Translations under genes and position numbers: made by a program | The notes under the pieces: generated by a model | Told to the model about the DNA's origin: nothing | Seen by the model: only the letters and a program-made list of their open reading frames with translations | Database searches by the model: none | In this document: piece after piece, positions 1 through 64,000 of the stretch | Layout: each line of letters begins with the position of its first letter | How positions within the stretch are numbered: the stretch's first letter is position 1 | Source of the DNA: Hadesarchaea archaeon | Lineage (GTDB): Archaea > Hadarchaeota > Hadarchaeia > Hadarchaeales > Hadarchaeaceae | Reading direction: 5' to 3' | NCBI GenBank assembly: GCA_029259175.1 | Contig: JAPDJH010000015.1 | Span: 1 to 64,000, forward strand | DNA: 64,000 nt

Positions 1-3000
1 CGGCGGCTCCTCCTCCGCCCCCTCCTGCCGCTTGCAAGTCGTAGTAGTTCGAATCATCCGCGTCTAGGTTGGCCGGGCTTCCTCCAACTTCGCTCCCGTT
101 CTCCAGCACGGTGTTCTCCTCGTAGTCCGTCTCGGTGCCCGAGCTTGTAGTGGCGATGGCCAGCGTGATTTGCCCCTCGGTGCTCGTGTCCACGTTCTCG
201 GAGGTGTCGTACTGGTTACCCCAGCTCCCGTCCGGGCCCCCCGGACCGCCGCTCCAGTCGGTCTGCGAGGCGGAACCCGAAGCACCGCCGCCAAGCGGGA
301 TCCCGTAGCGCAACCGGATGTTTTCGAGTTGCGGCGTAACGCTGGTGTCGGAGGTCTCTAGCACCACCTTGTACTGAGCGTAACGGGCGCGCACGTTAAG
401 CTTGTTCTCATTGTCCACTTGAATCCACGGTTGGCTCTGGATTCCAGACACGGTATTATCGAACCTCACATATACGGAGATAGAAGTTCCGGCTGGCGTC
501 GCGGCAGTCCAGTCTATGTAGTTCCATCGCGCATTTTCATTCGTGGTGTCGAAGACCGAAGAAGTGAACCATCCAGCCGATTTATAACTCATCGAGGCAT
601 TGGCCTCAACTCTCAGGTCGTCTATCTGGAAGTTCCTGTAGGCATCCCCGTTCGCGATAAACCTGATGTCCAGAGTTTGAACCGATCCGGGCACGTCGGT
701 GTAGGTCCACTGCTCCCACGTGTTTGCCGAGAGCTGGGTGGTGTTCTTGTTCTCCACCGTAACCCACCCGCCGCCGTCCTTCTGCACTTGGAAGGCTATC
801 CAAGCATCGGCGTCAGCCGTGTCGTCGTCCCGTGCCACCCACACGCTCACATTGCCGTTGTCATAGGATGAGAGATCCACGCTGCTAAAGGTGGCGGTCG
901 TGTTGTATGAGCTCGAACGGTACCACTCCAACAAATAGCTTCCCGAGTGTGGGTTCGTGCCGTCGGAACTCGTTACCTCGGAGAGGACTCCGGTGTCTCC
1001 GCTTTCGGTGTACGTCCAGTTGTCTCCAGACTCGAATCCCGTGCTCTTGACGGTTTCAACTGAGCCCTTTCCCGTATTTTCTAGCTCTATTATTCCGTCC
1101 TTCGACCAGTTCACGTTCTCATTTTCGTAGAACTTGGAATAGTCCGGGGTGAATGTTCCATTTTCTAAAGTGGGGTAAGTGGGTCCCTGAACCCAGTTTT
1201 CTTGCACCCACCAGTGCTGCTCTTCGGTCCAAGATTCCATCCGGATCACGATGTGATACGTGTTCCCCGCCGTGAGGGACACTCCGGAGCCGAACCCAAT
1301 GTACACCCACCCTGGGGCCGACCCTATGCTCACGGTGTTTTCGGGAATCAGGTTGTCCCCCGGGTTTCCACCTGAGTCGTCACAAATCGTTGCTACGAGA
1401 TCGGCGTACTTGTAGTTCTCCACGAAGACCCGCACACCGTACACGTCCACGTCCTCCGGGGCCCGGAAGCGCAGGCTGAGCTTCGAGGCGCTCGAATTCA
1501 GATTGTCAGAACTCAAAACGGAGTTCACCCGGAAGACGTTCCCAATCTGGCGGTTCTCGGGATCGGAGACGAGCACTAGATCGCCCACGCTCACCGTGCC
1601 GTCCAGATTCTCCGCCCAGTAATAGCGCGTGGAGTCCGACCACGCCAGCTGTCCGCTCCCGCCGCTCCAGTCCGTCTGGGTCCAGTAGTAGGTGGGAGTG
1701 GGTTGACCCAAGATGTAGGTGAGGCGAATCTCCCGGAATATCAGCGGCTGCGTGTTGTCCGCGCTCGCGTCGAACACCAGCTGGTACTGCACGTAGCGGT
1801 AGTAGTTCTCGAGCTCGGTTCCGTTGTCCACTTGCATCCACTCGCTCCACGTGCTGGCGTCGTTCGAGAACCGCAGGTAGGTGTAGATGCGATTCCCGGC
1901 GGGCTCCGTCTTATCGAGCTCCACACGGATAAAGGTGACCTGCTCGCCCATGTCGATGACGGGAGAGGTGTAGCGTCCGTAGTTGTAGTAAATCGGCGGT
2001 GCGAATCTCCAGAAATCGGTCGAGAACACGCTGCCGCCGCCTTTAGAGGTCCCATCGGGGAGCACATCGCTTCCGCCCTTGAGTACGTAGAGGTACCCGT
2101 CCAAATATATGAGGGAGCCGCCGTCGTCCATCCCGCCCAGCCGGTCCCAAGGCACGGGATCCATCTCAAACCACTGCCCCGCCGAAAGCGAATAATACAG
2201 GAAGCGGCCGTGATAATCGGATTCCGTATTGCTGGAAGTGTTGTGGAAGGAGTCATCGTATTCTTCATAGGAGCCGGGCACGTGATAGATTCGATCCCCT
2301 CCATCCCAAGCGAGCTGGGAGCCGTCGTCCGCCCCATACGGGTGGTCGGAGTCTGGCCCACACTTGGTCAGGAGCTCCCATGTTTCGGTGGTGAGATTAT
2401 AGCGGAAGAAGGCCGCTCCGCGATCCTCTGTGTTGAAACTTCCGTGATAGGCATCCCCATAGTGGTAGCGACCCACCATCACGTAGAGGTAGTTGTCTGG
2501 CTCGCCGATCGCCGATCCAGGGATGAAGACTGCGGCGTTTCCCGGACCCTGACCCACATCCAGCAAGTCGGTTGCTCCGTTCTTCCCTATCTCGCCGGCG
2601 TAGGTCCACGTGTCGTTGGAGATCGAGTAGTAGTAGAAGTCGCGCTGGTGGTCATTATATCCGCTGCCTGGAAAGAGATAGATACGATCTCCATGGTCCC
2701 AGACCAGGGTTGCGCCGTTGCGCGGATAAGTTTTAACTGCCGATCCGGACCATGGAATGTTATAGTTCAGTGTGTCGTCCCACCCCCCGCTCTCGGTGTA
2801 GCGGGCGAACCATGTGCCCTGTCCTGACCAGTAACCCTTGATGATGTAGAAGGCGTTCTCCCCGCTGGGTGTTTTGGCAACGCACGAGCCTATTCCATAC
2901 GCGCTGTAGAAGGGGGCGTCGGTCAGCTGGGTCCACTGGTCGGTCGATGGGTCGTAACAATAAAAGGCATACTGATTCGTCGCTGTGGTGGTGGTTCCGT

Positions 3001-5755
3001 TCTCACCACCGTAAGCCAGCCAGAAGTAAATCTTGCCGTTCATCGCGCCCATCCGGTGCCCGTTCTTGTCTCCCGGACCATACGGGGGCTGCGCGATGTC
3101 GGTCTCCCATCCGCCAGAAATCCGCTGGGGCTGGATCGAACCGCCCACCACCACGAGATTCTCCAGGGTGCCCTGCTCGAAGTCCCCCTTGGTGGTTTGC
3201 ACGTAGTGGAGGGGTAACGGGGGCCGCCACGTCCCTATCCCGTCGTAATAACGCACGGTGAGATTCCAGATCCGGGGCGTTACCGATGGATCCGACGTAC
3301 TCATGATCACACGGAACTGGAGAGCGCTAGCAATGGCATTAGCTTCACGCGTTTCAGCGTTTTCCTCATAATCAGTGCCGAACACGTCAGCCAAATCCTG
3401 ATTCCGCTGGATTTCTTTCCATTCGCTCCAACTGTAAGCTGGAGAATAGTCGGACACGTTTGGATCGTAGATCCGGGGCATATAACCGAGGCGAACTTCG
3501 ACTTTCAGGGACGTGCCCGCTGGAACATCCTGATCCCAATCGATATTAAGCCAGCGGACGCGGTGTCCGGGAGAAATGATCGGAGAGGTGTATGCCCCCA
3601 GGCTTCGGTGATTCGATAGTATCAGGCGGAACGGCAGATCCACGTTGTAATAGGGGGAAACGGCAACTGCTGCAGAATTGTCCAAGTTATCCGCTGAATA
3701 AGCCATGACCGCCTTGAAAGCGTGTGAGGTGGATCCGTCCCAGCTCACATTGGTCGGAAACGGACCGTCCGCGTTGTCCAGCGGAACAATATAATAGTCG
3801 TATTTGGTATAATTGCGCTCTCGCAGGTAGAGCCGGTAGTACCCGGGAGAGAGCACCACTGGAGAATCGAGTTCAAGCCGATACCAGCTGGGTTTGGTCT
3901 CCTTGCCCACTTGGGAGGGCTTCAGGGTGAAGACGTGTTGCCAAGTTGTGTTCTCCAGCACCACCTCGAGCGCGTAGGAGGGGCTTCCGTATTTGCGGAC
4001 AGGAATCTCGACAGCCATCAGGGTCATCGGGGAAGCAACGTAAAAGTTCTCACCCCACACGAAGTCGTTGTCATACCAACCGTCCGATTTAATTATGCCA
4101 GCGGAATACTCGTCGTCCGAATAGAGGAAGCTGATATAGAGTTCGTCGTCGCCATACGCGTTGATATCCCAATAGTAGTAACTGCTCGAGTAAAACTTGA
4201 AGCCGGGGTGGTAGGGGTTGCCGAAGTAAGTGTCATCGGCGTAGCGCACAACAAAAAGCGGCTCCACGTCGGAAAACGGATAGGAATACCCGAGCTCCAC
4301 CCAGTGAACGTTGACCTCGGAGGTCTCGCGGCCGTACCACAGGACCCCCCGGTCGCGCTGTGAAGGGGTGCCGTCTACCCACAACGGGTTGTGCGGACCC
4401 GTATGGGCAATTGAGTAGTAGGTGTACACGTTGGGGTAGTTGTAGGAAGCGTTGGGTGTGATGACCAAGTAATAGATGTTGTCCTTGTAGACTTGAGCGT
4501 GAAGGTTGTCAGCCCGAATCCAGCCAAAGTCGGCCCAGTTGGTGCAAGTCTCCCCATCGGGAAAACGCACGAGCACGGTGTTGCCAACCGAGGCGCCCGG
4601 GATGCCGTTTTGATCCTGGGCGATGTACACGTTGGCGGCGAGGTACTCGCGAGAACGGAAGTAAGCGCCCCAGCCGGTGGTCTCATCTTGGAGCTTCAGA
4701 CAGAGACTAGCGATTTTGTCACCGCTGTACTCGTTCTGGACGAAGCTCGTGACATCCCAGTAATAAGTGGCGTACCCGGAACTCACAAGCACGCTGTCAA
4801 GCGCAGTTGCATCGAATGCGGGTGCGTTGTTCCAAGTGATGGTGTCCTCCTGCCAAGAATCGTTAGTAACACTGTGGACTTCAACCGTGGGGTAGGTGCC
4901 CGTGCTGCTGGCATAAGCGGCGGAGCAAGAAAGGACGAGCTTGGCACTAGAAATAGACTTGCCAGTGGGGAGTTTAGAAAGATCGAACTTGAGATAGGAG
5001 CGGCGGATGTAGTCATACTTGGTGGAGTAGTAGACCTTGAGGGTGTCCTCGTCTCCAAAGTTTGTGTTGATCTCGTTTTTGTAATCCTCGTTGTCCACGT
5101 AAGCGTCCGCGCTGGCGTAGAGATAAATGTAGCTCCCGTCAGTGAAAGTCACTTTGAGGCTCGGGAACTCGGTGGCGTAGAGGTAGGCGTAGAACCACGC
5201 GTTCTCGATGTTCTCGGTTTTGGTTGCGCGGAAGCGGAAGGCCACTGAGAAGTTATAAGAGGTCATCTCGCCGGCTTTGATACGATGGGTGTTGGTATAC
5301 CACGGATTGCCCCACCACTCGTTCTCTAGGTGGATTTCGCCGTTTTCCTCGATCCGGATGTTCTCGTGGAGGCCGTTCTCCGTGGGGGGCATCCCCTGGA
5401 TGAGGGAGGTGCGGGTATTGAAAACCTCGGCTTTGAGTACCGGGCCCTCGTCGGCCACCGCCTCCACGTCGGAAGTCACGGGCAGGGCTCCGGCCGTGGT
5501 TTTTTCGAAGGCAGGGACGCTTATGGTGACGGTCTCATAGGGCTGGAGCTCCGGAGAGAGTATCTCCTCCTGAACGCTCAGCACGCTCTGCTTCACGAGG
5601 GATGAGTGAATGGATTCGCTGCGGTGCTGCAGGCGGGGGACCACAGTCATATAATAGAGAGATGTGGAGATTATGAAAATAGTAACCAACATGATTGCAG
5701 CTACGGATACCCATACTCCGCGCTCGTCTGGGACCAAATAGCGTGATCTGCCCAT
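1..5755 (-). CDS. Giant membrane-anchored surface protein, C-terminus beyond left edge
   Basis: I read one uninterrupted minus-strand frame from an ATG at 5755 to base 1, at least 1918 codons with no stop. Residues 13-39 form one hydrophobic anchor after a short DERG-containing head that resembles archaeal type IV pilin-like N-termini. Residues about 208-375 look like a DNRLRE/CBM96-type beta domain (SYLKFDLSKLP, WQEDTITWNNAP, YYWDVTSFVQ). Residues about 880-1240 carry kelch-like beta-propeller blades (FYYYSISNDTWTY, FFRYNLTTETWELL). A roughly 95-residue beta module occurs three times, near residues 722-832, 1257-1348 and 1723-1816. Asn, Tyr and Trp richness fits an exported, glycosylated cell-surface protein. 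Its ligand is unknown. The frame turns glycine-rich at the window edge. GC and Gly/Ser use are high. Confidence 0.85.
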   Translation of the reverse strand, partial: MGRSRYLVPDERGVWVSVAAIMLVTIFIISTSLYYMTVVPRLQHRSESIHSSLVKQSVLSVQEEILSPELQPYETVTISVPAFEKTTAGALPVTSDVEAVADEGPVLKAEVFNTRTSLIQGMPPTENGLHENIRIEENGEIHLENEWWGNPWYTNTHRIKAGEMTSYNFSVAFRFRATKTENIENAWFYAYLYATEFPSLKVTFTDGSYIYLYASADAYVDNEDYKNEINTNFGDEDTLKVYYSTKYDYIRRSYLKFDLSKLPTGKSISSAKLVLSCSAAYASSTGTYPTVEVHSVTNDSWQEDTITWNNAPAFDATALDSVLVSSGYATYYWDVTSFVQNEYSGDKIASLCLKLQDETTGWGAYFRSREYLAANVYIAQDQNGIPGASVGNTVLVRFPDGETCTNWADFGWIRADNLHAQVYKDNIYYLVITPNASYNYPNVYTYYSIAHTGPHNPLWVDGTPSQRDRGVLWYGRETSEVNVHWVELGYSYPFSDVEPLFVVRYADDTYFGNPYHPGFKFYSSSYYYWDINAYGDDELYISFLYSDDEYSAGIIKSDGWYDNDFVWGENFYVASPMTLMAVEIPVRKYGSPSYALEVVLENTTWQHVFTLKPSQVGKETKPSWYRLELDSPVVLSPGYYRLYLRERNYTKYDYYIVPLDNADGPFPTNVSWDGSTSHAFKAVMAYSADNLDNSAAVAVSPYYNVDLPFRLILSNHRSLGAYTSPIISPGHRVRWLNIDWDQDVPAGTSLKVEVRLGYMPRIYDPNVSDYSPAYSWSEWKEIQRNQDLADVFGTDYEENAETREANAIASALQFRVIMSTSDPSVTPRIWNLTVRYYDGIGTWRPPLPLHYVQTTKGDFEQGTLENLVVVGGSIQPQRISGGWETDIAQPPYGPGDKNGHRMGAMNGKIYFWLAYGGENGTTTTATNQYAFYCYDPSTDQWTQLTDAPFYSAYGIGSCVAKTPSGENAFYIIKGYWSGQGTWFARYTESGGWDDTLNYNIPWSGSAVKTYPRNGATLVWDHGDRIYLFPGSGYNDHQRDFYYYSISNDTWTYAGEIGKNGATDLLDVGQGPGNAAVFIPGSAIGEPDNYLYVMVGRYHYGDAYHGSFNTEDRGAAFFRYNLTTETWELLTKCGPDSDHPYGADDGSQLAWDGGDRIYHVPGSYEEYDDSFHNTSSNTESDYHGRFLYYSLSAGQWFEMDPVPWDRLGGMDDGGSLIYLDGYLYVLKGGSDVLPDGTSKGGGSVFSTDFWRFAPPIYYNYGRYTSPVIDMGEQVTFIRVELDKTEPAGNRIYTYLRFSNDASTWSEWMQVDNGTELENYYRYVQYQLVFDASADNTQPLIFREIRLTYILGQPTPTYYWTQTDWSGGSGQLAWSDSTRYYWAENLDGTVSVGDLVLVSDPENRQIGNVFRVNSVLSSDNLNSSASKLSLRFRAPEDVDVYGVRVFVENYKYADLVATICDDSGGNPGDNLIPENTVSIGSAPGWVYIGFGSGVSLTAGNTYHIVIRMESWTEEQHWWVQENWVQGPTYPTLENGTFTPDYSKFYENENVNWSKDGIIELENTGKGSVETVKSTGFESGDNWTYTESGDTGVLSEVTSSDGTNPHSGSYLLEWYRSSSYNTTATFSSVDLSSYDNGNVSVWVARDDDTADADAWIAFQVQKDGGGWVTVENKNTTQLSANTWEQWTYTDVPGSVQTLDIRFIANGDAYRNFQIDDLRVEANASMSYKSAGWFTSSVFDTTNENARWNYIDWTAATPAGTSISVYVRFDNTVSGIQSQPWIQVDNENKLNVRARYAQYKVVLETSDTSVTPQLENIRLRYGIPLGGGASGSASQTDWSGGPGGPDGSWGNQYDTSENVDTSTEGQITLAIATTSSGTETDYEENTVLENGSEVGGSPANLDADDSNYYDLQAAGGGGGGAA

Positions 5756-5832
5756 TGCGGCCCCGAGTGGAGGTCGATGAGAGAGCACAAAAAGGGATTC
5801 TGTAATCTATGGATTTTTCACAAATACGTGAA

Positions 5833-5842
5833 AGGTTTAAAA
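5833..5842 (-). promoter_or_regulatory. Putative TATA box for the surface-protein gene
   Basis: On the minus strand the motif CTTTTAAACC overlaps the stop codon of the upstream Trm5 gene and lies about 80 bp before the ATG at 5755. That position implies a leader of about 50 nt. No strong Shine-Dalgarno is seen before the ATG, which weakens the case. Confidence 0.35.
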
Positions 5843-6688
5843 GCCGGAGAGTCCGGAGAGCCTCACGTCGAGCACTACGTGGTAGCAGCGGGGGGCGTAG
5901 GAGCGCACTTTGCGGCAACTCAGGATCTCAGCAGAAAAACCATGGGCGGAGACGAATTCGCGGACGAAGGAAGCAGACGGGCCGAAGGGGTCGGGGTCGC
6001 TGCCGAAATCGTAGAAGTGGATCACTCCGCCGGTGGGCTTGAGGGCCTCCAAGGCAGTGGGGAGAAAGTCGCGGGCGAGTTCAGGGAGAGGCATGAGGAC
6101 GCGATCGGCGAGTCCGCGCAGGCGCGTCCGGACGAGGGCCCGGCAGTCCCCAAGCAGAGGGATCACGCGATCGCCAACGCGGTTTAGGCGGATGTTCTCC
6201 ACCATGAGCTCGTAGGCGGCAGGGTTGAGGTCGATGGAGTACACGCGGCGGGCCTGCGAGTGGCGGGCAATCTCGATCGAGTAGCAGCCCACGCCGGCGA
6301 AGAGGTTGGTCACCACCTCGCCGGGGCGGACGAGGCGGGCCACGCGCAGGCGCTCGGTTCCGAGGCGGGGGGAGAAGTAAACGCGGGACAGATCGACGCG
6401 GAAGACGCAGCCATTCTCGCGGTGGAGGGTGAGGGTGCGGTGCTCGCCGGCGATGTGCTCCAGCTGGCGGGTGCGAAAATCGCCGCTCACCGGGCCCACC
6501 TGGTTTAGAACGACGCGAACGTGGCGGTGCACGCGCATCAGCGCCTCTCCGATGGCGCAGGCGTAGGGGCGGAGTTCCGGGGGGAGGCGCAGGACGGCGA
6601 TGTCGCCGACGATGTCGAAGGCGCGCAGACGTCGGAGGAGCGGTTCCGGCACCCTGCCCGCGAGGGCCTCTCTCAGGCTTCTCGGCAT
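5837..6688 (-). CDS. trm5: tRNA (guanine-37-N1)-methyltransferase, Trm5 family
   Basis: A class I SAM methyltransferase of 283 residues. The family methylates N1 of G37 next to the anticodon and prevents frameshifting; some archaeal paralogues act in wyosine synthesis. Visible hallmarks are VYFSPRLGTERLRVA followed by the SAM-binding LFAGVGCYSIEIA, a GD-acidic segment and MPLPELA where Trm5 enzymes carry the NLP-like catalytic motif. The Taw2 signature is not seen. The ATG at 6688 is preceded by AAAGGT; a GTG at 6715 would add nine residues. The N-terminal D1 domain of long Trm5 proteins is absent or very short. It is the only gene between the palindrome series and the giant surface gene. Confidence 0.8.
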   Translation of the reverse strand: MPRSLREALAGRVPEPLLRRLRAFDIVGDIAVLRLPPELRPYACAIGEALMRVHRHVRVVLNQVGPVSGDFRTRQLEHIAGEHRTLTLHRENGCVFRVDLSRVYFSPRLGTERLRVARLVRPGEVVTNLFAGVGCYSIEIARHSQARRVYSIDLNPAAYELMVENIRLNRVGDRVIPLLGDCRALVRTRLRGLADRVLMPLPELARDFLPTALEALKPTGGVIHFYDFGSDPDPFGPSASFVREFVSAHGFSAEILSCRKVRSYAPRCYHVVLDVRLSGLSGF

Positions 6689-6710
6689 CGTTACCTTTTC
6701 TGCTTCGTAC

Positions 6711-6721
6711 ACCAAAAAATA
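6711..6721 (-). promoter_or_regulatory. Putative TATA box for trm5
   Basis: The minus-strand run CTATTTTTTGG sits about 25 bp before the ATG at 6688, implying a near-leaderless transcript. A half copy of the palindrome series begins about 18 bp further upstream. Confidence 0.4.
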
Positions 6722-6738
6722 GCTGGGGATCGAGGCTC

Positions 6739-6875
6739 ATTTATCGTAGTTCTCCACAACTCAGGGGAGTCTACGATTTATCATAGTCAGCACAGCTCCG
6801 CCTGAAATCTATCCTCAGCTCTACGATTTATCGTAGTCTCGAAACCCGATCCCGGAACTCTACGATTTGTCGTAG
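6739..6875. repeat. Series of CTACGATTTATCGTAG palindromes
   Basis: A 16-bp near-perfect palindrome (7-bp arms CTACGAT/ATCGTAG around TT) occurs at 6771-6786 (one mismatch), 6821-6836 (perfect) and 6860-6875 (one mismatch). An 11-bp right-hand part is at 6739-6749. The flanking bases are also shared: CT before and TC after. Spacers are 21, 34 and 23 bp and unrelated in sequence. The series lies just upstream of the trm5 promoter. It could be a set of operators, a structured RNA, or remains of a small mobile repeat; I cannot choose between them. Confidence 0.75.
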
Positions 6876-7247
6876 TCCTCCTTGCACTCGATCCTGGCCT
6901 CCTCCGCATCGAATACACTGACGTCCCGAACCCCGAAACGCCTGAGCATCCCCACGAGCGCACCACCTCGTCCTCCGCACACAGAACAACTGACCGCTGA
7001 ACCTACTCCCCGCCGACCGCCTTCAACTTCTCATAGTGCCACCCCGAAAGCCTCCTAGCGTGCTGATCAAACACGACCAAACGCATGCCCTCTGCTAGCC
7101 ATTGCGCTTCGGCATTCCGCGCGGAATTCTCATCGCCCGAATCGACCACTGGGCGTCTCCGCTGGGCCGAGCTGGTGCCCGCCTATCTGTTTCTAGCGTC
7201 CCCCGCCAAAGCCGTCAGCTCCGCCCTCAGCCCGTCCCTGCGATGAA
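6876..7247. other. Non-coding gap with possible degraded gene fragments
   Basis: No full-length gene is supported here. On the minus strand, one frame reads a protein-like tail ending in a TAG at 7003-7005 (possible ATG at 7086, 27 codons, containing LVVFDQHARRLSGWHYEKL). A second frame runs 6982-6860 (40 codons, ending inside a palindrome copy, containing FGVRDVSVFDAEEARIECKE). Both have amino-acid composition closer to real protein than to noise, no Shine-Dalgarno, and no family I recognise. They may be pieces of one frameshifted gene. Confidence 0.3.
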
Positions 7248-7255
7248 TTTTATAT
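7248..7255 (+). promoter_or_regulatory. TATA box for the transcarbamylase gene
   Basis: TTTTATAT lies 34-41 bp before the ATG at 7289 in an otherwise GC-rich stretch. A strong Shine-Dalgarno GAGGAGGTGA (7275-7284) follows. Confidence 0.55.
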
Positions 7256-7288
7256 GAACGCTCGTAATTGGAAAGAGGAGGTGAAGAA

Positions 7289-8317
7289 ATGGTGGACCTG
7301 TACGGGCGCGACTTCATCACCACCCAGGAGTGGACCATCGAAGAGCTGGAGTACACCATGGAAGTGGCACGAAAACTGCGCGAAACCGTGAAACGGGGCG
7401 ACAGACCAAAACCGGTGCTCGACCGCCGCAACTTCTTCATGGTGTTCTACGCCCCCTCGACTCGCACGCGCGGCGCCTTCGAAGCGGCCACCGCGATCCT
7501 CGGAGGCCACCCGGCGTTCATCGATGTGAGCACCACCCGCATCAAGGCGGGGGAGGCTGTGAAGGACGTGGCAGCCATGTATGACTCTTACGCCGACGGG
7601 ATCGGTGTCCGAATTCTCGACAAAGCCATCGATTTCGTGTACGGCGAAGGACACCGCGTGATCCGCGAATTCGCCGATACGGCAAAGGTGCCCGTCATCA
7701 ACATGGCGTGCTGCACCTACCACCCGACACAGGGGCTCGGAGACATGATCACCATTCAAGACCTCCTCGGCGACGTCAAGGGCAAGAAGTACACCATCAC
7801 GTGGGCCTACTCCAACCAGCCGCGCGGACGCTGCAGTATTCAAGAGGAAGTCCTCATCGCCACCCGCTTCGGCATGGACGTCACGCTCGCTCACCCAGAG
7901 GGCTTCGATCTCGACCCGCAAATCATTGAAGCGGCAAGGAAAAACGCCAAGGAATCCGGCGGAAGCTTCGAGATCGTTCACGACTTTGAAGAAGGACTGA
8001 AAGACGCCAACGTGGTGTTCCCGCGCAACTGGGCGAGTTCTGAGTTCCTGCGAGTCGGAGCGTCCAAATTCGGAGTCGAGCGAGAGGTCCAGACCTATCA
8101 GCGCTACAAGCACTGGTGCCTCGACCAGCACCACGTAAACGACCTAATGGCGAAACCGGCTTACGTCACCCACGTGCTCCCAGTGCTCCGCGGATACGAG
8201 GCCACGGACGCGGTGATGGATGGCCCCAACTCGGCAATATACAAGCAAGCCGACGACAACTTCTACGCCAAGATGGCCACCCTCGCCGTGACCATGTCCA
8301 AAGAGCTCCCAGTGTAA
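7289..8317 (+). CDS. YgeW-like transcarbamylase, substrate unknown
   Basis: 342 residues of the aspartate/ornithine carbamoyltransferase superfamily. The carbamoyl-phosphate loop PSTRTR is present near residue 57 and HPTQGLGD near residue 145. The segment YTITWAYSNQP followed by RFGMDVTLAHPEGFDL recalls bacterial YgeW, the transcarbamylase of unassigned substrate, rather than OTCase or ATCase. The C-terminal HCLP motif that closes over the second substrate is changed to HVLPVLRG near residue 295. A true argF lies at 47874, so this is a paralogue with another acceptor. The ATG at 7289 is chosen for the GAGGAGGTGA before it; a TTG at 7268 lies inside the leader. The gene stands alone, with the CPBP gene five bases downstream. 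Confidence 0.75.
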   Translation: MVDLYGRDFITTQEWTIEELEYTMEVARKLRETVKRGDRPKPVLDRRNFFMVFYAPSTRTRGAFEAATAILGGHPAFIDVSTTRIKAGEAVKDVAAMYDSYADGIGVRILDKAIDFVYGEGHRVIREFADTAKVPVINMACCTYHPTQGLGDMITIQDLLGDVKGKKYTITWAYSNQPRGRCSIQEEVLIATRFGMDVTLAHPEGFDLDPQIIEAARKNAKESGGSFEIVHDFEEGLKDANVVFPRNWASSEFLRVGASKFGVEREVQTYQRYKHWCLDQHHVNDLMAKPAYVTHVLPVLRGYEATDAVMDGPNSAIYKQADDNFYAKMATLAVTMSKELPV

Positions 8318-8322
8318 AGCTC

Positions 8323-9678
8323 ATGCCCAAAAGTCCTACCCCGAGCACCCAGCTCTGGTGGCTGGGCCCCCTAGTGATCTTCATATGCATGCTGAGCGCA
8401 ATGCTGCTCGTCGGCACTTTAACCTCGGCTTTGGGAATGGGGGCCGCAGAAGGACGGCTACAGATCGTGATAGACGATAACGTGGAGCTCGAAGGGGGAG
8501 CCACCGGCGGATGGGATTGGACCATCGTCCGACTCGAAAACCTGCACTATTCGGGCCTCCACACACTCACCATCCGCTGGATCACTGTCGATCCCACATC
8601 TGGCACCCTTTACATCGACAACCTCTCCTTCAATGATACCACCGTGGAAGACTTCGAACAAGACCCGTCGAGCTCGCAGTGGCAGTATTCCGAGAACGAC
8701 CCCGAAAACGTCCTTGACCTTGCTTTGTGTTCCGATGCTGTCTCGGGCTCCGCTCTCTGGTGTTTCCAAGCCTTCAGCACTACAGCCCCTTATAGCAACG
8801 CCCAAATCAGCAAAGAATTCGACCTGACAGGCGTCGAAAACATCGCCGTGTGGACGCGTGGCTCATGGGACATGCGCGAGATCGCCGATGTCATCTCACA
8901 CGCCGTCACCTACTCGGTTGCTCTCCTCATCGCTTATCTCCACGTGACCCGCTTCGAACGTCGAAAACGCTTCTGGGAATCTGTTGGACTGCGTCGTGAG
9001 AATGCCCTCTGGAGCGTGGTGTGGGTCTTCGCTCTCTCCGTGATCTTCACAGCCCTACTCTATATTTACTGGCAGGCGATACAGCTCTTCACCGGCACCA
9101 ATCCCCAACAGGAAATCCAAGGATTTTTCTCCGGATCCGACGAGTGGTATTACGCATATCTCGGCTTCGCCTTCTTCTTTCCCGTCGCCTTCACTGAAGA
9201 AACCATTTTCCGTGGATTCATGATCGAACGCTTTCTAGTAAAGGGGCCAACAATTGCCATCGCGCTCAGTTCTTTGCTCTTTGCCTCCCTCCACCTCTGG
9301 TACGCCTCCTTCGGTTTAACCGCTCTCCCCTTGTACGGCGGACTCTTCCTGCTGGCGTTGTGGTGGGGCTTCGTGTATTACAAAACGCGCAATATCGTTG
9401 GACTCATCCTTTTCCACGGGCTATATAACTCCGGTTTGGTTGTAGAGCACTTCTGGTCGAGCTCGGCACGCGCGTTGCTGGAATCCGGAATATTCGTCTT
9501 CGGTGTGGCCTGCCTCGGATATCTCGCCTACCTGTACCTGCGCGGTCTGTTCACCGAAATCGAAGAGCTCGTCAAGCCTTGGGAGGAAAAACTCCAATCC
9601 AAAGGACTTGTCCAGCAAGTGGGTCACGGAATTTGGAAACGTGTGCGTCTCTCCCGTTGGATCAAGCAACTAAAGTAA
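8323..9678 (+). CDS. CPBP-family intramembrane protease with extracytoplasmic domain
   Basis: 451 residues. One helix (about 12-35) is followed by a roughly 150-residue soluble segment (about 40-190) rich in beta strand and aromatic residues (TLYIDNLSFNDTTVEDFEQ), resembling a jelly-roll carbohydrate-binding fold. A multi-helix bundle with CPBP (Rce1-like) signatures follows: FTEETIFRGF near 292, FASLHLW near 324 and LFHGLYN near 365, which supply the glutamate, arginine and histidines of the active site. The family cleaves or matures membrane-delivered peptides and proteins. A large domain before the protease bundle is unusual. It converges on the radical SAM gene, with stops one base apart. 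The preceding transcarbamylase ends five bases before its ATG, so cotranscription is likely. Confidence 0.75.
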   Translation: MPKSPTPSTQLWWLGPLVIFICMLSAMLLVGTLTSALGMGAAEGRLQIVIDDNVELEGGATGGWDWTIVRLENLHYSGLHTLTIRWITVDPTSGTLYIDNLSFNDTTVEDFEQDPSSSQWQYSENDPENVLDLALCSDAVSGSALWCFQAFSTTAPYSNAQISKEFDLTGVENIAVWTRGSWDMREIADVISHAVTYSVALLIAYLHVTRFERRKRFWESVGLRRENALWSVVWVFALSVIFTALLYIYWQAIQLFTGTNPQQEIQGFFSGSDEWYYAYLGFAFFFPVAFTEETIFRGFMIERFLVKGPTIAIALSSLLFASLHLWYASFGLTALPLYGGLFLLALWWGFVYYKTRNIVGLILFHGLYNSGLVVEHFWSSSARALLESGIFVFGVACLGYLAYLYLRGLFTEIEELVKPWEEKLQSKGLVQQVGHGIWKRVRLSRWIKQLK

Positions 9679-9679
9679 T

Positions 9680-10792
9680 CTATGGAATTATCTCACAGCC
9701 GTTAAACTCCAAAAACTGGAAATCTTCATATTTGACTACACCACTCTTGATAAGTCCTCTTATCTGCGGAAGTGTACGTCTTAGTGAGTTTACAAGATTC
9801 TCCACAGTCTTGCACACCAAGCGATACGAGCTCCAACTCCAGCGCTTGAGAACATTAGCATAAAGACATCGTCCGCCACACCAACGATAGATATGACAAT
9901 CGTGACACCGATCACCAACAAATACTTCGGGAAGACCAATCGGGCTAGAGTTCCTGATATCTCCTAAATAGAACTCCCGCATCCCCCACATGCTCGGGCA
10001 GGGAATTATCCGTCCATCTGTCTGAATCGCATAATTGGCCCACCCAGCTCCACACCTGAGTTTGCTCGGCTTGCCTTCCAACAACGACTTGGCAATCCCT
10101 AAAAACGGGTAGATGCGCAGAACTTTTCCTTTCTTCATCTGGTCTACCCAAAACCGAACGAGCCTTCTAATCCCTGGATTGTAGCTGTCCTCAACCCATC
10201 GCTCAAAATCACGGCGCTCGAAATCGTTCCAGAACCCAGCGTTGAGCTGCCAGTGAACGGACGGAAAGCTGAACTCGTCGTTGTCGAGCAACCAGCGCAC
10301 CTCTTCATATATGTCCACGGGCTCCATCACAGTCATTCGCGCAATCAGCTCTCCCCCGAATCCCTGCTTCACAACGTGCCGAACGTTCATTATCACTTTC
10401 TTGAAAGTGCCCGCACCCCGGAAAAAATCGGTGGTGCTCTCGCGACCATCCACCGAAACCGCGATCGTGTGCAATCGCCTAATGTAGTTGGCATCCAGTT
10501 CGTGAAGCAGGGTTCCGTTGGTTTGGATCAGAAAGCGTTTGGCTGGGACGCGATCCATTATCTGTTTGATTCTATCGATCTGCAGGAGTGGTTCCCCCCC
10601 ATAAAATATCAACGAACAATCAGGATCCAGCGAGCAAAACCGTGCCAGATCATTCACATCATACGAGATCTCGGATGGCAAATCATAATCAAACGATACG
10701 CCCACATCAACACCGATATCGCGCACAGCTTCCTCATAACAATACTTGCACCGCAGATTGCAGTCGGTGGTGATGATCAAGTGAAAGAACAT
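9680..10792 (-). CDS. Peptide-modifying radical SAM enzyme with SPASM domain
   Basis: 370 residues. The N-terminus has the radical SAM cluster motif CNLRCKYC. The C-terminal part has a SPASM arrangement: C, 18 residues, C, then CHDCHIYRWCGGRC (CX2CX5CX3C) and a final cysteine, enough for two auxiliary 4Fe-4S clusters. The tail FNGCEIIP and overall layout recall the AF0577-type putative peptide-modifying group, from memory. Such enzymes install crosslinks or other changes on ribosomally made peptides or proteins. The ATG lies 16 bases inside the 3' end of the surface-protein gene, so translation of the two is probably coupled. I see no short precursor-peptide gene nearby; the upstream surface protein is the obvious candidate substrate, but this is inference. 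Confidence 0.8.
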   Translation of the reverse strand: MFFHLIITTDCNLRCKYCYEEAVRDIGVDVGVSFDYDLPSEISYDVNDLARFCSLDPDCSLIFYGGEPLLQIDRIKQIMDRVPAKRFLIQTNGTLLHELDANYIRRLHTIAVSVDGRESTTDFFRGAGTFKKVIMNVRHVVKQGFGGELIARMTVMEPVDIYEEVRWLLDNDEFSFPSVHWQLNAGFWNDFERRDFERWVEDSYNPGIRRLVRFWVDQMKKGKVLRIYPFLGIAKSLLEGKPSKLRCGAGWANYAIQTDGRIIPCPSMWGMREFYLGDIRNSSPIGLPEVFVGDRCHDCHIYRWCGGRCLYANVLKRWSWSSYRLVCKTVENLVNSLRRTLPQIRGLIKSGVVKYEDFQFLEFNGCEIIP

Positions 10793-13700
10793 TCATCCAC
10801 CTCGCGCCGTCTTTTTTTGTTCCTGAGCTTTTCTGCCAGCGGAAAGAGCAACTCATAGTATTCGTCAATAATCGTGCTTCTCCTGACGCTCGGGGCGGCT
10901 ATCTGGATCGGCTTCACCTTTCTCCGCATCCCAATCGAGCGACGCGTCACGAAATAGAGTGCCGCTACGCCGGATCCCATTCCGAACATGACCAAAACCG
11001 GCACGCCGCCGTCCGGGACAGAAGAGACCAGCTCCACCCGTTTCGAATCCAGCACCGCACCGGCCAGATCACTCAGAACCACCTCCGTCTCCCCCTGAAT
11101 CGTTTCCGGAAGGGGGAGGTAGATGCATCTCACCGAGTTTTCACCGGGCGCTGCTACAACCGAAAAGGAAACTTCAGCGTCCCCTACTTTCAGAACCAGC
11201 GTTCGCTCCACCGGGTGGTCTGAAGGATTCTGGACCAACACATCCAGACCGACGAAGCCATCTCGGATTTCGAGCGGCCCCCGGAGCAACAATGTGAACG
11301 ACGGAGCTGGAGCCGCAATGCCGATCGCGAACCGCGAAAAGGAGTGAACCGACGCCCGGTATCGGACCCGCTCGCGGTCCTGCCCAATGATTTCGGTCGG
11401 CAGCTCGATCACGTTGTTATCTCCGAGTTCGAAAAGATGTACATCTTCCGGATAACCACGCGCCTCGATCCACTCGCGCACAACCGTGAACTCGAGGCTT
11501 CCACCAGAATGCGTGATCCCAGAACCCAAAATTTCGAACACAGCATATGCCTCCAGCTCCGGGACACACCCGGCATTTTCCTCACCCACAAGCACCACCG
11601 AGCCTTGCCCGTCCACGGCGTCAATCATCAAAACCATTTTAGTGACCGCGTGATTAGAAAACTGGAGCTCGGCTTCGCCCATTGCTGTGACCAACTCCAC
11701 ATTGGGCAGGTCAACTGTAAAAGCCTCAAGCGCTACGGCAGAGTTCCCATGAACATCGCTTGCCGAAACCACCAATGAGTGGGGTCCCTCCGAGAGGTCA
11801 GAGAGCTCAGCAATCAGATGATCACCGGCCCATTCGAACCCGATCGGAGTGTTGTCGAGCATAACAACTATCGAATCCACGTCGATTTCGGAGTTGTCCT
11901 CTATCGTAACTTCAAGCGAAAACCGCATCGAACACAAGGTTTCGGGCAGATGGAACTCGAGTAGCGGAGATTCTGAATCCGAAACCGACGAGACTTCCAC
12001 GCCCGAGTTCGTGTCTCCAACGGATTGACTAGTTTCTGATTTCAAACTGAAGGACGCTAACACCCAATCAGACCATTCGAGCCCGTCGAATACGGACACG
12101 CCCGCGTAGTACACAACACCTCGGGAGAGATCCGGTCCTTGGTAACGGAGCGAGTTATCAAATCCTGATCCCTCATAAAACCACACGTCATCAGTCCCTG
12201 CCGAGGTCCCTACCTTCACCCGATATTTCATTTGCCGATCGTTATCGGCATCAGAATAGCTCCAGCTGAAAACGGGTTCTTGCGTTTCAAGCCCCGCGGG
12301 ATTGCTTTTGCCGTTCACCAAGAGTTCGCACACTTGAGGGAGCTGGTTTACGATGAAGGAAGCCCGCGTCCAACGCTCGGCGTTGTCGGCGTTCTGCCAC
12401 TCCAACTGTGAATCTCGAACAACCACGCGAACATAATAGGTTTGCCCGCGGATCAGTTCCAGTCCATCATAGATTTTTTCGTGCGTGGTGTGTCCCTCTC
12501 CGCTCCAATCCCACAGATCGTTGTTGTCCGGCGTGCTCCCGACCTGTATCCTGACACCAAGCTGCGAATCGTTTGGGTTATTATCGTGGAAAGACCAAGC
12601 AAAAGTCGGAGTGAGACCGACCTTAGCTGGCAAGAGCCTATTATCTGCTTTCAGCTCGGCGGCAATGGGGAGAATGTTAAACCGGAAAGTCTGGCTCCGA
12701 ACCTCCCAGAGCGGCCGATCTGCGTTATCAAAGACCGAAAGAGCCTTGTATCCTGATTCGATTTTTGCCGAGTGCGGCACGACGATAGTTCCGGATCCGT
12801 TCGAAATTGTCCCTCTTATCTCTGCGTTCTCTGGGAGGTAAACGGTACCATTCGCAGCACCGCCGTCGGATGCCCACTCTCCATCGAAAATCACTATCGT
12901 TCTGTCTTCTTCTCTATCCACTACATAATTGAGCAACCTCAGGTTGTCCCCTTCGACTTGGTAGGTGACGACCTGGGAAACACCATCGAGTACACCATCT
13001 CTAGCCCACGCGCAGATGCGTCCCTTATCTCCGCGACGCAAACGGACTGGCGAGACAAGCCCGTAGTCTTTGGAAAAAGAGTTGTCACCGAAATCCGCGA
13101 CGATCTCTCCTTGGTTGTTATCGGCGATCACTACATTGTTGAGGCTCGTAAGCTGGTTTTCATAAATCCTGAACGCGCTCCCGCTCACCTCGAGCTGCCA
13201 GATCGGAGTGTTGTCTGCGACGGATAGATCGACCCTCAAATCGTTCACGACGAACAGATCCGCACCCATCCCGTCGAAGTTCTCGTTATCAGTCGTCCCA
13301 TAATTGTCGGAAACCCACACCTGCACATCAAACAGACCCAGGGCCGCATCTGGAAGAGAGTCTGCCGGATCGTAGAGGTAATAGAACACCCGTGTGTTTT
13401 CATCCACTTCCGCGTAGTCTGAAAAGGCCACATTTTCCAATACTGGACGATTCCTCGCGTCTCGAATCCATATACGAACATTTTCGGGAGATAGAGTCGC
13501 GGCCCCGCCGCTGTCTTTCACCGTGACCGAAATCAGAGTAGCACCTGCTGCCCCTGAGGAATCAACTCTTCTGTCCACTACCTTGTTGTCACAGGCTATC
13601 GAAAGGATTTCAGGAGGAAAGCGCTCCAAACGAAAAGTCACGGAGGAATTTTCACCAAATTCTCTTATTGCTGTGACCTTCCAGAACAGGTCCCCCTCGG

Positions 13701-14853
13701 GAGGCGAAAGACTGAAAGAAGTTGAACCAACAACAAGATTCTCCACAACACTGGTGAAGGAGGGATCTCGTGCGATCGTCAACCTGTAATTGTCTGCACC
13801 TGCATCAGACCACGTGAACCGAACGGTTGGAGAATTGCAGATTGAGTTGTTTTCAGGCTCCAGCAAAAAGGGAGCTCCGCTAATATATACGGTTCCTTCG
13901 CTTCCGGGAGCACCCTTGGCCGAAGCACGCGAAGTGTTTCCGCTAGAACCGCCAGAAACATCGAGCGAGCCAGAAATGTCGAGCTGACCAGAAAATATTT
14001 TTATTCTGCCCCCGCCTCCTCCTCCACCAGAACCAGCGTATTGCCCAGCCGCAACCGAGCCGCCAGCCCCTCCCTTCGCACTGATGGCGCCCGAAATGTG
14101 TACCTCCTTTCCCTCAATCAATACTCCTCCTCCCGATCCACCTCCACCAGCGCAATACTCCAGTGGCGGACTCTTGCCCCCTGCCGCACCATCTGCGCTA
14201 ACCGTTCCATTAATGGTTAAATTTTCACTGGCGATCAGAACTATTTTTCCTCCCCCTCTTCCTCCAAGTGCCGAGTAGCCACTCCCGGCCAGGGTGGGAT
14301 CTGCAGAATCACCTCCTTGGCCTCCCGAACCACCATATCCTCCGCCCCCACCACCCCCAACATAGCGCACACCAGACTGACTCGAACTCCCTCCGCCCGA
14401 ACCCATCTCCACCTCGTGAGAAGAAAGAGAACCATAGGAGGATCCGCCACCGCCTCCGCCCCCTAACCCAGACACACTTTCTCCTGCTCCGGGACCGGAG
14501 GAACTAGAATAGCCCGCACCGCTCGCGCTTAGTGTTCCTTCAATCACTATGTTTTCGGCATGGATTTCTACCCATCCGTAATTCGTCCCATCGTACGCTG
14601 CAACCGTGACCGTGACCCCCGCCGCGATCTTGAACAGCCGGATGTTGTAGTGATTGCCAGCGATGGTCGTGTTTGACGTGATTATCCAGTCCTGCCCGCC
14701 GTGGTCGCCTCCATCCAGATAGGTCCAAGCACTAGCACTCGGAAGCGTCCAAAACTGCACAATCACTAAAAACAGCACGCCGCACCATATCGGCCTTGCA
14801 CCTCTAGCCTCGGATCTGCCTCCCATGAGCCCGCCTCGGAAGATTTTCCTCAT
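10777..14853 (-). CDS. Large secreted surface protein with PGF-pre-PGF domain
   Basis: 1358 residues. A signal peptide is visible (basic head, WCGVLFLVIVQFW, cleavage after SASA). Residues about 110-320 are extremely glycine/serine-rich with repeated short beta units (NGTVSADGAAGG, SGAISAKGGAGG, SGSLDVSGGSSG), suggesting a beta-helix or fibre. Several Ig/fibronectin-like beta domains follow. Residues about 1050-1178 match the archaeal PGF-pre-PGF pattern (VVREWIEARG, IELPTEIIGQD, YRASVHSFSRFAIG). One transmembrane helix (about 1281-1304) and a basic cytoplasmic tail end the protein, with no PGF-CTERM sorting motif. It lies in the envelope, facing out. Its gene overlaps the radical SAM gene downstream by 16 bp. 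Confidence 0.85.
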   Translation of the reverse strand: MRKIFRGGLMGGRSEARGARPIWCGVLFLVIVQFWTLPSASAWTYLDGGDHGGQDWIITSNTTIAGNHYNIRLFKIAAGVTVTVAAYDGTNYGWVEIHAENIVIEGTLSASGAGYSSSSGPGAGESVSGLGGGGGGGSSYGSLSSHEVEMGSGGGSSSQSGVRYVGGGGGGGYGGSGGQGGDSADPTLAGSGYSALGGRGGGKIVLIASENLTINGTVSADGAAGGKSPPLEYCAGGGGSGGGVLIEGKEVHISGAISAKGGAGGSVAAGQYAGSGGGGGGGRIKIFSGQLDISGSLDVSGGSSGNTSRASAKGAPGSEGTVYISGAPFLLEPENNSICNSPTVRFTWSDAGADNYRLTIARDPSFTSVVENLVVGSTSFSLSPPEGDLFWKVTAIREFGENSSVTFRLERFPPEILSIACDNKVVDRRVDSSGAAGATLISVTVKDSGGAATLSPENVRIWIRDARNRPVLENVAFSDYAEVDENTRVFYYLYDPADSLPDAALGLFDVQVWVSDNYGTTDNENFDGMGADLFVVNDLRVDLSVADNTPIWQLEVSGSAFRIYENQLTSLNNVVIADNNQGEIVADFGDNSFSKDYGLVSPVRLRRGDKGRICAWARDGVLDGVSQVVTYQVEGDNLRLLNYVVDREEDRTIVIFDGEWASDGGAANGTVYLPENAEIRGTISNGSGTIVVPHSAKIESGYKALSVFDNADRPLWEVRSQTFRFNILPIAAELKADNRLLPAKVGLTPTFAWSFHDNNPNDSQLGVRIQVGSTPDNNDLWDWSGEGHTTHEKIYDGLELIRGQTYYVRVVVRDSQLEWQNADNAERWTRASFIVNQLPQVCELLVNGKSNPAGLETQEPVFSWSYSDADNDRQMKYRVKVGTSAGTDDVWFYEGSGFDNSLRYQGPDLSRGVVYYAGVSVFDGLEWSDWVLASFSLKSETSQSVGDTNSGVEVSSVSDSESPLLEFHLPETLCSMRFSLEVTIEDNSEIDVDSIVVMLDNTPIGFEWAGDHLIAELSDLSEGPHSLVVSASDVHGNSAVALEAFTVDLPNVELVTAMGEAELQFSNHAVTKMVLMIDAVDGQGSVVLVGEENAGCVPELEAYAVFEILGSGITHSGGSLEFTVVREWIEARGYPEDVHLFELGDNNVIELPTEIIGQDRERVRYRASVHSFSRFAIGIAAPAPSFTLLLRGPLEIRDGFVGLDVLVQNPSDHPVERTLVLKVGDAEVSFSVVAAPGENSVRCIYLPLPETIQGETEVVLSDLAGAVLDSKRVELVSSVPDGGVPVLVMFGMGSGVAALYFVTRRSIGMRRKVKPIQIAAPSVRRSTIIDEYYELLFPLAEKLRNKKRRREVDECSFT

Positions 14854-14896
14854 CGGCCAGCCCGATGAGACTAGAAAATTTTTAGTCCACCCCTAT

Positions 14897-15901
14897 TTAA
14901 ACCGTTTTGCTCTTCCACTTCCGAGGATAAGTCCCGGGCCGCATGACCACTCGCTCGGGTCTAGCCACTATCCCGTGTTCAGCCTCTAGCATTTGTTCCG
15001 AAGTCATTTGTGCTCTCGCCAACTCGATGAGTTCCCCTTTCAGCGTGAGCACTGCGATCAAATCTCCTCTTCTGATATCTGAACTCAGTTCCAGTACTCC
15101 GGGCGCCGCCAGCTCAGCCCCGTGACATAGTGCATCGACAGCACCGTCTCGCACAACGACTTTGGGCAGGTGCCGAACAGCCACCTCGATGGGGAGAATG
15201 ACACGTCTAAGGGGTTCTTCGCGTCCGTTTTCTTTCCAAGCCGCATAAGCGTCGGCCAAATCTTGAAGCTTTACACAATTTTCCTCAGAGAAAGGCCCCG
15301 TCCGAGTTCGGCGGAGTTCTTGCATGTGTGCGCCCACTCCTAGTGCTTCTCCAACATCGTGGCACAGTTTGCGCATGTAAGTGCCCGCTTCGCACCCCAC
15401 CCGCACCAAGACATTCCGACCTTCCCGTTCAAGCAGCTCGATGTAGTAAATATTTCTAATACGCAGTTTGCGTCTTACAGCTGCCCTCACCGGCGGGCGC
15501 TGATAAATCTCTCCAGTAAACTCTTTCAACACCTCTCTCAGCCGCTCCTCTCCCACATCCCCGTGAAGCTTCATCACACATACATACTCTTTCCCGGCCG
15601 GAAGCAGAACCTGAATTGCTTTCGTGGCGTCTTCCAGAGCCACCGGCAGAACCCCGCTAACCGCCGGATCCAAGGTGCCCCCGTGTCCCGCCTTCCGCAC
15701 TTGGAGGATTCGTTTTACCCAAGACACTATCTCATGTGAAGTGGGGCCCCGAGGTTTGTCCAGATTGATTACTCCAAGCCTCATCAACTCGTGAATATCG
15801 CGTTCCTCCGGTTTGCATCCATACCGCGAATCGGTCACATCAGACGCTTTAACTAACCGCTTCCGTTTTTTGTCGGACGGTAAGAAACCCAACCAAAACA
15901 C
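14897..15901 (-). CDS. cbf5: Cbf5/dyskerin-type pseudouridine synthase
   Basis: 334 residues. This is the catalytic subunit of box H/ACA RNPs; in archaea it also makes pseudouridine 55 in tRNA. The TruB core is clear: INLDKPRGPTSHEIV, then KAGHGGTLDP with the catalytic aspartate, and the AGTYMRKLCHD segment. A PUA domain follows (VVVRDGAVDALCHGAELAAPG). The listed GTG starts MFWLGF; a TTG at 15892, better spaced from AAGGTG, is equally possible. It is the last gene of the ribosomal superoperon, two bases after L14e, the standard archaeal order. Confidence 0.95.
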   Translation of the reverse strand: MFWLGFLPSDKKRKRLVKASDVTDSRYGCKPEERDIHELMRLGVINLDKPRGPTSHEIVSWVKRILQVRKAGHGGTLDPAVSGVLPVALEDATKAIQVLLPAGKEYVCVMKLHGDVGEERLREVLKEFTGEIYQRPPVRAAVRRKLRIRNIYYIELLEREGRNVLVRVGCEAGTYMRKLCHDVGEALGVGAHMQELRRTRTGPFSEENCVKLQDLADAYAAWKENGREEPLRRVILPIEVAVRHLPKVVVRDGAVDALCHGAELAAPGVLELSSDIRRGDLIAVLTLKGELIELARAQMTSEQMLEAEHGIVARPERVVMRPGTYPRKWKSKTV

Positions 15902-15903
15902 CT

Positions 15904-16134
15904 TTAGTGTAGCCCTGCGCTCTCCATCGCTTGCTTGACCGTTGCGTCGTCAGCGCCTTTGGGGATATCCAACTTTTTGTCGGTGGGCTCCAAATGAGCA
16001 ATGTTGCATCTCCGTCTCCTCACCTTTGGACCCACAACCAACACAAAGTTCTGATCCAACACATCCACGACTACGCAGTACTCCCCTGCCTCCCGCCCAG
16101 CCGTCTTTACACACACCCTTCCAACTTCCAGCAC
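15904..16134 (-). CDS. rpl14e: Ribosomal protein L14e
   Basis: 76 residues with the family opening LEVGRVCVKTAGREAGEYCVVVD, an SH3-like barrel of the large subunit. The GTG at 16134 is preferred because GGAGGTGA lies five bases before it; the GTG at 16143 overlaps the cmk stop and would add three residues. Located between cmk and cbf5, as in many archaea. Confidence 0.9.
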   Translation of the reverse strand: MLEVGRVCVKTAGREAGEYCVVVDVLDQNFVLVVGPKVRRRRCNIAHLEPTDKKLDIPKGADDATVKQAMESAGLH

Positions 16135-16139
16135 CTCGT

Positions 16140-16673
16140 TCACCTCCGCTTGACCTTTGTCGAAACCACCGTCTCAAGAATCTTCTTCATTTCCTTAATC
16201 GAGAATTTTTCAGTATTTAAAACTATATCGAACGGAGAGTAATCATTAGTATCTATTCGGTAGAAGCGCTTGAACCTCTTGGCTTCGCTTTTCTCACGAT
16301 ATCGCGTCTCTCTCATGACCTCCCGATACGACCGCCCCTCTCTTCTCGCGATCCGCTGAACCCGCACACGCAGGGGGGCTGTGAGCAAAATCTTCAAGTC
16401 GGCGTTTTTAGCCATCCACCCAGCAAGTTTTGCATCTATCAACACATTGTCGCCTTTGGCTTCCCGAACAGTCCGCTTGTCGATCATCAAATCGATTTCA
16501 GGATGACGCTCAGCATATTTGGAAAATTCTTCCAAGCTCATGCCTCGCTCAGCAGCCATCTTCCGAAAAACATCGCCGGCGCACACGTAACGCAGGCCAA
16601 ACTTCTTTGCTAGATATTTGGCCACCGTAGTTTTGCCGGCTCCGTGCAATCCGCTGATGGCGATGACCACCAT
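16140..16673 (-). CDS. cmk: Archaeal cytidylate kinase
   Basis: 177 residues. It phosphorylates CMP and dCMP with ATP. A P-loop (GLHGAGKTT) opens the protein, followed by LIDAKLAGWMA and the lid segment RIARREGRSYREV characteristic of archaeal CMP kinases. The ATG at 16673 lies two bases after the L34e stop. A longer open frame upstream merely runs antiparallel-free through L34e in another phase and is not coding. Stop overlaps the region of the L14e start. Confidence 0.93.
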   Translation of the reverse strand: MVVIAISGLHGAGKTTVAKYLAKKFGLRYVCAGDVFRKMAAERGMSLEEFSKYAERHPEIDLMIDKRTVREAKGDNVLIDAKLAGWMAKNADLKILLTAPLRVRVQRIARREGRSYREVMRETRYREKSEAKRFKRFYRIDTNDYSPFDIVLNTEKFSIKEMKKILETVVSTKVKRR

Positions 16674-16675
16674 CC

Positions 16676-16945
16676 CTATCCGGCCCGCACCTTCGCTTTT
16701 ATAACATTTCGCGCGCAAGATGGGCAAAGATTTCCACCATAAGGCCGGTTGGGACGGCGCGAGCTCCGGGCCAACGCTCTCAGCTTTGCCGGTCTCACAC
16801 GTGGTACACCACTGAGCGGACGACCACACATCCAGCACACCGGCGGCTTGGTCTTCTTCTGCCGATAGTGAACAACCGACCTGCCACCCGGTGTTCGCAC
16901 CCATACTCGTCTTACACCTTTCGTCCTCTGACTAGGTCGAGGCAC
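16676..16945 (-). CDS. rpl34e: Ribosomal protein L34e
   Basis: 89 residues; large-subunit zinc protein with CWMCG and CPSC pairs visible. Starts with GTG at 16945, preceded by GGAGGCGA. The start overlaps the end of the upstream insertase gene by 14 bp, and the stop is two bases before cmk, indicating coupled translation. Confidence 0.93.
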   Translation of the reverse strand: MPRPSQRTKGVRRVWVRTPGGRSVVHYRQKKTKPPVCWMCGRPLSGVPRVRPAKLRALARSSRRPNRPYGGNLCPSCARNVIKAKVRAG

Positions 16946-17774
16946 TTTGCTCGCCTCCTTCAGCCTGCGGAGAAGGTGAGGCCTCTGGCAATAACAACGC
17001 GCGCAACACAGTTGAAAACATCAAGAAGGTGAGCAGATACCACCAGCCGAATCCGCACGCTACCCACTGCCCGTAGATCGGCAAAAGAATCGAGAAGGGA
17101 AGCCAAGCAACGACCCAGCCGCGGAACGTCCCTGCGAGCAAATACCACAAAACCATCAATGGTATAAAATAGTAGAACGCTGGCTTCATGGTCTCTGTCA
17201 TCACTACCATGTTTTTTTGCTGGATCTCCTTCAAGCGTGGCTCCAGCTTGTGTAATTTCTTTCGGTCTTGCCTTCGAAGGATTTCTCGGTATTCCTTCAT
17301 GAACTGAGAGACCTCAGCTCGGTAGCGATTAACAAGCTCCCAGTTGACCACTCGCTTGTTGAGCAGCGTTATCCCAAGAGAGAGCAGGAACGTTATCCCA
17401 GCAATAATAAAAATAGCGTAGCTGTACAGGGGGGAAACCGAAATCCCCAACAGTCCTGCAGCCTCGATCACGTCACGCTTTAGCGCGAAAATATTTTCCT
17501 CGCTCGGCGACTGCGAAACAGAATCAAATGAACTCAAAATCCTTTGATGAAGCTCGTTATCGATGTTTTCAACTGCTGCGAATTTTTCAGCGTACACACT
17601 TTTGGCATTCGAGATGAGAGAACCTGCCCCTCCCCCTTTCCGTAAAGCTACAACGGCGGAGTCGAGAGTTTTTACTATCGCTTCTAGATCTCCAGAATCT
17701 GCTTGCTGAGCAGCAGCTACCGGGAGCAACGGTATAATCAACACGATCGCGAGCACAGCTGCCCAGTATCGCAT
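16932..17774 (-). CDS. DUF106/EMC3-type membrane insertase (archaeal Oxa1-like)
   Basis: 280 residues. A signal-like hydrophobic head (residues 4-22) and a helical extracytoplasmic segment lead into the DUF106 core. The core has a helix (YSYAIFIIAGITFLLSLGI), a cytoplasmic coiled coil rich in Arg/Lys/Glu (EYREILRRQDRKKLHKLEPRL), the QQKNMVVMTETMKP segment and further helices. The family belongs to the YidC/Oxa1/Get1/EMC3 superfamily that inserts membrane proteins. Position right after secY and adk is the conserved archaeal order. The ATG at 17774 follows GAGGTGA; a GTG at 17783 overlaps the adk stop. The tail is Ser/Pro/Glu-rich and cytoplasmic. Confidence 0.88.
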   Translation of the reverse strand: MRYWAAVLAIVLIIPLLPVAAAQQADSGDLEAIVKTLDSAVVALRKGGGAGSLISNAKSVYAEKFAAVENIDNELHQRILSSFDSVSQSPSEENIFALKRDVIEAAGLLGISVSPLYSYAIFIIAGITFLLSLGITLLNKRVVNWELVNRYRAEVSQFMKEYREILRRQDRKKLHKLEPRLKEIQQKNMVVMTETMKPAFYYFIPLMVLWYLLAGTFRGWVVAWLPFSILLPIYGQWVACGFGWWYLLTFLMFSTVLRALLLPEASPSPQAEGGEQSAST

Positions 17775-17779
17775 CCTTC

Positions 17780-18355
17780 TCACCTCAGCACTGAAACCAT
17801 TTGTTCCACCGCCTCATTTAACCTATCGTCGTGATTCGTCACTATCCGAACGGCGGCTCCCGAAATGGCAGAATAGGCCATCGCAACCATCCGATTGAAC
17901 TCTTGGTGCTCCTGTATGGATTGTTCTAACTCTTGATCCCGCTTTCTATCAGCGTCCAGCGTGCGCCTCCGCGCTATCTCTTGAGGTGTGGCTTCAACCA
18001 ACACCAAAACGTCCGGTCTCAGCTCCTGAAGCACCCACAGCGGCAAACCGGGATAATAACCCTCGGGTTTTTTCACAAAACAATGAGTGTCCACGATTAC
18101 TCGCTTTTGTTTTGCAATATCCGCAATCTTTTTCCCGGCCTCTCTCTGGATTTCTCTGTAAACTCCTGTGTCGATTTTCCGCATATCGTCGCGATGAGTC
18201 ACCCCCAGGCGTTCGCGCATTAACTCCAGCATCACGTCGCCATAGTTGACTACCTCGTACTCTATTCCCTGTTGCTTGAGTACCTCTAGCGCCTGCCTAA
18301 CTACTGTGGTTTTGCCTGAACCCGGAACCCCGGTTATTACCACAACTTTACTCAC
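17780..18355 (-). CDS. adkA: Archaeal adenylate kinase
   Basis: 191 residues. Interconverts ATP+AMP and 2 ADP. P-loop GVPGSGKTT, YGDVMLELM and the archaeal-type sequence THCFVKKPEGYYPGLP are plain. It lacks the long bacterial lid domain, as in archaeal trimeric AdkA enzymes. Overlaps the 3' end of secY by 8 bp. Confidence 0.95.
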   Translation of the reverse strand: MSKVVVITGVPGSGKTTVVRQALEVLKQQGIEYEVVNYGDVMLELMRERLGVTHRDDMRKIDTGVYREIQREAGKKIADIAKQKRVIVDTHCFVKKPEGYYPGLPLWVLQELRPDVLVLVEATPQEIARRRTLDADRKRDQELEQSIQEHQEFNRMVAMAYSAISGAAVRIVTNHDDRLNEAVEQMVSVLR

Positions 18356-19679
18356 CGATCAACCTCCTCACAGCGGGGAACATTTCGGATACCTGCTCTC
18401 TGGCAATTTGCTCGTATAACGAATAAACAATACCCACAGTCAATAAAATACCTGTGCCGCTGCCCAACGCCCCCATAATGTCCGCACCGGCCGAAATCAA
18501 ACCTACGAACGCGCTGCCTAAGATCGTGGTCGGGATAATATAACGCCCGAGCACCTGCTCCATCACGCGGACATCTCTTCTATAACCTGGAATCATCATC
18601 CCTGCATCATCCAGCTGACGCGCTATATCGCGAGGACTCATGTTGGTCATGTAAATCCACATCCATCCAAATCCTACGGACAAAGCGACCAAAACCGCCA
18701 CGTAGATCACCGTTCGAAGAGGATCCGCCACCACGGATGCTAACCCATTGGGAGGTTGTGTGTAATAGGTCAACCACGGCACGTTGAAGAGTGCAGAAAC
18801 TATTCTGAAATTGGCGAAAACGGTCATTGCCAAAATCACTGGAATGTTAGAAGTGTAAAGGAATCTTATTGGATAACGCGCGCGGATGCCGCCATAGTGA
18901 GAGTAAGAGACGGGGATCTCGATCCTGAGCGTCTGCGTGTAGACTACTACAAAGAATATGATGACTGTGGCCACCAACCCAATCATGGTGTTCGGACCTC
19001 CAGCGAAAAACGCCGTTATGAAATCTTCACCGCGCCCCAGATCTCTTAGAAACACTGGGATCACCCCGCTACCGGGATTCAGCGCAAGCCAGAAAACTGT
19101 CATCGCCACACCTCCCGCTATAAACAAACTGACACCGCTACCAAATCCGTACTTCGACACAACCTCGTCCAAAAAGATCACAATGATCGCGCCTAGAGCC
19201 AGCTGGAACAATATGAATAAGCCTGGCGCCGAGCTAAACGGGACTCCATAGCGCCCGGACAATACGAGCATCGACCCCTCGAATACTGCAACCAGAATGG
19301 ACAGAAGTTTTTGAGTACTCGTGAACACCGCTCTGTCCTCCGGATCCGTGAGATCCAAATTTATTATTTTGCTTCCAACCAGTAGTTGCATTATGATACC
19401 TGCCGTAACAATCGGACCTATACCCAGTTCCATCAGTGTGCCGGCCTGGCTTGCAAAAATAAATCTCAGCTGGCCCAGTAACTCACTGACCTGCTGCCCA
19501 GTGGGTATGCCATACAGGGGGATCTGCGCCATCACAAAGAATAACGCCAGCGCAATAACTGTCCAAATAAATTTTTCTTTGAACGGAACATGGCGCTTGG
19601 GCACTGCAATTTCCGGCATACGGCGGAGAAGCGGCTCAAGCGCGTACAGTTTCGATCTCGGCTTGGGTATCTCCTCCAT
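18348..19679 (-). CDS. secY: Preprotein translocase subunit SecY
   Basis: About 443 residues with ten predicted membrane helices; central pore of the Sec61/SecYEG channel. The family opening LEPLLRRMPEIAVPKRHVPFKEK and the helix-2 and helix-7 regions (GSGVSLFIAGG, SYSHYGGIRARYPIRFLY) are recognised. The start is uncertain: ATG at 19679 (MEEIPKPRS) overlaps L15 by 44 bp, ATG at 19688 adds three residues, and ATG at 19619 would cut into the conserved head. Cotranscribed after L15 and before adkA. Confidence 0.95.
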   Translation of the reverse strand: MEEIPKPRSKLYALEPLLRRMPEIAVPKRHVPFKEKFIWTVIALALFFVMAQIPLYGIPTGQQVSELLGQLRFIFASQAGTLMELGIGPIVTAGIIMQLLVGSKIINLDLTDPEDRAVFTSTQKLLSILVAVFEGSMLVLSGRYGVPFSSAPGLFILFQLALGAIIVIFLDEVVSKYGFGSGVSLFIAGGVAMTVFWLALNPGSGVIPVFLRDLGRGEDFITAFFAGGPNTMIGLVATVIIFFVVVYTQTLRIEIPVSYSHYGGIRARYPIRFLYTSNIPVILAMTVFANFRIVSALFNVPWLTYYTQPPNGLASVVADPLRTVIYVAVLVALSVGFGWMWIYMTNMSPRDIARQLDDAGMMIPGYRRDVRVMEQVLGRYIIPTTILGSAFVGLISAGADIMGALGSGTGILLTVGIVYSLYEQIAREQVSEMFPAVRRLIGE

Positions 19680-20121
19680 CACCTTCACCGGAGATTATTC
19701 TGCCCCCTGCCTCCTCCACCTTCGCCTTCGCGCGCTCAGAAGCCTGTTCCACCCGGATCTCCATTTTTCGCGTAACCCTGCCGCGGCCAAGCAGTTTGGT
19801 GTAACCCAGCTGACCCAAATCTATTCTGTACATCTCGTCATGGCGCTGAATCAGATTTTGTTTTTCCCACTCCGGGATGCGTTCCTCGAGTTCCTCCAGA
19901 TTGATTTCACGCACAGATGACTTTGGGCCATGATACACGAAACCCCTTTTTCCAAAATAATCAGGCTCGTGCCGGATTACCCACGACCAAAGATGCTTGT
20001 GACGGCCGCTGGCTCCTTTTCCCCCTTTCTCCCCACTTCCTCTTCCCCGCTTCGCACATCCGCGTCCATGCGTGCGCGAGCCTCGTTTTTTCACGACTTT
20101 CTTTCTCTTCCTGACCACCAT
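19636..20121 (-). CDS. rpl15: Ribosomal protein uL15
   Basis: 161 residues; large-subunit protein with the basic glycine-rich arm (RGSRTHGRGCAKRGRGSG) near its N-terminus that threads into 23S rRNA. The ATG at 20121 (MVVRKRKK) matches the family start; an ATG at 20139 overlapping L30 is less likely. The acidic tail overlaps the secY start. Confidence 0.95.
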   Translation of the reverse strand: MVVRKRKKVVKKRGSRTHGRGCAKRGRGSGEKGGKGASGRHKHLWSWVIRHEPDYFGKRGFVYHGPKSSVREINLEELEERIPEWEKQNLIQRHDEMYRIDLGQLGYTKLLGRGRVTRKMEIRVEQASERAKAKVEEAGGRIISGEGDGGDTQAEIETVRA

Positions 20122-20135
20122 GGGATATCCCACCT

Positions 20136-20600
20136 TCACATCATCCGCAATATCAATTCATTTATCTTCTCTCCCCGATAGCCGAGATCTCCGCCCTCAG
20201 CAACGGATTTTTTTGTGGATCGATATCCTTTTTTCGGGGGGTGAAGCCTGAAGACCTTTTTCAGGCCCGGAACATCTCTCAAGCTCGCCTTGCCAGCACA
20301 AACCGCTTCGGCGAACTCGCCAAACCCTCCCAATCCCAGCATCTGCAAAAGTTTTTCATCAAGTTTTTTGTCACCGATTAGTCTTCCCCGCTTGCGAAGC
20401 AACTTTTCGAGAGTCTGTGGAGTGATCTCCCCCCAAGTTATATAGTCTTTGCTCTTCTGAAGCATTCCGCGGATAGAAGGAGTGTTATCTACAACCACAC
20501 AATGATTTATCCGCGTGAGGCCCAACAACCTGAGCGTGTCCATCACGTCTTTGCGCCCACGCACCCCTCCTCGGACCCTAACCACTGCCAGCTTCACCAC
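20136..20600 (-). CDS. rpl30: Ribosomal protein uL30
   Basis: 154 residues, the long archaeal/eukaryal form. Recognised from [24 protein letters not shown] and [12 protein letters not shown]. Starts with GTG (two in tandem at 20600 and 20597) overlapping the S5 gene end by 20 or so bases. Carries the archaeal C-terminal extension [15 protein letters not shown]. Confidence 0.94.
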
Positions 20601-21261
20601 TTACCTCACCGGCCTGACCAATCGTGACTTTCATGCGTGGCGGAAGAACTAAACGCGTCGTCTGCTTCAGCGCCTCAAACACAGCGAAAGCAAAATTGAC
20701 CGTTGTTCGTGTCTCTCCCCGCGATGTGACCCACGCATCTTTTATTCCCGCCAGTTTCAGGATAGTGCTTGGAACTTCGGCCCCTACCAAGCCAAGGCCT
20801 CTGGGTGCGGGTTTGATGGTCACTGAAACGCTTCCGCATTTCCCAGTGACTTCTGCTGGAACTGAATGTGGTCTGTTACATCCGCATTCCCAGCTTCCAC
20901 ACCCCCGTGCAACTGCAACAATGTTGAGTTTTGCACTTCCAATCGATTTCCTTATTGCTTGACCGATCTCTCTAGCCCTGCTTTTACCCACCCCCACTAT
21001 TCCATCACCGTTTCCCACCACCGACACCACACGATATCGAACCCGACGCCCCGACTTGTGCATGCGTTGCATGAGCCCTATCGACAGAATCTCCTCTTGA
21101 AGGTTGGGAACCAGCGCGTCGACAATCTCGATTTCCATTATTCGCTTCCCGCTCTTTAGGATGTCCAGAATGTTAGTGATCTTCCCCTCCTTCACCATTT
21201 GGCCAAGCTTCGTCCTAGGTGTCCACAAGTTTATGTCGAACTGCTCACCCGCTGGTCTCAT
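20578..21261 (-). CDS. rps5: Ribosomal protein uS5
   Basis: 227 residues; small-subunit decoding-centre protein involved in accuracy. The double-stranded RNA-binding-like segment [21 protein letters not shown] and [20 protein letters not shown] are diagnostic. Archaeal extension [14 protein letters not shown] at the N-terminus. Overlaps L18 upstream by 17 bp and L30 downstream. Confidence 0.95.
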
Positions 21262-21853
21262 CTTGGCTCCCTCCTCTCATTATCTGGTCTTTCACGGTCA
21301 TAAAGTGTGCTTCGAGTTCTTCTGGAGGCAGTCCTCGAGACAAATACTGGGAAAATCTTTTCTGATATTCCTCCGACTTCTGCTTCAGTTTTTTTGCATA
21401 TTCCACTATGTGGCGTCCAGCAATTCTGTCCTCACTGGGCAACACGCTGTCCTCATGTGGGATCTGCAGTCCCGCATCAAGAGCCCCCTTTAGTACAGCA
21501 AACACGCGGGCGCCCTTGCGAGCAGCGTGACGGCCGATATCCAGGACCGCTTCCGTAATGCCTCGTTGCAAAGCCTGCTTGCCACAGAGATATCCCACCA
21601 AATAAGCAGCAGGAGTGTTCTTCGTGCCCCCCTTCCAACCATACCGCTTGAGGTGCTCAGAAGTCACGTGGACAAGAGTGTAGTCTCCTATGCTAGAAGC
21701 CTTCGAAATCATCGCCTGTACCCGGTTCGCACTAACCCTCGCTACCAAACGTGGTTTTCCCGATTTGAGAAGCTTCAATCGCTTCCGATAATCCGTTTTT
21801 CCTTCCCTCTTCCTTCTAAACGGCACCCTATAGCGGGGACCAAACTTGGGCAT
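21245..21853 (-). CDS. rpl18: Ribosomal protein uL18
   Basis: 202 residues, long archaeal form; binds 5S rRNA in the central protuberance. Opening [18 protein letters not shown] and the segment [17 protein letters not shown] are diagnostic. Start ATG at 21853 is four bases after the L19e stop. Confidence 0.95.
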
Positions 21854-21857
21854 TCAC

Positions 21858-22304
21858 TCACCTCAGAATTCCTTTCTCCTTCAAGTAAGTCTCAAGGTGG
21901 GCCTTGCTCTTGAAAGCACCGCCCTTGGCCATCCGGTAAAGCCTTCGATACTGGGAGGTGCTCAAAACACCTGCTCGCTTTAGTTCTTGGAGTCTGTGGC
22001 GTAGCGGCCTGATAGTCTGGATCCACCTGCGCTTTCGCGGAGTCCTCGCTTTTTTCGCACCTTTCCTGCTTCCGGGGCCCACTCGTTTTCTCCGCTTGCG
22101 TTTCGCTGCCCGCTCCCGTGCTCGCACCCTGCTGGTCCCCCGCTCAGGTCTAGCTCGAATGACTCCCTTCTCGATGAGCTTTTTAATATCGGCATTTGTA
22201 AGTGCCGCGGCAACTTCCGATTGTCTAGAGGGGTCTATCCAAACGCGGTGAACGCCAACACCAAGCAGTTTCGCAGCCATCCGACGCTTTTTATCCAACT
22301 TCAT
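21858..22304 (-). CDS. rpl19e: Ribosomal protein L19e
   Basis: 148 residues, highly basic and helical. Family features KRRMAAKLLGVGVHRVWIDP and the Arg/Lys-rich GPGSRKGAKKARTPRKRRW linker are visible. An archaeal/eukaryal-specific large-subunit protein. Overlaps the stop of L32e (4 bp), consistent with coupled translation. Confidence 0.95.
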   Translation of the reverse strand: MKLDKKRRMAAKLLGVGVHRVWIDPSRQSEVAAALTNADIKKLIEKGVIRARPERGTSRVRARERAAKRKRRKRVGPGSRKGAKKARTPRKRRWIQTIRPLRHRLQELKRAGVLSTSQYRRLYRMAKGGAFKSKAHLETYLKEKGILR

Positions 22305-22639
22305 TTGGACACACCCGGATTGAGCACTTTTATTCCCCTCTTCTTTGCCTGCTCGAGTATCGCAAGCCTGAGCCTCCTACCAACCGAGCCCGCAATCCTC
22401 ACTGCTTGGGTTCTTGGATCAATCCTTTCCAGCTCCTTTAGATTCCTCACTAGAACTTCCTCGAAGCCAGACGGATGCTTGCCACGATCTTCACGGCTCG
22501 TTCGATATCCAACAGAAACAACCGGCGGCTTGCCCTTTATTCCCAGCCGCATCTTACTATCGGAGCCGCGAGGTCTGCGCCATTTCTCACCCAACCGCTT
22601 GTGTTTCCACCAGTGTTGCCGCTTAAATCGCTTGCTCAT
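22301..22639 (-). CDS. rpl32e: Ribosomal protein L32e
   Basis: 112 residues; archaeal/eukaryal large-subunit protein. FKRQHWWKHKRLGEKWRRPRG followed by GYRTSREDRGKHPSG is the family core. It has the short form without the long N-terminal extension found in some archaea. Start is one base after the L6 stop region. Confidence 0.94.
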   Translation of the reverse strand: MSKRFKRQHWWKHKRLGEKWRRPRGSDSKMRLGIKGKPPVVSVGYRTSREDRGKHPSGFEEVLVRNLKELERIDPRTQAVRIAGSVGRRLRLAILEQAKKRGIKVLNPGVSK

Positions 22640-22640
22640 C

Positions 22641-23171
22641 TCATCCCCTCTCCACGATATAACAGCCGTCTTGGAAAATTCTGCGGTCTCGATGTCTCAC
22701 GGCCGTTGCCTGCTCTATGTTGATCGCTGTTTGTCCGACATCATCCTTGTTTATGCCCGACACGATGATTTCATCTCCATTAACCTCCACTTTGGTTTCT
22801 CCTACAATCTTGGCGATGCGCGGATATTTTTCACCCAGCAAGTTATGAATGTACACTTTGTCCTCCTTCACTTCTACTCTTATGGGAAAATGAGAGTAAA
22901 CGGCACGTAATTTGTAAGTGAAGCCTTCAGTAACGCCGCGAAACATGTTGCGGAGATGAGCGCGAACGGTCCCCACAGCTGCCTTTGTTTTTCGTCTCTC
23001 CGACTCAGCCTCTATGACAATCTTTCCGTTCTCGTTACGGATTTTAACATCAGGAAACTGAAAAGTACGCTTCAGAGTTCCCTTTTCCCCGCTAACCTCT
23101 ACTTGATTCCCATCCACCCTTACCTGAACATTCGGAGGGATTTCGATTGTGATCCGGAGCAGAACCGGCAT
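22641..23171 (-). CDS. rpl6: Ribosomal protein uL6
   Basis: 176 residues near the factor-binding site of the large subunit. Two tandem L6 folds; VSGEKGTLKRTF and the second-domain HNLLGEKYPRIAKI are recognised. ATG at 23171 is preceded by a 64-bp gap to S8, one of the few real gaps in the operon. Confidence 0.95.
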   Translation of the reverse strand: MPVLLRITIEIPPNVQVRVDGNQVEVSGEKGTLKRTFQFPDVKIRNENGKIVIEAESERRKTKAAVGTVRAHLRNMFRGVTEGFTYKLRAVYSHFPIRVEVKEDKVYIHNLLGEKYPRIAKIVGETKVEVNGDEIIVSGINKDDVGQTAINIEQATAVRHRDRRIFQDGCYIVERG

Positions 23172-23235
23172 TTTTTCTCCCGCCGAATTTCGATTTTCCC
23201 CATTAAAAGGTTATGTGCGCTGAGAACTCTCGGCT

Positions 23236-23619
23236 CTAAAACACGTACGCTAACAACCGTCCACCTAATCCCCGCTCGAGAGCCTCACGGTGGCTCATGA
23301 TCCCCTGCGATGTCGAAACAACGAGAATACCATAGCCTGCGGCGGGAAGAAATCGCTTTTCCCACTTCTCATACTCATCCTTTTTTACGGCGTAACGCGG
23401 CTTTATGGCTCCACACTCGTTAATTTTTCCGTGTAAATACACCTTGACGGCCCTACCATCTTCGATTGGCTCGTATTTCTGGATGTATCCCTCCTGCTGC
23501 ATTATATCGAGCGTGGCCCTGATGACCTTGGAGACAGGCGAAACGACCGTCTCCTTTTTTCTCGCCCACTCTGCGTTTTGGATCTTGGAAAGAGCGTTAG
23601 CGAGAGGATCAAGCAACAC
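23236..23619 (-). CDS. rps8: Ribosomal protein uS8
   Basis: 127 residues; small-subunit assembly protein that binds the central domain of 16S r[19 protein letters not shown] opening and the tail [19 protein letters not shown] are diagnostic. The GTG at 23619 is chosen because AGGTGAT lies just before it and it matches the family start; a GTG at 23628 would add three residues. Confidence 0.94.
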
Positions 23620-23628
23620 TCCGATCAC

Positions 23629-23784
23629 CTATTGGTATTTTTTGAACCCCATTTTGGGTGCGAGTTCACGGAAACACCTCCTGCACAGCATCAACCCGTA
23701 GCACTGATAGACATAGCCGTGCCTCCCACAATTCCGGCACCGCCGGGCACCTTTCCCGAATTTGCGTGGCTTTTTTTCTTCCAT
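23629..23784 (-). CDS. rps14: Ribosomal protein uS14, zinc-binding
   Basis: A 51-residue gene found by reading the gap between S8 and L5. Sequence begins [16 protein letters not shown] and carries CRNC and CRRC pairs, the zinc-binding S14 form. Its ATG overlaps the L5 stop (TGATG) and its TAG abuts the S8 GTG, so all three are translationally coupled. Too short to stand out by length, but position and motif leave little doubt. Confidence 0.95.
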
Positions 23785-24290
23785 CACACCAACTCCACAC
23801 CAAACTTGTTTTTAATAAATTCCATCGCCTCATCCCGGGTGATCGCATGAGAACGAGGTATTTTCTTCCTTGCTCGTCTCCGATACTTTATCCGATAACC
23901 GGCTCTAGCAAGTGAGACACTCACATCCATGCCCCACATCCCCACCCGGGGGTCATACTTGCAACCCGGAATATCGATGTGTTCCTTGACTCCGAAGGAA
24001 AAGTTACCGTGTCCATTAAATGAGTTCTTTTTAAGCTTGCGGCCAACTGCCTCGAGCAGTTTGTCCAAGAGTTCCTCAGCTCGGCGTCCTCTAAGAGTCA
24101 CCTTGCAGCCAATGGGGGCACCACGTTTAATTCCCCAATCACGTATGGTTTTCTTCGCAAGCGTGCGCGTTGGCTTCTGGCCCGCTATTTCCTGCAATAC
24201 TCGCTCAGCCGTGGCCAAGCGATCCCCGCCTTCACCCACACCGATGTTCAAAACCACTTTCTCTATTTTTATCTCCCTCATTGGATTCAA
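23784..24290 (-). CDS. rpl5: Ribosomal protein uL5
   Basis: 168 residues; central protuberance protein contacting 5S rRNA and P-site t[25 protein letters not shown] and [15 protein letters not shown] are diagnostic. TTG at 24290 overlaps the S4e stop and follows GGGTGG; ATG at 24281 is an alternative that removes three residues. Confidence 0.95.
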
Positions 24291-25009
24291 CTTGCACCAC
24301 CCGTACCAAGCAAGGTGATTAGGGGGGAGTCTTCCCCAATAACAAAAGCATATTCACTCGGAGCCTCCACCCGGGCACCGTCCGATTCTAAGATCACTGT
24401 AGTGTGTTTCCCAATCTTGCGAATTCCGACGATTTTTCCAACTATTCCAGGGTTTTTTCCTCTCACGATCAAACCCAAGTTGCCCTCTGCAAGTTTCAGG
24501 TGTTTGAGTACAGAACCATCTTCCAATGAAAGTTGAACCACGTCGCGTCGCTTCACTTCTCTAAAGTCTCCCACTACATTTCGTCCATCGTGCAAATTCA
24601 GCTGGATCTTCCCCCCTCGAACCACTTGCTTTCCTATGACCTGACACAGCTTGTACTTGGCCTCCTCGACGCCTATCTCCACCAAATCTAAACGACCGTG
24701 AGAATCAACGAGAATCCTATAATATTTCCCGAGCTTCGGAATGTGAATCACATCCATGAGTCCCACAGGAAACTTCGGATTTTTTCTGATTCTCCCGTCC
24801 ACTACCACCTCTCCCATAGCCACCACGCGATCAGCTTCCTTAGCATTACGGGCCAAACCCAAATAATCTCTAACAAGCACCCGCAACGGGATTGCGCGAT
24901 CAGCAGAATGCGGTCCGGGGTCGCTCTTGGTGACCCATGCGGCTTCCTTGATTGGTAGTTTCAAGGTCTTAGGCATCGCGTAACGCTTGAGCTGTTTTCG
25001 AGCACCCAT
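24287..25009 (-). CDS. rps4e: Ribosomal protein S4e
   Basis: 240 residues with an S4-like RNA-binding region, central domain and C-terminal KOW motif; archaeal/eukaryal small-subunit protein. ARKQLKRYAMPKTLKLPIKE opening is diagnostic. The ATG at 25009 (MGARKQ) follows the L24 stop by one base; an upstream in-frame ATG would overlap L24. Confidence 0.95.
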   Translation of the reverse strand: MGARKQLKRYAMPKTLKLPIKEAAWVTKSDPGPHSADRAIPLRVLVRDYLGLARNAKEADRVVAMGEVVVDGRIRKNPKFPVGLMDVIHIPKLGKYYRILVDSHGRLDLVEIGVEEAKYKLCQVIGKQVVRGGKIQLNLHDGRNVVGDFREVKRRDVVQLSLEDGSVLKHLKLAEGNLGLIVRGKNPGIVGKIVGIRKIGKHTTVILESDGARVEAPSEYAFVIGEDSPLITLLGTGGAS

Positions 25010-25010
25010 C

Positions 25011-25373
25011 CTAGCCAGTGCCACCACCTCGTTGCAACACTTTGGTCCGCCAGCGATCTTCCGCCAGTCTCATCAGCGTCACTTTAGAGGGATTAATCGG
25101 CCTCTGGACTTGAGTTCCATCGGCCTTTGTAATTGACGCTCCTTCCACGTAAATAACCCCGCGCTTCGTGTCCACTCTGGTGACTTCGCCCTCCATTCCT
25201 TTGAAATCACCGCGCATTATTTTCACCCGATCGCCCTTTCTAACAGGAAGTGAGCGCCTATTATACTGGACCCGGAGCTCCCTGCTCAGAGGAGCCGCAA
25301 GAAACTTGTGTTTAACGTGTAACGGGGCTTGGTAGCGGGCTTTTCGTTGCTTCCGTGGAGATTTAGTGCTCAT
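25011..25373 (-). CDS. rpl24: Ribosomal protein uL24
   Basis: 120 residues; early assembly protein of the large subunit. The KOW motif RKGDRVKIMRGDFKGMEGEV is plain, preceded by the archaeal basic N-terminal extension. Start ATG at 25373 is eleven bases after L14. Confidence 0.95.
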   Translation of the reverse strand: MSTKSPRKQRKARYQAPLHVKHKFLAAPLSRELRVQYNRRSLPVRKGDRVKIMRGDFKGMEGEVTRVDTKRGVIYVEGASITKADGTQVQRPINPSKVTLMRLAEDRWRTKVLQRGGGTG

Positions 25374-25383
25374 TTTTTCACCC

Positions 25384-25809
25384 TTACACCACGATCGATG
25401 CTATTCCCGCAACTTTTGGCCATCTCTCCGCAGCCTCTCTGGCCATGGGTCCCTTGATTTCGGATCCCTTGGGCGCACCATCGGGCGTTACAACCACGGC
25501 GGCGTTGTCCTCGAATTTCACTCGCAGTCCGTCTGTTCTTCGGTACTCCTTCCGTTGCCTTATGATCACAGCCTGAACCAATTGCTTGCGCATCTCGGGC
25601 GTCCCCTTCTTTACAGAAACCACAACCCTATCACCTACGCCCGCTTTGGCCATCCGACGTCTGCTTCCGTGGTAACCAATAACACTAATTATCTGAAGCT
25701 CCTTAGCACCCGTGTTGTCCGCGCACACCAACCTAGCGCCTACCGGCAGAACACGCACCGGAGTAACAGGAGAAACCCCAAATGCCTCGCCAGCACCTTT
25801 CCGTCCCAT
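25384..25809 (-). CDS. rpl14: Ribosomal protein uL14
   Basis: 141 residues at the subunit interface. [20 protein letters not shown] and [18 protein letters not shown] are diagnostic. It has a short archaeal N-terminal extension. Start is three bases after the S17 stop. Confidence 0.95.
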
Positions 25810-25812
25810 CTA

Positions 25813-26121
25813 TCATCTCCTCCTCTTCACCTCAACGACCACAAAAGACTTTGTTTTGCTTAACCTCCGGCATTCCATTATAACCACGTGATCGCCCTCC
25901 TTGGCATTTATACAGGCCGGATTGTGAGCATGGATTTTAGACGTCCTGCGCTCATAACGCTCGTACTTGGGCACATAGTGCATGCGCTCGATCTTCACCG
26001 TCACTGTTTTGTCCATCTTATCGCTCACCACCACTCCCTCCAGCTTTCTGCCTCTCACCCGCACCTCGCCGTGGAACGGGCATTTCTTGTCATTACACAC
26101 TTGAGGCTTCATCTCACTCAC
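25813..26121 (-). CDS. rps17: Ribosomal protein uS17
   Basis: 102 residues; small-subunit OB-fold protein. [19 protein letters not shown] and [16 protein letters not shown] are family signatures. The N-terminal head has a cysteine pair (CNDKKC) common in archaeal S17. Overlaps the Rpp29 stop by 4 bp. Confidence 0.95.
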
Positions 26122-26378
26122 CGCGTTTTTCGTATCCTATCTTCTAGTCTCCCTACGATTTTAACTCCATCTATTTTAATTTGGTTTCCATTTGGGAGAG
26201 TAATCTGGAAAACTGAGGTGTTCTTTGGTACCTTTTTATCACCCGACTTGGTCCGGATCACAAGCATGTTTTTCGTCTCGTCCACAACTTCTCCCTCAAT
26301 CCCTATAAGGCCCGGATGTGAACTCATCACAACACTAACTCGTGACCCAATCAAAGTCGTTTTCAAAAAGTCCTCCAA
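26118..26378 (-). CDS. rnp1: RNase P protein component 1 (Rpp29/Pop4)
   Basis: 86 residues. A Sm-like barrel protein that with Rpp21 supports substrate recognition by archaeal RNase P, which trims tRNA 5' ends. [20 protein letters not shown] and the ending [12 protein letters not shown] fit the family. Its place between aIF1 and S17 is the standard archaeal arrangement. Confidence 0.9.
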
Positions 26379-26396
26379 AAGACCGCCTCCAAGGTT

Positions 26397-26705
26397 TTAC
26401 CGTATATCGATCATCTCAGGAGTAAATCCGCTCTCGATCAATATTTTTTTCACACGGTTTTTGTGGTCTCCCTGCAACTCAATTCTACCCTCTTTGGCTG
26501 TTCCACCACACGCCAGCCGCGATTTCAGTTTTTTAATCAATTCCCTCATCGAAGTGCTGGACTCGTTCAACCCGTCGATCACCGTAACCACCTTGCCAAA
26601 TTTGCGTTTCTCGGTGTAGATCGAAATGCGCTGTTGCTCTCTCGATATCTCTTGGCAGACACAGATATCCTTGGGGAGACCACAAACCTTGCATATCTCT
26701 TGCAG
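26397..26705 (-). CDS. Translation initiation factor aIF1 (SUI1), apparent CTG start
   Basis: 102 residues; scans for and proofreads start codons on the small subunit. The zinc-like head EICKVCGLPKDICVCQEI and SUI1 core KLACGG-type segment (LKSRLACGGTAKEGRIELQG) are clear. Conserved residues begin right after an in-frame stop (the L29 stop at 26709-26711), and there is no ATG, GTG or TTG before them. The only fitting start is CTG at 26705, seven bases after GGAGGTGA. A later GTG in phase would delete the zinc head and a third of the protein. Confidence 0.85.
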   Translation of the reverse strand: MQEICKVCGLPKDICVCQEISREQQRISIYTEKRKFGKVVTVIDGLNESSTSMRELIKKLKSRLACGGTAKEGRIELQGDHKNRVKKILIESGFTPEMIDIR

Positions 26706-26708
26706 CTC

Positions 26709-26927
26709 TCACTCACCTCCACGAGATTTTTCGTGAATTATCGTCAAGATCCGTGCAATCGAGCGGCGCAAATCCCTGATCTTTATTGGGTTCTCCAACG
26801 TGCCTCCTGCCTTAATGGTTGCCTTCGCTCGAGCCAACTCTGCCCTCAGCTCACGGAGTTTCTCAATCATTTCCTCTCGCGTCATCGCTCGGATTTCACT
26901 GGGCTTCAGCCTCGCCACTCTCACCAC
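26709..26927 (-). CDS. rpl29: Ribosomal protein uL29
   Basis: 72 residues, two helices; lies at the peptide exit. LKPSEIRAMTREEMIEKLRELRAE opening is diagnostic. Overlaps the S3 end by 32 bp and its stop lies four bases before the aIF1 start codon; its last codons supply the Shine-Dalgarno of aIF1. Confidence 0.95.
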   Translation of the reverse strand: MVRVARLKPSEIRAMTREEMIEKLRELRAELARAKATIKAGGTLENPIKIRDLRRSIARILTIIHEKSRGGE

Positions 26928-27558
26928 CTGCGGTCTCCTCTACCGGTGATGGCTGCGGAGCAGAGGGTTCCGCAATTTTGACCTCGTCGGGCAGCGGAAC
27001 GTCTGGCGGCATGATGAAAACTTTAACTCCTATCACGCCTGGTTTTGTCTTCGCAATAGCGTAACCCCTGCTTAGGTACTTCTCCGCGGGATCTCCCGTT
27101 TTACACAAATACCCCTGATAAAACCTGACACGCTTTTTGCGCTCACCAGCGATTTTACCAGCAATTATTATTTCCACTCCTCTGGCCCCTGCGTTCATTA
27201 TCCGTCTTAACATTTGATAACCAACCCTTCTTATGTTTATCCCCCGCTCAATCGCAAAGGCTATGCGCTTAGCCATGATGGGCGCACAGAGCTCTGGATT
27301 CTTGATTTCTACGACCTCCACCTGCGGCTTGTCCAATCCAAATCTTTTCTCGAGCTCCTCAGTCAAGACGTTTATACTTCTCCCCTTTCTGCCGATGACC
27401 ATGCCAGGACGTTCAACAAAGAGGGTCACGCGTGTACCGATGGGCAAACGCCGTATTTCCACTCCCGCATAACCCGCGCGCCCCAACGTTTCCTCCAGAT
27501 AGCGCTCCAGCTCCACTCTCTTGAGACCCATAGAGATAAACTTGTCTTCGACCGGCAT
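26896..27558 (-). CDS. rps3: Ribosomal protein uS3
   Basis: 220 residues; mRNA entry-site protein with an N-terminal KH domain (RPGMVIGRKGRSINVLTEEL) and the ISGKIAG-like segment IIAGKIAGERKKRVRFYQGY. The acidic Pro/Glu tail is typical of archaeal S3. Start is two bases after L22. Confidence 0.96.
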   Translation of the reverse strand: MPVEDKFISMGLKRVELERYLEETLGRAGYAGVEIRRLPIGTRVTLFVERPGMVIGRKGRSINVLTEELEKRFGLDKPQVEVVEIKNPELCAPIMAKRIAFAIERGINIRRVGYQMLRRIMNAGARGVEIIIAGKIAGERKKRVRFYQGYLCKTGDPAEKYLSRGYAIAKTKPGVIGVKVFIMPPDVPLPDEVKIAEPSAPQPSPVEETAGGESGEAEAQ

Positions 27559-27559
27559 C

Positions 27560-28012
27560 TCAGCTCTCCTCTTTCACTATTATTTCCACATTCGTAAGGG
27601 GTTTGTTAGCAGGGGTGGCTCTGCCAAAGGCTCGCGGCATGATTCCAGGCACTATTATTCCTTTGTACGCGCTGGCATGAACTATCCGCAACCGCTCAAC
27701 GTCTAGTCCTTTGTACTTGGCATTTTCCTCCACATTTTTGAGCACTTTCAAGAGTTCCTTAGCCGCTTTGACAGGATATGCACCTGCTCCAGGAATCCCC
27801 CGCTTATGGGCTAACTTCTTCTTGTGTGTCCGATAAGGAACTGGCACTTTCTTCTTCTGAACTTTCTGGAGGAACTGCTTGGCATTCTCCAACTTCATCC
27901 CTTTAATGACCCGACAGATCTCGACAGCATCCTTGGGAGAAATTCTCAACTCCCTGCCGTAAGCTTTTGCACAAGGTTCATCGATTCGAGCAGAATAACC
28001 AAACCTTGGCAT
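27560..28012 (-). CDS. rpl22: Ribosomal protein uL22
   Basis: 150 residues, lines the peptide exit tunnel. LRISPKDAVEICRVIKGMK and YPVKAAKELLKVLKNVEENA are diagnostic. Starts six bases after the S19 stop. Confidence 0.95.
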   Translation of the reverse strand: MPRFGYSARIDEPCAKAYGRELRISPKDAVEICRVIKGMKLENAKQFLQKVQKKKVPVPYRTHKKKLAHKRGIPGAGAYPVKAAKELLKVLKNVEENAKYKGLDVERLRIVHASAYKGIIVPGIMPRAFGRATPANKPLTNVEIIVKEES

Positions 28013-28018
28013 GTCAGC

Positions 28019-28414
28019 TCACTTCAACGGGACATACATCGAGCTTCTTGTTGCACCCACTCCCGGTGCACTGTGAACCACGCGCTTTCGAGTCAGTGCA
28101 AAATCTCCAAGCCTGTGACCTATCATCTCCGGCACTATCTCTACCACAATAAACTCTTTCCCATTGTGCACGGCAAATTTCATTCCTACCATCTCCGGCA
28201 AAATTATCATATCGCGCAAGTGGGTCCGTATTGGCTTGTCGATTTTCTTTTCTTTCCACTTCCGGATTTTTTCTAAAAGCCGCTTGTGCTTCGGGGAAAA
28301 CCCTCTCATGATGGTTCTCCGCTCCCGAGCTGATAGGAGCTTGGCAAACTCTGTGAGAGGCATTTTACGCAACTCTTCGAGCGTGTATCCCCTATAGGTG
28401 AACACTCGGGGCAT
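28019..28414 (-). CDS. rps19: Ribosomal protein uS19
   Basis: 131 residues, head of the small subunit. [26 protein letters not shown] is the core; [18 protein letters not shown] ends it. N-terminal archaeal extension [13 protein letters not shown]. Confidence 0.96.
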
Positions 28415-28419
28415 CCTCT

Positions 28420-29124
28420 CTACCTCTTACCCGTTCTTCTTGCCGCTATTAAACCCACCTTCTGTCCAGGGGGCGCTCCGCGAGCTACGGTCTTGGGCCT
28501 TCCGGCGTGTTTTCGACGTCCACCGCCGAAGGGATGATCCACCACGTTCATAGCGACGCCGCGGACCCGTGGGTAGTGCTTCCCCTTGGCGAGCATTGCA
28601 TGATGCTTTTTCCCAGCCTTGAGAAATGGCTTTTCACCTTTACCTCCACCAGCCACCACTCCAATGGTGGCTCTGCAAGACGGATCGAACTCTTTTAACT
28701 CGCCGGAAGGGAGCTGGACCACCGCTCGCCCCACATCATGAGCAATTAAGATTCCGTATGTGCCAGCCGCTCTTACAAACTTTCCTCCATCGCCCGGCTT
28801 GCTCTCAATGTTGTGAATGAGAGTTCCTTCGGGGATTTCCGCGAGCGACAACACGTTTCCGGGTTCAATCGGTGCCGACACAGAAGCCCGAATCCGATCG
28901 CCGACCTTTATTCCCTCTGGTGCTAGAACCAAACGCTCTTCACCATCTGCATATCTGATTCGGGCCACGGGAGCATTTCTCCCGGGGTCGTGTAAAATAT
29001 CTACAACCACCGCCTCTCCTTCTCTTAGGGGTGGAAGCTCGATTTTTCCCACTCTACGCCAAGACTTCGCTCGATAGGTGGGCGAACCCTTTCCTATGCG
29101 CTGAGCTCTTATGCGCTTTCCCAT
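28420..29124 (-). CDS. rpl2: Ribosomal protein uL2
   Basis: 234 residues, next to the peptidyl-transferase centre. The C-terminal [20 protein letters not shown] loop with its conserved histidine is present. Overlaps L23 by one base. Confidence 0.97.
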
Positions 29125-29387
29125 CAGATCAACCCCAGTCTGGTGGCGAGTTCTACTGCAGAGTACTCGGGCTTCAACCGCACATAGGCCCGTTTTTCTC
29201 CCCGTGGTGTGCGAACTATGTTTACCTTGTCCACCTTCACTTGGTATAAAATCTCCACGGCCCGCTTCACATCGACTTTGTTGGCATCGTCAGCTACTGC
29301 GAATACTAGCTTGTTCTCAGACTCGATTAAATTCACAGCCTTCTCAGTTGCCTTCGGAAATCTAAGAACTTTTTGCGGATCCTTCAT
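29124..29387 (-). CDS. rpl23: Ribosomal protein uL23
   Basis: 87 residues; exit-tunnel docking site for SRP and chaperones. [24 protein letters not shown] and [12 protein letters not shown] are diagnostic. Overlaps L4 stop by 4 bp. Confidence 0.96.
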
Positions 29388-30163
29388 TGCTCAAACCTCC
29401 TTTCAACCTCTCTAAGTGCGTTTTCACTCCACATGGTTAATCGCCCGGGCACGCCGCCCGGCGCGAGACGGGAAACGCTGAGCCCAGCGACAGTACACAC
29501 TTCTACACCCGGGATGTTTCTCGCTGCCTTCACGATACCGCGATCTTCGCTTATCACCAACAAGGGACCGACCGCCCGCTTATATTTTCGTCCTCGCATT
29601 TTTCCCCTACCCGCTCGGATTTTTTTGCTTCTCGCGACTCTTTCCACATCCTTCATCACACTAAGCTTTTGGAGCACGGACAACACCTCCTTTGTTTTAG
29701 ACATCTTCTCGATATCAGACGACACCACAACTGGGAACTCAGAAATCCCATCAATTATGTGACCGCGTGACCGAACCAGCTTCGGGTTTGCAGTGGCTGA
29801 TATAGCAGATTGGAGAGCCAAACGTTTCTCTTTTTTATTTATTTTTTCCCTGAGCACTTTCTCAGTCTTTGGCGGATGAGCTCTTCGACCACCTACTGCG
29901 TGGGGAACAAACGCCGCTCTTCCAGCTGCGTGATAACGTGTGCCCTTTATACGAGGAACTCGAGATACTCCATAGCCCTTTCCCCACGGCTCAGCAGTTG
30001 TGCGTTTCCCAGCCATCGGATCTGGGCCCCAAGGCTGGATCCTAGCGCTGTGCTCTGCCAAAAAAGCCCGGCGAATTAAATCTGGGCGGACTTCCAACCT
30101 AAACACGGATGGCAGCTCGATTTCTCCAACCGGCTGACCATCTAATCCCAGTACCTTCACCAT
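29384..30163 (-). CDS. rpl4: Ribosomal protein uL4 (L4e type)
   Basis: 259 residues; tunnel-constriction protein. [19 protein letters not shown] opening, the [12 protein letters not shown] segment and [15 protein letters not shown] are diagnostic of archaeal L4. ATG at 30163 is chosen over the GTG at 30172 inside the L3 stop region. Confidence 0.96.
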
Positions 30164-30168
30164 TGCTC

Positions 30169-31173
30169 TCACACTCCTTGTTGAGACACCGTGCTGATAT
30201 GGGTGATTGTCGGCGTAGATATTTCAGCGGTTTTCGGACGGATTGCCTGCCGCAAGTGAACCAAACGCTTAGTCGGCCCGGGTACCGACCCGGCCAAAAC
30301 CACATAATCGCTTCTTATGGGGCCGTAACGCAGAAAGCCACCACGGGGGGTTACTTCCTTTCCATCATCGCCGATCTTCAGAATTCGCTTGTTGTACTCA
30401 GTCCGCTGGTGATATCCCATCTGGCCAGCCATGGGAACTGTCCACATGATGCGTGCTGGAGTCCACGGACCTATCGAACCCACCTGCCTCCTGCCTTTGC
30501 GGGTCTTCCGTGGTAGAATCTTGATTCCCCACCGTTTTACGGGGCCCTGAAAGCCCTTTCCCTTAGTTATAGCACTCACATCCACATACTCGCCTTCTTT
30601 AAACACCTCTGACACCCGCACTTCCTTTCCCAACAAGCTCTTCCCGTATTCCCATCGTTCCTGAACGGACTTGCCTCCCACTCTTACTTCCATGAGCTCG
30701 GGCTTTTTCTTCGGAACATTGGCTTTCCATGGCTGAGAAGACACTATCGCAGTAATCTCCACCACTTGGTTCGCTTCTATCAGCTTTTGTGCTTTTTCGA
30801 GCGCCCTATTCGAGTCGTACTTTTTCGGTAACTTGATTTTTCTCGCCAGCTCTTTGGGTAGGTCTTTGACCCACACCTCCGTCAGAGCCCGAAGGCCTTT
30901 TGGGTCCTTACCATAAAGACGGATCCCGCATACAAAAACGGGAGGCACTTCAATTACCGTGGCTGGAACAGCGATTTCCTGTCCAGAAGTCAAGCTGGTC
31001 TTGCGGTCATCTATCATGAAAACCTGAGTCATGCCCGCCTTATATCCTACAAATCCCTGCAAACGCACTTCCTCGCTCTCGGGCCAGGAACGTATTCGCG
31101 GATAGGGCCGTCTAGCCCGCACTCTAGGTGAAAACGCCAACGAGCCCCTGCGCGGCTTGCTCGCCTTCGCCAT
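30169..31173 (-). CDS. rpl3: Ribosomal protein uL3
   Basis: 334 residues; early-assembly protein of the large subunit. LQGFVGYKAGMTQVFMIDD and the loop KGFQGPVKRWGIKILPRKT with its conserved tryptophan near the peptidyl-transferase centre are plain. First ribosomal gene of the superoperon, directly after the SPOUT methyltransferase gene. Confidence 0.97.
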   Translation of the reverse strand: MAKASKPRRGSLAFSPRVRARRPYPRIRSWPESEEVRLQGFVGYKAGMTQVFMIDDRKTSLTSGQEIAVPATVIEVPPVFVCGIRLYGKDPKGLRALTEVWVKDLPKELARKIKLPKKYDSNRALEKAQKLIEANQVVEITAIVSSQPWKANVPKKKPELMEVRVGGKSVQERWEYGKSLLGKEVRVSEVFKEGEYVDVSAITKGKGFQGPVKRWGIKILPRKTRKGRRQVGSIGPWTPARIMWTVPMAGQMGYHQRTEYNKRILKIGDDGKEVTPRGGFLRYGPIRSDYVVLAGSVPGPTKRLVHLRQAIRPKTAEISTPTITHISTVSQQGV

Positions 31174-31174
31174 C

Positions 31175-32011
31175 TCACTCCCTTCCCATTATATTTATCA
31201 GAGCCAGCGTGGCGATGAGGGCCTCCTCAGTCCTTACCGTTGCGACCCCTTGGTTCGGGATCGTGTTGACGGCCGCATCGAAGATCTCCGATGCTGTGCA
31301 GCCCTGACGCTTGCAGATCTCGGGAATCCCTGCGTACGGACCTCCGAACGCCACAGCCAGCTTGCTGCTATTCTTTATCTTCTCAATTACCCCATATAAA
31401 GGACTGCCCACCCGGGAGGTGGCGAGCTTGAAGTCCGCTCTTGATTCGCGAACAGCTGCCAGCAGACTATTCGCGGTATGAACTCGAAAACCCCAATATT
31501 CGCCCGTGCTTTCTGGATCCACAAGTTTAGCCAAATAGAAGTTTCTATCCGAACGAACGATCTGAACGGTGCAACGCTGCCCCTCCTCCAATTTCGCGTT
31601 AACAAACGCCTTCTTTTTGAGACCGATCTCCACCACACATCCGTTTTCTCGCATTCCTATGACCACACCCTCTCGAATCGATCCCGGAGTTGTCCTTTCG
31701 TGAATCAGGGGATGGTGCGGCGTCCGGAGGGGGAGAAGCATTCCTGCATATTTTAACACCGGATTCTTAGGGAACAACAATTTTCTGAGATACTGGGGTG
31801 TCTCCATATATCGAAGAATTGTGGTTACTAGCTCTCGCTCCTTCGATTTATGTTTGACCTTTGGCTCATTGTCATCGTAAATCCAAACTTCGTCGACTCG
31901 AAAAATGGCTAGAGCACGTCCCACTTGGCCTATCTTTAGCGTTTTCTGCATCATATCTGGTAGATCTGCAGCAAGAGACACCGGTAGCAAAACAGACAGC
32001 TTCATCTTCAT
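31175..32011 (-). CDS. SPOUT-class RNA methyltransferase (DUF171 family)
   Basis: 278 residues. An alpha/beta-knot SAM-dependent enzyme; the family has an OB-fold insert and modifies RNA, with the eukaryotic relative SPOUT1/CENP-32 reported to act on rRNA uridine. Seen here: [14 protein letters not shown] at the start, [20 protein letters not shown], the insert GIGLK-like [12 protein letters not shown], and the knot end [11 protein letters not shown] plus [17 protein letters not shown]. The location immediately before L3 is conserved in archaea and supports an rRNA role. Overlaps the rtcB stop by 4 bp. Confidence 0.82.
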
Positions 32012-33459
32012 CCTTTAGCAACACCTATCGGAACTAGACGAGCGACTTTTCGAGCAATTCCGGCACGGTGTGAAACTTCGACCACGCGGTCCACATCCTT
32101 GTAGGCATCTGGGGCCTCCTCAGCGATCACCGAGAGCTTGGCCGCACGAACATAGATACCTCGGGACTGTAAAGCACTACGAACGTTTTCAGCGCGGAAG
32201 TTTCTTAGTGCTGCATGTCTGCTCAAATGACGTCCAGCTCCGTGAGCAGTCGATCCAAAGGTCTCGTTCATCGCGGTCTCCGTTCCCACCAACACGTAAG
32301 AGGCCGATCCCATATCTCCCGGAATGAGAACCGGTTGTCCGATTTCCCGATAGAGAGCCGGCAGGGCTTCGTGTCCTGGTGGGAAAGCACGTGTTGCCCC
32401 CTTACGATGCACCACCACCCGCCGGCTTTCTCCATTAATCTTATGTTCCTCAACCTTTGCGATGTTGTGAGCTACATCGTAGACAATGTGGAGGCCCAGC
32501 GACTCGGCGTCCTTACCGAAGACTTGCTCGAAAGACTGGCGGACCCAGTGCACGATCATCTGCCGGTTCGCCCACGCATAGTTGGCGGCGCACTTCATGG
32601 CTGAGAAATAATCCTGACCGTCGGGCGAGTTGAACGGAACGTTCACGAGTTCGCGATCCAAAAGGCGGATATTGTACTGCCTGACCGCTCGCTCCATCCG
32701 GCGAAGATAATCAGAACAAACCTGGTGTCCCAAACCACGAGATCCCGTGTGGATCATCACGGTAACTTGTCCTTCATGTGTTATTCCGAAGGCCTTGGCA
32801 ATCGCAGGCTCATAGATTTTATCTACCACTTGGACTTCCAGAAAGTGATTTCCACTCCCAAGGCTACCGAGCTGGGGGAGTCCCCGATTTTTCGCCTGTG
32901 GGCTGACCTTCGAGGCCAAAGCCCCCTCCATACACCCATTCTCTTCCAGCCGCTCCAAGTCCTCCTGCCATCCATATCCGTTCTCCACAGCCCACCGGGC
33001 ACCGTGCTCGAGCACCTCATCGAGCTGTGAAATGGAGAGACGGATCTTACCGCGGCTCCCGAGGCCCGACGGAACGTTTTGAAATAGGGTGTCTACTAGT
33101 TGGCGTAGCTTTGGTTCAACGTCCTTTCTATCTAGCTCGGTGCGTAAAAGCCTGACGCCGCAGTTGATGTCGTAGCCCACTCCCCCTGGCGAGATGACCC
33201 CGGTCTCCGCATCGGTTGCCGCGACTCCTCCTATCGGGAAGCCGTAGCCCTGGTGCCCGTCTGGCAGGATGATGGAGTACTTGTATATGCCGTTGAGGGA
33301 GGCCACGTTCGCCCCCTGCTCCAGCGTCAGGTCCTTGCCCATCTCCTGCAGGAGCTCCCGGTCCGCGTAGATCCGGGCCGGGACGCGCATCCCGGGTTTG
33401 TAGTCGGTCGGGATCTCCCAGCGGACCTCGTCTATCTGTTTGACTTTCGGTATCGGCAT
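32008..33459 (-). CDS. rtcB: RNA-splicing ligase RtcB
   Basis: 483 residues, no intein. RtcB joins 2',3'-cyclic phosphate and 5'-OH RNA ends with GTP and manganese; in archaea it ligates tRNA halves after intron removal. Metal and guanylylation motifs are visible: [39 protein letters not shown] and [11 protein letters not shown] with the GMP-accepting histidine. Archease, its activator, is the gene just upstream (44 bp gap). Confidence 0.96.
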
Positions 33460-33502
33460 GGTCTCTATATGAATTATTAGAAGTGCTATTTATGCTAAGC
33501 GC

Positions 33503-33928
33503 TCAGATATCCACCACTGCCTGAATCCAACAATTCCCCGGCTCTTCGTGGATCTCCATCAGATGGTATGTCATGGCCTTGACTGCGGTTCGTTCTGGGT
33601 GCCTGCCAGGATCGAAACGCTCTCCCCAGACCTCAGCCTCCAGCTGATAGCCCTCCGCGGTTTTGCTTATCTCCACTCGGAACTGCGAGCACACAATTCC
33701 CTCGCTGTCGTAGAGAGCTATCAAGCGGTCGAGCCAGTCGTAAAGCAAGGCACCGAGATCCTCAGCACTTATCGACACATTTTTCTTGATTTTTGGCTCC
33801 ACTTTTGCGGTGTCCACCATTATCTCGAAAAGCGCCAGCGCAGCATTTTCGAAAGCTTCGGAGATGGTTTTCCCATAAGCCCGAAAGCCGACATCGCTCG
33901 GATGCTCAATCCATTCAAATTTTTTCAT
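33503..33928 (-). CDS. Archease, RtcB activator
   Basis: 141 residues. Accelerates RtcB guanylylation and allows multiple turnovers. FEWIEHPSDVGFRAYGKTISEAFENAA, the YDWLDRLIALYDSEG segment and the ending VKAMTYHLMEIHE are diagnostic, with the conserved metal-binding Asp/His residues. First gene of the large minus-strand operon; GAGAGGTG precedes its ATG. Confidence 0.94.
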   Translation of the reverse strand: MKKFEWIEHPSDVGFRAYGKTISEAFENAALALFEIMVDTAKVEPKIKKNVSISAEDLGALLYDWLDRLIALYDSEGIVCSQFRVEISKTAEGYQLEAEVWGERFDPGRHPERTAVKAMTYHLMEIHEEPGNCWIQAVVDI

Positions 33929-33952
33929 TTCAACACCTCTCAGAAAGTAAAG

Positions 33953-33960
33953 AATAAAAT
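33953..33960. promoter_or_regulatory. TATA-like box at the divergent archease/GT4 promoter
   Basis: AATAAAAT (ATTTTATT on minus) lies about 25-32 bp before the archease ATG at 33928, fitting a near-leaderless start for the whole ribosomal superoperon. The same AT run is 33-40 bp before the GT4 ATG at 33993 and may serve both directions. Confidence 0.45.
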
Positions 33961-33992
33961 GGTTTCTCAGACCAAAAAAAGAGGGGTGAAAA

Positions 33993-35117
33993 ATGCAGAT
34001 TGGCTACGTGTCGACTTTTCTTCCCCAGCGGTGCGGAATCGCCACTTATCTCGATTATCTTACTAACCCGCTCAGAAAACTCGGAGTCGACATCAAAATC
34101 ATCGCGGAAAAAGAGGCTGCAGCACGCGCGGAGAATGGCTTTGAAGTGATCCCGTGTTGGGGACGAAAGGAGAACTATGTAGAGCAGATTCTACACCACG
34201 CTCAGACAGTAGATGTGCTCCACATCCAGCATGAGTATTCCATTTATGGCTTTGACGATCGGTTACCCACGTTGCTTCGAACCCTAGAGGGCAAAGTGAA
34301 GCGAGTCGTGACCATCCACTGTATTCGGCCAGCACAGTTCAGCGAACGAGGAGCCGTCGACGAGCAATACGCGAAAAGGATTGCCGAACTCGCGGACGCG
34401 GTCATCGTGCATCTTGAAACGCAACGAGATATCCTGAGAAGATTAGGAATCCCAGCAGAGAAAATCAACGTCATCCCACACGGGAGTGAATTAATCAAGG
34501 TGGACCAAATAGAATCTCGCAAAAAACTAGGCCTGCCGCTTGATGCAAAACTCATGCTAATGTTTGGGTTCATCAAGCCACACAAGTGTTTGCATGTAGT
34601 AATCGAAGCCATGCCCACAATCTTGGAGAAGGTGCCCAACGCGATTCTCTTTGTCGCCGGAGGTCTTGCACCCACAGCTCCACCAGAGCACCAGGCTTAC
34701 GTGCAGCGGATAGAAAAACAAATAAGCGAACTCGGGATTCAAGCCCACGTTATTCTGCCGAACAAATTCTTTCCCAACGAAGATGTTCCGCATCTCTTTG
34801 GAGCTGTAGACGTTGTCTTGTTCCCATACTATGAGGAAGATCGATCGGCTTCTGGATCTTTTCATCTCGCATTGGGTGCTGGAAAACCCATCGTGGCTTC
34901 GAGAATCCCAAAATTTGAAGAACTAAAAAATGTGTGCGACGAATTGCTAATTTTGCCTCACAACTCCAGCGGCCTCGCAAACGTGGTGGTGCGATTGTTC
35001 ACGGATACTGCTTTTCGAAACTTCGTGGAAACTCGAACCAAAACATATGCAGAAAAAACATCGTGGGAAAACACAGCTAAAAAACATCTAGATCTCTATA
35101 CAAAAATTGCGGGGTAA
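33993..35117 (+). CDS. GT4-family glycosyltransferase
   Basis: 374 residues. A GT-B retaining transferase: MQIGYVSTFLPQRCGIATY at the acceptor domain, HIQHEYSIYG, then the GT4 donor domain with FGFIKPHKC, DVVLFPYYEEDRSASGSFHLAL and the catalytic-type glutamate in GAGKPIVASR. GAGGGGTGA precedes the ATG. Four bases before the GH130 gene, so the pair likely acts on one mannose- or related oligosaccharide. Codon use is richer in A/T than flanking genes, which allows transfer from elsewhere. Sugar donor unknown. Confidence 0.85.
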   Translation: MQIGYVSTFLPQRCGIATYLDYLTNPLRKLGVDIKIIAEKEAAARAENGFEVIPCWGRKENYVEQILHHAQTVDVLHIQHEYSIYGFDDRLPTLLRTLEGKVKRVVTIHCIRPAQFSERGAVDEQYAKRIAELADAVIVHLETQRDILRRLGIPAEKINVIPHGSELIKVDQIESRKKLGLPLDAKLMLMFGFIKPHKCLHVVIEAMPTILEKVPNAILFVAGGLAPTAPPEHQAYVQRIEKQISELGIQAHVILPNKFFPNEDVPHLFGAVDVVLFPYYEEDRSASGSFHLALGAGKPIVASRIPKFEELKNVCDELLILPHNSSGLANVVVRLFTDTAFRNFVETRTKTYAEKTSWENTAKKHLDLYTKIAG

Positions 35118-35120
35118 AAA

Positions 35121-36278
35121 ATGAAAATCAAAAACACCATCGGAGACGGAAAAGTTGTCGTCACTGAGCGCGGACACCATATCTTTCAACTAGAATCTCA
35201 TGCGAACAACCCTGTTGTAGGGCCGCGAGATCTGGGCTTGGTGTGGCACGAAAACGGTAAAGAAAAACTTGGGGCGGTGTTTAACGGTGGAGCAATCTAC
35301 TATAAAAACCACGTGTGGCTGACCCCAAGATGTCACCAGCGTTATTATAAAACGACCTTCTTTGATCCAAAGCTCCAACGTGAGCGTGTGTGTTTAGAGA
35401 ACTATGTCTCCGAAGTGCGCGTCCTGAAAAGCGAAAACGGAATTCGCTTCCGACCCACTGGCGTCACGATCTACGGGGACGGACGAGATCATGATGACTT
35501 CAAATATGGGATTGAAGACATCCGCATCATTCCATGTAACGATTTCTTTGTAATGGTTGGTTGTGGCAAAACCGGGCCGCCGTTCAAAGCCTCTGGAGCC
35601 GATCGGATAGCAGTGTACACAACCACAGATTTTAGAAAAATCGAATATCGGGGAATCGTGGATGTGTTCGATAGCAGAAATGCTATTCCTCTTTTCACTG
35701 ATACACGCGATTACATTTTTCTGAGATTTCATCCAAACATCCACGTAGAAGTCTTAGAAGGTGGACGCGAACAACTACTGAATCCAAGAAAATATCGAGA
35801 AAAGTGGATTGAAATCTACAATCGCCGAGAGCGCACTCTGCTCTTTAGAGCGGGAGACTTTCCCCACGAGCGAGAAAAGATAGGACCATCAACTCCGCTA
35901 ATCGAAACCGAAGCGGGCTGGTTGTTTTTGTATCATGGTGTGGGGGAAATCTTCGCCGATATTGCCAAAACCTACGGTCTGAGCCAAGGAATCGAGAGAG
36001 GATATTCTGTCTGTGCTGCTTTGCTTGATCGAGAGGATCCGAGTCGAGTGCTTTACCGATCCAAGTGGCCCATCTACATCCCGCATCACCCTTGGGAACT
36101 CTGGGGAAACGAGCAGTTCCCGGTCGACGTGCCAGCAGTAGTGTTTCCCGTCGGAGCCTTTACTTTGGACAAAAAATTGATGGTCTATGCGGGAGCTGGA
36201 GACAAATACGAGACACTTTTGGGATGTGAACTAAAAGCTCTCGTCGATTATCTAATAGAATACGGCCAACCCCACTAA
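35121..36278 (+). CDS. GH130-family glycoside phosphorylase
   Basis: 385 residues forming a five-bladed propeller. GH130 enzymes mostly phosphorolyse beta-mannosides to alpha-mannose 1-phosphate. YGIEDIRI contains the proton-donating aspartate; YHGVGE, GYSVCAALLDREDPSRVLYRS and VVFPVG are family landmarks. With the adjacent GT4, a role in turnover or storage of a mannose-type glycan is inferred. Convergent with the following membrane-protein gene, overlapping by 4 bp at the stops. Low GC like the GT4 gene. Confidence 0.85.
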   Translation: MKIKNTIGDGKVVVTERGHHIFQLESHANNPVVGPRDLGLVWHENGKEKLGAVFNGGAIYYKNHVWLTPRCHQRYYKTTFFDPKLQRERVCLENYVSEVRVLKSENGIRFRPTGVTIYGDGRDHDDFKYGIEDIRIIPCNDFFVMVGCGKTGPPFKASGADRIAVYTTTDFRKIEYRGIVDVFDSRNAIPLFTDTRDYIFLRFHPNIHVEVLEGGREQLLNPRKYREKWIEIYNRRERTLLFRAGDFPHEREKIGPSTPLIETEAGWLFLYHGVGEIFADIAKTYGLSQGIERGYSVCAALLDREDPSRVLYRSKWPIYIPHHPWELWGNEQFPVDVPAVVFPVGAFTLDKKLMVYAGAGDKYETLLGCELKALVDYLIEYGQPH

Positions 36279-37543
36279 CTTATCACTTGGTAAACTCTGA
36301 GATTTTCGTATGAGAAAGCCAAAGGGAACCCTAGTTCCACTAGGTAGTTCTCTTCTGGGGATTGCTGGTATACCATGACAAAACTTGCGTTTTCGCTTAG
36401 CAACAGGTCATAATATTCCGCGGCATTTTCATATGAGGAAAACTCGTGTAGTTCCACTCCCGAATTGGAGAATCGTACACCACCAAATGGAAGAACGTAA
36501 AGAGCGGAACCATCGCCAGAGTACCGAACATATCCATCAGTGAGAATCTCCAAAATCTCGTTCTCAGCAAGCAGATTTTCGTAGACCTCTGGGTTGTCTG
36601 CACGCGCGAGAGTTGGATTCAAACAAACCATGAAAACCGAAATGACCATGGCAAAAGCCGAGACAGGGCAAACAACTTGTCTCAATCTGGAACCCACCAG
36701 CTCAACGTAGAACGGAATGGAGATGAAAATGACAAACCAAGCCATTCGCTCAAAATAAGCTGTGGGAGCATAACCGGCCGCCAGACTTATTGCGAGGGCT
36801 GCCAAAGCTATCGCACAGGGCACTCTAGAACTCTGACGTGTAGCGAACAATGTTATCAGCGAGCTAACGAGCAAAAGGGTGGGAGGAAGGTAAATCTGAC
36901 CACCACCCTCAGAGCCGCCCAAAAAGAAAACAGCTTGTACCCCGGAAAGAACACAAACCGGGAGATAATACTTCAACCAGTTTTTAAGGTCAAACCTCAG
37001 CATAAGAATGGCAGCCAACAAACCTATGCACAACGGATGGGTAATGATCGAAATCGCACCCAAAACTGCGGCAACAACGCGCTTTCCCTCTAAGTAGTAG
37101 TTCAAAGAGAGAACCCCGAAGACCACACCCCACAAAAAGGGCATTTTTGTCGTTACAAAAAGCATTACTGTCAACGGATTCAGCAGCACAATGATTGTTG
37201 CCAAGCGTGCTATTCTCGCTGTGGCCAGCTTAGAGAACAATTGCTGGGAAAAATACCATAAAAGGCAGAAAGCGATTACAAGCAGAACCGCTACCGTATA
37301 AACCCTAAAGACTGGGTAAATCAGAACTCCCAACAGAAGGGGAATCGCCCCGTATTTTAACGTGAACTCAGTTCCGTGACTGAGATAAGGATCGGTAATG
37401 TAGTAGCCCTGAGTCAAAGCCCAGATCCTGTGAAGGTGATAGGGGTAATCTGTATCAGCAGTTAGATTTTGCCAAAAAATCCAGCCGAAGAGAACGGCAT
37501 AAAACACGATAGAAACTGCCACAAGCTTTCTCCAGAAATCCAT
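36275..37543 (-). CDS. Polytopic membrane protein, GT-C-like
   Basis: 422 residues with about ten hydrophobic helices in the first 330 residues and a soluble C-terminal segment (about 335-422). The first loop holds DTDYPYHLHRIW and the helix pattern resembles membrane glycosyltransferases of the GT-C type, where an acidic residue in loop 1 is catalytic. I cannot assign a family. The ATG at 37543 follows GGGAGGAGG; a longer frame runs back into the tRNA-Ser gene and is not used. Next to the GT4/GH130 pair, so an envelope-glycan role is possible. Confidence 0.6.
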   Translation of the reverse strand: MDFWRKLVAVSIVFYAVLFGWIFWQNLTADTDYPYHLHRIWALTQGYYITDPYLSHGTEFTLKYGAIPLLLGVLIYPVFRVYTVAVLLVIAFCLLWYFSQQLFSKLATARIARLATIIVLLNPLTVMLFVTTKMPFLWGVVFGVLSLNYYLEGKRVVAAVLGAISIITHPLCIGLLAAILMLRFDLKNWLKYYLPVCVLSGVQAVFFLGGSEGGGQIYLPPTLLLVSSLITLFATRQSSRVPCAIALAALAISLAAGYAPTAYFERMAWFVIFISIPFYVELVGSRLRQVVCPVSAFAMVISVFMVCLNPTLARADNPEVYENLLAENEILEILTDGYVRYSGDGSALYVLPFGGVRFSNSGVELHEFSSYENAAEYYDLLLSENASFVMVYQQSPEENYLVELGFPLAFSYENLRVYQVIS

Positions 37544-37615
37544 GTCCTCCTCCCTTGAAAGTGAGTAAGGAGGTTTAAAAATTTGTTCAAGGCCAACGCA
37601 AGCGGACCCTACACA

Positions 37616-37703
37616 TGGCGCCGGGGGAGGGATTTGAACCCTCGAGGCCCAGAGGGCCACGGGCTCTCAAGGCCCGCGCGCTTCCTGGCTACGCCACCCC
37701 GGC
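37616..37703 (-). tRNA. tRNA-Ser(UGA), CCA encoded
   Basis: The minus strand folds as a class II tRNA: acceptor GCCGGGG/CCCCGGC, D-stem GCG/CGC, anticodon stem CGGGC/GCCCG with loop CTTGAGA (anticodon TGA, reads UCA), a long variable arm, T-stem GAGGG/CCCTC with TTCAAAT, discriminator G and encoded CCA. No intron. Confidence 0.95.
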
Positions 37704-37723
37704 CCGAACAAAACTGAATCGTT

Positions 37724-37733
37724 TGCGAGTTAA
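37724..37733 (-). promoter_or_regulatory. Putative TATA box for tRNA-Ser
   Basis: An AT run reading AAATTATTAAC on the minus strand lies about 20-30 bp before the tRNA 5' end, between it and the zinc-ribbon gene. Confidence 0.4.
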
Positions 37734-37749
37734 TAATTTCCTCTGCCGG

Positions 37750-37902
37750 CTAATCCTCTAGATCAAAAGCTTCGGGAACGGCGCAAGCTGTGTCGACCAT
37801 CGCACACTCGTCACACTGACCAGCGTTCGCCTCGTATTCTTCTTTTGAAATCTCCCTATCGCAGGTAATGCACCGGTAAGTCCGCTTCGATTTCGACACC
37901 AT
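37750..37902 (-). CDS. Zinc-ribbon miniprotein
   Basis: 50 residues read directly from the gap between the tRNA and the thiolase gene: MVSKSKRTYRC, then CITC and CDEC pairs 22 residues apart, ending in acidic FDLED. A four-cysteine zinc ribbon is likely; small archaeal ribbons of this type often act as RNA- or protein-binding accessory factors, but I recognise no specific family. It lies 28 bp after the TtuA-type gene on the same strand, so cotranscription is likely. One extra cysteine lies near the C-terminus. Confidence 0.7.
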   Translation of the reverse strand: MVSKSKRTYRCITCDREISKEEYEANAGQCDECAMVDTACAVPEAFDLED

Positions 37903-37930
37903 CTAACACGCCATTTTCTCTATGGTTTTC

Positions 37931-38875
37931 CTAAACTTTAAACTTAGGAGATTGGTTCAAAATCTTGCCTAACACGAGCTCTGCCCGCCTACAAAATGCA
38001 CACACCTCACCCGATGTGGGCATTCCGCATTTTTTACACTCTTTTAGGGGTGGAGCAGTTATCGATCTCTCCAGAGCCGGCAGAAGTTTGCGCATGTGAG
38101 AACTCAGAAAAACATGTCTGAAATTGGGAATGTGCTCTACAAGAGAGGACAAGTATCGTTTCTGTTCCAAGCTTCGTGCACCCTTAGCTAACGGGCAGCC
38201 GACCGTGCGCACAGGGAGCTCGTTGTACGTGGCATAGAACAGGTTTTCCTGTTCAGTCACGTTCCAGAGCGGTTTAATTTTGGCTACAAACTTCGGGTGG
38301 GTCGACGGAAGAACTGGCTTCAGTCGCACTATCTGCTCCACATCGCCGTGCAGATAGCTGTTGAATAGGGTTTCCACAATGTCGTCCATGTGGTGGCCCG
38401 TCGCGAGTTTAGAAAATCCTTGCTCCACAGCAATTTTATTCATCAAATATCGCTTGATCGTGCCACAAGGCGAACACAACCGACGTCGATAGACCGTCCG
38501 ACGAAAATCGGGAATGGAGAACCCCAGCTCCCGTTTGAGATCAAAAACTAATGACTCTACTCCGAGAACTTCAGTTATTTTTTTGAATTTTTCTTCGCAG
38601 TGATCGGAGTACTGCGGTATTCCCAAGTTGATATATAACGCCGTCATTTCCACATCTGGAAGCAACTTGCGTAACACTGCCAACAAGCTCGCGCTGTCCT
38701 TTCCGCCGGAAACCGCTACCAAAACCCGATCGTTCGGTTTTATCATTTTGAAGCGCTGAATGGTTGCTCTCACCTTGCGCTCGTAATAGTCGTTGAAACA
38801 TCTAGGACACAAGTACGTTCTACTATAGTCCAAGTATGCCTCGGCCGGTGCTCCACAAACTCTGCATTTTGCCAT
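37931..38875 (-). CDS. TtuA/Ncs6-type tRNA 2-thiolation enzyme
   Basis: 314 residues. Adenylates a tRNA uridine and inserts sulfur; TtuA acts on U54 in thermophiles (raising tRNA melting temperature), Ncs6 on the wobble U34. Features: N-terminal zinc finger (CRVC, CPRC), PP-loop SGGKDS near 56-61, Fe-S-type cysteines in CSPCGTIK and VGCPLAKG, and C-terminal zinc finger (CKKC, CAFC). Two terminal zinc fingers and the cluster cysteines favour the TtuA side, but U34 activity cannot be excluded. GGAGGTG precedes the ATG. Confidence 0.82.
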   Translation of the reverse strand: MAKCRVCGAPAEAYLDYSRTYLCPRCFNDYYERKVRATIQRFKMIKPNDRVLVAVSGGKDSASLLAVLRKLLPDVEMTALYINLGIPQYSDHCEEKFKKITEVLGVESLVFDLKRELGFSIPDFRRTVYRRRLCSPCGTIKRYLMNKIAVEQGFSKLATGHHMDDIVETLFNSYLHGDVEQIVRLKPVLPSTHPKFVAKIKPLWNVTEQENLFYATYNELPVRTVGCPLAKGARSLEQKRYLSSLVEHIPNFRHVFLSSHMRKLLPALERSITAPPLKECKKCGMPTSGEVCAFCRRAELVLGKILNQSPKFKV

Positions 38876-38889
38876 CTTTACACCTCCAA

Positions 38890-38915
38890 ATTATAACACG
38901 ACGTAAACTTTTATG
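38890..38915. promoter_or_regulatory. Divergent promoters of the tRNA thiolase and dcd genes
   Basis: On minus, GTTATAATTT (38890-38899) lies just upstream of the GGAGGTG and ATG of the thiolase gene. On plus, AACTTTTATGG (about 38905-38915) is 30-40 bp before the dcd ATG at 38946. Confidence 0.45.
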
Positions 38916-38945
38916 GGAGAGGCGGTCGAATCATCAGGGGTCTGG

Positions 38946-39527
38946 ATGGTCGTCCTCTCAGGAGACCAAATCAAGGAATACATCAAACTAGGAAGAATTG
39001 TGATTGATCCGTTTGACGAAAAACTCGTTGGCCCAAGCCAAGTGGATCTGCGACTTGGCACCAAGTTCAGAATATTCAAGCAACTGAACTTGGTAGATCC
39101 ATATGATCCTAAAACACTGGAGAAAAACACCAAGCTGGTTGATACAAAAGGAAAACCGTTTATTATTCAACCGCAACAGCTCGTGCTCGGGGTCACCATG
39201 GAGAAACTCTCCATTCCCAACGATCTTGTGGCTTCGATCGAAGGTCGGTCATCAATCGCGCGAATGGGTGTTTTCATCCACATCTCTTCAGGCCATGTGA
39301 ACCCCGGATCTGGATCGAGAAAACCCATTCCTGTCACTTTGGAGATTCTGAACATGAACCCCTCTCCCGTTAAGCTCTATCCTGGGATGAGAATCTGCCA
39401 GTTGCTCTTCTACACTATGGATCGAGGAGTTAAACGTGGATACGATATCTTAGGTGGAAAATACGCTGGCAAAACAGAGCCATCACAAAGCCTTGTGTTC
39501 AAAGACAATGTCCACAGGAAGAGCTGA
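38946..39527 (+). CDS. dcd: dCTP deaminase (Dcd/DUT superfamily)
   Basis: 193 residues. Converts dCTP to dUTP, or directly to dUMP in bifunctional archaeal forms. GPSQVDLRLG, the active-site EGRSSIARMGV and the segment TLEILN with the catalytic glutamate are seen, in a trimeric jelly-roll fold. The ATG at 38946 (MVVLSGDQIKEYI) matches the family start; upstream ATG-like codons in phase are not preceded by a ribosome site. The next gene begins five bases later. Confidence 0.88.
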   Translation: MVVLSGDQIKEYIKLGRIVIDPFDEKLVGPSQVDLRLGTKFRIFKQLNLVDPYDPKTLEKNTKLVDTKGKPFIIQPQQLVLGVTMEKLSIPNDLVASIEGRSSIARMGVFIHISSGHVNPGSGSRKPIPVTLEILNMNPSPVKLYPGMRICQLLFYTMDRGVKRGYDILGGKYAGKTEPSQSLVFKDNVHRKS

Positions 39528-39531
39528 TGAA

Positions 39532-40068
39532 ATGCATGTGAGAATTCCAAAGGATAGAATCGGCGCACTCATAGGTCCCGAAGGAAAAACAAAACACGAA
39601 CTAGAAAAACGAACAGGTGTAAAGCTCCACATAGACAGTGAAACTGGAGAGGTCGAAATTGAAAGCAAAGACAACCCTCTCGGAGTCCTGCAAGCAAGAG
39701 ATGTTGTAAAAGCTATAGGGCGTGGATTCAGCCCCGAAAGAGCCATGAGATTGCTTCAAGAAAACCAGTATCTGGATATGGTGGATATTCGCGAGTTTGC
39801 CGGAACATCGGAAAAAGCCATGCGAAGACTTCGAGGACGTGTTATCGGAGAAAATGGAAAAACCAGAGAGACCATCGAAAGGCTCTCGGGTGCCTATGTG
39901 TCTGTGTACGGAAAGACCGTGGCTCTCATCGGAAGCGCGGAGGAACTACGTGTCGCCCGAGCGGCGGTAGAGATGTTGCTGAGGGGGGCTCAACACTCTT
40001 CGGTGTATCGATACTTGGAAAGACGGAGGAAGGGAATGAAGCCGGGGTGGGCACAACCGTGGAAATAG
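39532..40068 (+). CDS. KH-domain RNA-binding protein, Pno1/Dim2-like
   Basis: 178 residues with two KH domains: IPKDRIGALIGPEGKTKHELE and LRGRVIGENGKTRETIERLSG, linked by AIGRGFSPERAMRLL. This is the archaeal counterpart of Pno1/Dim2/Krr1, which assists 16S rRNA 3'-end maturation with Nob1. AGGAAG precedes the ATG at 39532; longer in-frame starts lie inside dcd. The overall length is typical. Confidence 0.88.
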   Translation: MHVRIPKDRIGALIGPEGKTKHELEKRTGVKLHIDSETGEVEIESKDNPLGVLQARDVVKAIGRGFSPERAMRLLQENQYLDMVDIREFAGTSEKAMRRLRGRVIGENGKTRETIERLSGAYVSVYGKTVALIGSAEELRVARAAVEMLLRGAQHSSVYRYLERRRKGMKPGWAQPWK

Positions 40069-40092
40069 TTTCAGCCCGCTCTCCCCACCAAT

Positions 40093-40102
40093 CACTTAAA
40101 TT
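40093..40102 (+). promoter_or_regulatory. Putative TATA box for the top6BA operon
   Basis: CACTTAAATT lies 30-39 bp before the top6B ATG at 40132. No good Shine-Dalgarno is seen, fitting a short-leader transcript. Confidence 0.45.
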
Positions 40103-40131
40103 CTGAGCAATCCATGTTGGTTGGTGTGTGA

Positions 40132-43100
40132 ATGTCGACGCTGGCAGACAAGATATTCGAAGAGTTCAGGGAACACAGTGTTAGCGAGTTCTTTAGAAAA
40201 AATGCAGCCATGTTAGGATATACGGGTAAAATTCGCTCGCTTACCACCATCATCCATGAGGGGGTCACTAACTCCATCGATGCTGCGGAAGAAGCGGGAA
40301 TTCTCCCACGCGTCTATGTAGCTATAAGAAATGCGAGCACCAGCCCGGAGCACTACCGGGTGATAATCGAAGACAACGCAACGGGGATTCCGGAGGAACA
40401 CATAGCCAGTGTCTTCGGGAAGATGCTGGCCGGGACCAAGCTCCACCGCTACATGCAGCAGCGTGGCCAACAGGGGATTGGAGTCTGTATGACTGGAGAT
40501 ACAAAAGTTCCAATGGCAGATGGTTCGATAAAACGGATAGATGAAATAGTTTCCAATGATCTGAGAGGCAAACAAGTTTTGACATTAGGGCCAGATTTCA
40601 AACTCCGGCCGTCCAAAATTATAAAATGTTGGAAGATTCCGGCCCCACAGCATTTAGTTGAGCTAAAACTTCTTACGGGAAAAACGATTAAGCTCACCCC
40701 TGAAAACCCCGTTCTCGTTTTTCGTGATGGGCAGGCTGAGTGGGTAAAAGCGAAAGACATCAAAAAAGGGATGTTCGTTGGGATTTCAAAACGTCTGCCA
40801 GCGAGCTCGTCAAAGATACCTCGAGTTTTAGATATTATAAGGAAGGAAGGGCTACGCGTAGACGCGCCTGAGACGACTTCAAAATTCATAGATATTCTCA
40901 TAAAAAAACACGGAAGTCTAAAAAAGGTGTCCAAACAAATCGGAATTTCTTACGATCGGCTCAGAAATTGGACGAGACGGATGCCGAATGGAAATCCACG
41001 CGGTAGGCCAACCGTCAACGAATTCCAGATTCTTGCCAAGGCTGCCGGAGAAAATGATAGTTCAAGGCTGATAACTCGAGTGGGTAGAAATGGCTTTTAC
41101 GTAAACATCCCCCAGACGGTAAACGCAGATTTGATGTGGTTTGTGGGAGCGATGGCTGGCGATGGACATATCGGAAGCCCTGAGAACAAAAGGTGGGGTC
41201 ATGCTCTGTTTTTCCACAACAAAGATTTGGAATTATTAAATCGCGCTGAGCGCATCCTCAAGAATGTTTTCGGTTTGAGAGTAAAGCGGTATTTCGATGT
41301 GAGAAGGGGAACTTTCACATTGGAGACGTCTTCTTCGGTGGTGGCGGAAATCCTACGATATTTTGGGGTTCCCGCGGGCAACAAGACACTGACGTTGAGT
41401 ATACCCGATTCAGTATCTCGACTCCCAAACGATTTGCTCGCGGCATACTTGCGTGGTTTCTTCGACACCGATGGAGGGCTTTCTCGCCGATATCGCGAAA
41501 TCACTTTTGGTTTGATAAACAAGGAAGTGGTGGAATGCATGGCCCTTCTGCTCTTAAGATTTGGTATTTTCTCTAGGTTCAGAGTGAACAAAGAAGGCCA
41601 CAAAGTAAGTTATCAATTGGTTGTGAGCGGCAAGGAGAATCTCGTTCGTTTTGCAGAGGTTATCGGGTTTACCTCAGCGAAAAAGCAAAAGCAACTCCAA
41701 GAGTTCATCCAATCCTTTAAAGGTTCCTCCCAAAATGCATTTTTCTTCCCAGGCATACAAGCCCAGATAAGACGCCTATATCGAGCCCGCAATATCCCGT
41801 ACCATAAAATTCCATCTCGGGTGTGGAGTTCCTTCTATGCTCAGGGAATGACCCCCGGTTCTCTCACCGCGGCTTTGGACGTGCTTGAGGATCTCAACTC
41901 CTGGACTGATGTGGAATATCTGAAGGCGTTGGCTGAGGGAGATGTAGCTTGGGTAAGGGTAGTGGAGTCCAAGCTTGTTCCCGCCCAAGTGGAATATGTT
42001 TATGATTTGACTGTCGAGAACTCGCACAACTTCGTGGCAAATGGGATAATAGTCCACAATAGTGGCGCCACTATGTTTGCCCAGATGACCAGCGGAAAAC
42101 CAGTCAAAGTGACTACTTCCACCGGGAGCGGAGAAATAGTGGAAGCCGATGTGATGATCGATGTCACCAAAAACGAAGGGAAGATAGTGAGCATCAAGAA
42201 GAGGAAGGGGAGGTGGCGTGGTACCCGGGTCGAATTCGAGGTCAAGGAAGTCGTATACGTGCGCTCCCGCTACGGGCCCTTCAACTATCTGCGGATGACC
42301 GCCATAGCAAATCCGCACGTTTACATTCGATTTGACGAGCCGGATGGAGTAGTCACCATCTTCGAAAACGCCGTCACAGAGGTTCCCAAGCCGCCCAAAC
42401 CAATGAAGCCGCATCCTTGGGGAATGATGGCTGACGACTTGCTAAGACTAGCCAAACAGAGTAAAGCAAAAAAAATTACTTCTTTTCTGGCTTCGGATCT
42501 AGCCCGAGTCAGCTCCGCAAAAGCAAAACAGGTTTGCAAGCTGGCCGGAGTGGCTGAGAACAGATCACCTGGTGAACTAACGTGGGAGGAGGCTGAACGG
42601 TTGATAAAAGCTTTCAAGCAGGTAAAACTGCTTGCCCCTCCATCCGAAGGTTTGCGACCCATCGGAGCTGAAAACATCATAAGCGGGATGCGTCAGGTCT
42701 TGAAACCGGAATTCGTGCATGCCATTACACGTCCGCCCAAGGTATACAGAGGAGGGGTGCCATTCTTGGTAGAAGTGGGAATTGCGTACGGAGGAGAGGC
42801 CGGAAAAAGAACCGCCGAAGAAGTTGGGGAGGAGCAAGGTATCGAGCTAATTCGCTTTGCCAATCGTGCTCCGCTCATCTTCGACCAAGGAGCTTGTGCC
42901 ATAACAACGGCGATGCGCTCAGTCGATTGGAGGCGATACGGTATCGACATAGCAAGCTCGCCGGTGACCCTCTTCGTCAATGTGGTTTCCGCTTATGTGC
43001 CCTACACGTCAGCAGGAAAACAATCCATCGCAGAGGAGCCAGAAATAGTGGCTGAACTCAGAGCAGCCATGATGGAAGTGGCCCGAGAACTAAGACTCTT

Positions 43101-43284
43101 CCTAAATCGGAAGATAAGAATAAAGGAGAAAAAAGAGCGGGCGAAAGTGTTCGAGCGCTATCTCCCAATAATTGCGCAGAAAGCTGCTCGACTGGCGAGG
43201 ACCCGGCCGCCCGAAATAGGTAAGCTTCTCAGAAAAATTGCGGGTGAGTTGAATGACGCAGGTGAAGGGAAGCAAGAAAGCTAG
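40132..43284 (+). CDS. top6B: DNA topoisomerase VI subunit B precursor with intein
   Basis: 1050 codons encoding a host protein of 525 residues interrupted by a 525-residue intein (residues 119-643). The host part has the GHKL ATPase motifs: [24 protein letters not shown] and RGQQGIG, then H2TH and transducer domains. Subunit B binds ATP, dimerises and opens or closes the gate for the Spo11-like A subunit, relaxing supercoils and decatenating. The insertion falls exactly in the glycine-rich G-x-G ATP-lid (GQQGIGV|SGATMF), so the enzyme should be inactive until spliced. The A gene overlaps by 32 bp. Cytoplasmic, acting on DNA. Confidence 0.95.
40486..42060 (+). mobile_element. Intein with DOD homing endonuclease in top6B
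   Basis: 525 codons. It begins with cysteine ([13 protein letters not shown]) and ends VHN, followed by serine of the host. Block B reads TPENPV, with asparagine (intein residue 74) where TxxH histidine is usual. A helix-turn-helix-like stretch ([17 protein letters not shown], about host-precursor residues 264-280) precedes the endonuclease. LAGLIDADG-type blocks are intact: [13 protein letters not shown] (near 336-348) and [14 protein letters not shown] (near 437-450), each with its catalytic aspartate. Block F is [15 protein letters not shown]. Both splicing ends are complete, so splicing is likely though the block B change is unusual. The endonuclease would spread the element to intein-free top6B alleles. 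Confidence 0.93.
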
Positions 43285-44320
43285 AGAGCAGCTAGCCCAT
43301 CTGGGACGGGATGTGCTAAACGCAATTCAGAAAGGAGAAGCGCCGAAACTCAAGATCCCCTCTCGAACCACGTCGAACATAGTATATGACCCAAAACACC
43401 GCTACTATGTGCTCGGTACAAAATTCAGCTTAAGAACGGCAGCAAGCATGAAGCAAGTAAAAAAATTTGCCCAGCTGATGTGTGTTGCCGATTTCGCCGC
43501 CGAACTCATCGAAAGAGGCAAGTTCGCAACACTCCGAGAAATGTACTATACAGCTGAAGGATGGGAGACCGGGCCCTTTGCCGATCAATCCGAATCGGAT
43601 TTGCTCGTAGAAGATCTTGAAGCGATGTTTGGACTAAAACGAGAAAACCTCGGACTTATGCCGGAAGAAGACGGTGCTGCCGTGTTCGGTGAATTGGTAG
43701 TTCAAGAAGGAAATGTGAGGATCGATGCAACCAAGGCGGGAAGAGCTGGATACACCATCCCCCCGACGATTGACGACGTGGAATTTGTGAAATGTAAAGC
43801 CAAGCGAGTTATCGCGGTCGAAACCATGGGTATGTATCACCGCCTCGTACAGGAAGAGGCATGGAAAAAATTCGATGCCCTAATAGTGGGGCTCAAAGGA
43901 CAAGCAGCACGAGCGACACGCCGATTTCTCAAACGGGCAAACGAAGAGCTCGGATTGCCCGTGTACCTCTTCACGGACGGTGATCCCTTCGGCTTTCACA
44001 TTGCGATGGTCATCATCTCCGGGAGTGCCAAACTGGCTTACATAAACCACGAACTCGCTGTTCCGAATGCGCAGTTCATTGGGGTCACAGCCAGCGATAT
44101 TGTCGAATACAACTTGCCCACTGACAAATTGCGCGAGTTGGATGTGACTAGATTAAAACAGTTATTGAGGGATCCACGGTACAACAACGAGTTCTGGCAG
44201 AAGGAGATAAAGAAAATGCTTGAACTGGGTAAAAAAGCCGAACAACAGGCATTCGCCAAATACGGCTTGGAATACGTTGTGAAGGAGTACTTGCCAGCCA
44301 AGCTCGGGCTGAAGGGTTAA
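43253..44320 (+). CDS. top6A: DNA topoisomerase VI subunit A
   Basis: 355 residues, Spo11-like. REMYYTAEG carries the DNA-linking tyrosine; the Toprim domain shows [11 protein letters not shown] (glutamate) and [11 protein letters not shown] (DxD) for magnesium. Forms an A2B2 heterotetramer making two-base staggered breaks. Starts inside the top6B end, so the two subunits are made together. Confidence 0.96.
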
Positions 44321-44323
44321 GAA

Positions 44324-44330
44324 TTTTAAG
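44324..44330 (+). promoter_or_regulatory. Putative TATA box for the DIPPS-argB-argD operon
   Basis: TTTTAAG four bases after the top6A stop, about 65-70 bp before the ATG at 44395, implying a leader of some 40 nt containing GAGGTGG. Confidence 0.35.
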
Positions 44331-44394
44331 TGGCTTCCTCCATTATTTTTTGGTTCTGTCGTTCTGCACTCGTCTTGTTTATGAGGTGGTTCAA

Positions 44395-45747
44395 ATGGAA
44401 AAACCCCCCGTGGTAATTTTAGCCGCGGGAGAAGGAAGGCGATTATCGCTAGGAAAGGGTGTGCCGAAACCGCTTACCAAATTCGCCGGTTTGACTTTGC
44501 TAGAACGGGCTGTCCGCATGTGGCATAAGTTTGGATTCACCAAGTTCTACGTTGTGGTAGGACACGCAAAAGAAGAGGTAACCGAGGGCGCAAAGAAAAT
44601 TGCTGCCAAATTGGGAGTGGAAATTATTCCGGTGGAAAACAATGAGTGGCCTATGGGGAACGGGACCTCAGTTCTCGCAGCTTCACAGTTGATTGATCGC
44701 CCGTTTTTTCTTCAGATGGTAGATCATGTCTTTGATGCTAAAACATTGCAGGAGTTCCTCAAAAAAACAGAAAACGCTGAAATAACAGTCCTAGCTATTG
44801 ATCCGCGTGTAGATTCTGTCTTGGATATCGAAGACGCCACAAAAGTCAAGCTTGAAGGAGAGCACATTTTGGACATCGGGAAGTCATTGCGGGAGTACGA
44901 TGCTATCGACATGGGGCTGTTCTTCTGTACTCCTGAAATTTTCGAAAGTCTACGGAAAAGCAGAGAACAAAATGGAGGAAAATTATCTGACGGAGTAAGA
45001 TGGTTGGCCAACAATCGGAGGATTAAAGCCGTTGTGTTGAGCACGGGTCAATGGTTCGATATTGACAAACCAGAGATTCTGAGAGCAGCTGAGCAGGATC
45101 TCTTTGAAAGAATCAAAAAATCTGAGGACGGGCTCGTATCCAAGCACCTCAATCGCCAAATCTCGTTTCGGATTTCAAAACGATTGTCCTCTCTTCTCTC
45201 GCCTAATCCCACTACCGGGATCGCGTTCTGTGTAGCATTGCTGGGTGCGCTTTTGTTCACAAGCGGTTCGTATCTGGCCACGGCACTAGCAGGGGTGTTG
45301 ATCCAGCTTTCGTCCATACTGGATGGCTGCGACGGTGAAATTGCTCGGATACGGCTCGAGGCCTCGGCGCGCGGCGCATGGTTTGACACGGTGTTAGACC
45401 GGTATGCAGATGCACTCATCTCCCTTGCCGTTACGTACAACATGTGGATGCAGATGCGAACTGTGTGGGTTTGGCTGGGGGGATTTCTGGCCCTTTTCGC
45501 TTTTGTTGGGGTGAGCTACATCAAAAAGGAGTTCAAGCTCCGCACAGGGCAAGAAGTAAAATCATCGGTGTTCGAAAAACTCACCAAGCGGGATCTAAGA
45601 TTGTTCGGAATATTCGTTGGAGCCATAGCAGGCTTGCCCTACCATGCTATGTTAGTCATAGCATTCATTACTCATCTCTGGATGCTCCACTTCATCTGGA
45701 CGGAAATGAGAGAGAAGTTTAAGAAAGGTCAAGAGAAATCATTCTGA
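44395..45747 (+). CDS. Bifunctional IPCT/DIPP synthase (di-myo-inositol phosphate synthesis)
   Basis: 450 residues. The N-terminal half is a nucleotidyltransferase (ILAAGEGRRLSLGKGVPKPL) making CDP-inositol from CTP and inositol 1-phosphate. The C-terminal half is a membrane CDP-alcohol phosphotransferase with the motif DGCDGEIARIRL, AWFDTVLDRYAD (about 311-335), joining CDP-inositol to inositol 1-phosphate. The product, after dephosphorylation, is di-myo-inositol phosphate, a solute restricted to hyperthermophiles. GAGGTGG precedes the ATG at 44395. Its TGA shares bases with the argB ATG (TGATG). The inositol-1-phosphate synthase and phosphatase are not in this window. Confidence 0.9.
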   Translation: MEKPPVVILAAGEGRRLSLGKGVPKPLTKFAGLTLLERAVRMWHKFGFTKFYVVVGHAKEEVTEGAKKIAAKLGVEIIPVENNEWPMGNGTSVLAASQLIDRPFFLQMVDHVFDAKTLQEFLKKTENAEITVLAIDPRVDSVLDIEDATKVKLEGEHILDIGKSLREYDAIDMGLFFCTPEIFESLRKSREQNGGKLSDGVRWLANNRRIKAVVLSTGQWFDIDKPEILRAAEQDLFERIKKSEDGLVSKHLNRQISFRISKRLSSLLSPNPTTGIAFCVALLGALLFTSGSYLATALAGVLIQLSSILDGCDGEIARIRLEASARGAWFDTVLDRYADALISLAVTYNMWMQMRTVWVWLGGFLALFAFVGVSYIKKEFKLRTGQEVKSSVFEKLTKRDLRLFGIFVGAIAGLPYHAMLVIAFITHLWMLHFIWTEMREKFKKGQEKSF

Positions 45748-46643
45748 TGCAAGAAAGGACAGAAGCGCTGATAGAAGCGCTGATGGAAGCCCGGCCCTAC
45801 ATCCAAGAATTTCACGGAAAAACGTTTGTGATCAAGATAGGGGGCCGGATTCTAGAAAACGAGAAAAAACTCGATTCGCTGGTAAGTGACATCGTCCTGC
45901 TCCATCTGCTGGGGATGAAAACCGTGATCGTTCATGGCGGTGGCCCCGAGATAAGCGAGGAAATGCGAAAAATGGGGATCAAGCCAAAATTCGTGGAGGG
46001 TCTTCGGGTGACCGATGAACAGACCATGGAGATCCTCTACGAGCAGCTCGCAGGCAAACTCAACAAACAAATCGTTCGCATGATCAATTTCCATGGAGGG
46101 AAAGCATGGGGCGCCACAGGGATGGACGGAAAGCTCATCAGAGCGCGCAAGATAACTTACAAGACGACAACCAGCAAGGGCAAGGAAGTAGAGATAGACT
46201 TGGGCTTGGTGGGAGAGGTGGAAAAAATCGACCCTTCGGGCATCCACAGTCTGCTCAAAAGCGGATGCATACCTGTAATCGCACCCATCGGAGTGGATAG
46301 TGAGGGGCGCAGCCTCAATATAAATGCAGACACGGTAGCCGCAGAGCTTGCCATCGCGTTGAAAGCGAAAAAGCTCATCTTGCTCACCGACGTTATAGGG
46401 ATATTGCGGGATCCAAACGATCCCAAAACCCTCATTTCTACTCTCACGGTGGATGAAGCTCAAGAACTGGTTAAATCGGGTGTGATCAAAAAAGGAATGA
46501 TCCCAAAAGTGGAAGCTTGTATCCGTGCGATCCAAGGAGGAGTAGACCGCTGCCACATCCTGAGCGGCATAATGGATCACGCACTGCTCATAGAGATTCT
46601 GACAAATGCTGGTGCCGGAACAATGATCGTGAGAGGAAAATGA
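45747..46643 (+). CDS. argB: Acetylglutamate kinase
   Basis: 298 residues. Second step of arginine synthesis: phosphorylates N-acetylglutamate. FVIKIGGRIL, VIVHGGGPEISEEM, GLRVTDEQTMEIL, the NINADTVAAELA segment and KGMIPKVEACIRAIQGGV are diagnostic. In the LysW-dependent branch LysZ looks similar; I see no lysW nearby, so ArgB is preferred. Coupled by TGATG to DIPPS upstream and by ATGA to argD downstream. Confidence 0.9.
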   Translation: MQERTEALIEALMEARPYIQEFHGKTFVIKIGGRILENEKKLDSLVSDIVLLHLLGMKTVIVHGGGPEISEEMRKMGIKPKFVEGLRVTDEQTMEILYEQLAGKLNKQIVRMINFHGGKAWGATGMDGKLIRARKITYKTTTSKGKEVEIDLGLVGEVEKIDPSGIHSLLKSGCIPVIAPIGVDSEGRSLNINADTVAAELAIALKAKKLILLTDVIGILRDPNDPKTLISTLTVDEAQELVKSGVIKKGMIPKVEACIRAIQGGVDRCHILSGIMDHALLIEILTNAGAGTMIVRGK

Positions 46644-47827
46644 TGAAGCGGGTGGAAGAGTTATTCGAAGAACACGTTGCAAACACGTACAAGCGCCAAC
46701 CGCTGGCTCTGGTTTCGGGACAGGGAATGATAGTCGAGGATGTGCGAGGAAAGCGCTACATTGACTTCGTTGGAGGAATAGCTGTATGCGCTTTGGGACA
46801 CTCGCACCCAGCAGTTGTTAGGGCGATTTCGGAACAAGCACGAAAGCTCATGCACGTATCTAATCTATATTATATCCCACAGCAAGGCCAGCTCGCAGAA
46901 CTGTTGGCCCAGATCACGCCTAAAACCATCGAGAAATTCTTCTTTTGCAACTCGGGGGCTGAAGCCAATGAGGGGGCTCTAAAGCTGGCTATAAAACACA
47001 CGAAGAAAAAGCGGATTATCGTTATGGAAGGTTCGTTTCACGGGCGAACAGCTCTCACCGTCGGGGCCACGTGGAAAAGCTCCTACCGAAGCCCGTTTAC
47101 CGCACTCATCCCGCCTGTGTTCGATTTCGTCCCCTATGGGAATCTGAGCAGTGTGGAAATGGCGATAAGGGAAGACACAGCTGCGATATTGGTGGAGCCC
47201 ATTCAGGGAGAGGGAGGGGTACGTATTCCTCCAGATGACTTTTTACCCGGACTGAGAAAACTGTGTGACGAACATGGGCTCTTGCTCATCATCGACGAAA
47301 TCCAGACGGGAATGGGAAGAACCGGACGTTGGTTTGCTTGCGAACATTGGAAAACTAATCCAGACATACTTACCGTAGCAAAGGCGCTCGGAAATGGTTT
47401 TCCAATCGGTTGCTTGGGGGCCGCAGCAGAGATTATGAGCTCGTTTACACCTGGAGATCACGCGTCCACTTTTGGGGGAAATCCGCTGGCTTGCGCAGCA
47501 GCCATGGCGACCATTAAAACCATGCGAAGACTGAAGCTCCCTCAGCGAGCCGCGAGAACAGGTGAATACTTCCTCAAACGATTGAAGGAACTGGAAAGCA
47601 CACACTCGTGTGTGGCTGAAGCGAGAGGAAAGGGTCTTCTGCTGGGTCTCGAGCTAAACTCAAGCGAGACTGCCAAGAAGACCGTAGAACTCATGAGGGA
47701 GAGAGGATTTCTCATCAATTTGACGGCGGATCGGGTGCTTCGCTTCACCCCACCACTTATCGTGGAACGATATCACATCGATGCCTTAGTAGAGGCTCTC
47801 GCTCGCATTCTCAAAGAACTCGAATAA
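46640..47827 (+). CDS. argD: Acetylornithine aminotransferase
   Basis: 395 residues, PLP fold type I. Converts acetylglutamate semialdehyde to acetylornithine. FCNSGAEANEGALKLA, GSFHGRT, the PLP aspartate in IIDEIQTGMGRTG and the Schiff-base lysine in VAKALGNGFPIG are present. ATG at 46640 overlaps the argB stop. Some archaeal homologues also serve lysine synthesis. Confidence 0.92.
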   Translation: MMKRVEELFEEHVANTYKRQPLALVSGQGMIVEDVRGKRYIDFVGGIAVCALGHSHPAVVRAISEQARKLMHVSNLYYIPQQGQLAELLAQITPKTIEKFFFCNSGAEANEGALKLAIKHTKKKRIIVMEGSFHGRTALTVGATWKSSYRSPFTALIPPVFDFVPYGNLSSVEMAIREDTAAILVEPIQGEGGVRIPPDDFLPGLRKLCDEHGLLLIIDEIQTGMGRTGRWFACEHWKTNPDILTVAKALGNGFPIGCLGAAAEIMSSFTPGDHASTFGGNPLACAAAMATIKTMRRLKLPQRAARTGEYFLKRLKELESTHSCVAEARGKGLLLGLELNSSETAKKTVELMRERGFLINLTADRVLRFTPPLIVERYHIDALVEALARILKELE

Positions 47828-47833
47828 AAAACA

Positions 47834-47841
47834 TTTTAAAA
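47834..47841 (+). promoter_or_regulatory. TATA box for argF
   Basis: TTTTAAAA, six bases after the argD stop and 33-40 bp before the TTG start of argF. It suggests argF has its own promoter. Confidence 0.5.
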
Positions 47842-47873
47842 ATGAGTAGTGGGGATATGTGGAGGTGACTGAT

Positions 47874-48791
47874 TTGAACAAACGAGACTTGTTGGGAATG
47901 GGAGACCTCGAGCCAGCGGAGGTTACCCGGCTGATCCAAGCAGCGGAACGATATAAGCGAAATCGTGGTGCAAAAAGCAACGAACTCTCTAACAAGACCA
48001 TTGCTCTCATCTTCGAAAAACCGTCAACTCGAACAAGGGTATCGTTCGAAGTTGCGATAAGAGAGATGGGAGGAGAGTCCCTCTTTTTGAGCTCCCAGGA
48101 ACTCCAGTTGGCCAGAGGTGAAACAATCGCCGATACCGCACGAACTTTGAGCCGGTATGTTCACGGACTGGTGGCAAGAGTTAGATCGCATGACTCTCTG
48201 GTGGAGCTCGCGCGTTACAGTTCTGTTCCGGTAATCAACGCGCTCAGTCCGCTTGAGCATCCATGCCAGACACTAGCAGATCTGCTGACCATCTGGGAGA
48301 AGAAAAAACGGCTGCAAGGAGTGAAGGTCGCATGGGTTGGAGATGGGAATAACGTGTGTAACTCGCTGGCTCTGGGATGCACGATGGTCGGCGCAGACAT
48401 CAGCCTAGCGATTCCAAAGGGGTACGAACCACCACGCGAGATTTTAGAAAAAGCTCAGGCGTACGCATCAAAGTCCGGAAGCAAGATCACGCTCACCTCC
48501 AATCCCGAGCAAGCGGTCGCAGATGCGGACGTGGTCTACACGGATGTGTTTGTCTCAATGGGACAGGAGAGCGAAAGAGAGAAAAGGATGAAAGACTTCG
48601 ATGGATTTCAGGTCACGGGCGAACTCATGAAGCTGGCTAAGCCGAACGCGATCTTTATGCATTGCCTGCCGGCTCACCGCGGGGAAGAAGTCACGGAAGA
48701 AGTCATCGATGGGCCCCAATCGGTGGTGTTCGATCAGGCCGAAAACAGGCTTCACGCTCAGAAAGCGGTTTTGGCGTTTTTTGTCGGGTGA
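47874..48791 (+). CDS. argF: Ornithine carbamoyltransferase
   Basis: 305 residues. Makes citrulline from ornithine and carbamoyl phosphate. All standard motifs are intact: EKPSTRTRVSFEVA, HPCQTLADLLT, DGNNVCNSL (ornithine side), SMGQE and the closing HCLPAHRG. The TTG at 47874 is chosen for GGAGGTGA five bases before it; a GTG at 47859 precedes the ribosome site and is unlikely. Contrast with the divergent paralogue at 7289. Confidence 0.93.
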   Translation: MNKRDLLGMGDLEPAEVTRLIQAAERYKRNRGAKSNELSNKTIALIFEKPSTRTRVSFEVAIREMGGESLFLSSQELQLARGETIADTARTLSRYVHGLVARVRSHDSLVELARYSSVPVINALSPLEHPCQTLADLLTIWEKKKRLQGVKVAWVGDGNNVCNSLALGCTMVGADISLAIPKGYEPPREILEKAQAYASKSGSKITLTSNPEQAVADADVVYTDVFVSMGQESEREKRMKDFDGFQVTGELMKLAKPNAIFMHCLPAHRGEEVTEEVIDGPQSVVFDQAENRLHAQKAVLAFFVG

Positions 48792-48793
48792 AA

Positions 48794-48801
48794 TTTTATA
48801 A
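48794..48801 (+). promoter_or_regulatory. TATA box for the carbamate kinase gene
   Basis: TTTTATAA immediately after the argF stop, 31-38 bp before the ATG at 48832. Confidence 0.5.
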
Positions 48802-48831
48802 GCGGGCAGATGGTTGGTTTGAAGGGATAGG

Positions 48832-49797
48832 ATGAGATTGGTTGTCGCATTGGGAGGCAACGCCATCAAGCAGGCGCACGAAAAAGGAACAACCCTGGAG
48901 CAATTTCTAAACTGCAAACGAACTGCCCGTCTGCTTGCCAAGGTCGTTCAGCGAATGTCACCAAACGACCGATTGGTGATCACCCATGGGAACGGGCCCC
49001 AAGTGGGGAATCTGGCAGTGCAGCAAGACATGGCCAAGGAGGTGGTCCCCCCTCAAGATCTGGATGTGCTAGGGGCGATGACCCAAGGGCAAATAGGGTA
49101 TATGTTGCAGCAAATGCTGGACAACCAGCTGAGAGATCTCGGGTTGAAAGTACCCGTGGTAGCCATTATCAACCGTGTGCAGGTCAGCCGTGATGACCCA
49201 GAGTTTCAGGATGAAAACGCGTCCAAACCGGTGGGAAACTTCCTTACTGAGGAGGAAGTGAGGGAACTGAAGAAAAAGTATCCCAACTACATTTACAAGA
49301 AAGTGAAGCCTGGAGAAGGAAGAGTGTGGAGAAGAGTAGTTCCGTCTCCCGATCCCATCGCAAACGTAGAGGCAGAGGTGATAAAACGAATGGTGGATGC
49401 GGGAATCATCGTTATCGCTTCGGGTGGTGGTGGCATACCGGTAGTGCTGGATCCGGATGGACACCACCGAGGAGTGGAGGCCGTAATAGACAAGGATCTA
49501 GCGGGGGAGAAGCTGGCAGAGGTGATAAACGCCGACACCTTCCTCATCCTCACCGATGTGGAAAAGGTGAAGCTAAACTTCGGAAAACCTGATGAAAAAC
49601 CCATAGACCGAATGACGGTTTCAGAAGCAAAGCGGTACCTGAAGGAGGGCCACTTCCTCCCGGGAAGCATGGGGCCGAAGGTGAAGGCCTGTATCAGGTT
49701 CATTGAGTGGGGAGGAAAGCGCGCCATTATATCCTCGCTAGACAAGGTTTTGGAGGCCCTCGAGGGAAAGACGGGAACTGAAGTAGTACCAGACTGA
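48832..49797 (+). CDS. arcC: Carbamate kinase (or carbamate-kinase-like CP synthetase)
   Basis: 321 residues of the amino-acid kinase fold. VVALGGNAI, ITHGNGPQVGNLA, VIASGGGGIPV and DKDLAGEKLAEVINAD are diagnostic. It interconverts ATP plus carbamate and ADP plus carbamoyl phosphate; in hyperthermophilic archaea it can run toward carbamoyl phosphate. Sitting next to argF it may feed that enzyme or, in reverse, draw ATP from citrulline. The glutamine-dependent CarAB genes are not in this window. Confidence 0.9.
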   Translation: MRLVVALGGNAIKQAHEKGTTLEQFLNCKRTARLLAKVVQRMSPNDRLVITHGNGPQVGNLAVQQDMAKEVVPPQDLDVLGAMTQGQIGYMLQQMLDNQLRDLGLKVPVVAIINRVQVSRDDPEFQDENASKPVGNFLTEEEVRELKKKYPNYIYKKVKPGEGRVWRRVVPSPDPIANVEAEVIKRMVDAGIIVIASGGGGIPVVLDPDGHHRGVEAVIDKDLAGEKLAEVINADTFLILTDVEKVKLNFGKPDEKPIDRMTVSEAKRYLKEGHFLPGSMGPKVKACIRFIEWGGKRAIISSLDKVLEALEGKTGTEVVPD

Positions 49798-49841
49798 AAG
49801 CATGATCTTTTAATCCGCTTGCAGATTTTTTCTTGGAGACG

Positions 49842-50444
49842 ATGGCGGCCAAAGAGAGGGGACCTCTTCCGAAATTTGGTGAAGTCCATGTTCGTCGAAC
49901 TCTGGAGCTTTTGCAAAGGTATCGAAGGATTGGGCGCAAGCGGCTGGCGGAAAAGCTGGGGATAGGCGAGGGAAGCGTTCGCACCATTCTGAAAAAGCTA
50001 AAACGTGAAGGGTTGATTCGTGGTTCACACGGTGGGCATACGCTAACCCGAGCCGGGGAACGACGACTCGGCAAACCACCAGAACTCCTGCCGATTGATG
50101 CGGGCCCGCTGACAGTCGGGAGGTGCAACGTTGCAACGGTAGTGCGCGGTGCCGCTGGACGAGTAAGGAACGGAATCGAGCAACGGGACGAGGCGATAAA
50201 GGTAGGTGCTGACGGGGCCACTGTGCTGGTCTTCAGAAGGGGGAGATTGCAGTTCCCCGACGGATTTGCAGATATTGAAAAAAAGCTGAGCGAGTCGCTC
50301 ATCCGGGCTTTCGCACTCCGCGATGGAGATGTCGTCATAATTGGGACTGCCGGAAAGCTAAGGAAAGCAGAGGAAGGCGCGAGGGCGGCTGCGCGCTCGC
50401 TTATGGAGGGGCCGGAGTCTACCAGGAAGGTACCTCATAGCTGA
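49842..50444 (+). CDS. DUF4443 protein with N-terminal winged helix
   Basis: 200 residues. Residues about 15-75 form a winged helix-turn-helix (GRKRLAEKLGIGEGSVRTILKKLKREGLI). The rest (PLTVGRCNVATVVRGAAGRV, GIEQRDEAIKVGADGATVLVF) matches the archaeal DUF4443 domain as I remember it, likely a small-molecule sensor. The combination suggests a transcription regulator of unknown target, perhaps of the neighbouring carbamoyl-phosphate genes. ATG at 49842; TTG at 49833 is also possible. Its 3' end overlaps the converging DUF4430 gene by 26 bp. Confidence 0.75.
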   Translation: MAAKERGPLPKFGEVHVRRTLELLQRYRRIGRKRLAEKLGIGEGSVRTILKKLKREGLIRGSHGGHTLTRAGERRLGKPPELLPIDAGPLTVGRCNVATVVRGAAGRVRNGIEQRDEAIKVGADGATVLVFRRGRLQFPDGFADIEKKLSESLIRAFALRDGDVVIIGTAGKLRKAEEGARAAARSLMEGPESTRKVPHS

Positions 50445-50901
50445 ACTTGATGTTATCGTCATCCCTCAGCTCATAGGAGCCCGCCCCCACCGGTGCCAGC
50501 ACCCATACACCGTTTTCCTCGATGTACCACATCCAAAATTTATTTGCGTCAACATTCTCTTGCAGGCCGTTAATCGAGACTATATATTCTCCCAGTCCCG
50601 GGTAGAACTGGGTTTGGACTACTGCGACCCTGCGAAGGGCGTCCAAGGCTGTCGCTCCCTTGGTCAGGTACACCGTGTGCGTGGTGCTCTCCGTGCCGTT
50701 GTCTATAGTTACATAGCATTCGACGATGAGGTTTTCGAGTTCGTTTATGCGGTGGTACAGAGTTTCCACGAGCACGCCGGTAGTTTCCTGCAGATCATTC
50801 ACTTGCTCCTGTAGAAGCCGCTGCTGGTTGACAGTATACGCGAGGCCCGAGGCGAGGATTATAAACACGACGATTATCGCCTGCATTTCCTTTCTGATCA
50901 T
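50419..50901 (-). CDS. DUF4430 surface protein
   Basis: 160 residues. One N-terminal helix (MQAIIVVFIILASGLAYTV) anchors or exports the protein; a coiled segment follows (about 30-60), then the DUF4430 beta domain (TALDALRRVAVVQTQF, GEYIVSINGLQEN, KFWMWYIEENGVWV, YELRDDDNIKFSYE). DUF4430 is related to the C-terminal beta domain of transcobalamin/intrinsic factor and is often found with ECF uptake systems. GGAGGT precedes the ATG at 50901. Directly downstream of an ECF-like membrane gene, supporting a ligand-capture role; cobalamin is a guess. Confidence 0.75.
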   Translation of the reverse strand: MIRKEMQAIIVVFIILASGLAYTVNQQRLLQEQVNDLQETTGVLVETLYHRINELENLIVECYVTIDNGTESTTHTVYLTKGATALDALRRVAVVQTQFYPGLGEYIVSINGLQENVDANKFWMWYIEENGVWVLAPVGAGSYELRDDDNIKFSYEVPSW

Positions 50902-50906
50902 TTTTC

Positions 50907-51545
50907 TTACCTCCACTCGCTTGATGATACGCTTGCTTTGATCGGGATCGCGACTGGAACGGGAATCTTTACCAGCAGCTTAACGAGTCCGACCAGCGGC
51001 GGGATGAACACCAAGGAGCAGAGATGGTAGAATGTAAACGGTATCTGCGCAAAGAAGGCGGTCGCCCAAGTTGCAAGAGAGGTAGCTGGGCCATACCATC
51101 CCTCAAGGGAGACGCCGATGATTCCCGTCCAGAAGTCAAACAGTAGGATGGCGGTAGCTCCGGTGAGTAATGTATGGCCGAGCAACTTGCGGAAGCCGTC
51201 GAAGGGAGAAAGCTTATTACGAGTTCCCAGCAGCCAACAAAACACGAACCCGGACCACGTAAAAACATAAATCGGGAGGAGTCCCCAGAAGACCACGTCT
51301 ATTATAAACACGCTAAATAAGGCAATGATCCCGAAATACCGGGTGAATCTTCTCCAAAAAGCGGAGCTACCGCAGGGAAGTGAAAGCGAGCCCACGACTA
51401 CTAGTGTTGGAATTATCAATTCGAGGTTGGGGAAAGTCACACCGCGCAAATACAGCAATTTGCTCATGGCTATCAGAACGGCTGCTATCAAGACGAAAAG
51501 TCTAATCCGCTGTGAAAGCACACGATGAGGGGAGATTTGGTGCAT
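50907..51545 (-). CDS. ECF-type S-component-like membrane protein
   Basis: 212 residues with six predicted membrane helices and short basic loops, the size and shape of ECF transporter S components. No specific vitamin signature could be read. Paired with the DUF4430 surface protein (start five bases beyond this stop), it likely forms an uptake unit that borrows an energising module encoded elsewhere. Its start lies a few bases beyond a perfect palindrome, so it is probably repressed by its ligand or a regulator. Alternative: unrelated polytopic protein. Confidence 0.6.
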   Translation of the reverse strand: MHQISPHRVLSQRIRLFVLIAAVLIAMSKLLYLRGVTFPNLELIIPTLVVVGSLSLPCGSSAFWRRFTRYFGIIALFSVFIIDVVFWGLLPIYVFTWSGFVFCWLLGTRNKLSPFDGFRKLLGHTLLTGATAILLFDFWTGIIGVSLEGWYGPATSLATWATAFFAQIPFTFYHLCSLVFIPPLVGLVKLLVKIPVPVAIPIKASVSSSEWR

Positions 51546-51548
51546 CAG

Positions 51549-51575
51549 TTGGATATATTATCCAATATATAAATA
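51549..51575 (-). promoter_or_regulatory. Palindromic operator and TATA box of the uptake pair
   Basis: TTGGATATATTATCCAA (51549-51565) is a perfect inverted repeat with 7-bp arms. It overlaps the downstream edge of TATTTATATATT (51564-51575 on minus), a TATA box about 20-30 bp before the ATG at 51545. Binding there would block TBP/TFB or polymerase. Confidence 0.65.
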
Positions 51576-51625
51576 GCTTTCGGAACCCAAAAAGGCGATA
51601 CAAGGAACGAGAAACGATAACGAAA

Positions 51626-51745
51626 TCAACCGAGACGTCCAAGTTTCCTGCGCTTTAACCGTCGCATTTTGCGTCGCATGCGCTTGCGTACCCACTTCCA
51701 GCGCATCCGGTGCCTTTTCTTCCACTTGCGCGGACGTTTTCCCAA
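51626..51745 (-). CDS. rpl41e: Ribosomal protein L41e
   Basis: 39 residues, about half Arg/Lys: begins MGKRPRKWKKRHRMRWKW and continues as one basic helix. This closely follows the archaeal L41e pattern ([20 protein letters not shown] in Thermococcales, from memory). L41e sits at the subunit bridge near the decoding centre. The start is TTG at 51745 with a weak GGGTG before it. The gene is 26 bp after aMtq2 on the same strand, so the two are likely cotranscribed. Easily missed because of its size. Confidence 0.88.
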   Translation of the reverse strand: MGKRPRKWKKRHRMRWKWVRKRMRRKMRRLKRRKLGRLG

Positions 51746-51771
51746 GCAAGCACCCTTTCCTTATAATGACC

Positions 51772-52377
51772 TCAAATTAAATCCTTTTTCGAAGCTCGAA
51801 AAAGAACCAGGCGTTCGAAGAAGAGAGGTCTCTCCACCACCTCCACACAAAAGTCCTGCGCGGACAACTTTCGGAGCGTTTTCTGCGGATCAGAAAACGA
51901 GGAGTGAACCAAGAGTATGCGCCCACGAAACGACAGATAGCGGGAAAACTCATCCAAAAACCGATCGATGAGCAGACGGCCGTCCGCGCCTCCCTCGCAA
52001 CTCAAGCCGGTGGGATCTCCATCAAGCACCCCCGACCTCGGCAGGTAGGGAGGATTAAAAACTATCAAATCAAACTCCTCACCTTTTACTGGTTCAAAAA
52101 GATCACCCACTTCAAATTTCATCCGATCAGCCACTTTGTGGTGTGTCGCGTTCTGTTTAGCACACTCTATGGCGGCCGGATTGATGTCAGTAGCTGTCAC
52201 CTTTCCATCCTGCAACGCGCCCAGAATTCCTAAAATGCCACACCCAGTTCCCAAATCCAACACGCGCTCCCCTGCTCGGATCTTCAGATTATCTGCGATT
52301 AGAAAAGTATCCTCGGCTGGTTCATAAACTCCCGGTGACACGTCGAATTTCAAACCTCGATAAAACACTCTAACCAT
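51772..52377 (-). CDS. Release-factor glutamine methyltransferase, aMtq2/HemK2
   Basis: 201 residues, class I SAM methyltransferase. VYEPAEDTFLIADNL, the SAM loop DLGTGCGILGI and the substrate-side NPPYLP are diagnostic of HemK2/Mtq2, which methylates the glutamine of the GGQ motif in aRF1 with Trm112. It ends in a basic tail. ATG at 52377; a GTG one codon earlier is possible. Followed by rpl41e. Confidence 0.88.
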   Translation of the reverse strand: MVRVFYRGLKFDVSPGVYEPAEDTFLIADNLKIRAGERVLDLGTGCGILGILGALQDGKVTATDINPAAIECAKQNATHHKVADRMKFEVGDLFEPVKGEEFDLIVFNPPYLPRSGVLDGDPTGLSCEGGADGRLLIDRFLDEFSRYLSFRGRILLVHSSFSDPQKTLRKLSAQDFCVEVVERPLFFERLVLFRASKKDLI

Positions 52378-52398
52378 CACATTCTGGTTTGAAAAACG

Positions 52399-52407
52399 TT
52401 TTTAATA
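52399..52407 (+). promoter_or_regulatory. Putative TATA box for the small membrane gene at 52440
   Basis: TTTTTAATA lies 33-41 bp before the ATG, followed by GGAGGTGA at 52428-52435. Confidence 0.45.
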
Positions 52408-52439
52408 AACTGCTTCCAGTCATATGCGGAGGTGAATGA

Positions 52440-52688
52440 ATGGCCGAAAAAAGGACTCCACAGGAACTTCTAGCCCTCGGATTCAACGTCGCCGGTGCCG
52501 TTCTAATAATCATTGGACTCATATCGCTGGCACTCAGTGGCGCTGCTCGTATCAGCAATGAGGAGATAACCTGGGTGCAGCAACTCCCATCCATCGTGGT
52601 CTCCATATTTCTCATTGCCGTTGGTGTTGTCTTCGCGGGCGTTGGGTTCTTCGCCTACGGCAAAACCGGCGGTGGAAAAAAGCGCTAA
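52440..52688 (+). CDS. Small two-helix membrane protein
   Basis: 82 residues with two hydrophobic helices (about 14-33 and 49-71), a short polar loop (RISNEEITWVQQ) outside and a basic tail GGGKKR inside. No family recognised. Strong Shine-Dalgarno GGAGGTGA and own TATA box. The next gene has an almost identical leader, hinting at shared regulation. Confidence 0.6.
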   Translation: MAEKRTPQELLALGFNVAGAVLIIIGLISLALSGAARISNEEITWVQQLPSIVVSIFLIAVGVVFAGVGFFAYGKTGGGKKR

Positions 52689-52696
52689 ACCACCCA

Positions 52697-52704
52697 CTTT
52701 AAAA
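52697..52704 (+). promoter_or_regulatory. Putative TATA box for the membrane gene at 52738
   Basis: CTTTAAAA lies 34-41 bp before the TTG start; GGAGGTGA follows at 52726-52733. Confidence 0.45.
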
Positions 52705-52737
52705 CAGTGCGGGCGTAAATATAGTGGAGGTGAGTGA

Positions 52738-53091
52738 TTGGCCAAAAAAATGACTGAGCTGATAGGCCCCATTGCTTTCTACATAGGTCTGTTGATCGCA
52801 TTGGTCACGGCTTTCATTGAACCCTCACGCTGGCTCTACGTTGGACTTGCGGTGGTCGGTGTCGTCGTCAGCGTGCTGAATATTACAGCGGAAGAGGTGG
52901 GACCGTATCTTTTTGCTTCAATCGCTTTCATCGTCTCGGTGCTCGGAATGCAACAGTTAATACCAGCAGCTTCCGGTGGAAACATTCCGATCGAACTGAC
53001 GCGTCTTGCAGCGAACATCACCGTGCTCGTCGGTGCCGGTGCAATGCTTATCGCTCTGAAGGCCATCTACGCAATGGCGAAAAGCAAATAA
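52738..53091 (+). CDS. Small four-helix membrane protein
   Basis: 117 residues with about four membrane helices and very short loops; one conserved-looking acidic patch (NITAEEVGPY). Starts with TTG at 52738, four bases after GGAGGTGA; an ATG at 52750 is the alternative. Function not recognisable. A T-rich terminator follows. Confidence 0.6.
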   Translation: MAKKMTELIGPIAFYIGLLIALVTAFIEPSRWLYVGLAVVGVVVSVLNITAEEVGPYLFASIAFIVSVLGMQQLIPAASGGNIPIELTRLAANITVLVGAGAMLIALKAIYAMAKSK

Positions 53092-53094
53092 GCC

Positions 53095-53117
53095 CTTTTT
53101 CTTTTTTTGTTTTCTTT
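53095..53117 (+). terminator. Oligo-T transcription terminator
   Basis: A pyrimidine run with three T-tracts (five, seven and four or more Ts) directly after the stop of the 52738 gene, the usual archaeal termination signal. Confidence 0.65.
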
Positions 53118-53133
53118 ACTAACTAATCCACAA

Positions 53134-53144
53134 TTTATTTATTA
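53134..53144 (+). promoter_or_regulatory. TATA box for the deoC-aor operon
   Basis: TTTATTTATTA lies 28-38 bp before the ATG at 53172, directly after the terminator of the preceding gene. Confidence 0.5.
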
Positions 53145-53171
53145 CAGGTCTGGATAAACGTATGGAAGAAC

Positions 53172-54041
53172 ATGGATGCTCCCATGAAAGTCATCCCTGA
53201 AATCGATCGAAAAGCTGGAAAACTAAATCTGAGCCCGGAAGAGCTCGCCCAGATGATAGACCACACTCAGCTTTCACCATACAAACAACAGCGCTCGCTT
53301 GAAAAACTCTGTAATGAAGCCAAAGCGTACAATTTCGGGTTCGTGTGTGTGCACCCTTATTGGACGCGTTTTTGTGTTGAGCAGCTGAAGGGGACTGACA
53401 TCCAAGTGGCAACTGTCGTGGGCTTTCCAATGGGACAAAACACACCAGACGCAAAAGCGATGGAAACAAAGAAGGCGATCGAAGACGGGGCAACCGAAAT
53501 CGACATGGTAATGAACGTCTCGGCCTTCAAAGACAAGCGATACGATTTTGTAAAAGAAGACATTCAAGCAGTTGTGGAAGCCGCCCAAGGCAACGTGGTG
53601 AAAGTCATCTTGGAAACAGGTTATTTGACCTACGAAGAAATCGTCACGGCGTGTAAGCTGGTCAAGGAAGCGGGAGCACACTTCGTCAAGACATCTACCG
53701 GATATGGGCCGATGGGCGCCACCATTCCGCATGTGTATCTCATGCGCCAAACCGTAGGTTCGGACTACGGGGTAAAAGCAGCGGGCGGTATCTACAATTT
53801 CCGGGATGCGCTTCGGATGATTGCAGCTGGAGCAAACCGGATAGGAACGAGCGCTGGCGTGAAAATCATGGACAGCTACGCGTGGGCGCGCCACACCGAC
53901 TGGCACATCGAAGAAATCCCATGCAGGCTATGCCCGAGTCGAAAGGCCAACTTTGACAAGATGCCGAAAGCCGTGTTCGCATACTATAAATCCAAGTGTG
54001 TCGATTGCCCGTATAGGGAATTCAACAGGTTCTACGAGTGA
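53172..54041 (+). CDS. deoC: Deoxyribose-phosphate aldolase with cysteine-rich tail
   Basis: 289 residues. Splits 2-deoxyribose 5-phosphate into acetaldehyde and glyceraldehyde 3-phosphate. TIM-barrel motifs: MIDHTQLSP, VVGFPMGQN, EIDMVMNVSAFK, the Schiff-base lysine in FVKTSTGYG (near 173) and VKAAGGI (near 201). Typical enzymes end near residue 240-250; here a tail carries CRLC (251-254) and CVDC (276-279), a likely zinc or Fe-S site. ATG at 53172 or MKVIPE at 53184. The stop lies inside the Shine-Dalgarno of the aldehyde oxidoreductase gene. Confidence 0.92.
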   Translation: MDAPMKVIPEIDRKAGKLNLSPEELAQMIDHTQLSPYKQQRSLEKLCNEAKAYNFGFVCVHPYWTRFCVEQLKGTDIQVATVVGFPMGQNTPDAKAMETKKAIEDGATEIDMVMNVSAFKDKRYDFVKEDIQAVVEAAQGNVVKVILETGYLTYEEIVTACKLVKEAGAHFVKTSTGYGPMGATIPHVYLMRQTVGSDYGVKAAGGIYNFRDALRMIAAGANRIGTSAGVKIMDSYAWARHTDWHIEEIPCRLCPSRKANFDKMPKAVFAYYKSKCVDCPYREFNRFYE

Positions 54042-54051
54042 GGTGTACGAA

Positions 54052-55818
54052 ATGGAAGGAAAACTCCTGAGAATAAATCTAACGACCAACAAGATTTCGG
54101 AAGAAGAAATCAAGCCGGAAATCTTGGAAATGTTCGTTGGAGGACGCGGGCTCGGAGTAAAAATTCTCTCGGATGAAGTTGACCCCACGATCGACCCGCT
54201 TTCTGAGAAAAACAAGCTGATCTTTGCTGTTGGTCCGCTCACCGGTACTGCCGCCCCGACTTCTGGACGGTACGAAGTGATCTTCAAATCCCCACTTACG
54301 GGAACGATCTGTAATTCTAACTCCGGAGGATACTTTGCCCCCATGATCCGAAAGCTCGGATATCTCGCAATCGTGATTGAAGGCAAAAGCAAAGATCCCG
54401 TGTATGTATGGGCGAGCGAGAATGGAGTGGAAATTCGGGACGCTTCCAAGCTGTGGGGCAAGGACACTGAAGAAACAACGAAAGCTTTGCTGAAGGAAAC
54501 CGACGAGCGCGCAAGGGTCGCATGTATCGGACCAGCTGGAGAACGACTGGTACGGATGGCTGCAATAATCAACGACGAACACCGGGCAGCGGGACGCGGT
54601 GGCGGTGGAGCGGTAATGGGCTCCAAGCGGCTCAAAGCTCTCGTCTTGTATGGTAAACAAAAACCCAAAGTGGCCGACAACCAGCGATTCATGAAAATCG
54701 TGAAAGGGTGCCTGATGACTTTGGACAAAAATCCTGTGACTAAGGATTCTCTCCGAATATTTGGGACCAATGTGCTCGTGGACATCATAAACGAGATCGG
54801 GGCGTTTCCCACTCGAAACTTCCAGGAGGGTTATTTTGAGGAAGCTGACGGAATCAGTGGACCCAAATATCTTGAACGAATCTTCGTCAAGGCATACAAC
54901 TGCGCCGGATGCCCCATAGGTTGTGGTAGGTTGACCAAAGCAAATGGGGAGGAGGGAGGGGGGCCAGAGTACGAAACTGTATGGGCGTTTGGTGCTGCAT
55001 GCGGGAACAGCAATATTGAAGATATTGCGAAGGCGAACTACATGGCAAACCGATTGGGGCTCGACACGATCTCCACCGGAGTAACCATCGCATGCGCCAT
55101 GGAAATGAGCGAGCGCGGGATTTTGAAAGAGTCGGTTCGTTTTGGAGATTCCGAACAAATTATCGAACTCGTGCGAAAAATCGGCTACCGCGAAGGAATC
55201 GGTGATGATCTCGCTGAGGGGTCGAAGCGGTTTGCAGAAAAACACGGATGTCCGGAGCTAGCCATGCAGATAAAAGGTTTAGAAATACCAGCGTACGATC
55301 CGCGCGGAGTTCAGGGGCACGCACTCGGATATGCGACTTCGAACAGAGGAGGATGCCATCTGCGTGCGTACATGATTGCTCCCGAAGTGTTGGGAATCCC
55401 AGTAATGGTCGATCGCTTCAAGCCAGAAGGAAAAGCCTCAATCGTAAAGCTGCTTCAGGACGTCTCGGCCGCAGTGGATACGCTCGTTCTGTGCCGGTTC
55501 ACCCAGTTCGCTCTCCGGATAGACCAATACGCCGGTTTGCTTTCCGCAGCAGTTGGGCGAACCTACACTGAGGACGACTTCAAACGAGTCGGTGAGCGCG
55601 TGTGGAACTTGGAACGTCTGTTCAATGTCAAAGCAGGGTTTTCACGTAAAGACGACACATTACCACCACGTTTTCTGCAAGAGCCCCTGAAAGAGGGAAA
55701 CTCACGAGGCAGGGTGGTTGAACTCGACAAAATGTTGCCCGAATATTATAAGATACGAGGATGGGACGAGGAAGGCAGGCCCACAGCTGAAAAACTCAAA
55801 GAGCTAGGGCTTTGCTGA
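54052..55818 (+). CDS. Aldehyde:ferredoxin oxidoreductase, tungsten-type
   Basis: 588 residues. Oxidises aldehydes to acids and reduces ferredoxin, using a bis-pterin tungsten site and one 4Fe-4S cluster. LLRINLTTNKI, GGRGLGVKIL, the RAAGRGGGGAVMGSK pterin loop, cluster cysteines C284, C287, C291 (CAGCPIGC) and C481 (LVLCRF) are all present. GAGGTG six bases before the ATG at 54052. Paired with deoC, its likely substrate is acetaldehyde from deoxyribose phosphate; glyceraldehyde-type substrates remain possible. Ends 15 bp into the converging coiled-coil gene. Confidence 0.93.
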   Translation: MEGKLLRINLTTNKISEEEIKPEILEMFVGGRGLGVKILSDEVDPTIDPLSEKNKLIFAVGPLTGTAAPTSGRYEVIFKSPLTGTICNSNSGGYFAPMIRKLGYLAIVIEGKSKDPVYVWASENGVEIRDASKLWGKDTEETTKALLKETDERARVACIGPAGERLVRMAAIINDEHRAAGRGGGGAVMGSKRLKALVLYGKQKPKVADNQRFMKIVKGCLMTLDKNPVTKDSLRIFGTNVLVDIINEIGAFPTRNFQEGYFEEADGISGPKYLERIFVKAYNCAGCPIGCGRLTKANGEEGGGPEYETVWAFGAACGNSNIEDIAKANYMANRLGLDTISTGVTIACAMEMSERGILKESVRFGDSEQIIELVRKIGYREGIGDDLAEGSKRFAEKHGCPELAMQIKGLEIPAYDPRGVQGHALGYATSNRGGCHLRAYMIAPEVLGIPVMVDRFKPEGKASIVKLLQDVSAAVDTLVLCRFTQFALRIDQYAGLLSAAVGRTYTEDDFKRVGERVWNLERLFNVKAGFSRKDDTLPPRFLQEPLKEGNSRGRVVELDKMLPEYYKIRGWDEEGRPTAEKLKELGLC

Positions 55819-56055
55819 TTTTCGAGATCTCAACGTGTTGGCCACATAAGCTCGGAGACGCTCAGTGGTTCTCTCTACGTGTTCGGTATGTTTTTCTAAC
55901 TCACGCACGTGAGCATCAAGCCTTTCCACGTGACGATCTAACATCTTGGTGTGAGCATCTAACCGCTTGAAGTGGCTCAGCAACACGAAAATGACGACCA
56001 ACTCAACAAACAAGACCATGAGTTCGAGGAAAAACAAAGCAAATTCGAACGACAT
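55804..56055 (-). CDS. Membrane-anchored coiled-coil protein
   Basis: 83 residues: one N-terminal helix (ALFFLELMVLFVELVVIFVLL), then a regular seven-residue pattern (RLDAHTKMLDRHVERLDAHV) predicting a coiled coil of about 45 residues, and a basic end. Starts directly after the stop of the aminopeptidase gene (TGAATG), so it belongs to the PAC2-aminopeptidase operon. No family recognised. Confidence 0.65.
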   Translation of the reverse strand: MSFEFALFFLELMVLFVELVVIFVLLSHFKRLDAHTKMLDRHVERLDAHVRELEKHTEHVERTTERLRAYVANTLRSRKSAKP

Positions 56056-57195
56056 TCAGCTCACCGGTTGTCCACCTTCCATTATGACCTCGTCATCCGC
56101 ATAGACCACTCCATCCCCCATGTCCTTGATCATGTCTAGATGACAGGAGGCCTTGTTCCGTCCGTGATACGCTCCTCGATTGTTCCCTATTGCGATGTGA
56201 ACGGTTCCAAAAATCTTTTCGTCGATAATTATGCTTCCACCCGTGTATCGGGCGCCCGGATTGGTCCCTATACCGAATTCCGCGATTCTGTCTTTTTCGC
56301 CCGTGTTTGCCCGCAGGAACTTTTTGAATCGCTGAACGCCCTGCTTGGCCCGAGCCGACACCACTTTGCCTCGTCGGAACTCCAGTTTCAAGTCGCGGAT
56401 TTTACCAAAGCCTGGAATTGCTACCTTCTCAAAGGTGATGAATCCTTCGGCGGAATACTCCAGCGGTGCAACAAAAACTTCCCCGGCCGGGATGTTCACG
56501 CCCACGTCTCCTCTGCGAATGTCTTCATCGGATAGAAAGCCGTCGTCTACGAGAATCGGCCGGCCAGTTATACGAAACTTCAAATCCGTGTCGAAGCCAG
56601 ATATTATTCTGATCTCACGTTTTCCCTGCAATAGTTGCTCATAAATTGCACACAGCTTTTGCACTTTTGGGCCGAAAGTCTGCCGAATGCTGTCGAAAAA
56701 CACCCGCCGGAAAAAGCCGAGATCGCAGCCATATGCACGCGCAGCTCCTGGAATGGGCCACCCAAAGTACGCCCATCGAACTTTTCTTCTATCTAAAATC
56801 TCTCGGAGGTGCTGCCTTATTGGAGCTGTCAGCTTTATTCGAGATGAGAGCCCACGCGCCCAGTTCGGATCATCGTCTTCCCCGATGAACACGGTGACAT
56901 CTACCTTCCTAGCTATCGCCTCGGCGAAGGGGCTGATCTGGCGAAGAGACTCTGTGGGTTTTAACAAATACCCCAAACGCTCGCGCGAAGAAGCGTAATG
57001 AAGCATGAGAGTATGGGCCCCACGGCGCCAGCACTCTTCTTCCACGTACTGGGCAAATCGCTCACAGGATGGATCGGTGCGGTTGTACAAGATCCGGACG
57101 GCATCAAACGATCCATCAGATTTTTTTCCTATACACATCGAACGACGGACAAATATTCGGGCGATCCTTCTCATTTCTGAGACAGATAGTTCCAT
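56056..57195 (-). CDS. M29-like aminopeptidase (aminopeptidase T family)
   Basis: 379 residues. Metal ligands expected for the family can be placed: IPAGEVFVAP (glutamate), AEFGIGTNPGA (glutamate), IFGTVHIAIGNN (histidine) and SCHLDMI with DGVVYADD at the end. The family releases N-terminal residues from peptides using two metal ions. ATG at 57195 lies five bases after the PAC2 stop; an earlier codon at 57234 would overlap PAC2. With a proteasome-assembly-like gene upstream, a place in peptide turnover after the proteasome is plausible. Confidence 0.82.
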   Translation of the reverse strand: MELSVSEMRRIARIFVRRSMCIGKKSDGSFDAVRILYNRTDPSCERFAQYVEEECWRRGAHTLMLHYASSRERLGYLLKPTESLRQISPFAEAIARKVDVTVFIGEDDDPNWARGLSSRIKLTAPIRQHLREILDRRKVRWAYFGWPIPGAARAYGCDLGFFRRVFFDSIRQTFGPKVQKLCAIYEQLLQGKREIRIISGFDTDLKFRITGRPILVDDGFLSDEDIRRGDVGVNIPAGEVFVAPLEYSAEGFITFEKVAIPGFGKIRDLKLEFRRGKVVSARAKQGVQRFKKFLRANTGEKDRIAEFGIGTNPGARYTGGSIIIDEKIFGTVHIAIGNNRGAYHGRNKASCHLDMIKDMGDGVVYADDEVIMEGGQPVS

Positions 57196-57199
57196 GGTA

Positions 57200-57919
57200 T
57201 CATCCAATGTAGGTTGGACGTTCTTCTGAAGCACTTTCAGAAAAGAACTGCAGGCTCTCGGGGTTCTCCTCTAGCAGCTCGGTTGTGTTAATGGTGATCC
57301 CAAGCAGGTTTGAAAGCGCATTAAGAACATTGGCCGAAGCCGGAGGATCCAAGATTCCTCCTCCCGTGGTTCCGAGCAAACAAAAACCGTCGATCCCGCG
57401 GAGAGACGCTAGCGCGGGCAATATGCCGTTCATTCCAACGATTACCCCGCCGTTGAGCAGTTCTACGCCGCTCTGCTCAAGTTTTTTTGCTAGGCTCTTG
57501 CTCGTGGCTGCTCCCACCACCGGCTTTTTTCGGGTCTCGTCTGGGGCTAAAACATATGCAGCCATTGTGCCAACAAGCGATACGCCAAATTCCTGGACTA
57601 TATCTAAAATCTCCCCCGTGAGGATGTACTGACCCTCAGGTGAGGCGGCTTGAGCGTCTGCTGACAGAAGAATCAGGTGTCGATTCAGATCAGCTGGCTT
57701 TGCATAGTAGAACTCGAGCTTCAAAGGTCTTATGCCACCATATTCCGGAATGGCCCACTCCGGCAGGTACTCCGACTGAAGTTCGATGAACTTCCGGGCC
57801 CGAAGCTGTCGTAATAAGAACTCCACCGCCAGTTTGCCCACATTTGCGATGCCAGGCAAGCCAGCAATCAAGTATGGAGATTTTAGACGTGGTTTGCGCA
57901 GGTACTCTATGCGCGACAT
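57200..57919 (-). CDS. PAC2-family protein (proteasome assembly chaperone-like)
   Basis: 239 residues. YLIAGLPGIANVGKLAVEFL, GEILDIVQEFGVSLVGTMAAYV, NGGVIVGMNGILPALASLRGI and LLGTTGGG-type segment GTTGGGILDPP are diagnostic of the PAC2/DUF75 family. Archaeal members have been linked to 20S proteasome assembly. First gene of a three-gene operon with the aminopeptidase and coiled-coil protein. Confidence 0.85.
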   Translation of the reverse strand: MSRIEYLRKPRLKSPYLIAGLPGIANVGKLAVEFLLRQLRARKFIELQSEYLPEWAIPEYGGIRPLKLEFYYAKPADLNRHLILLSADAQAASPEGQYILTGEILDIVQEFGVSLVGTMAAYVLAPDETRKKPVVGAATSKSLAKKLEQSGVELLNGGVIVGMNGILPALASLRGIDGFCLLGTTGGGILDPPASANVLNALSNLLGITINTTELLEENPESLQFFSESASEERPTYIG

Positions 57920-57925
57920 CTATCA

Positions 57926-57950
57926 GATATAACTGTGCAGGAATTTATAT
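57926..57950. promoter_or_regulatory. Interlocked divergent TATA boxes
   Basis: On minus, ATATAAATTC (57941-57950) is 22-31 bp before the PAC2 start at 57919. On plus, GATATAAC (57926-57933) is 29-36 bp before the UPF0282 ATG at 57962. Each box lies inside the transcript start region of the other, so the two units should exclude each other. Confidence 0.4.
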
Positions 57951-57961
57951 GTGTGGATTTG

Positions 57962-58942
57962 ATGGAAAAAACAAAACCGCTAGACATCGATGGGGGGGTC
58001 GTCCGCGTCTACCCGCTCGCCTTCGAGAGTTTTGGTGTTCGGGGAATGGCCACTTACATCGAGACGGACGATGTAAAAATTGTGGCCGATCCAGGATCTG
58101 CGCTTGGACCGCGCTTCGGCCTGCTCCCGCACGAACTGGAGTACATCGCGCTTGCTCGCTCGAAAGACAGAATTCTGGACTTCTGCCGCAGAGCCGATGT
58201 GTTGACAATCAGTCACTATCACTTTGACCATTTTATCCCCTTTTTCGAAAACTGGACTTGGATATGGTGTTCGGACGAACTGGCGGAACGTGCATATCGC
58301 GGAAAACTTGTGCTTGCCAAGGATCCCACCAGTCACATAAACGTGAGTCAGCGGCGGCGTGGCTATCTTTTCTGGAAGCGGTGCACTCAGGTGGCTGACC
58401 TCCAGATTGCGGATGGTAGAGCTTTCAAGTTTGGAGACACGATTCTCCGATTCAGCAAACCGGTGCCGCACGGGCCAAGGGGTTCCAACATCGGATTGGT
58501 GGTGATGCTCGAAGTTCGAGTCGGCAAGACGAGTGTGGTGCACGCCTCCGATGTTCAGGGACCAATCGAAAGAGAAACCCTTCAATGGCTCGTGAAAGAG
58601 AAGCCAAGCGCCGTGCTGGTGGGGGGCCCTCCGCTCTATCTGAAAGGGTTCAGAATCGAGGAAGAAGCACTTGAACTCGCGAGACAGAACATGATTGAGC
58701 TGGCAAAACACGTTCGCACCATTATAATCGACCACCACTTGTTACGGAGTACCGAATATGTAGAGTTTCTCCAGCCCGTTGTGGCACAGAGCAAAAAAGC
58801 GGGCCACCAGATCTTCACGGCTTCGGAAGCGATTGGGAAAAAACCCGAGCTACTGGAGGCTAGACGGCGGGAGTTGCACGCGGAAAAGCCGATGAAGCGG
58901 GAGTGGTACAAACAACTGGAGAGCGGAGGGATCGAGCTGTGA
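57962..58942 (+). CDS. UPF0282 metallo-beta-lactamase-fold protein
   Basis: 326 residues. The metal-binding HYHFDHF (near 86-92) is the MBL signature; VHASDVQGPI and DHHLLRS supply further ligands. VGGPPLYL and the long C-terminal helix region fit the archaeal UPF0282 family, whose substrate is unknown. Probably a soluble hydrolase. The ATG at 57962 is chosen; longer GTG starts overlap the promoter. Converges on argS with stops one base apart. Confidence 0.82.
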   Translation: MEKTKPLDIDGGVVRVYPLAFESFGVRGMATYIETDDVKIVADPGSALGPRFGLLPHELEYIALARSKDRILDFCRRADVLTISHYHFDHFIPFFENWTWIWCSDELAERAYRGKLVLAKDPTSHINVSQRRRGYLFWKRCTQVADLQIADGRAFKFGDTILRFSKPVPHGPRGSNIGLVVMLEVRVGKTSVVHASDVQGPIERETLQWLVKEKPSAVLVGGPPLYLKGFRIEEEALELARQNMIELAKHVRTIIIDHHLLRSTEYVEFLQPVVAQSKKAGHQIFTASEAIGKKPELLEARRRELHAEKPMKREWYKQLESGGIEL

Positions 58943-58943
58943 A

Positions 58944-60806
58944 TCACATCCGTTCTGGAGCCGGAATCCCCATGAGAGACAGGGCGTTTCGAAGCACCAC
59001 GCGCGTACAGTTCACCAATCGCAAGCGGGCCGATCGGACATCGGGGGTTTCCGCGGTGAGAACGGGACACGCCTCGTAAAACGTGTTGAAAGCCAAGGCA
59101 ACAGCAGCGGCGTGTTGAGCCAGCAGATGAGGCTGAAAGTTCAAACCGGCGTCGGCCACAACCTCCGGAAAGCGGGCGAGCAACTTGATTAGTGTGGCCT
59201 CTTCGACGCTCTGAAGCACTTCTGCCGGTGCGCGCTTTCTAACTTTGCCAGCTTTTCTCAAGATGCTACAAGCACGCGCGTGAGCGTACTGAATGGCCGG
59301 ACCGCTGTTGCGCTGGAAATCCAGAGCTTCTTCCCATCGGAACACTATGCGCTTTTCTGGAGAGGTGGCGAGCAAAGAGTAGCGAACGGCTGCTATCCCC
59401 ACAGACTCTGCGGCCTGCTTCCAAAAAGCCGGGGAAGCCTTCGGAGCGTGCTCCTTAACGATTTGATATGCGCGAGCCACGGCGTCTTCGACCACATCGT
59501 CCACGGAGTGGCCCACCCAAGTACCCTTGCGGCCAGAAAATCTTCCGGTGGGGAGCCACACGTGCTCGTAGGCAAGGTGGTGAGAGTTCTGGAACTCCTG
59601 CTCGTATCCCAGCAAGCGAAGGGCGGCAAAAACCACCTGCTGTGGGAAGCGCTGCTCGGCCCCCACCACGTTGACGACTATGTCCGCGCCTCCAAAGGAG
59701 TCAGATTTTCCTGTGGAGGTGCTCGTGTAGGTGCGCGTCCCGTCCGGGCGGCGGGAGTGGAGCTTGAACTTCAACTTTTGTTTGGTCTTGCCGAACTTCC
59801 AGAGCTGGTAGGCGATATCACGCGCGGTATAGACGGCCGTGCCGTCCGAGCGTACGAGCACTTTATCGCTCATGCCGAAATCGGAAAGTTTGAGAACCAG
59901 AGTTCCCGCGCGCTCTCCCGTTCCGGGAACCAGCTTGGAACTCTCCCGGAGGGCGTTGAGAGCCTCCTCTACGATTCCCGAGCGGGCCAGATCGCTTTCC
60001 CAGACAAGCACATCATATGAGATCCCGAGCCGGTCCGTGGTCTCCAAATTCGCCTTCACGCAGCGCTCAGCGAGCTGGCGGGCCCTTCGAGCGAGCGTGC
60101 CACGTCCCTTCTCCAATTCCTTGAGGACCGATCTGACTTCGGACTCGAGTTTTTCGCTCTCGGATACGCGCTTGTGAAACTCGGCGTAGAGCAGGCCGAG
60201 CACGTGATCGAACTTCGCGCGGGGCCTCTTTCTTATGCGGGTGTAGGCCAATAGGGTCTCGGCCATCTGACGCCCCATGTCGTCGATGTAGTTGTGGACT
60301 TCCACTTGAAAGCCCAAAAACCGGAGCACGCGAGCGATCGTGTCGCCAAGCACAGCATTCCGACCATGACCGATATGGAGGGGCTTGGTGGGATTCACGC
60401 TGGTGTGTTCCACGATGACTTTCTTGTTTTTGGGGCTCTGGGCACCGTAGCGCTCGTCAAGCTTTTCGATGGCGTCGAAGGTGATGCGGGTGAGCTCCGA
60501 AAGGTTGACGAAGAAATTGATGTAGTTGTTGGCGGTTTCCACCTTGCTTATCAGCGGAGAGGGCTTGAGGTGCTGCGTGATCTCGTTGGCGATCCAGCTC
60601 GGGGTCTTGTGGAGCGTGCGCGCGAGCTCGAAACACACGGTGGTGGCGAGGTCACCGAGCTTGGGATCGGGCGGGACTTCCAAGGTCTCGAGAAGCGGGC
60701 GAGGAGAATCAAAGCTAGCGGCACGCATCGCTGCGGAGAGGGCGCGTTCTACCTCGTGCTTGAACACGCGCCACGGGTTTTCGGCCGTCGGAGGTTTGCC
60801 CCGCAT
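58944..60806 (-). CDS. argS: Arginyl-tRNA synthetase
   Basis: 620 residues, class I. The HIGH motif reads HIGHGRN; DMGRQMAETL, DGTAVYTARDIAYQL and the C-terminal DALR domain (LQSVEEATLIKLLARFPEVV, RLRLVNCTRVVLRNALSLMG) are diagnostic. Charges tRNA-Arg with arginine. ATG at 60806; a longer frame upstream runs through the divergent tRNA gene and is not coding. High-GC compared with the rest of the window. Confidence 0.95.
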   Translation of the reverse strand: MRGKPPTAENPWRVFKHEVERALSAAMRAASFDSPRPLLETLEVPPDPKLGDLATTVCFELARTLHKTPSWIANEITQHLKPSPLISKVETANNYINFFVNLSELTRITFDAIEKLDERYGAQSPKNKKVIVEHTSVNPTKPLHIGHGRNAVLGDTIARVLRFLGFQVEVHNYIDDMGRQMAETLLAYTRIRKRPRAKFDHVLGLLYAEFHKRVSESEKLESEVRSVLKELEKGRGTLARRARQLAERCVKANLETTDRLGISYDVLVWESDLARSGIVEEALNALRESSKLVPGTGERAGTLVLKLSDFGMSDKVLVRSDGTAVYTARDIAYQLWKFGKTKQKLKFKLHSRRPDGTRTYTSTSTGKSDSFGGADIVVNVVGAEQRFPQQVVFAALRLLGYEQEFQNSHHLAYEHVWLPTGRFSGRKGTWVGHSVDDVVEDAVARAYQIVKEHAPKASPAFWKQAAESVGIAAVRYSLLATSPEKRIVFRWEEALDFQRNSGPAIQYAHARACSILRKAGKVRKRAPAEVLQSVEEATLIKLLARFPEVVADAGLNFQPHLLAQHAAAVALAFNTFYEACPVLTAETPDVRSARLRLVNCTRVVLRNALSLMGIPAPERM

Positions 60807-60812
60807 CCAATA

Positions 60813-60836
60813 ACTTAAGTTTTCAGCATTAATAGG
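60813..60836. promoter_or_regulatory. Interlocked promoters of argS and tRNA-Arg
   Basis: On plus, ACTTAAGTT (60813-60821) is 23-31 bp before tRNA-Arg at 60844. On minus, CTATTAATG (60828-60836) is 22-30 bp before the argS ATG at 60806. The 37-bp gap thus holds two opposed promoters that overlap. Confidence 0.5.
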
Positions 60837-60843
60837 AATGTTT

Positions 60844-60918
60844 GGGCCCGTGGCGCAGCCAGGATAGCGCGACAGGCTTCGGACCTGTAGGTCGCGGGTT
60901 CGAATCCCGCCGGGCCCG
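60844..60918 (+). tRNA. tRNA-Arg(UCG)
   Basis: Acceptor GGGCCCG/CGGGCCC, D-stem GCG/CGC, anticodon stem ACAGG/CCTGT with loop CTTCGGA (anticodon TCG, reads CGA), T-stem GCGGG/CCCGC with TTCGAAT, discriminator G. CCA is not encoded and there is no intron. Confidence 0.95.
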
Positions 60919-60957
60919 CTTGTTTTGTTTCGAGGATTAATGTTGCCCCTTTTCTCC

Positions 60958-60965
60958 TTATAAAC
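60958..60965 (+). promoter_or_regulatory. TATA box for the coiled-coil gene at 61015
   Basis: TTATAAAC 50-57 bp before the ATG; AGGTGA at 61002-61007 is the ribosome site. Confidence 0.45.
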
Positions 60966-61014
60966 AACCTTCGTGCAAAGCGAAAGCGAGAAATGCCCAC
61001 AAGGTGAAAAAGCA

Positions 61015-61416
61015 ATGGGTGTGATGGCGGCGCTCACGGCCGTGCTGACGATAACCCTGCCGATAATCGTAACCGTGGTGCTGAGCAATTATCAGACGCA
61101 GCGAATAATTCAAGCTACGATTGAGACCTCGAACCGGCAAACCCGGCGCATCATTCGGAACTCCAACCGGCAGACCCAGCGTATCCTCCGGAAGCTCGAG
61201 CGCTGCTTGGTCAAGATCAGCCGGACCCAGGAGGAGATCAAACGGATTCAGGCCGACACCAACTGCTTGCTGCGTAAGCTTGACTTCGGATTGCGCGCAA
61301 ACGCCCTCATGCACGGGTGGCGACGCACGGACGGGATCACGCCCGAGCGAGCCAAGCGTCTTCCCGAACCTAAAATTTACGACGAGGCACTGCGCATCTG
61401 TTATTACCGGGCGTGA
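61015..61416 (+). CDS. Membrane-anchored coiled-coil protein with short repeats
   Basis: 133 residues: one membrane helix (AALTAVLTITLPIIVTVVL), then a basic coiled coil with imperfect repeats (TSNRQTRRII, NSNRQTQRIL), a further helical stretch with two cysteines and a basic tail. General layout resembles the 55804-56055 protein, though the sequences differ. ATG at 61015 is favoured by AGGTGA; a GTG at 60973 would add 14 polar residues. No family recognised. Confidence 0.6.
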   Translation: MGVMAALTAVLTITLPIIVTVVLSNYQTQRIIQATIETSNRQTRRIIRNSNRQTQRILRKLERCLVKISRTQEEIKRIQADTNCLLRKLDFGLRANALMHGWRRTDGITPERAKRLPEPKIYDEALRICYYRA

Positions 61417-61513
61417 TGGTTCACCAATTTCTAGCCAATTTGTTTCCAAAAATCGGCTGCTTATTCGCTCCGCGAGTCATCCAATGCAGAACTGCCAAAG
61501 GGTTCTTCAAAAC

Positions 61514-61972
61514 TCACAGGCCGTGTAAAATCGGAGCCTGGGGCTGATTCTTAATCACGCTGTGCACTATGAAGGTCTCCGTGTCACGCACGCCTCTGAG
61601 CCTATGGATTCGCTTTACCAAATGGGCGAGTTCGGTGCTGTCCCTCACAAGCACCTCCACCACGGCGCTGTAACGTCCGAACAGCCGGTAGAACTCGGAT
61701 ACCTGTGGAAGCTTCCGGATCTCTGCCTCGCTGCGCCTCCGGAGTTCCGGATCGGGTTCCTCGTGCAAAAACACATAGGCCTTGGTACTAAGGCCAAAAC
61801 GCAAGGGATCAATCCGAATGGTGAACTGCTCAATCACGCCACTCCGCTTTAGATTCTCTATTCGCTTTGCCACGGTCTGACGCGTAACTCCAAGCTCGGA
61901 CGCGATCTGCACGACCGGCTTGCTACTGTCCTCCAGCAGTTTTTTTATAATTTTTCTGTCGAGTTCATCCAT
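61514..61972 (-). CDS. Lrp/AsnC-family transcription regulator
   Basis: 152 residues. N-terminal helix-turn-helix (DELDRKIIKKLLEDS, VVQIASELGVTRQTVAKRIENLKRSGVI) and C-terminal RAM ligand domain (VYVFLH-like KAYVFLHEEP, RLFGRYSAVVEVLVRD). Such regulators bind palindromes as dimers and sense amino acids or other metabolites. Divergent from the PEP carboxykinase gene across 68 bp that hold an inverted repeat, so it probably controls both. Confidence 0.88.
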   Translation of the reverse strand: MDELDRKIIKKLLEDSSKPVVQIASELGVTRQTVAKRIENLKRSGVIEQFTIRIDPLRFGLSTKAYVFLHEEPDPELRRRSEAEIRKLPQVSEFYRLFGRYSAVVEVLVRDSTELAHLVKRIHRLRGVRDTETFIVHSVIKNQPQAPILHGL

Positions 61973-61979
61973 TTTATCA

Positions 61980-61994
61980 TTAACATTTTGTTAA
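61980..61994. promoter_or_regulatory. Candidate Lrp-site palindrome
   Basis: TTAACATTTTGTTAA is a perfect inverted repeat (6-bp arms, 3-bp centre) between the two divergent genes. It lies seven bases upstream of the PEPCK TATA box, the position expected for an activator, and immediately before the regulator's own start, the position expected for autorepression. Confidence 0.6.
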
Positions 61995-62001
61995 CAAAAA
62001 A

Positions 62002-62010
62002 CTTAAAAAC
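62002..62010 (+). promoter_or_regulatory. TATA box for the PEP carboxykinase gene
   Basis: CTTAAAAAC lies 31-39 bp before the ATG at 62041. Confidence 0.5.
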
Positions 62011-62040
62011 TTAATCGTATGGTGTGTGTAGGGACTGTAA

Positions 62041-63924
62041 ATGCAACCGCTGGAGTGGCTGAAATCCCGCATGGGCGCGCGGGAGTTCGAAAAGCTAGCA
62101 CGAATCCCAGATCCTAGGGTTCATCAGTTTGTGGCCGAATCAGCAGAACTGTGCAATCCCAGCGAGATCTTTGTGTGCACTAATTCGCCCGACGACATCC
62201 GACACATCCGAGAACAAGCTTTGGCGACGGGAGAAGAAAAGGCGCTCAACATACCCGGACACACATATCACTTCGACGGACCCACCGATCAGGGCAGGGA
62301 CCGAAAGGCCACGAAGTACTTGGTCCCGCGCGGAGACTACCTGAACCCTGCTCTCAACCAAATCGAGCGGGAGCAGGGGCTGAGCGAAGTAAAGGGGTTG
62401 CTCCGGAACTCCATGGAAGGGAAAACCATGGTGGTGCTCTTCCTCTGTCTCGGCCCCAAGAACTCGGTGTTCACCATTCCGTGTATGGAGTGCACTGATT
62501 CGTGGTATGTTGCACACTCTGTCAACTTGCTCTACCGAACAGCTTACGAGATGTTCGCCGCAGGAGAAACCGCCAATCAAGAACTCTTCCGGGTGCTTCA
62601 CTCCGCAGGCAAGCTGGACGAGCGAATGGTGAGTGCGGAGCCATCCAAGAGACGCATTTACATCGACTACACCGAAAATGTGGTCTACAGTGTCAACACC
62701 CAGTACGCAGGCAACAGTGTTGGGTTCAAAAAACTGGCCTTGCGCTTAGCCATCCGGAAGGCACACCGCGAAGGGTGGCTTGCCGAACACATGATGCTCA
62801 CAGGGGTGCGCGGTCCAAACGGGCGCAGGACCTATCTGGCCGGAGCATTTCCGAGCGCGTGCGGCAAAACTTCTACCGCCATGATCCCGGGCAACACCAT
62901 TCTGGGAGACGATCTTGCCTATCTCCGCAACATTGATGGTGTATGCAGGGCCGTCAACGTCGAGTCCGGAATCTTTGGGATTCTAAAAGGTGTGAACGAA
63001 CGGGACGACCCGCTCATCTGGAAGATTCTGCACAGTCCAGGAGAGGTGATCTTCTCAAACGTGCTCGTCAAAGACGGGCGGCCCTACTGGCTGGATATGG
63101 GGATCGAGCTGCCCAAAGAGGGCGAGAACTTCACCGGCAAATGGTGGGAAGGCAAAACAGACGAAGAAGGAAATCCAATACCAGCTGCACACAAAAACGC
63201 TCGATACACGGTTGCGCTAGAGGCTCTGGAAAACTGCGATCCAGAGCTTCACAATCCTCAGGGCGTAGAGCTCGGTGGAATAATCTTCGGCGGTCGGGAC
63301 TCTCGGGCCTATCCCCCAGTGCAACAGGGCTACGACTGGGTTCACGGCGTCATGGCGTACGGGGCGGCGCTCGAAACGGAGACCACATTTGCCATTGTCG
63401 AGGAGGAAGGCAAATACGAAATCAACCTCATGAGCATTCAGGACTTCATCTCCATCCCGCTAGGGCAGTACCTGAAGAACTACATCGAATTCGGGCGCAA
63501 GTTGCAGAAAGCACCAGCCGTGTTTGGAGTCAACTATTTTCTGCGTGATCTGAAAACGGGTGAGTTCGTGAACAACCGTCAGGACAAGTACGTGTGGGTC
63601 GCGTGGATGGAACGCAGAGTTCACGGAGAAGCCGGAGCGCTGAAGGGACCAACCGGGCTCCTCCCCACCTATGAAGACCTCAGGCGCCTTTTCAAGGAAG
63701 TTCGAGGACTAGACTATCCGAGGGAGGAGTACACGCGCCACTTCACTATACGCGTGCGGGAAAACCTGCGGAAGATCGAGCGCGTGGTGCAGTACTATAA
63801 ACGAGAAGTGCCGGACGCGCCCCCGGAATTGTATCAGGTGTTAGAAGAGCAGCAAAAGCGGTTGTTGAAAGTACAAGCCGAAGCTGGAGATTTTGCTTCC
63901 CCCGACATGTTCGAGGAAGTGTAA
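62041..63924 (+). CDS. pckG: Phosphoenolpyruvate carboxykinase (GTP)
   Basis: 627 residues. Interconverts oxaloacetate plus GTP and PEP plus CO2 plus GDP, the entry to gluconeogenesis. The GTP-type P-loop PSACGKTSTAMIPG (near 272-285), the metal-binding GDDLAYLR, and the NWFR-like substrate region are visible; length fits the GTP class (about 600-630) rather than the ATP class. A short T-run follows the stop. Probably regulated by the divergent Lrp protein. Confidence 0.95.
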   Translation: MQPLEWLKSRMGAREFEKLARIPDPRVHQFVAESAELCNPSEIFVCTNSPDDIRHIREQALATGEEKALNIPGHTYHFDGPTDQGRDRKATKYLVPRGDYLNPALNQIEREQGLSEVKGLLRNSMEGKTMVVLFLCLGPKNSVFTIPCMECTDSWYVAHSVNLLYRTAYEMFAAGETANQELFRVLHSAGKLDERMVSAEPSKRRIYIDYTENVVYSVNTQYAGNSVGFKKLALRLAIRKAHREGWLAEHMMLTGVRGPNGRRTYLAGAFPSACGKTSTAMIPGNTILGDDLAYLRNIDGVCRAVNVESGIFGILKGVNERDDPLIWKILHSPGEVIFSNVLVKDGRPYWLDMGIELPKEGENFTGKWWEGKTDEEGNPIPAAHKNARYTVALEALENCDPELHNPQGVELGGIIFGGRDSRAYPPVQQGYDWVHGVMAYGAALETETTFAIVEEEGKYEINLMSIQDFISIPLGQYLKNYIEFGRKLQKAPAVFGVNYFLRDLKTGEFVNNRQDKYVWVAWMERRVHGEAGALKGPTGLLPTYEDLRRLFKEVRGLDYPREEYTRHFTIRVRENLRKIERVVQYYKREVPDAPPELYQVLEEQQKRLLKVQAEAGDFASPDMFEEV

Positions 63925-63957
63925 AGTTTTTTGTGCTGACTCGTCATAAGGGTGTCG

Positions 63958-64000
63958 ATGAGCGGGCCCACTGTTGCAGTTGGATCGACCAATCCGACCA
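63958..64000 (+). CDS. Start of probable ITP/XTP phosphatase, cut by window edge
   Basis: Only 14 codons are visible: MSGPTVAVGSTNPT. The VAVGSTNP opening matches the NTPase_I-T (YjjX-like) family, which removes inosine and xanthosine triphosphates from the nucleotide pool and starts in just this way. The assignment rests on eight residues and on the nearby pckG stop 34 bases upstream. Confidence 0.5.
   Translation, partial: MSGPTVAVGSTNPT

Follow-up and report, generated by a model that had tools for sequence, protein, structure and literature searches.

A knotted-type transcarbamylase with an HVLP motif as a candidate enzyme of reductive purine degradation in archaea

TC-A, the gene described here, encodes a knotted-type transcarbamylase to which we assign, with moderate confidence drawn from sequence and gene context, a catabolic role in an archaeal pathway of reductive purine (urate) degradation; its substrate would most likely be a ureido intermediate of that pathway, used toward carbamoyl phosphate. 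The gene lies in a stretch of 64,000 nucleotides (the window, G000:C7:1-64000) from a 1.3-Mb genome, 91% complete, whose host is, in our reading, a member of the Hadarchaeota; the nearest named relatives by the TC-A gene are Hadesarchaea/Hadarchaeum records. TC-A belongs to TC-AB, a strongly supported, widespread and mostly archaeal clade of its own among the knotted-type transcarbamylases.

Sequence and predicted fold of TC-A

The features of the window that bear on TC-A are as follows.

7248-7255, + strand: putative TATA-like box TTTTATAT, 33 nt 5' of the TC-A ATG, read from the sequence
7275-7284, + strand: putative Shine-Dalgarno-like GAGGAGGTGA, 4 nt 5' of the TC-A ATG, read from the sequence
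7289-8317, + strand: TC-A, knotted-type transcarbamylase with HVLP motif; open frame from ATG to stop, 342 aa, identified with Pfam and NCBIfam
7538-7540, + strand: codon of TC-A R84, the 80s-loop Arg (55/57 core-clade rows), where YgeW has Q98
7823-7825, + strand: codon of TC-A R179 in the proline-rich loop (57/57 core-clade rows), in the slot of YgeW K203
8024-8026, + strand: codon of TC-A R246 (57/57 core-clade rows), in the slot of AOTC K252 and YgeW K270
8171-8182, + strand: TC-A HVLP motif, residues 295-298, from the sequence and the clade alignment
47859-48791, + strand: argF, an ordinary ornithine transcarbamylase, placed among archaeal OTCs by the tree; outside the proposed pathway
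48832-49797, + strand: carbamate kinase adjoining argF (TIGR00746, 380.8 bits, above the cut-off of 358; 43% identity to E. coli YqeA)

All marks of the transcarbamylase superfamily were found in TC-A, namely SxRT, HPxQ, HxLP and the two Pfam domains, both far above cut-off (119 and 100 bits). The preliminary description of this DNA had pointed out HVLP instead of HCLP, which we recovered in the intact frame, and had called the carbamoyl phosphate (CP) motifs intact, a statement that needs an exception: SxRT (57-60), HPTQ (145-148) and the beta-4 Arg (108) are all kept, but the C-terminal basic residue of the CP site (R319 in OTC, R322 in AOTC and K363 in YgeW; PMC4581275, Table 1) is Asn in TC-A and L, N, G or R across the clade.

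A search of NCBIfam returned 17 matches at E <= 0.001, all of them transcarbamylase models and all below cut-off. N-acetylornithine carbamoyltransferase (AOTC) scored best (222 bits; cut-off 288), the OTC model reached 190 bits (cut-off 281), and the two YgeW models reached 162 bits (NF005538, cut-off 453) and 152 bits (TIGR03316, cut-off 500); phmmer gave 160 bits to AOTC and 63 bits to SOTC (1js1). An AlphaFold model, computed from an alignment (A3) of 39 sequences that excluded L194, L235 and L247, had a mean pLDDT of 96.5. The best VIA-align hit was AOTCase 3m5c (Z 43.9, rmsd 1.6 over 315), ahead of the Enterococcus faecalis YgeW homologue 2yfk (Z 42.7, rmsd 1.8 over 325), OTC 1a1s (Z 41.4) and E. 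coli YgeW 3q98 (Z 39.6), the gaps in Z being small. The earlier suggestion that the body resembles YgeW covers the case in part: in the profile scores, AOTC stands above both OTC and YgeW. The proline-rich loop, a hallmark of knotted transcarbamylases (PMC4581275), is present as WAYSNQPRGR. By sequence and predicted fold, TC-A is a knotted-type transcarbamylase, structurally nearest to AOTCase and YgeW.

An OTC identity was rejected by score, residues and tree: TC-A has FPRNW where the window OTC has YTDVF, has no DxxxSMG loop, scores 190 bits against the cut-off of 281 and falls outside the OTC clade. The normal argF that had been reported elsewhere in the window is indeed there, next to the carbamate kinase; argB-like, argD-like, argF and carbamate kinase genes stand consecutively at 45747-49797, the first two being what we take to be argB and argD.

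An arginine-related anabolic role, as an N-acyl-ornithine transcarbamylase of the AOTCase/SOTCase type, would agree with AOTC being both the top NCBIfam model and the top fold match, yet we consider it highly improbable. The proline-rich loop that TC-A shares with AOTCase is common to knotted enzymes. The score of 222 bits lies under the AOTC cut-off of 288; the acceptor residues E144 and K252 of AOTC are replaced by Ala (56/57) and Arg (57/57) in the core of the TC-AB clade, and the 80s loop of TC-A has no Trp; and the window already holds argB-like and argD-like genes beside its ordinary argF. Nor were arginine genes found near TC-AB genes in other genomes: none of six arginine-cluster proteins encoded at locus L056 was matched at >=150 bits among the 80 best loci (of 209 relatives). 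An AOTC identity was rejected on the score, the two acceptor slots and the 80s loop.

TC-A resembles YgeW (YTCase) of the E. coli reductive urate pathway in fold and at 32% sequence identity, and TC-AB genes of other archaea share with ygeW the neighbors SsnA, HyuA, carbamate kinase and a Mo hydroxylase. Unlike YgeW, TC-A has 342 rather than 396 residues, 162 bits against 453, HVLP for HCLP, and Ala, Arg, Arg and Arg for Q160, Q98, K203 and K270, and it goes with a gene set without YgeY. A YgeW identity was rejected on the two model scores (162 and 152 bits, below 453 and 500) and on the Ala and Arg in the Q160 and K270 slots.

The TC-AB clade and its acceptor-site residues

We collected 149 transcarbamylase hits, which left 139 sequences, including 4 references, once near-identical and short ones had been dropped. 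Thinning at 72% identity gave a careful tree of 43 rows with one YgeW, one AOTC and no SOTC row, and in this tree TC-A fell in a clade of 23 rows (support 100/99) that holds no YgeW, AOTC, OTC or TC-C, the last being a second knotted-type transcarbamylase of the same genome that the preliminary description had missed. Placement inside a group of known substrate was not seen among the groups in the tree, SOTC having no row there. The rows of the clade carry the labels Hadarchaeota, Bathyarchaeota, Thermoproteota, Nitrososphaerota, Hermod-, Sif- and Thorarchaeota, Chloroflexota and Cryosericota, with single rows labeled Microcaldota and Methanobacteriota. In a wider FastTree run, the core TC-AB clade comprised 57 rows and excluded those of Thorarchaeota, Chloroflexota and Cryosericota; its support in the careful tree was 93/86 (not starred). 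A close kinship between TC-AB and YgeW was rejected, as YgeW, AOTC, group D, TC-C and TC-AB are left unordered among the knotted enzymes in the careful tree, where the branch to E. coli YgeW is long (1.96).

The core motif is HV(L/M)P: the position of the HCLP Cys is Val in 53 of the 55 core rows that reach it and Ser in the other 2, while 2 further rows end earlier. Different residues occupy this position in the Thorarchaeota, Chloroflexota and Cryosericota rows, which belong to the 23-row clade but lie outside the core. HVLP is therefore a trait of the core clade rather than a one-off of this gene. Across the 57 core rows, R84 is kept in 55, A140 in 56 (with 1 Gly), and R179 and R246 in all; the YgeW counterparts of R84, A140, R179, R246 and V296 are Q98, Q160, K203, K270 and C330. 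Q160 and K270 of YgeW have been proposed as carboxylate anchors (PMC4581275). The two basic slots near the YgeW acceptor site, K203 and K270, remain basic, as Arg, in 57/57 core rows. Judged by these alignments, the core TC-AB clade has an altered acceptor pocket, and because this pocket is unlike that of YgeW and one basic residue of the CP site is lost, the substrate may differ as well.

Gene neighborhoods of TC-AB in other archaea

Neighborhoods were examined in the 80 best of 209 named relatives, taking flanks of at most 10 kb on either side (43/80 loci were at least 15 kb long), and partners were counted at >=150 bits, with the E. coli uricolytic cluster (L178) as comparison. In 6/80 loci (L181, L187, L188, L194, L195 and L256), the transcarbamylase label was lost to greedy ORF choice; these loci were still counted. 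Partners among these best 80 of 209 were PALP (31 loci), carbamate kinase (28), SsnA-like (25), UacX-like (16), XdhA-like (11) and HyuA-like (6) proteins, and 31/80 loci held at least two transcarbamylases. At least one of SsnA, UacX, PALP and HyuA was present in 37/80 loci compared to 0/10 OTC-centered archaeal loci (Fisher p 0.005, to be taken as a guide only, since the loci are related and the rows not independent). Carbamate kinase lay near OTC in 3 of the 10 OTC-centered controls, a small set, which makes it weak evidence when found alone. Purine catabolism, which had been listed for assays in the preliminary description, is what these neighborhoods point to.

The most compact arrangement occurs in eight Desulfurococcales loci, where TC-B, TC-C, carbamate kinase, SsnA, UacX and PALP genes follow one another on the same strand, separated by -4 to 221 nt; contig ends interrupt two further loci of this kind. 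HyuA is absent from these operons; HyuA-like matches occur in 19/19 genomes with operons of the Desulfurococcales type, but dihydroorotases match too. Loci from Hecatella, Caldarchaeum/Pelearchaeum (Aigarchaeota-type), Hermodarchaeota and Cryosericum have partly overlapping sets of partners in other gene orders, which favors a functional link over inheritance as a single block. SsnA was the top NCBIfam model for the proteins of the window's own genome, Desulfurococcales and Hermodarchaeota (402, 355 and 368 bits; cut-off 444), and the UacX-like protein of L217 has a Cys-rich, ferredoxin-like C-terminal tail and matches PreA over its length, below cut-off.

None of the 10 loci labeled Hadarchaeota among the best 80 had SsnA, UacX, PALP, HyuA or carbamate kinase in its flanks, although one held an adenine deaminase and one an XdhA-like gene; the same partners were missing from all 12 Thorarchaeota loci of that set. 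That Hadarchaeota loci are mostly without nearby partner genes slightly lowers our confidence in the purine pathway.

Several further arrangements were seen in these loci. A luciferase-family gene lies near TC-AB in L209, L211, L219, L227 and L233, and that of L219, which matches F420-dependent reductases, may be likened to the F420 variant suggested for Chloroflexota (PMC12507026). A third knotted group, TC-E, is represented by G005:C86:3152-4114 (L055) and in loci L244, L250, L255 and L258; in Cryosericum/Caldisericota loci the order is TC-E, carbamate kinase and a TC-B-like gene with PALP nearby, a bacterial two-transcarbamylase set. Another knotted group, TC-D, was found in L046 (G009) and L047 (G013), with a dihydropyrimidinase-like gene directly after it, and L046 also has two DHO_dh-like genes.

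Candidate partners of TC-A in the host genome and its family

TC-A is solitary in the window, flanked by a TYW2-like methyltransferase gene and a CAAX-protease gene, and its candidate pathway partners are either 40 kb distant or on different contigs. Homologues of Mo hydroxylase, UacX, SsnA, HyuA and carbamate kinase, the reductive urate gene set, were all found in the genome, scattered, with SsnA and UacX below curated cut-offs. On contig C3, an SsnA gene (70% identity to that of the related genome G007) is followed on the same strand by a UacX-like gene, whose nearest NCBIfam model is PreA (235 bits, under the cut-off of 335), and a HyuA gene (58%) is divergent. Two Mo-hydroxylase genes are known by their PF01315 domain alone, and TC-C (G000:C5:60070-61095) stands beside a PALP gene. 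Identities to the E. coli uricolytic enzymes were 34% for SsnA, 30% for HyuA, 43% for carbamate kinase (YqeA), and 32% and 34% for TC-A and TC-C with YgeW.

Some close orthologues in the family have purine genes closer at hand than TC-A does. In G007 (76% identity to TC-A), SsnA-like, HyuA-like and carbamate kinase genes lie within about 8 kb, and L181, presumably the named copy of this locus, includes a UacX-like gene; G007/L181 is the only Hadarchaeota locus with these partners. In G005 (75%), an adenine deaminase adjoins the orthologue (TIGR01178, 557 bits, above the cut-off of 472), together with nearby transporter genes for which NCBIfam named just the ATPase family and which we assume to encode a Bmp-type purine/nucleoside transporter. 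In G010 (74%), a PF01315 Mo-hydroxylase gene is about 9 kb away.

Across the family, which comprises 22 genomes of 56-95% completeness, carbamate kinase was present in 10/12 genomes with TC-AB versus 2/10 without it (p 0.008). The association was modest for TC-C (8/12 versus 2/10; p 0.04) and weak for PF01315 (8/12 versus 3/10; p 0.20). PF01315 is missing from 11/22 family genomes, and its protein could be another hydroxylase. SsnA (at least 59% identity) and HyuA (at least 48%) were found in 20/22 and 21/22 family genomes, compared to 12/22 for TC-AB, so both can occur without it. The same-genus genome G001 (95% complete) has no TC-AB, TC-C, carbamate kinase or PF01315 and keeps a diverged SsnA/HyuA pair (36% and 44%), and G018 (88% complete) has SsnA and HyuA with neither transcarbamylase nor carbamate kinase.

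These data bear on whether TC-A might instead perform a stand-alone carbamoylation in its host, unrelated to the operons of other archaea. Its solitary position here and in most Hadarchaeota loci would fit, as would the company it keeps in several of them, a TYW2-like methyltransferase gene and what is presumably a radical SAM gene. Against this stand the same-family orthologues at 74-76% identity that sit with purine-catabolic genes, the way carbamate kinase tracks TC-AB in the family, and the presence of the rest of the gene set in the host genome, and we consider a stand-alone role unlikely.

Other features of the window may be recorded here. A near-palindromic repeat, CTACGATTTATCGTAG, occurs at 6739-6877, 5' of the TYW2-like gene, as three full copies and one half copy; the window has 4 matches at <=2 mismatches, one being the reverse strand of another, and 0/100 shuffles reached 4. 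The repeats are possibly an operator. At 40132-43284, a large intein that includes a LAGLIDADG domain interrupts the gene for a topoisomerase VI B subunit. At 53172-55818, a DeoC/LacD-type aldolase gene is directly followed by one for an aldehyde ferredoxin oxidoreductase (AOR). AOR-family genes occur in 12/80 loci of TC-AB relatives and also in 3/10 OTC-centered control loci; they raise the idea that a tungsten enzyme may replace the molybdenum urate reductase.

A second transcarbamylase, YgeY and the PALP

TC-C is 37% identical to TC-A, has neighborhoods in common with it and forms a separate clade in the careful tree. At the five positions that in TC-AB are A, R, R, V and variable, it retains E, K, K, C and R (37/37). 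A TC-C profile, which was built from some of the sequences then searched, detected the protein (>560 bits) in 38 of the 50 genomes searched, all from TC-AB relatives, with a truncated copy in a 39th (G094) and none in 11.

The hydrolase YgeY belongs to the M20 family, and 20/22 family genomes, including that of the window, gave no M20 match at E <= 1e-10, while controls matched in 14/14. Among genomes with the operon, the YgeY model was above cut-off in 0/19, compared to 1/14 controls; weaker M20 matches in 17 of the 19 make this absence suggestive only. In one locus of the best 80 (L206, genome G092, of completeness not established), TC-AB overlaps by 4 bp a YgeY-like M20 gene (107 bits, 32%; the stretch has an N run), and no TC-C was found in that genome. 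Replacement of YgeY by TC-C would lead one to expect just such a combination of M20 present and TC-C not found, seen here in a single case.

For the PALP proteins, 65 hits were reduced to 60, of which 58 entered a quick tree made without bootstraps and carrying a long-branch warning. In it, 28/35 PALP rows near a transcarbamylase fell in a 31-row clade (SH-aLRT 97), separate from a group of 18 proteins (99) that are presumably the family's canonical threonine synthases. The remaining 3 of the 31 rows (L158, L176 and L177), labeled far because their loci are short, are less than 3 kb from TC-C by coordinates; 5 other transcarbamylase-near rows (Cryosericum/Caldisericota) form their own clade, and 2 (L201 and L203) are distant. 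Linked and canonical PALPs alike score as threonine synthase by model, and a BLAST comparison of the linked archaeal PALP with YgeX gave nothing at E <= 1e-3.

A proposed route from purines to carbamoyl phosphate

In the reductive purine pathway that we favor for TC-A, purine bases would be converted to urate/xanthine, the UacX/PreA-like flavoprotein would dearomatize the purine, and SsnA and HyuA would open the ring to give 2,3-diureidopropionate. TC-A with phosphate would then remove one ureido group, leaving an amine and forming carbamoyl phosphate, from which carbamate kinase would generate ATP, and a PLP enzyme would convert diaminopropionate to pyruvate. We infer the direction of the reaction, its substrate, the ureido group that is cut, and the roles of the UacX-like protein, the Mo hydroxylase and the PLP enzyme; those of PALP and UacX are suggested by gene context alone. 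By model score, the UacX-like proteins are PreA/PyrD and the PALPs threonine synthase, which counts against the pathway.

As a tentative extension, which may well prove wrong, TC-AB and TC-C would act one after the other on 2,3-diureidopropionate, each cleaving a different ureido group and yielding carbamoyl phosphate for carbamate kinase. TC-C would then replace YgeY, the threonine-synthase-like PALP would be the diaminopropionate lyase, and many archaea would save both groups as ATP.

The PreA score of the UacX-like protein would also fit pyrimidine catabolism, in which TC-A would phosphorolyze N-carbamoyl-beta-alanine, formed by a PreA-like dehydrogenase and a dihydropyrimidinase, to beta-alanine and carbamoyl phosphate. 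The 235-bit match to PreA (cut-off 335) and the position of the HyuA-like protein within the dihydropyrimidinase/allantoinase/dihydroorotase group speak for it; however, SsnA, adenine deaminase and PALP have no known place there and a second transcarbamylase would be superfluous, and we regard it as rather unlikely. HyuA-like proteins also score as allantoinase, which would suit another ureido pathway, either an oxidative allantoin branch (ureidoglycine, oxalurate) or the salvage of hydantoins and ureido amino acids. A ureidoglycine transcarbamylase does exist, but it has been placed in the unknotted ATCase branch (PMC4581275), and the UacX-like partner and the ferredoxin-type tail seen in L217 suggest a reductive route, so that this option seems quite unlikely.

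Relation to known systems and significance

The preliminary description had called YgeW a transcarbamylase with no assigned acceptor, which is superseded: a 2025 assignment places YgeW in reductive urate degradation, where, in E. coli, YgeW with HyuA and phosphate takes ureidomethyl-hydantoin to albizziin (PMC12507026). According to a commentary, two recent studies agree on the enzyme and differ on which ureido group is cut, leaving the cleavage sequence open (PMC12990295). The C. difficile-type uricolytic cluster has the hydrolase UacY in place of YgeW and carbamate kinase (PMC12507026). The archaeal sets resemble that cluster in that a UacX-like protein of the DHO_dh family adjoins SsnA; unlike it, they keep transcarbamylases and carbamate kinase.

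The same 2025 commentary describes the anaerobic urate pathway as restricted to selected anaerobic bacteria (PMC12990295), and the main text of PMC12507026 never uses the word archaea. Work on nitrifiers, archaea among them, treats other purine products (PMC12625717), and a passage of PMC10547907 holds nothing on an archaeal reductive urate pathway; judged by titles and the openings of abstracts, no paper on such a pathway was found in the open-licence literature.

If our reading is correct, the reductive urate pathway would extend to several archaeal phyla, the TC-AB clade would gain a role, and a protein now called threonine synthase would probably be re-annotated. Separate enzymes would then handle the two ureido groups, which would make the regiochemistry testable one enzyme at a time. 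Anaerobic archaea would, moreover, gain energy from purines, possibly up to 2 ATP from the carbamoyl groups alone.
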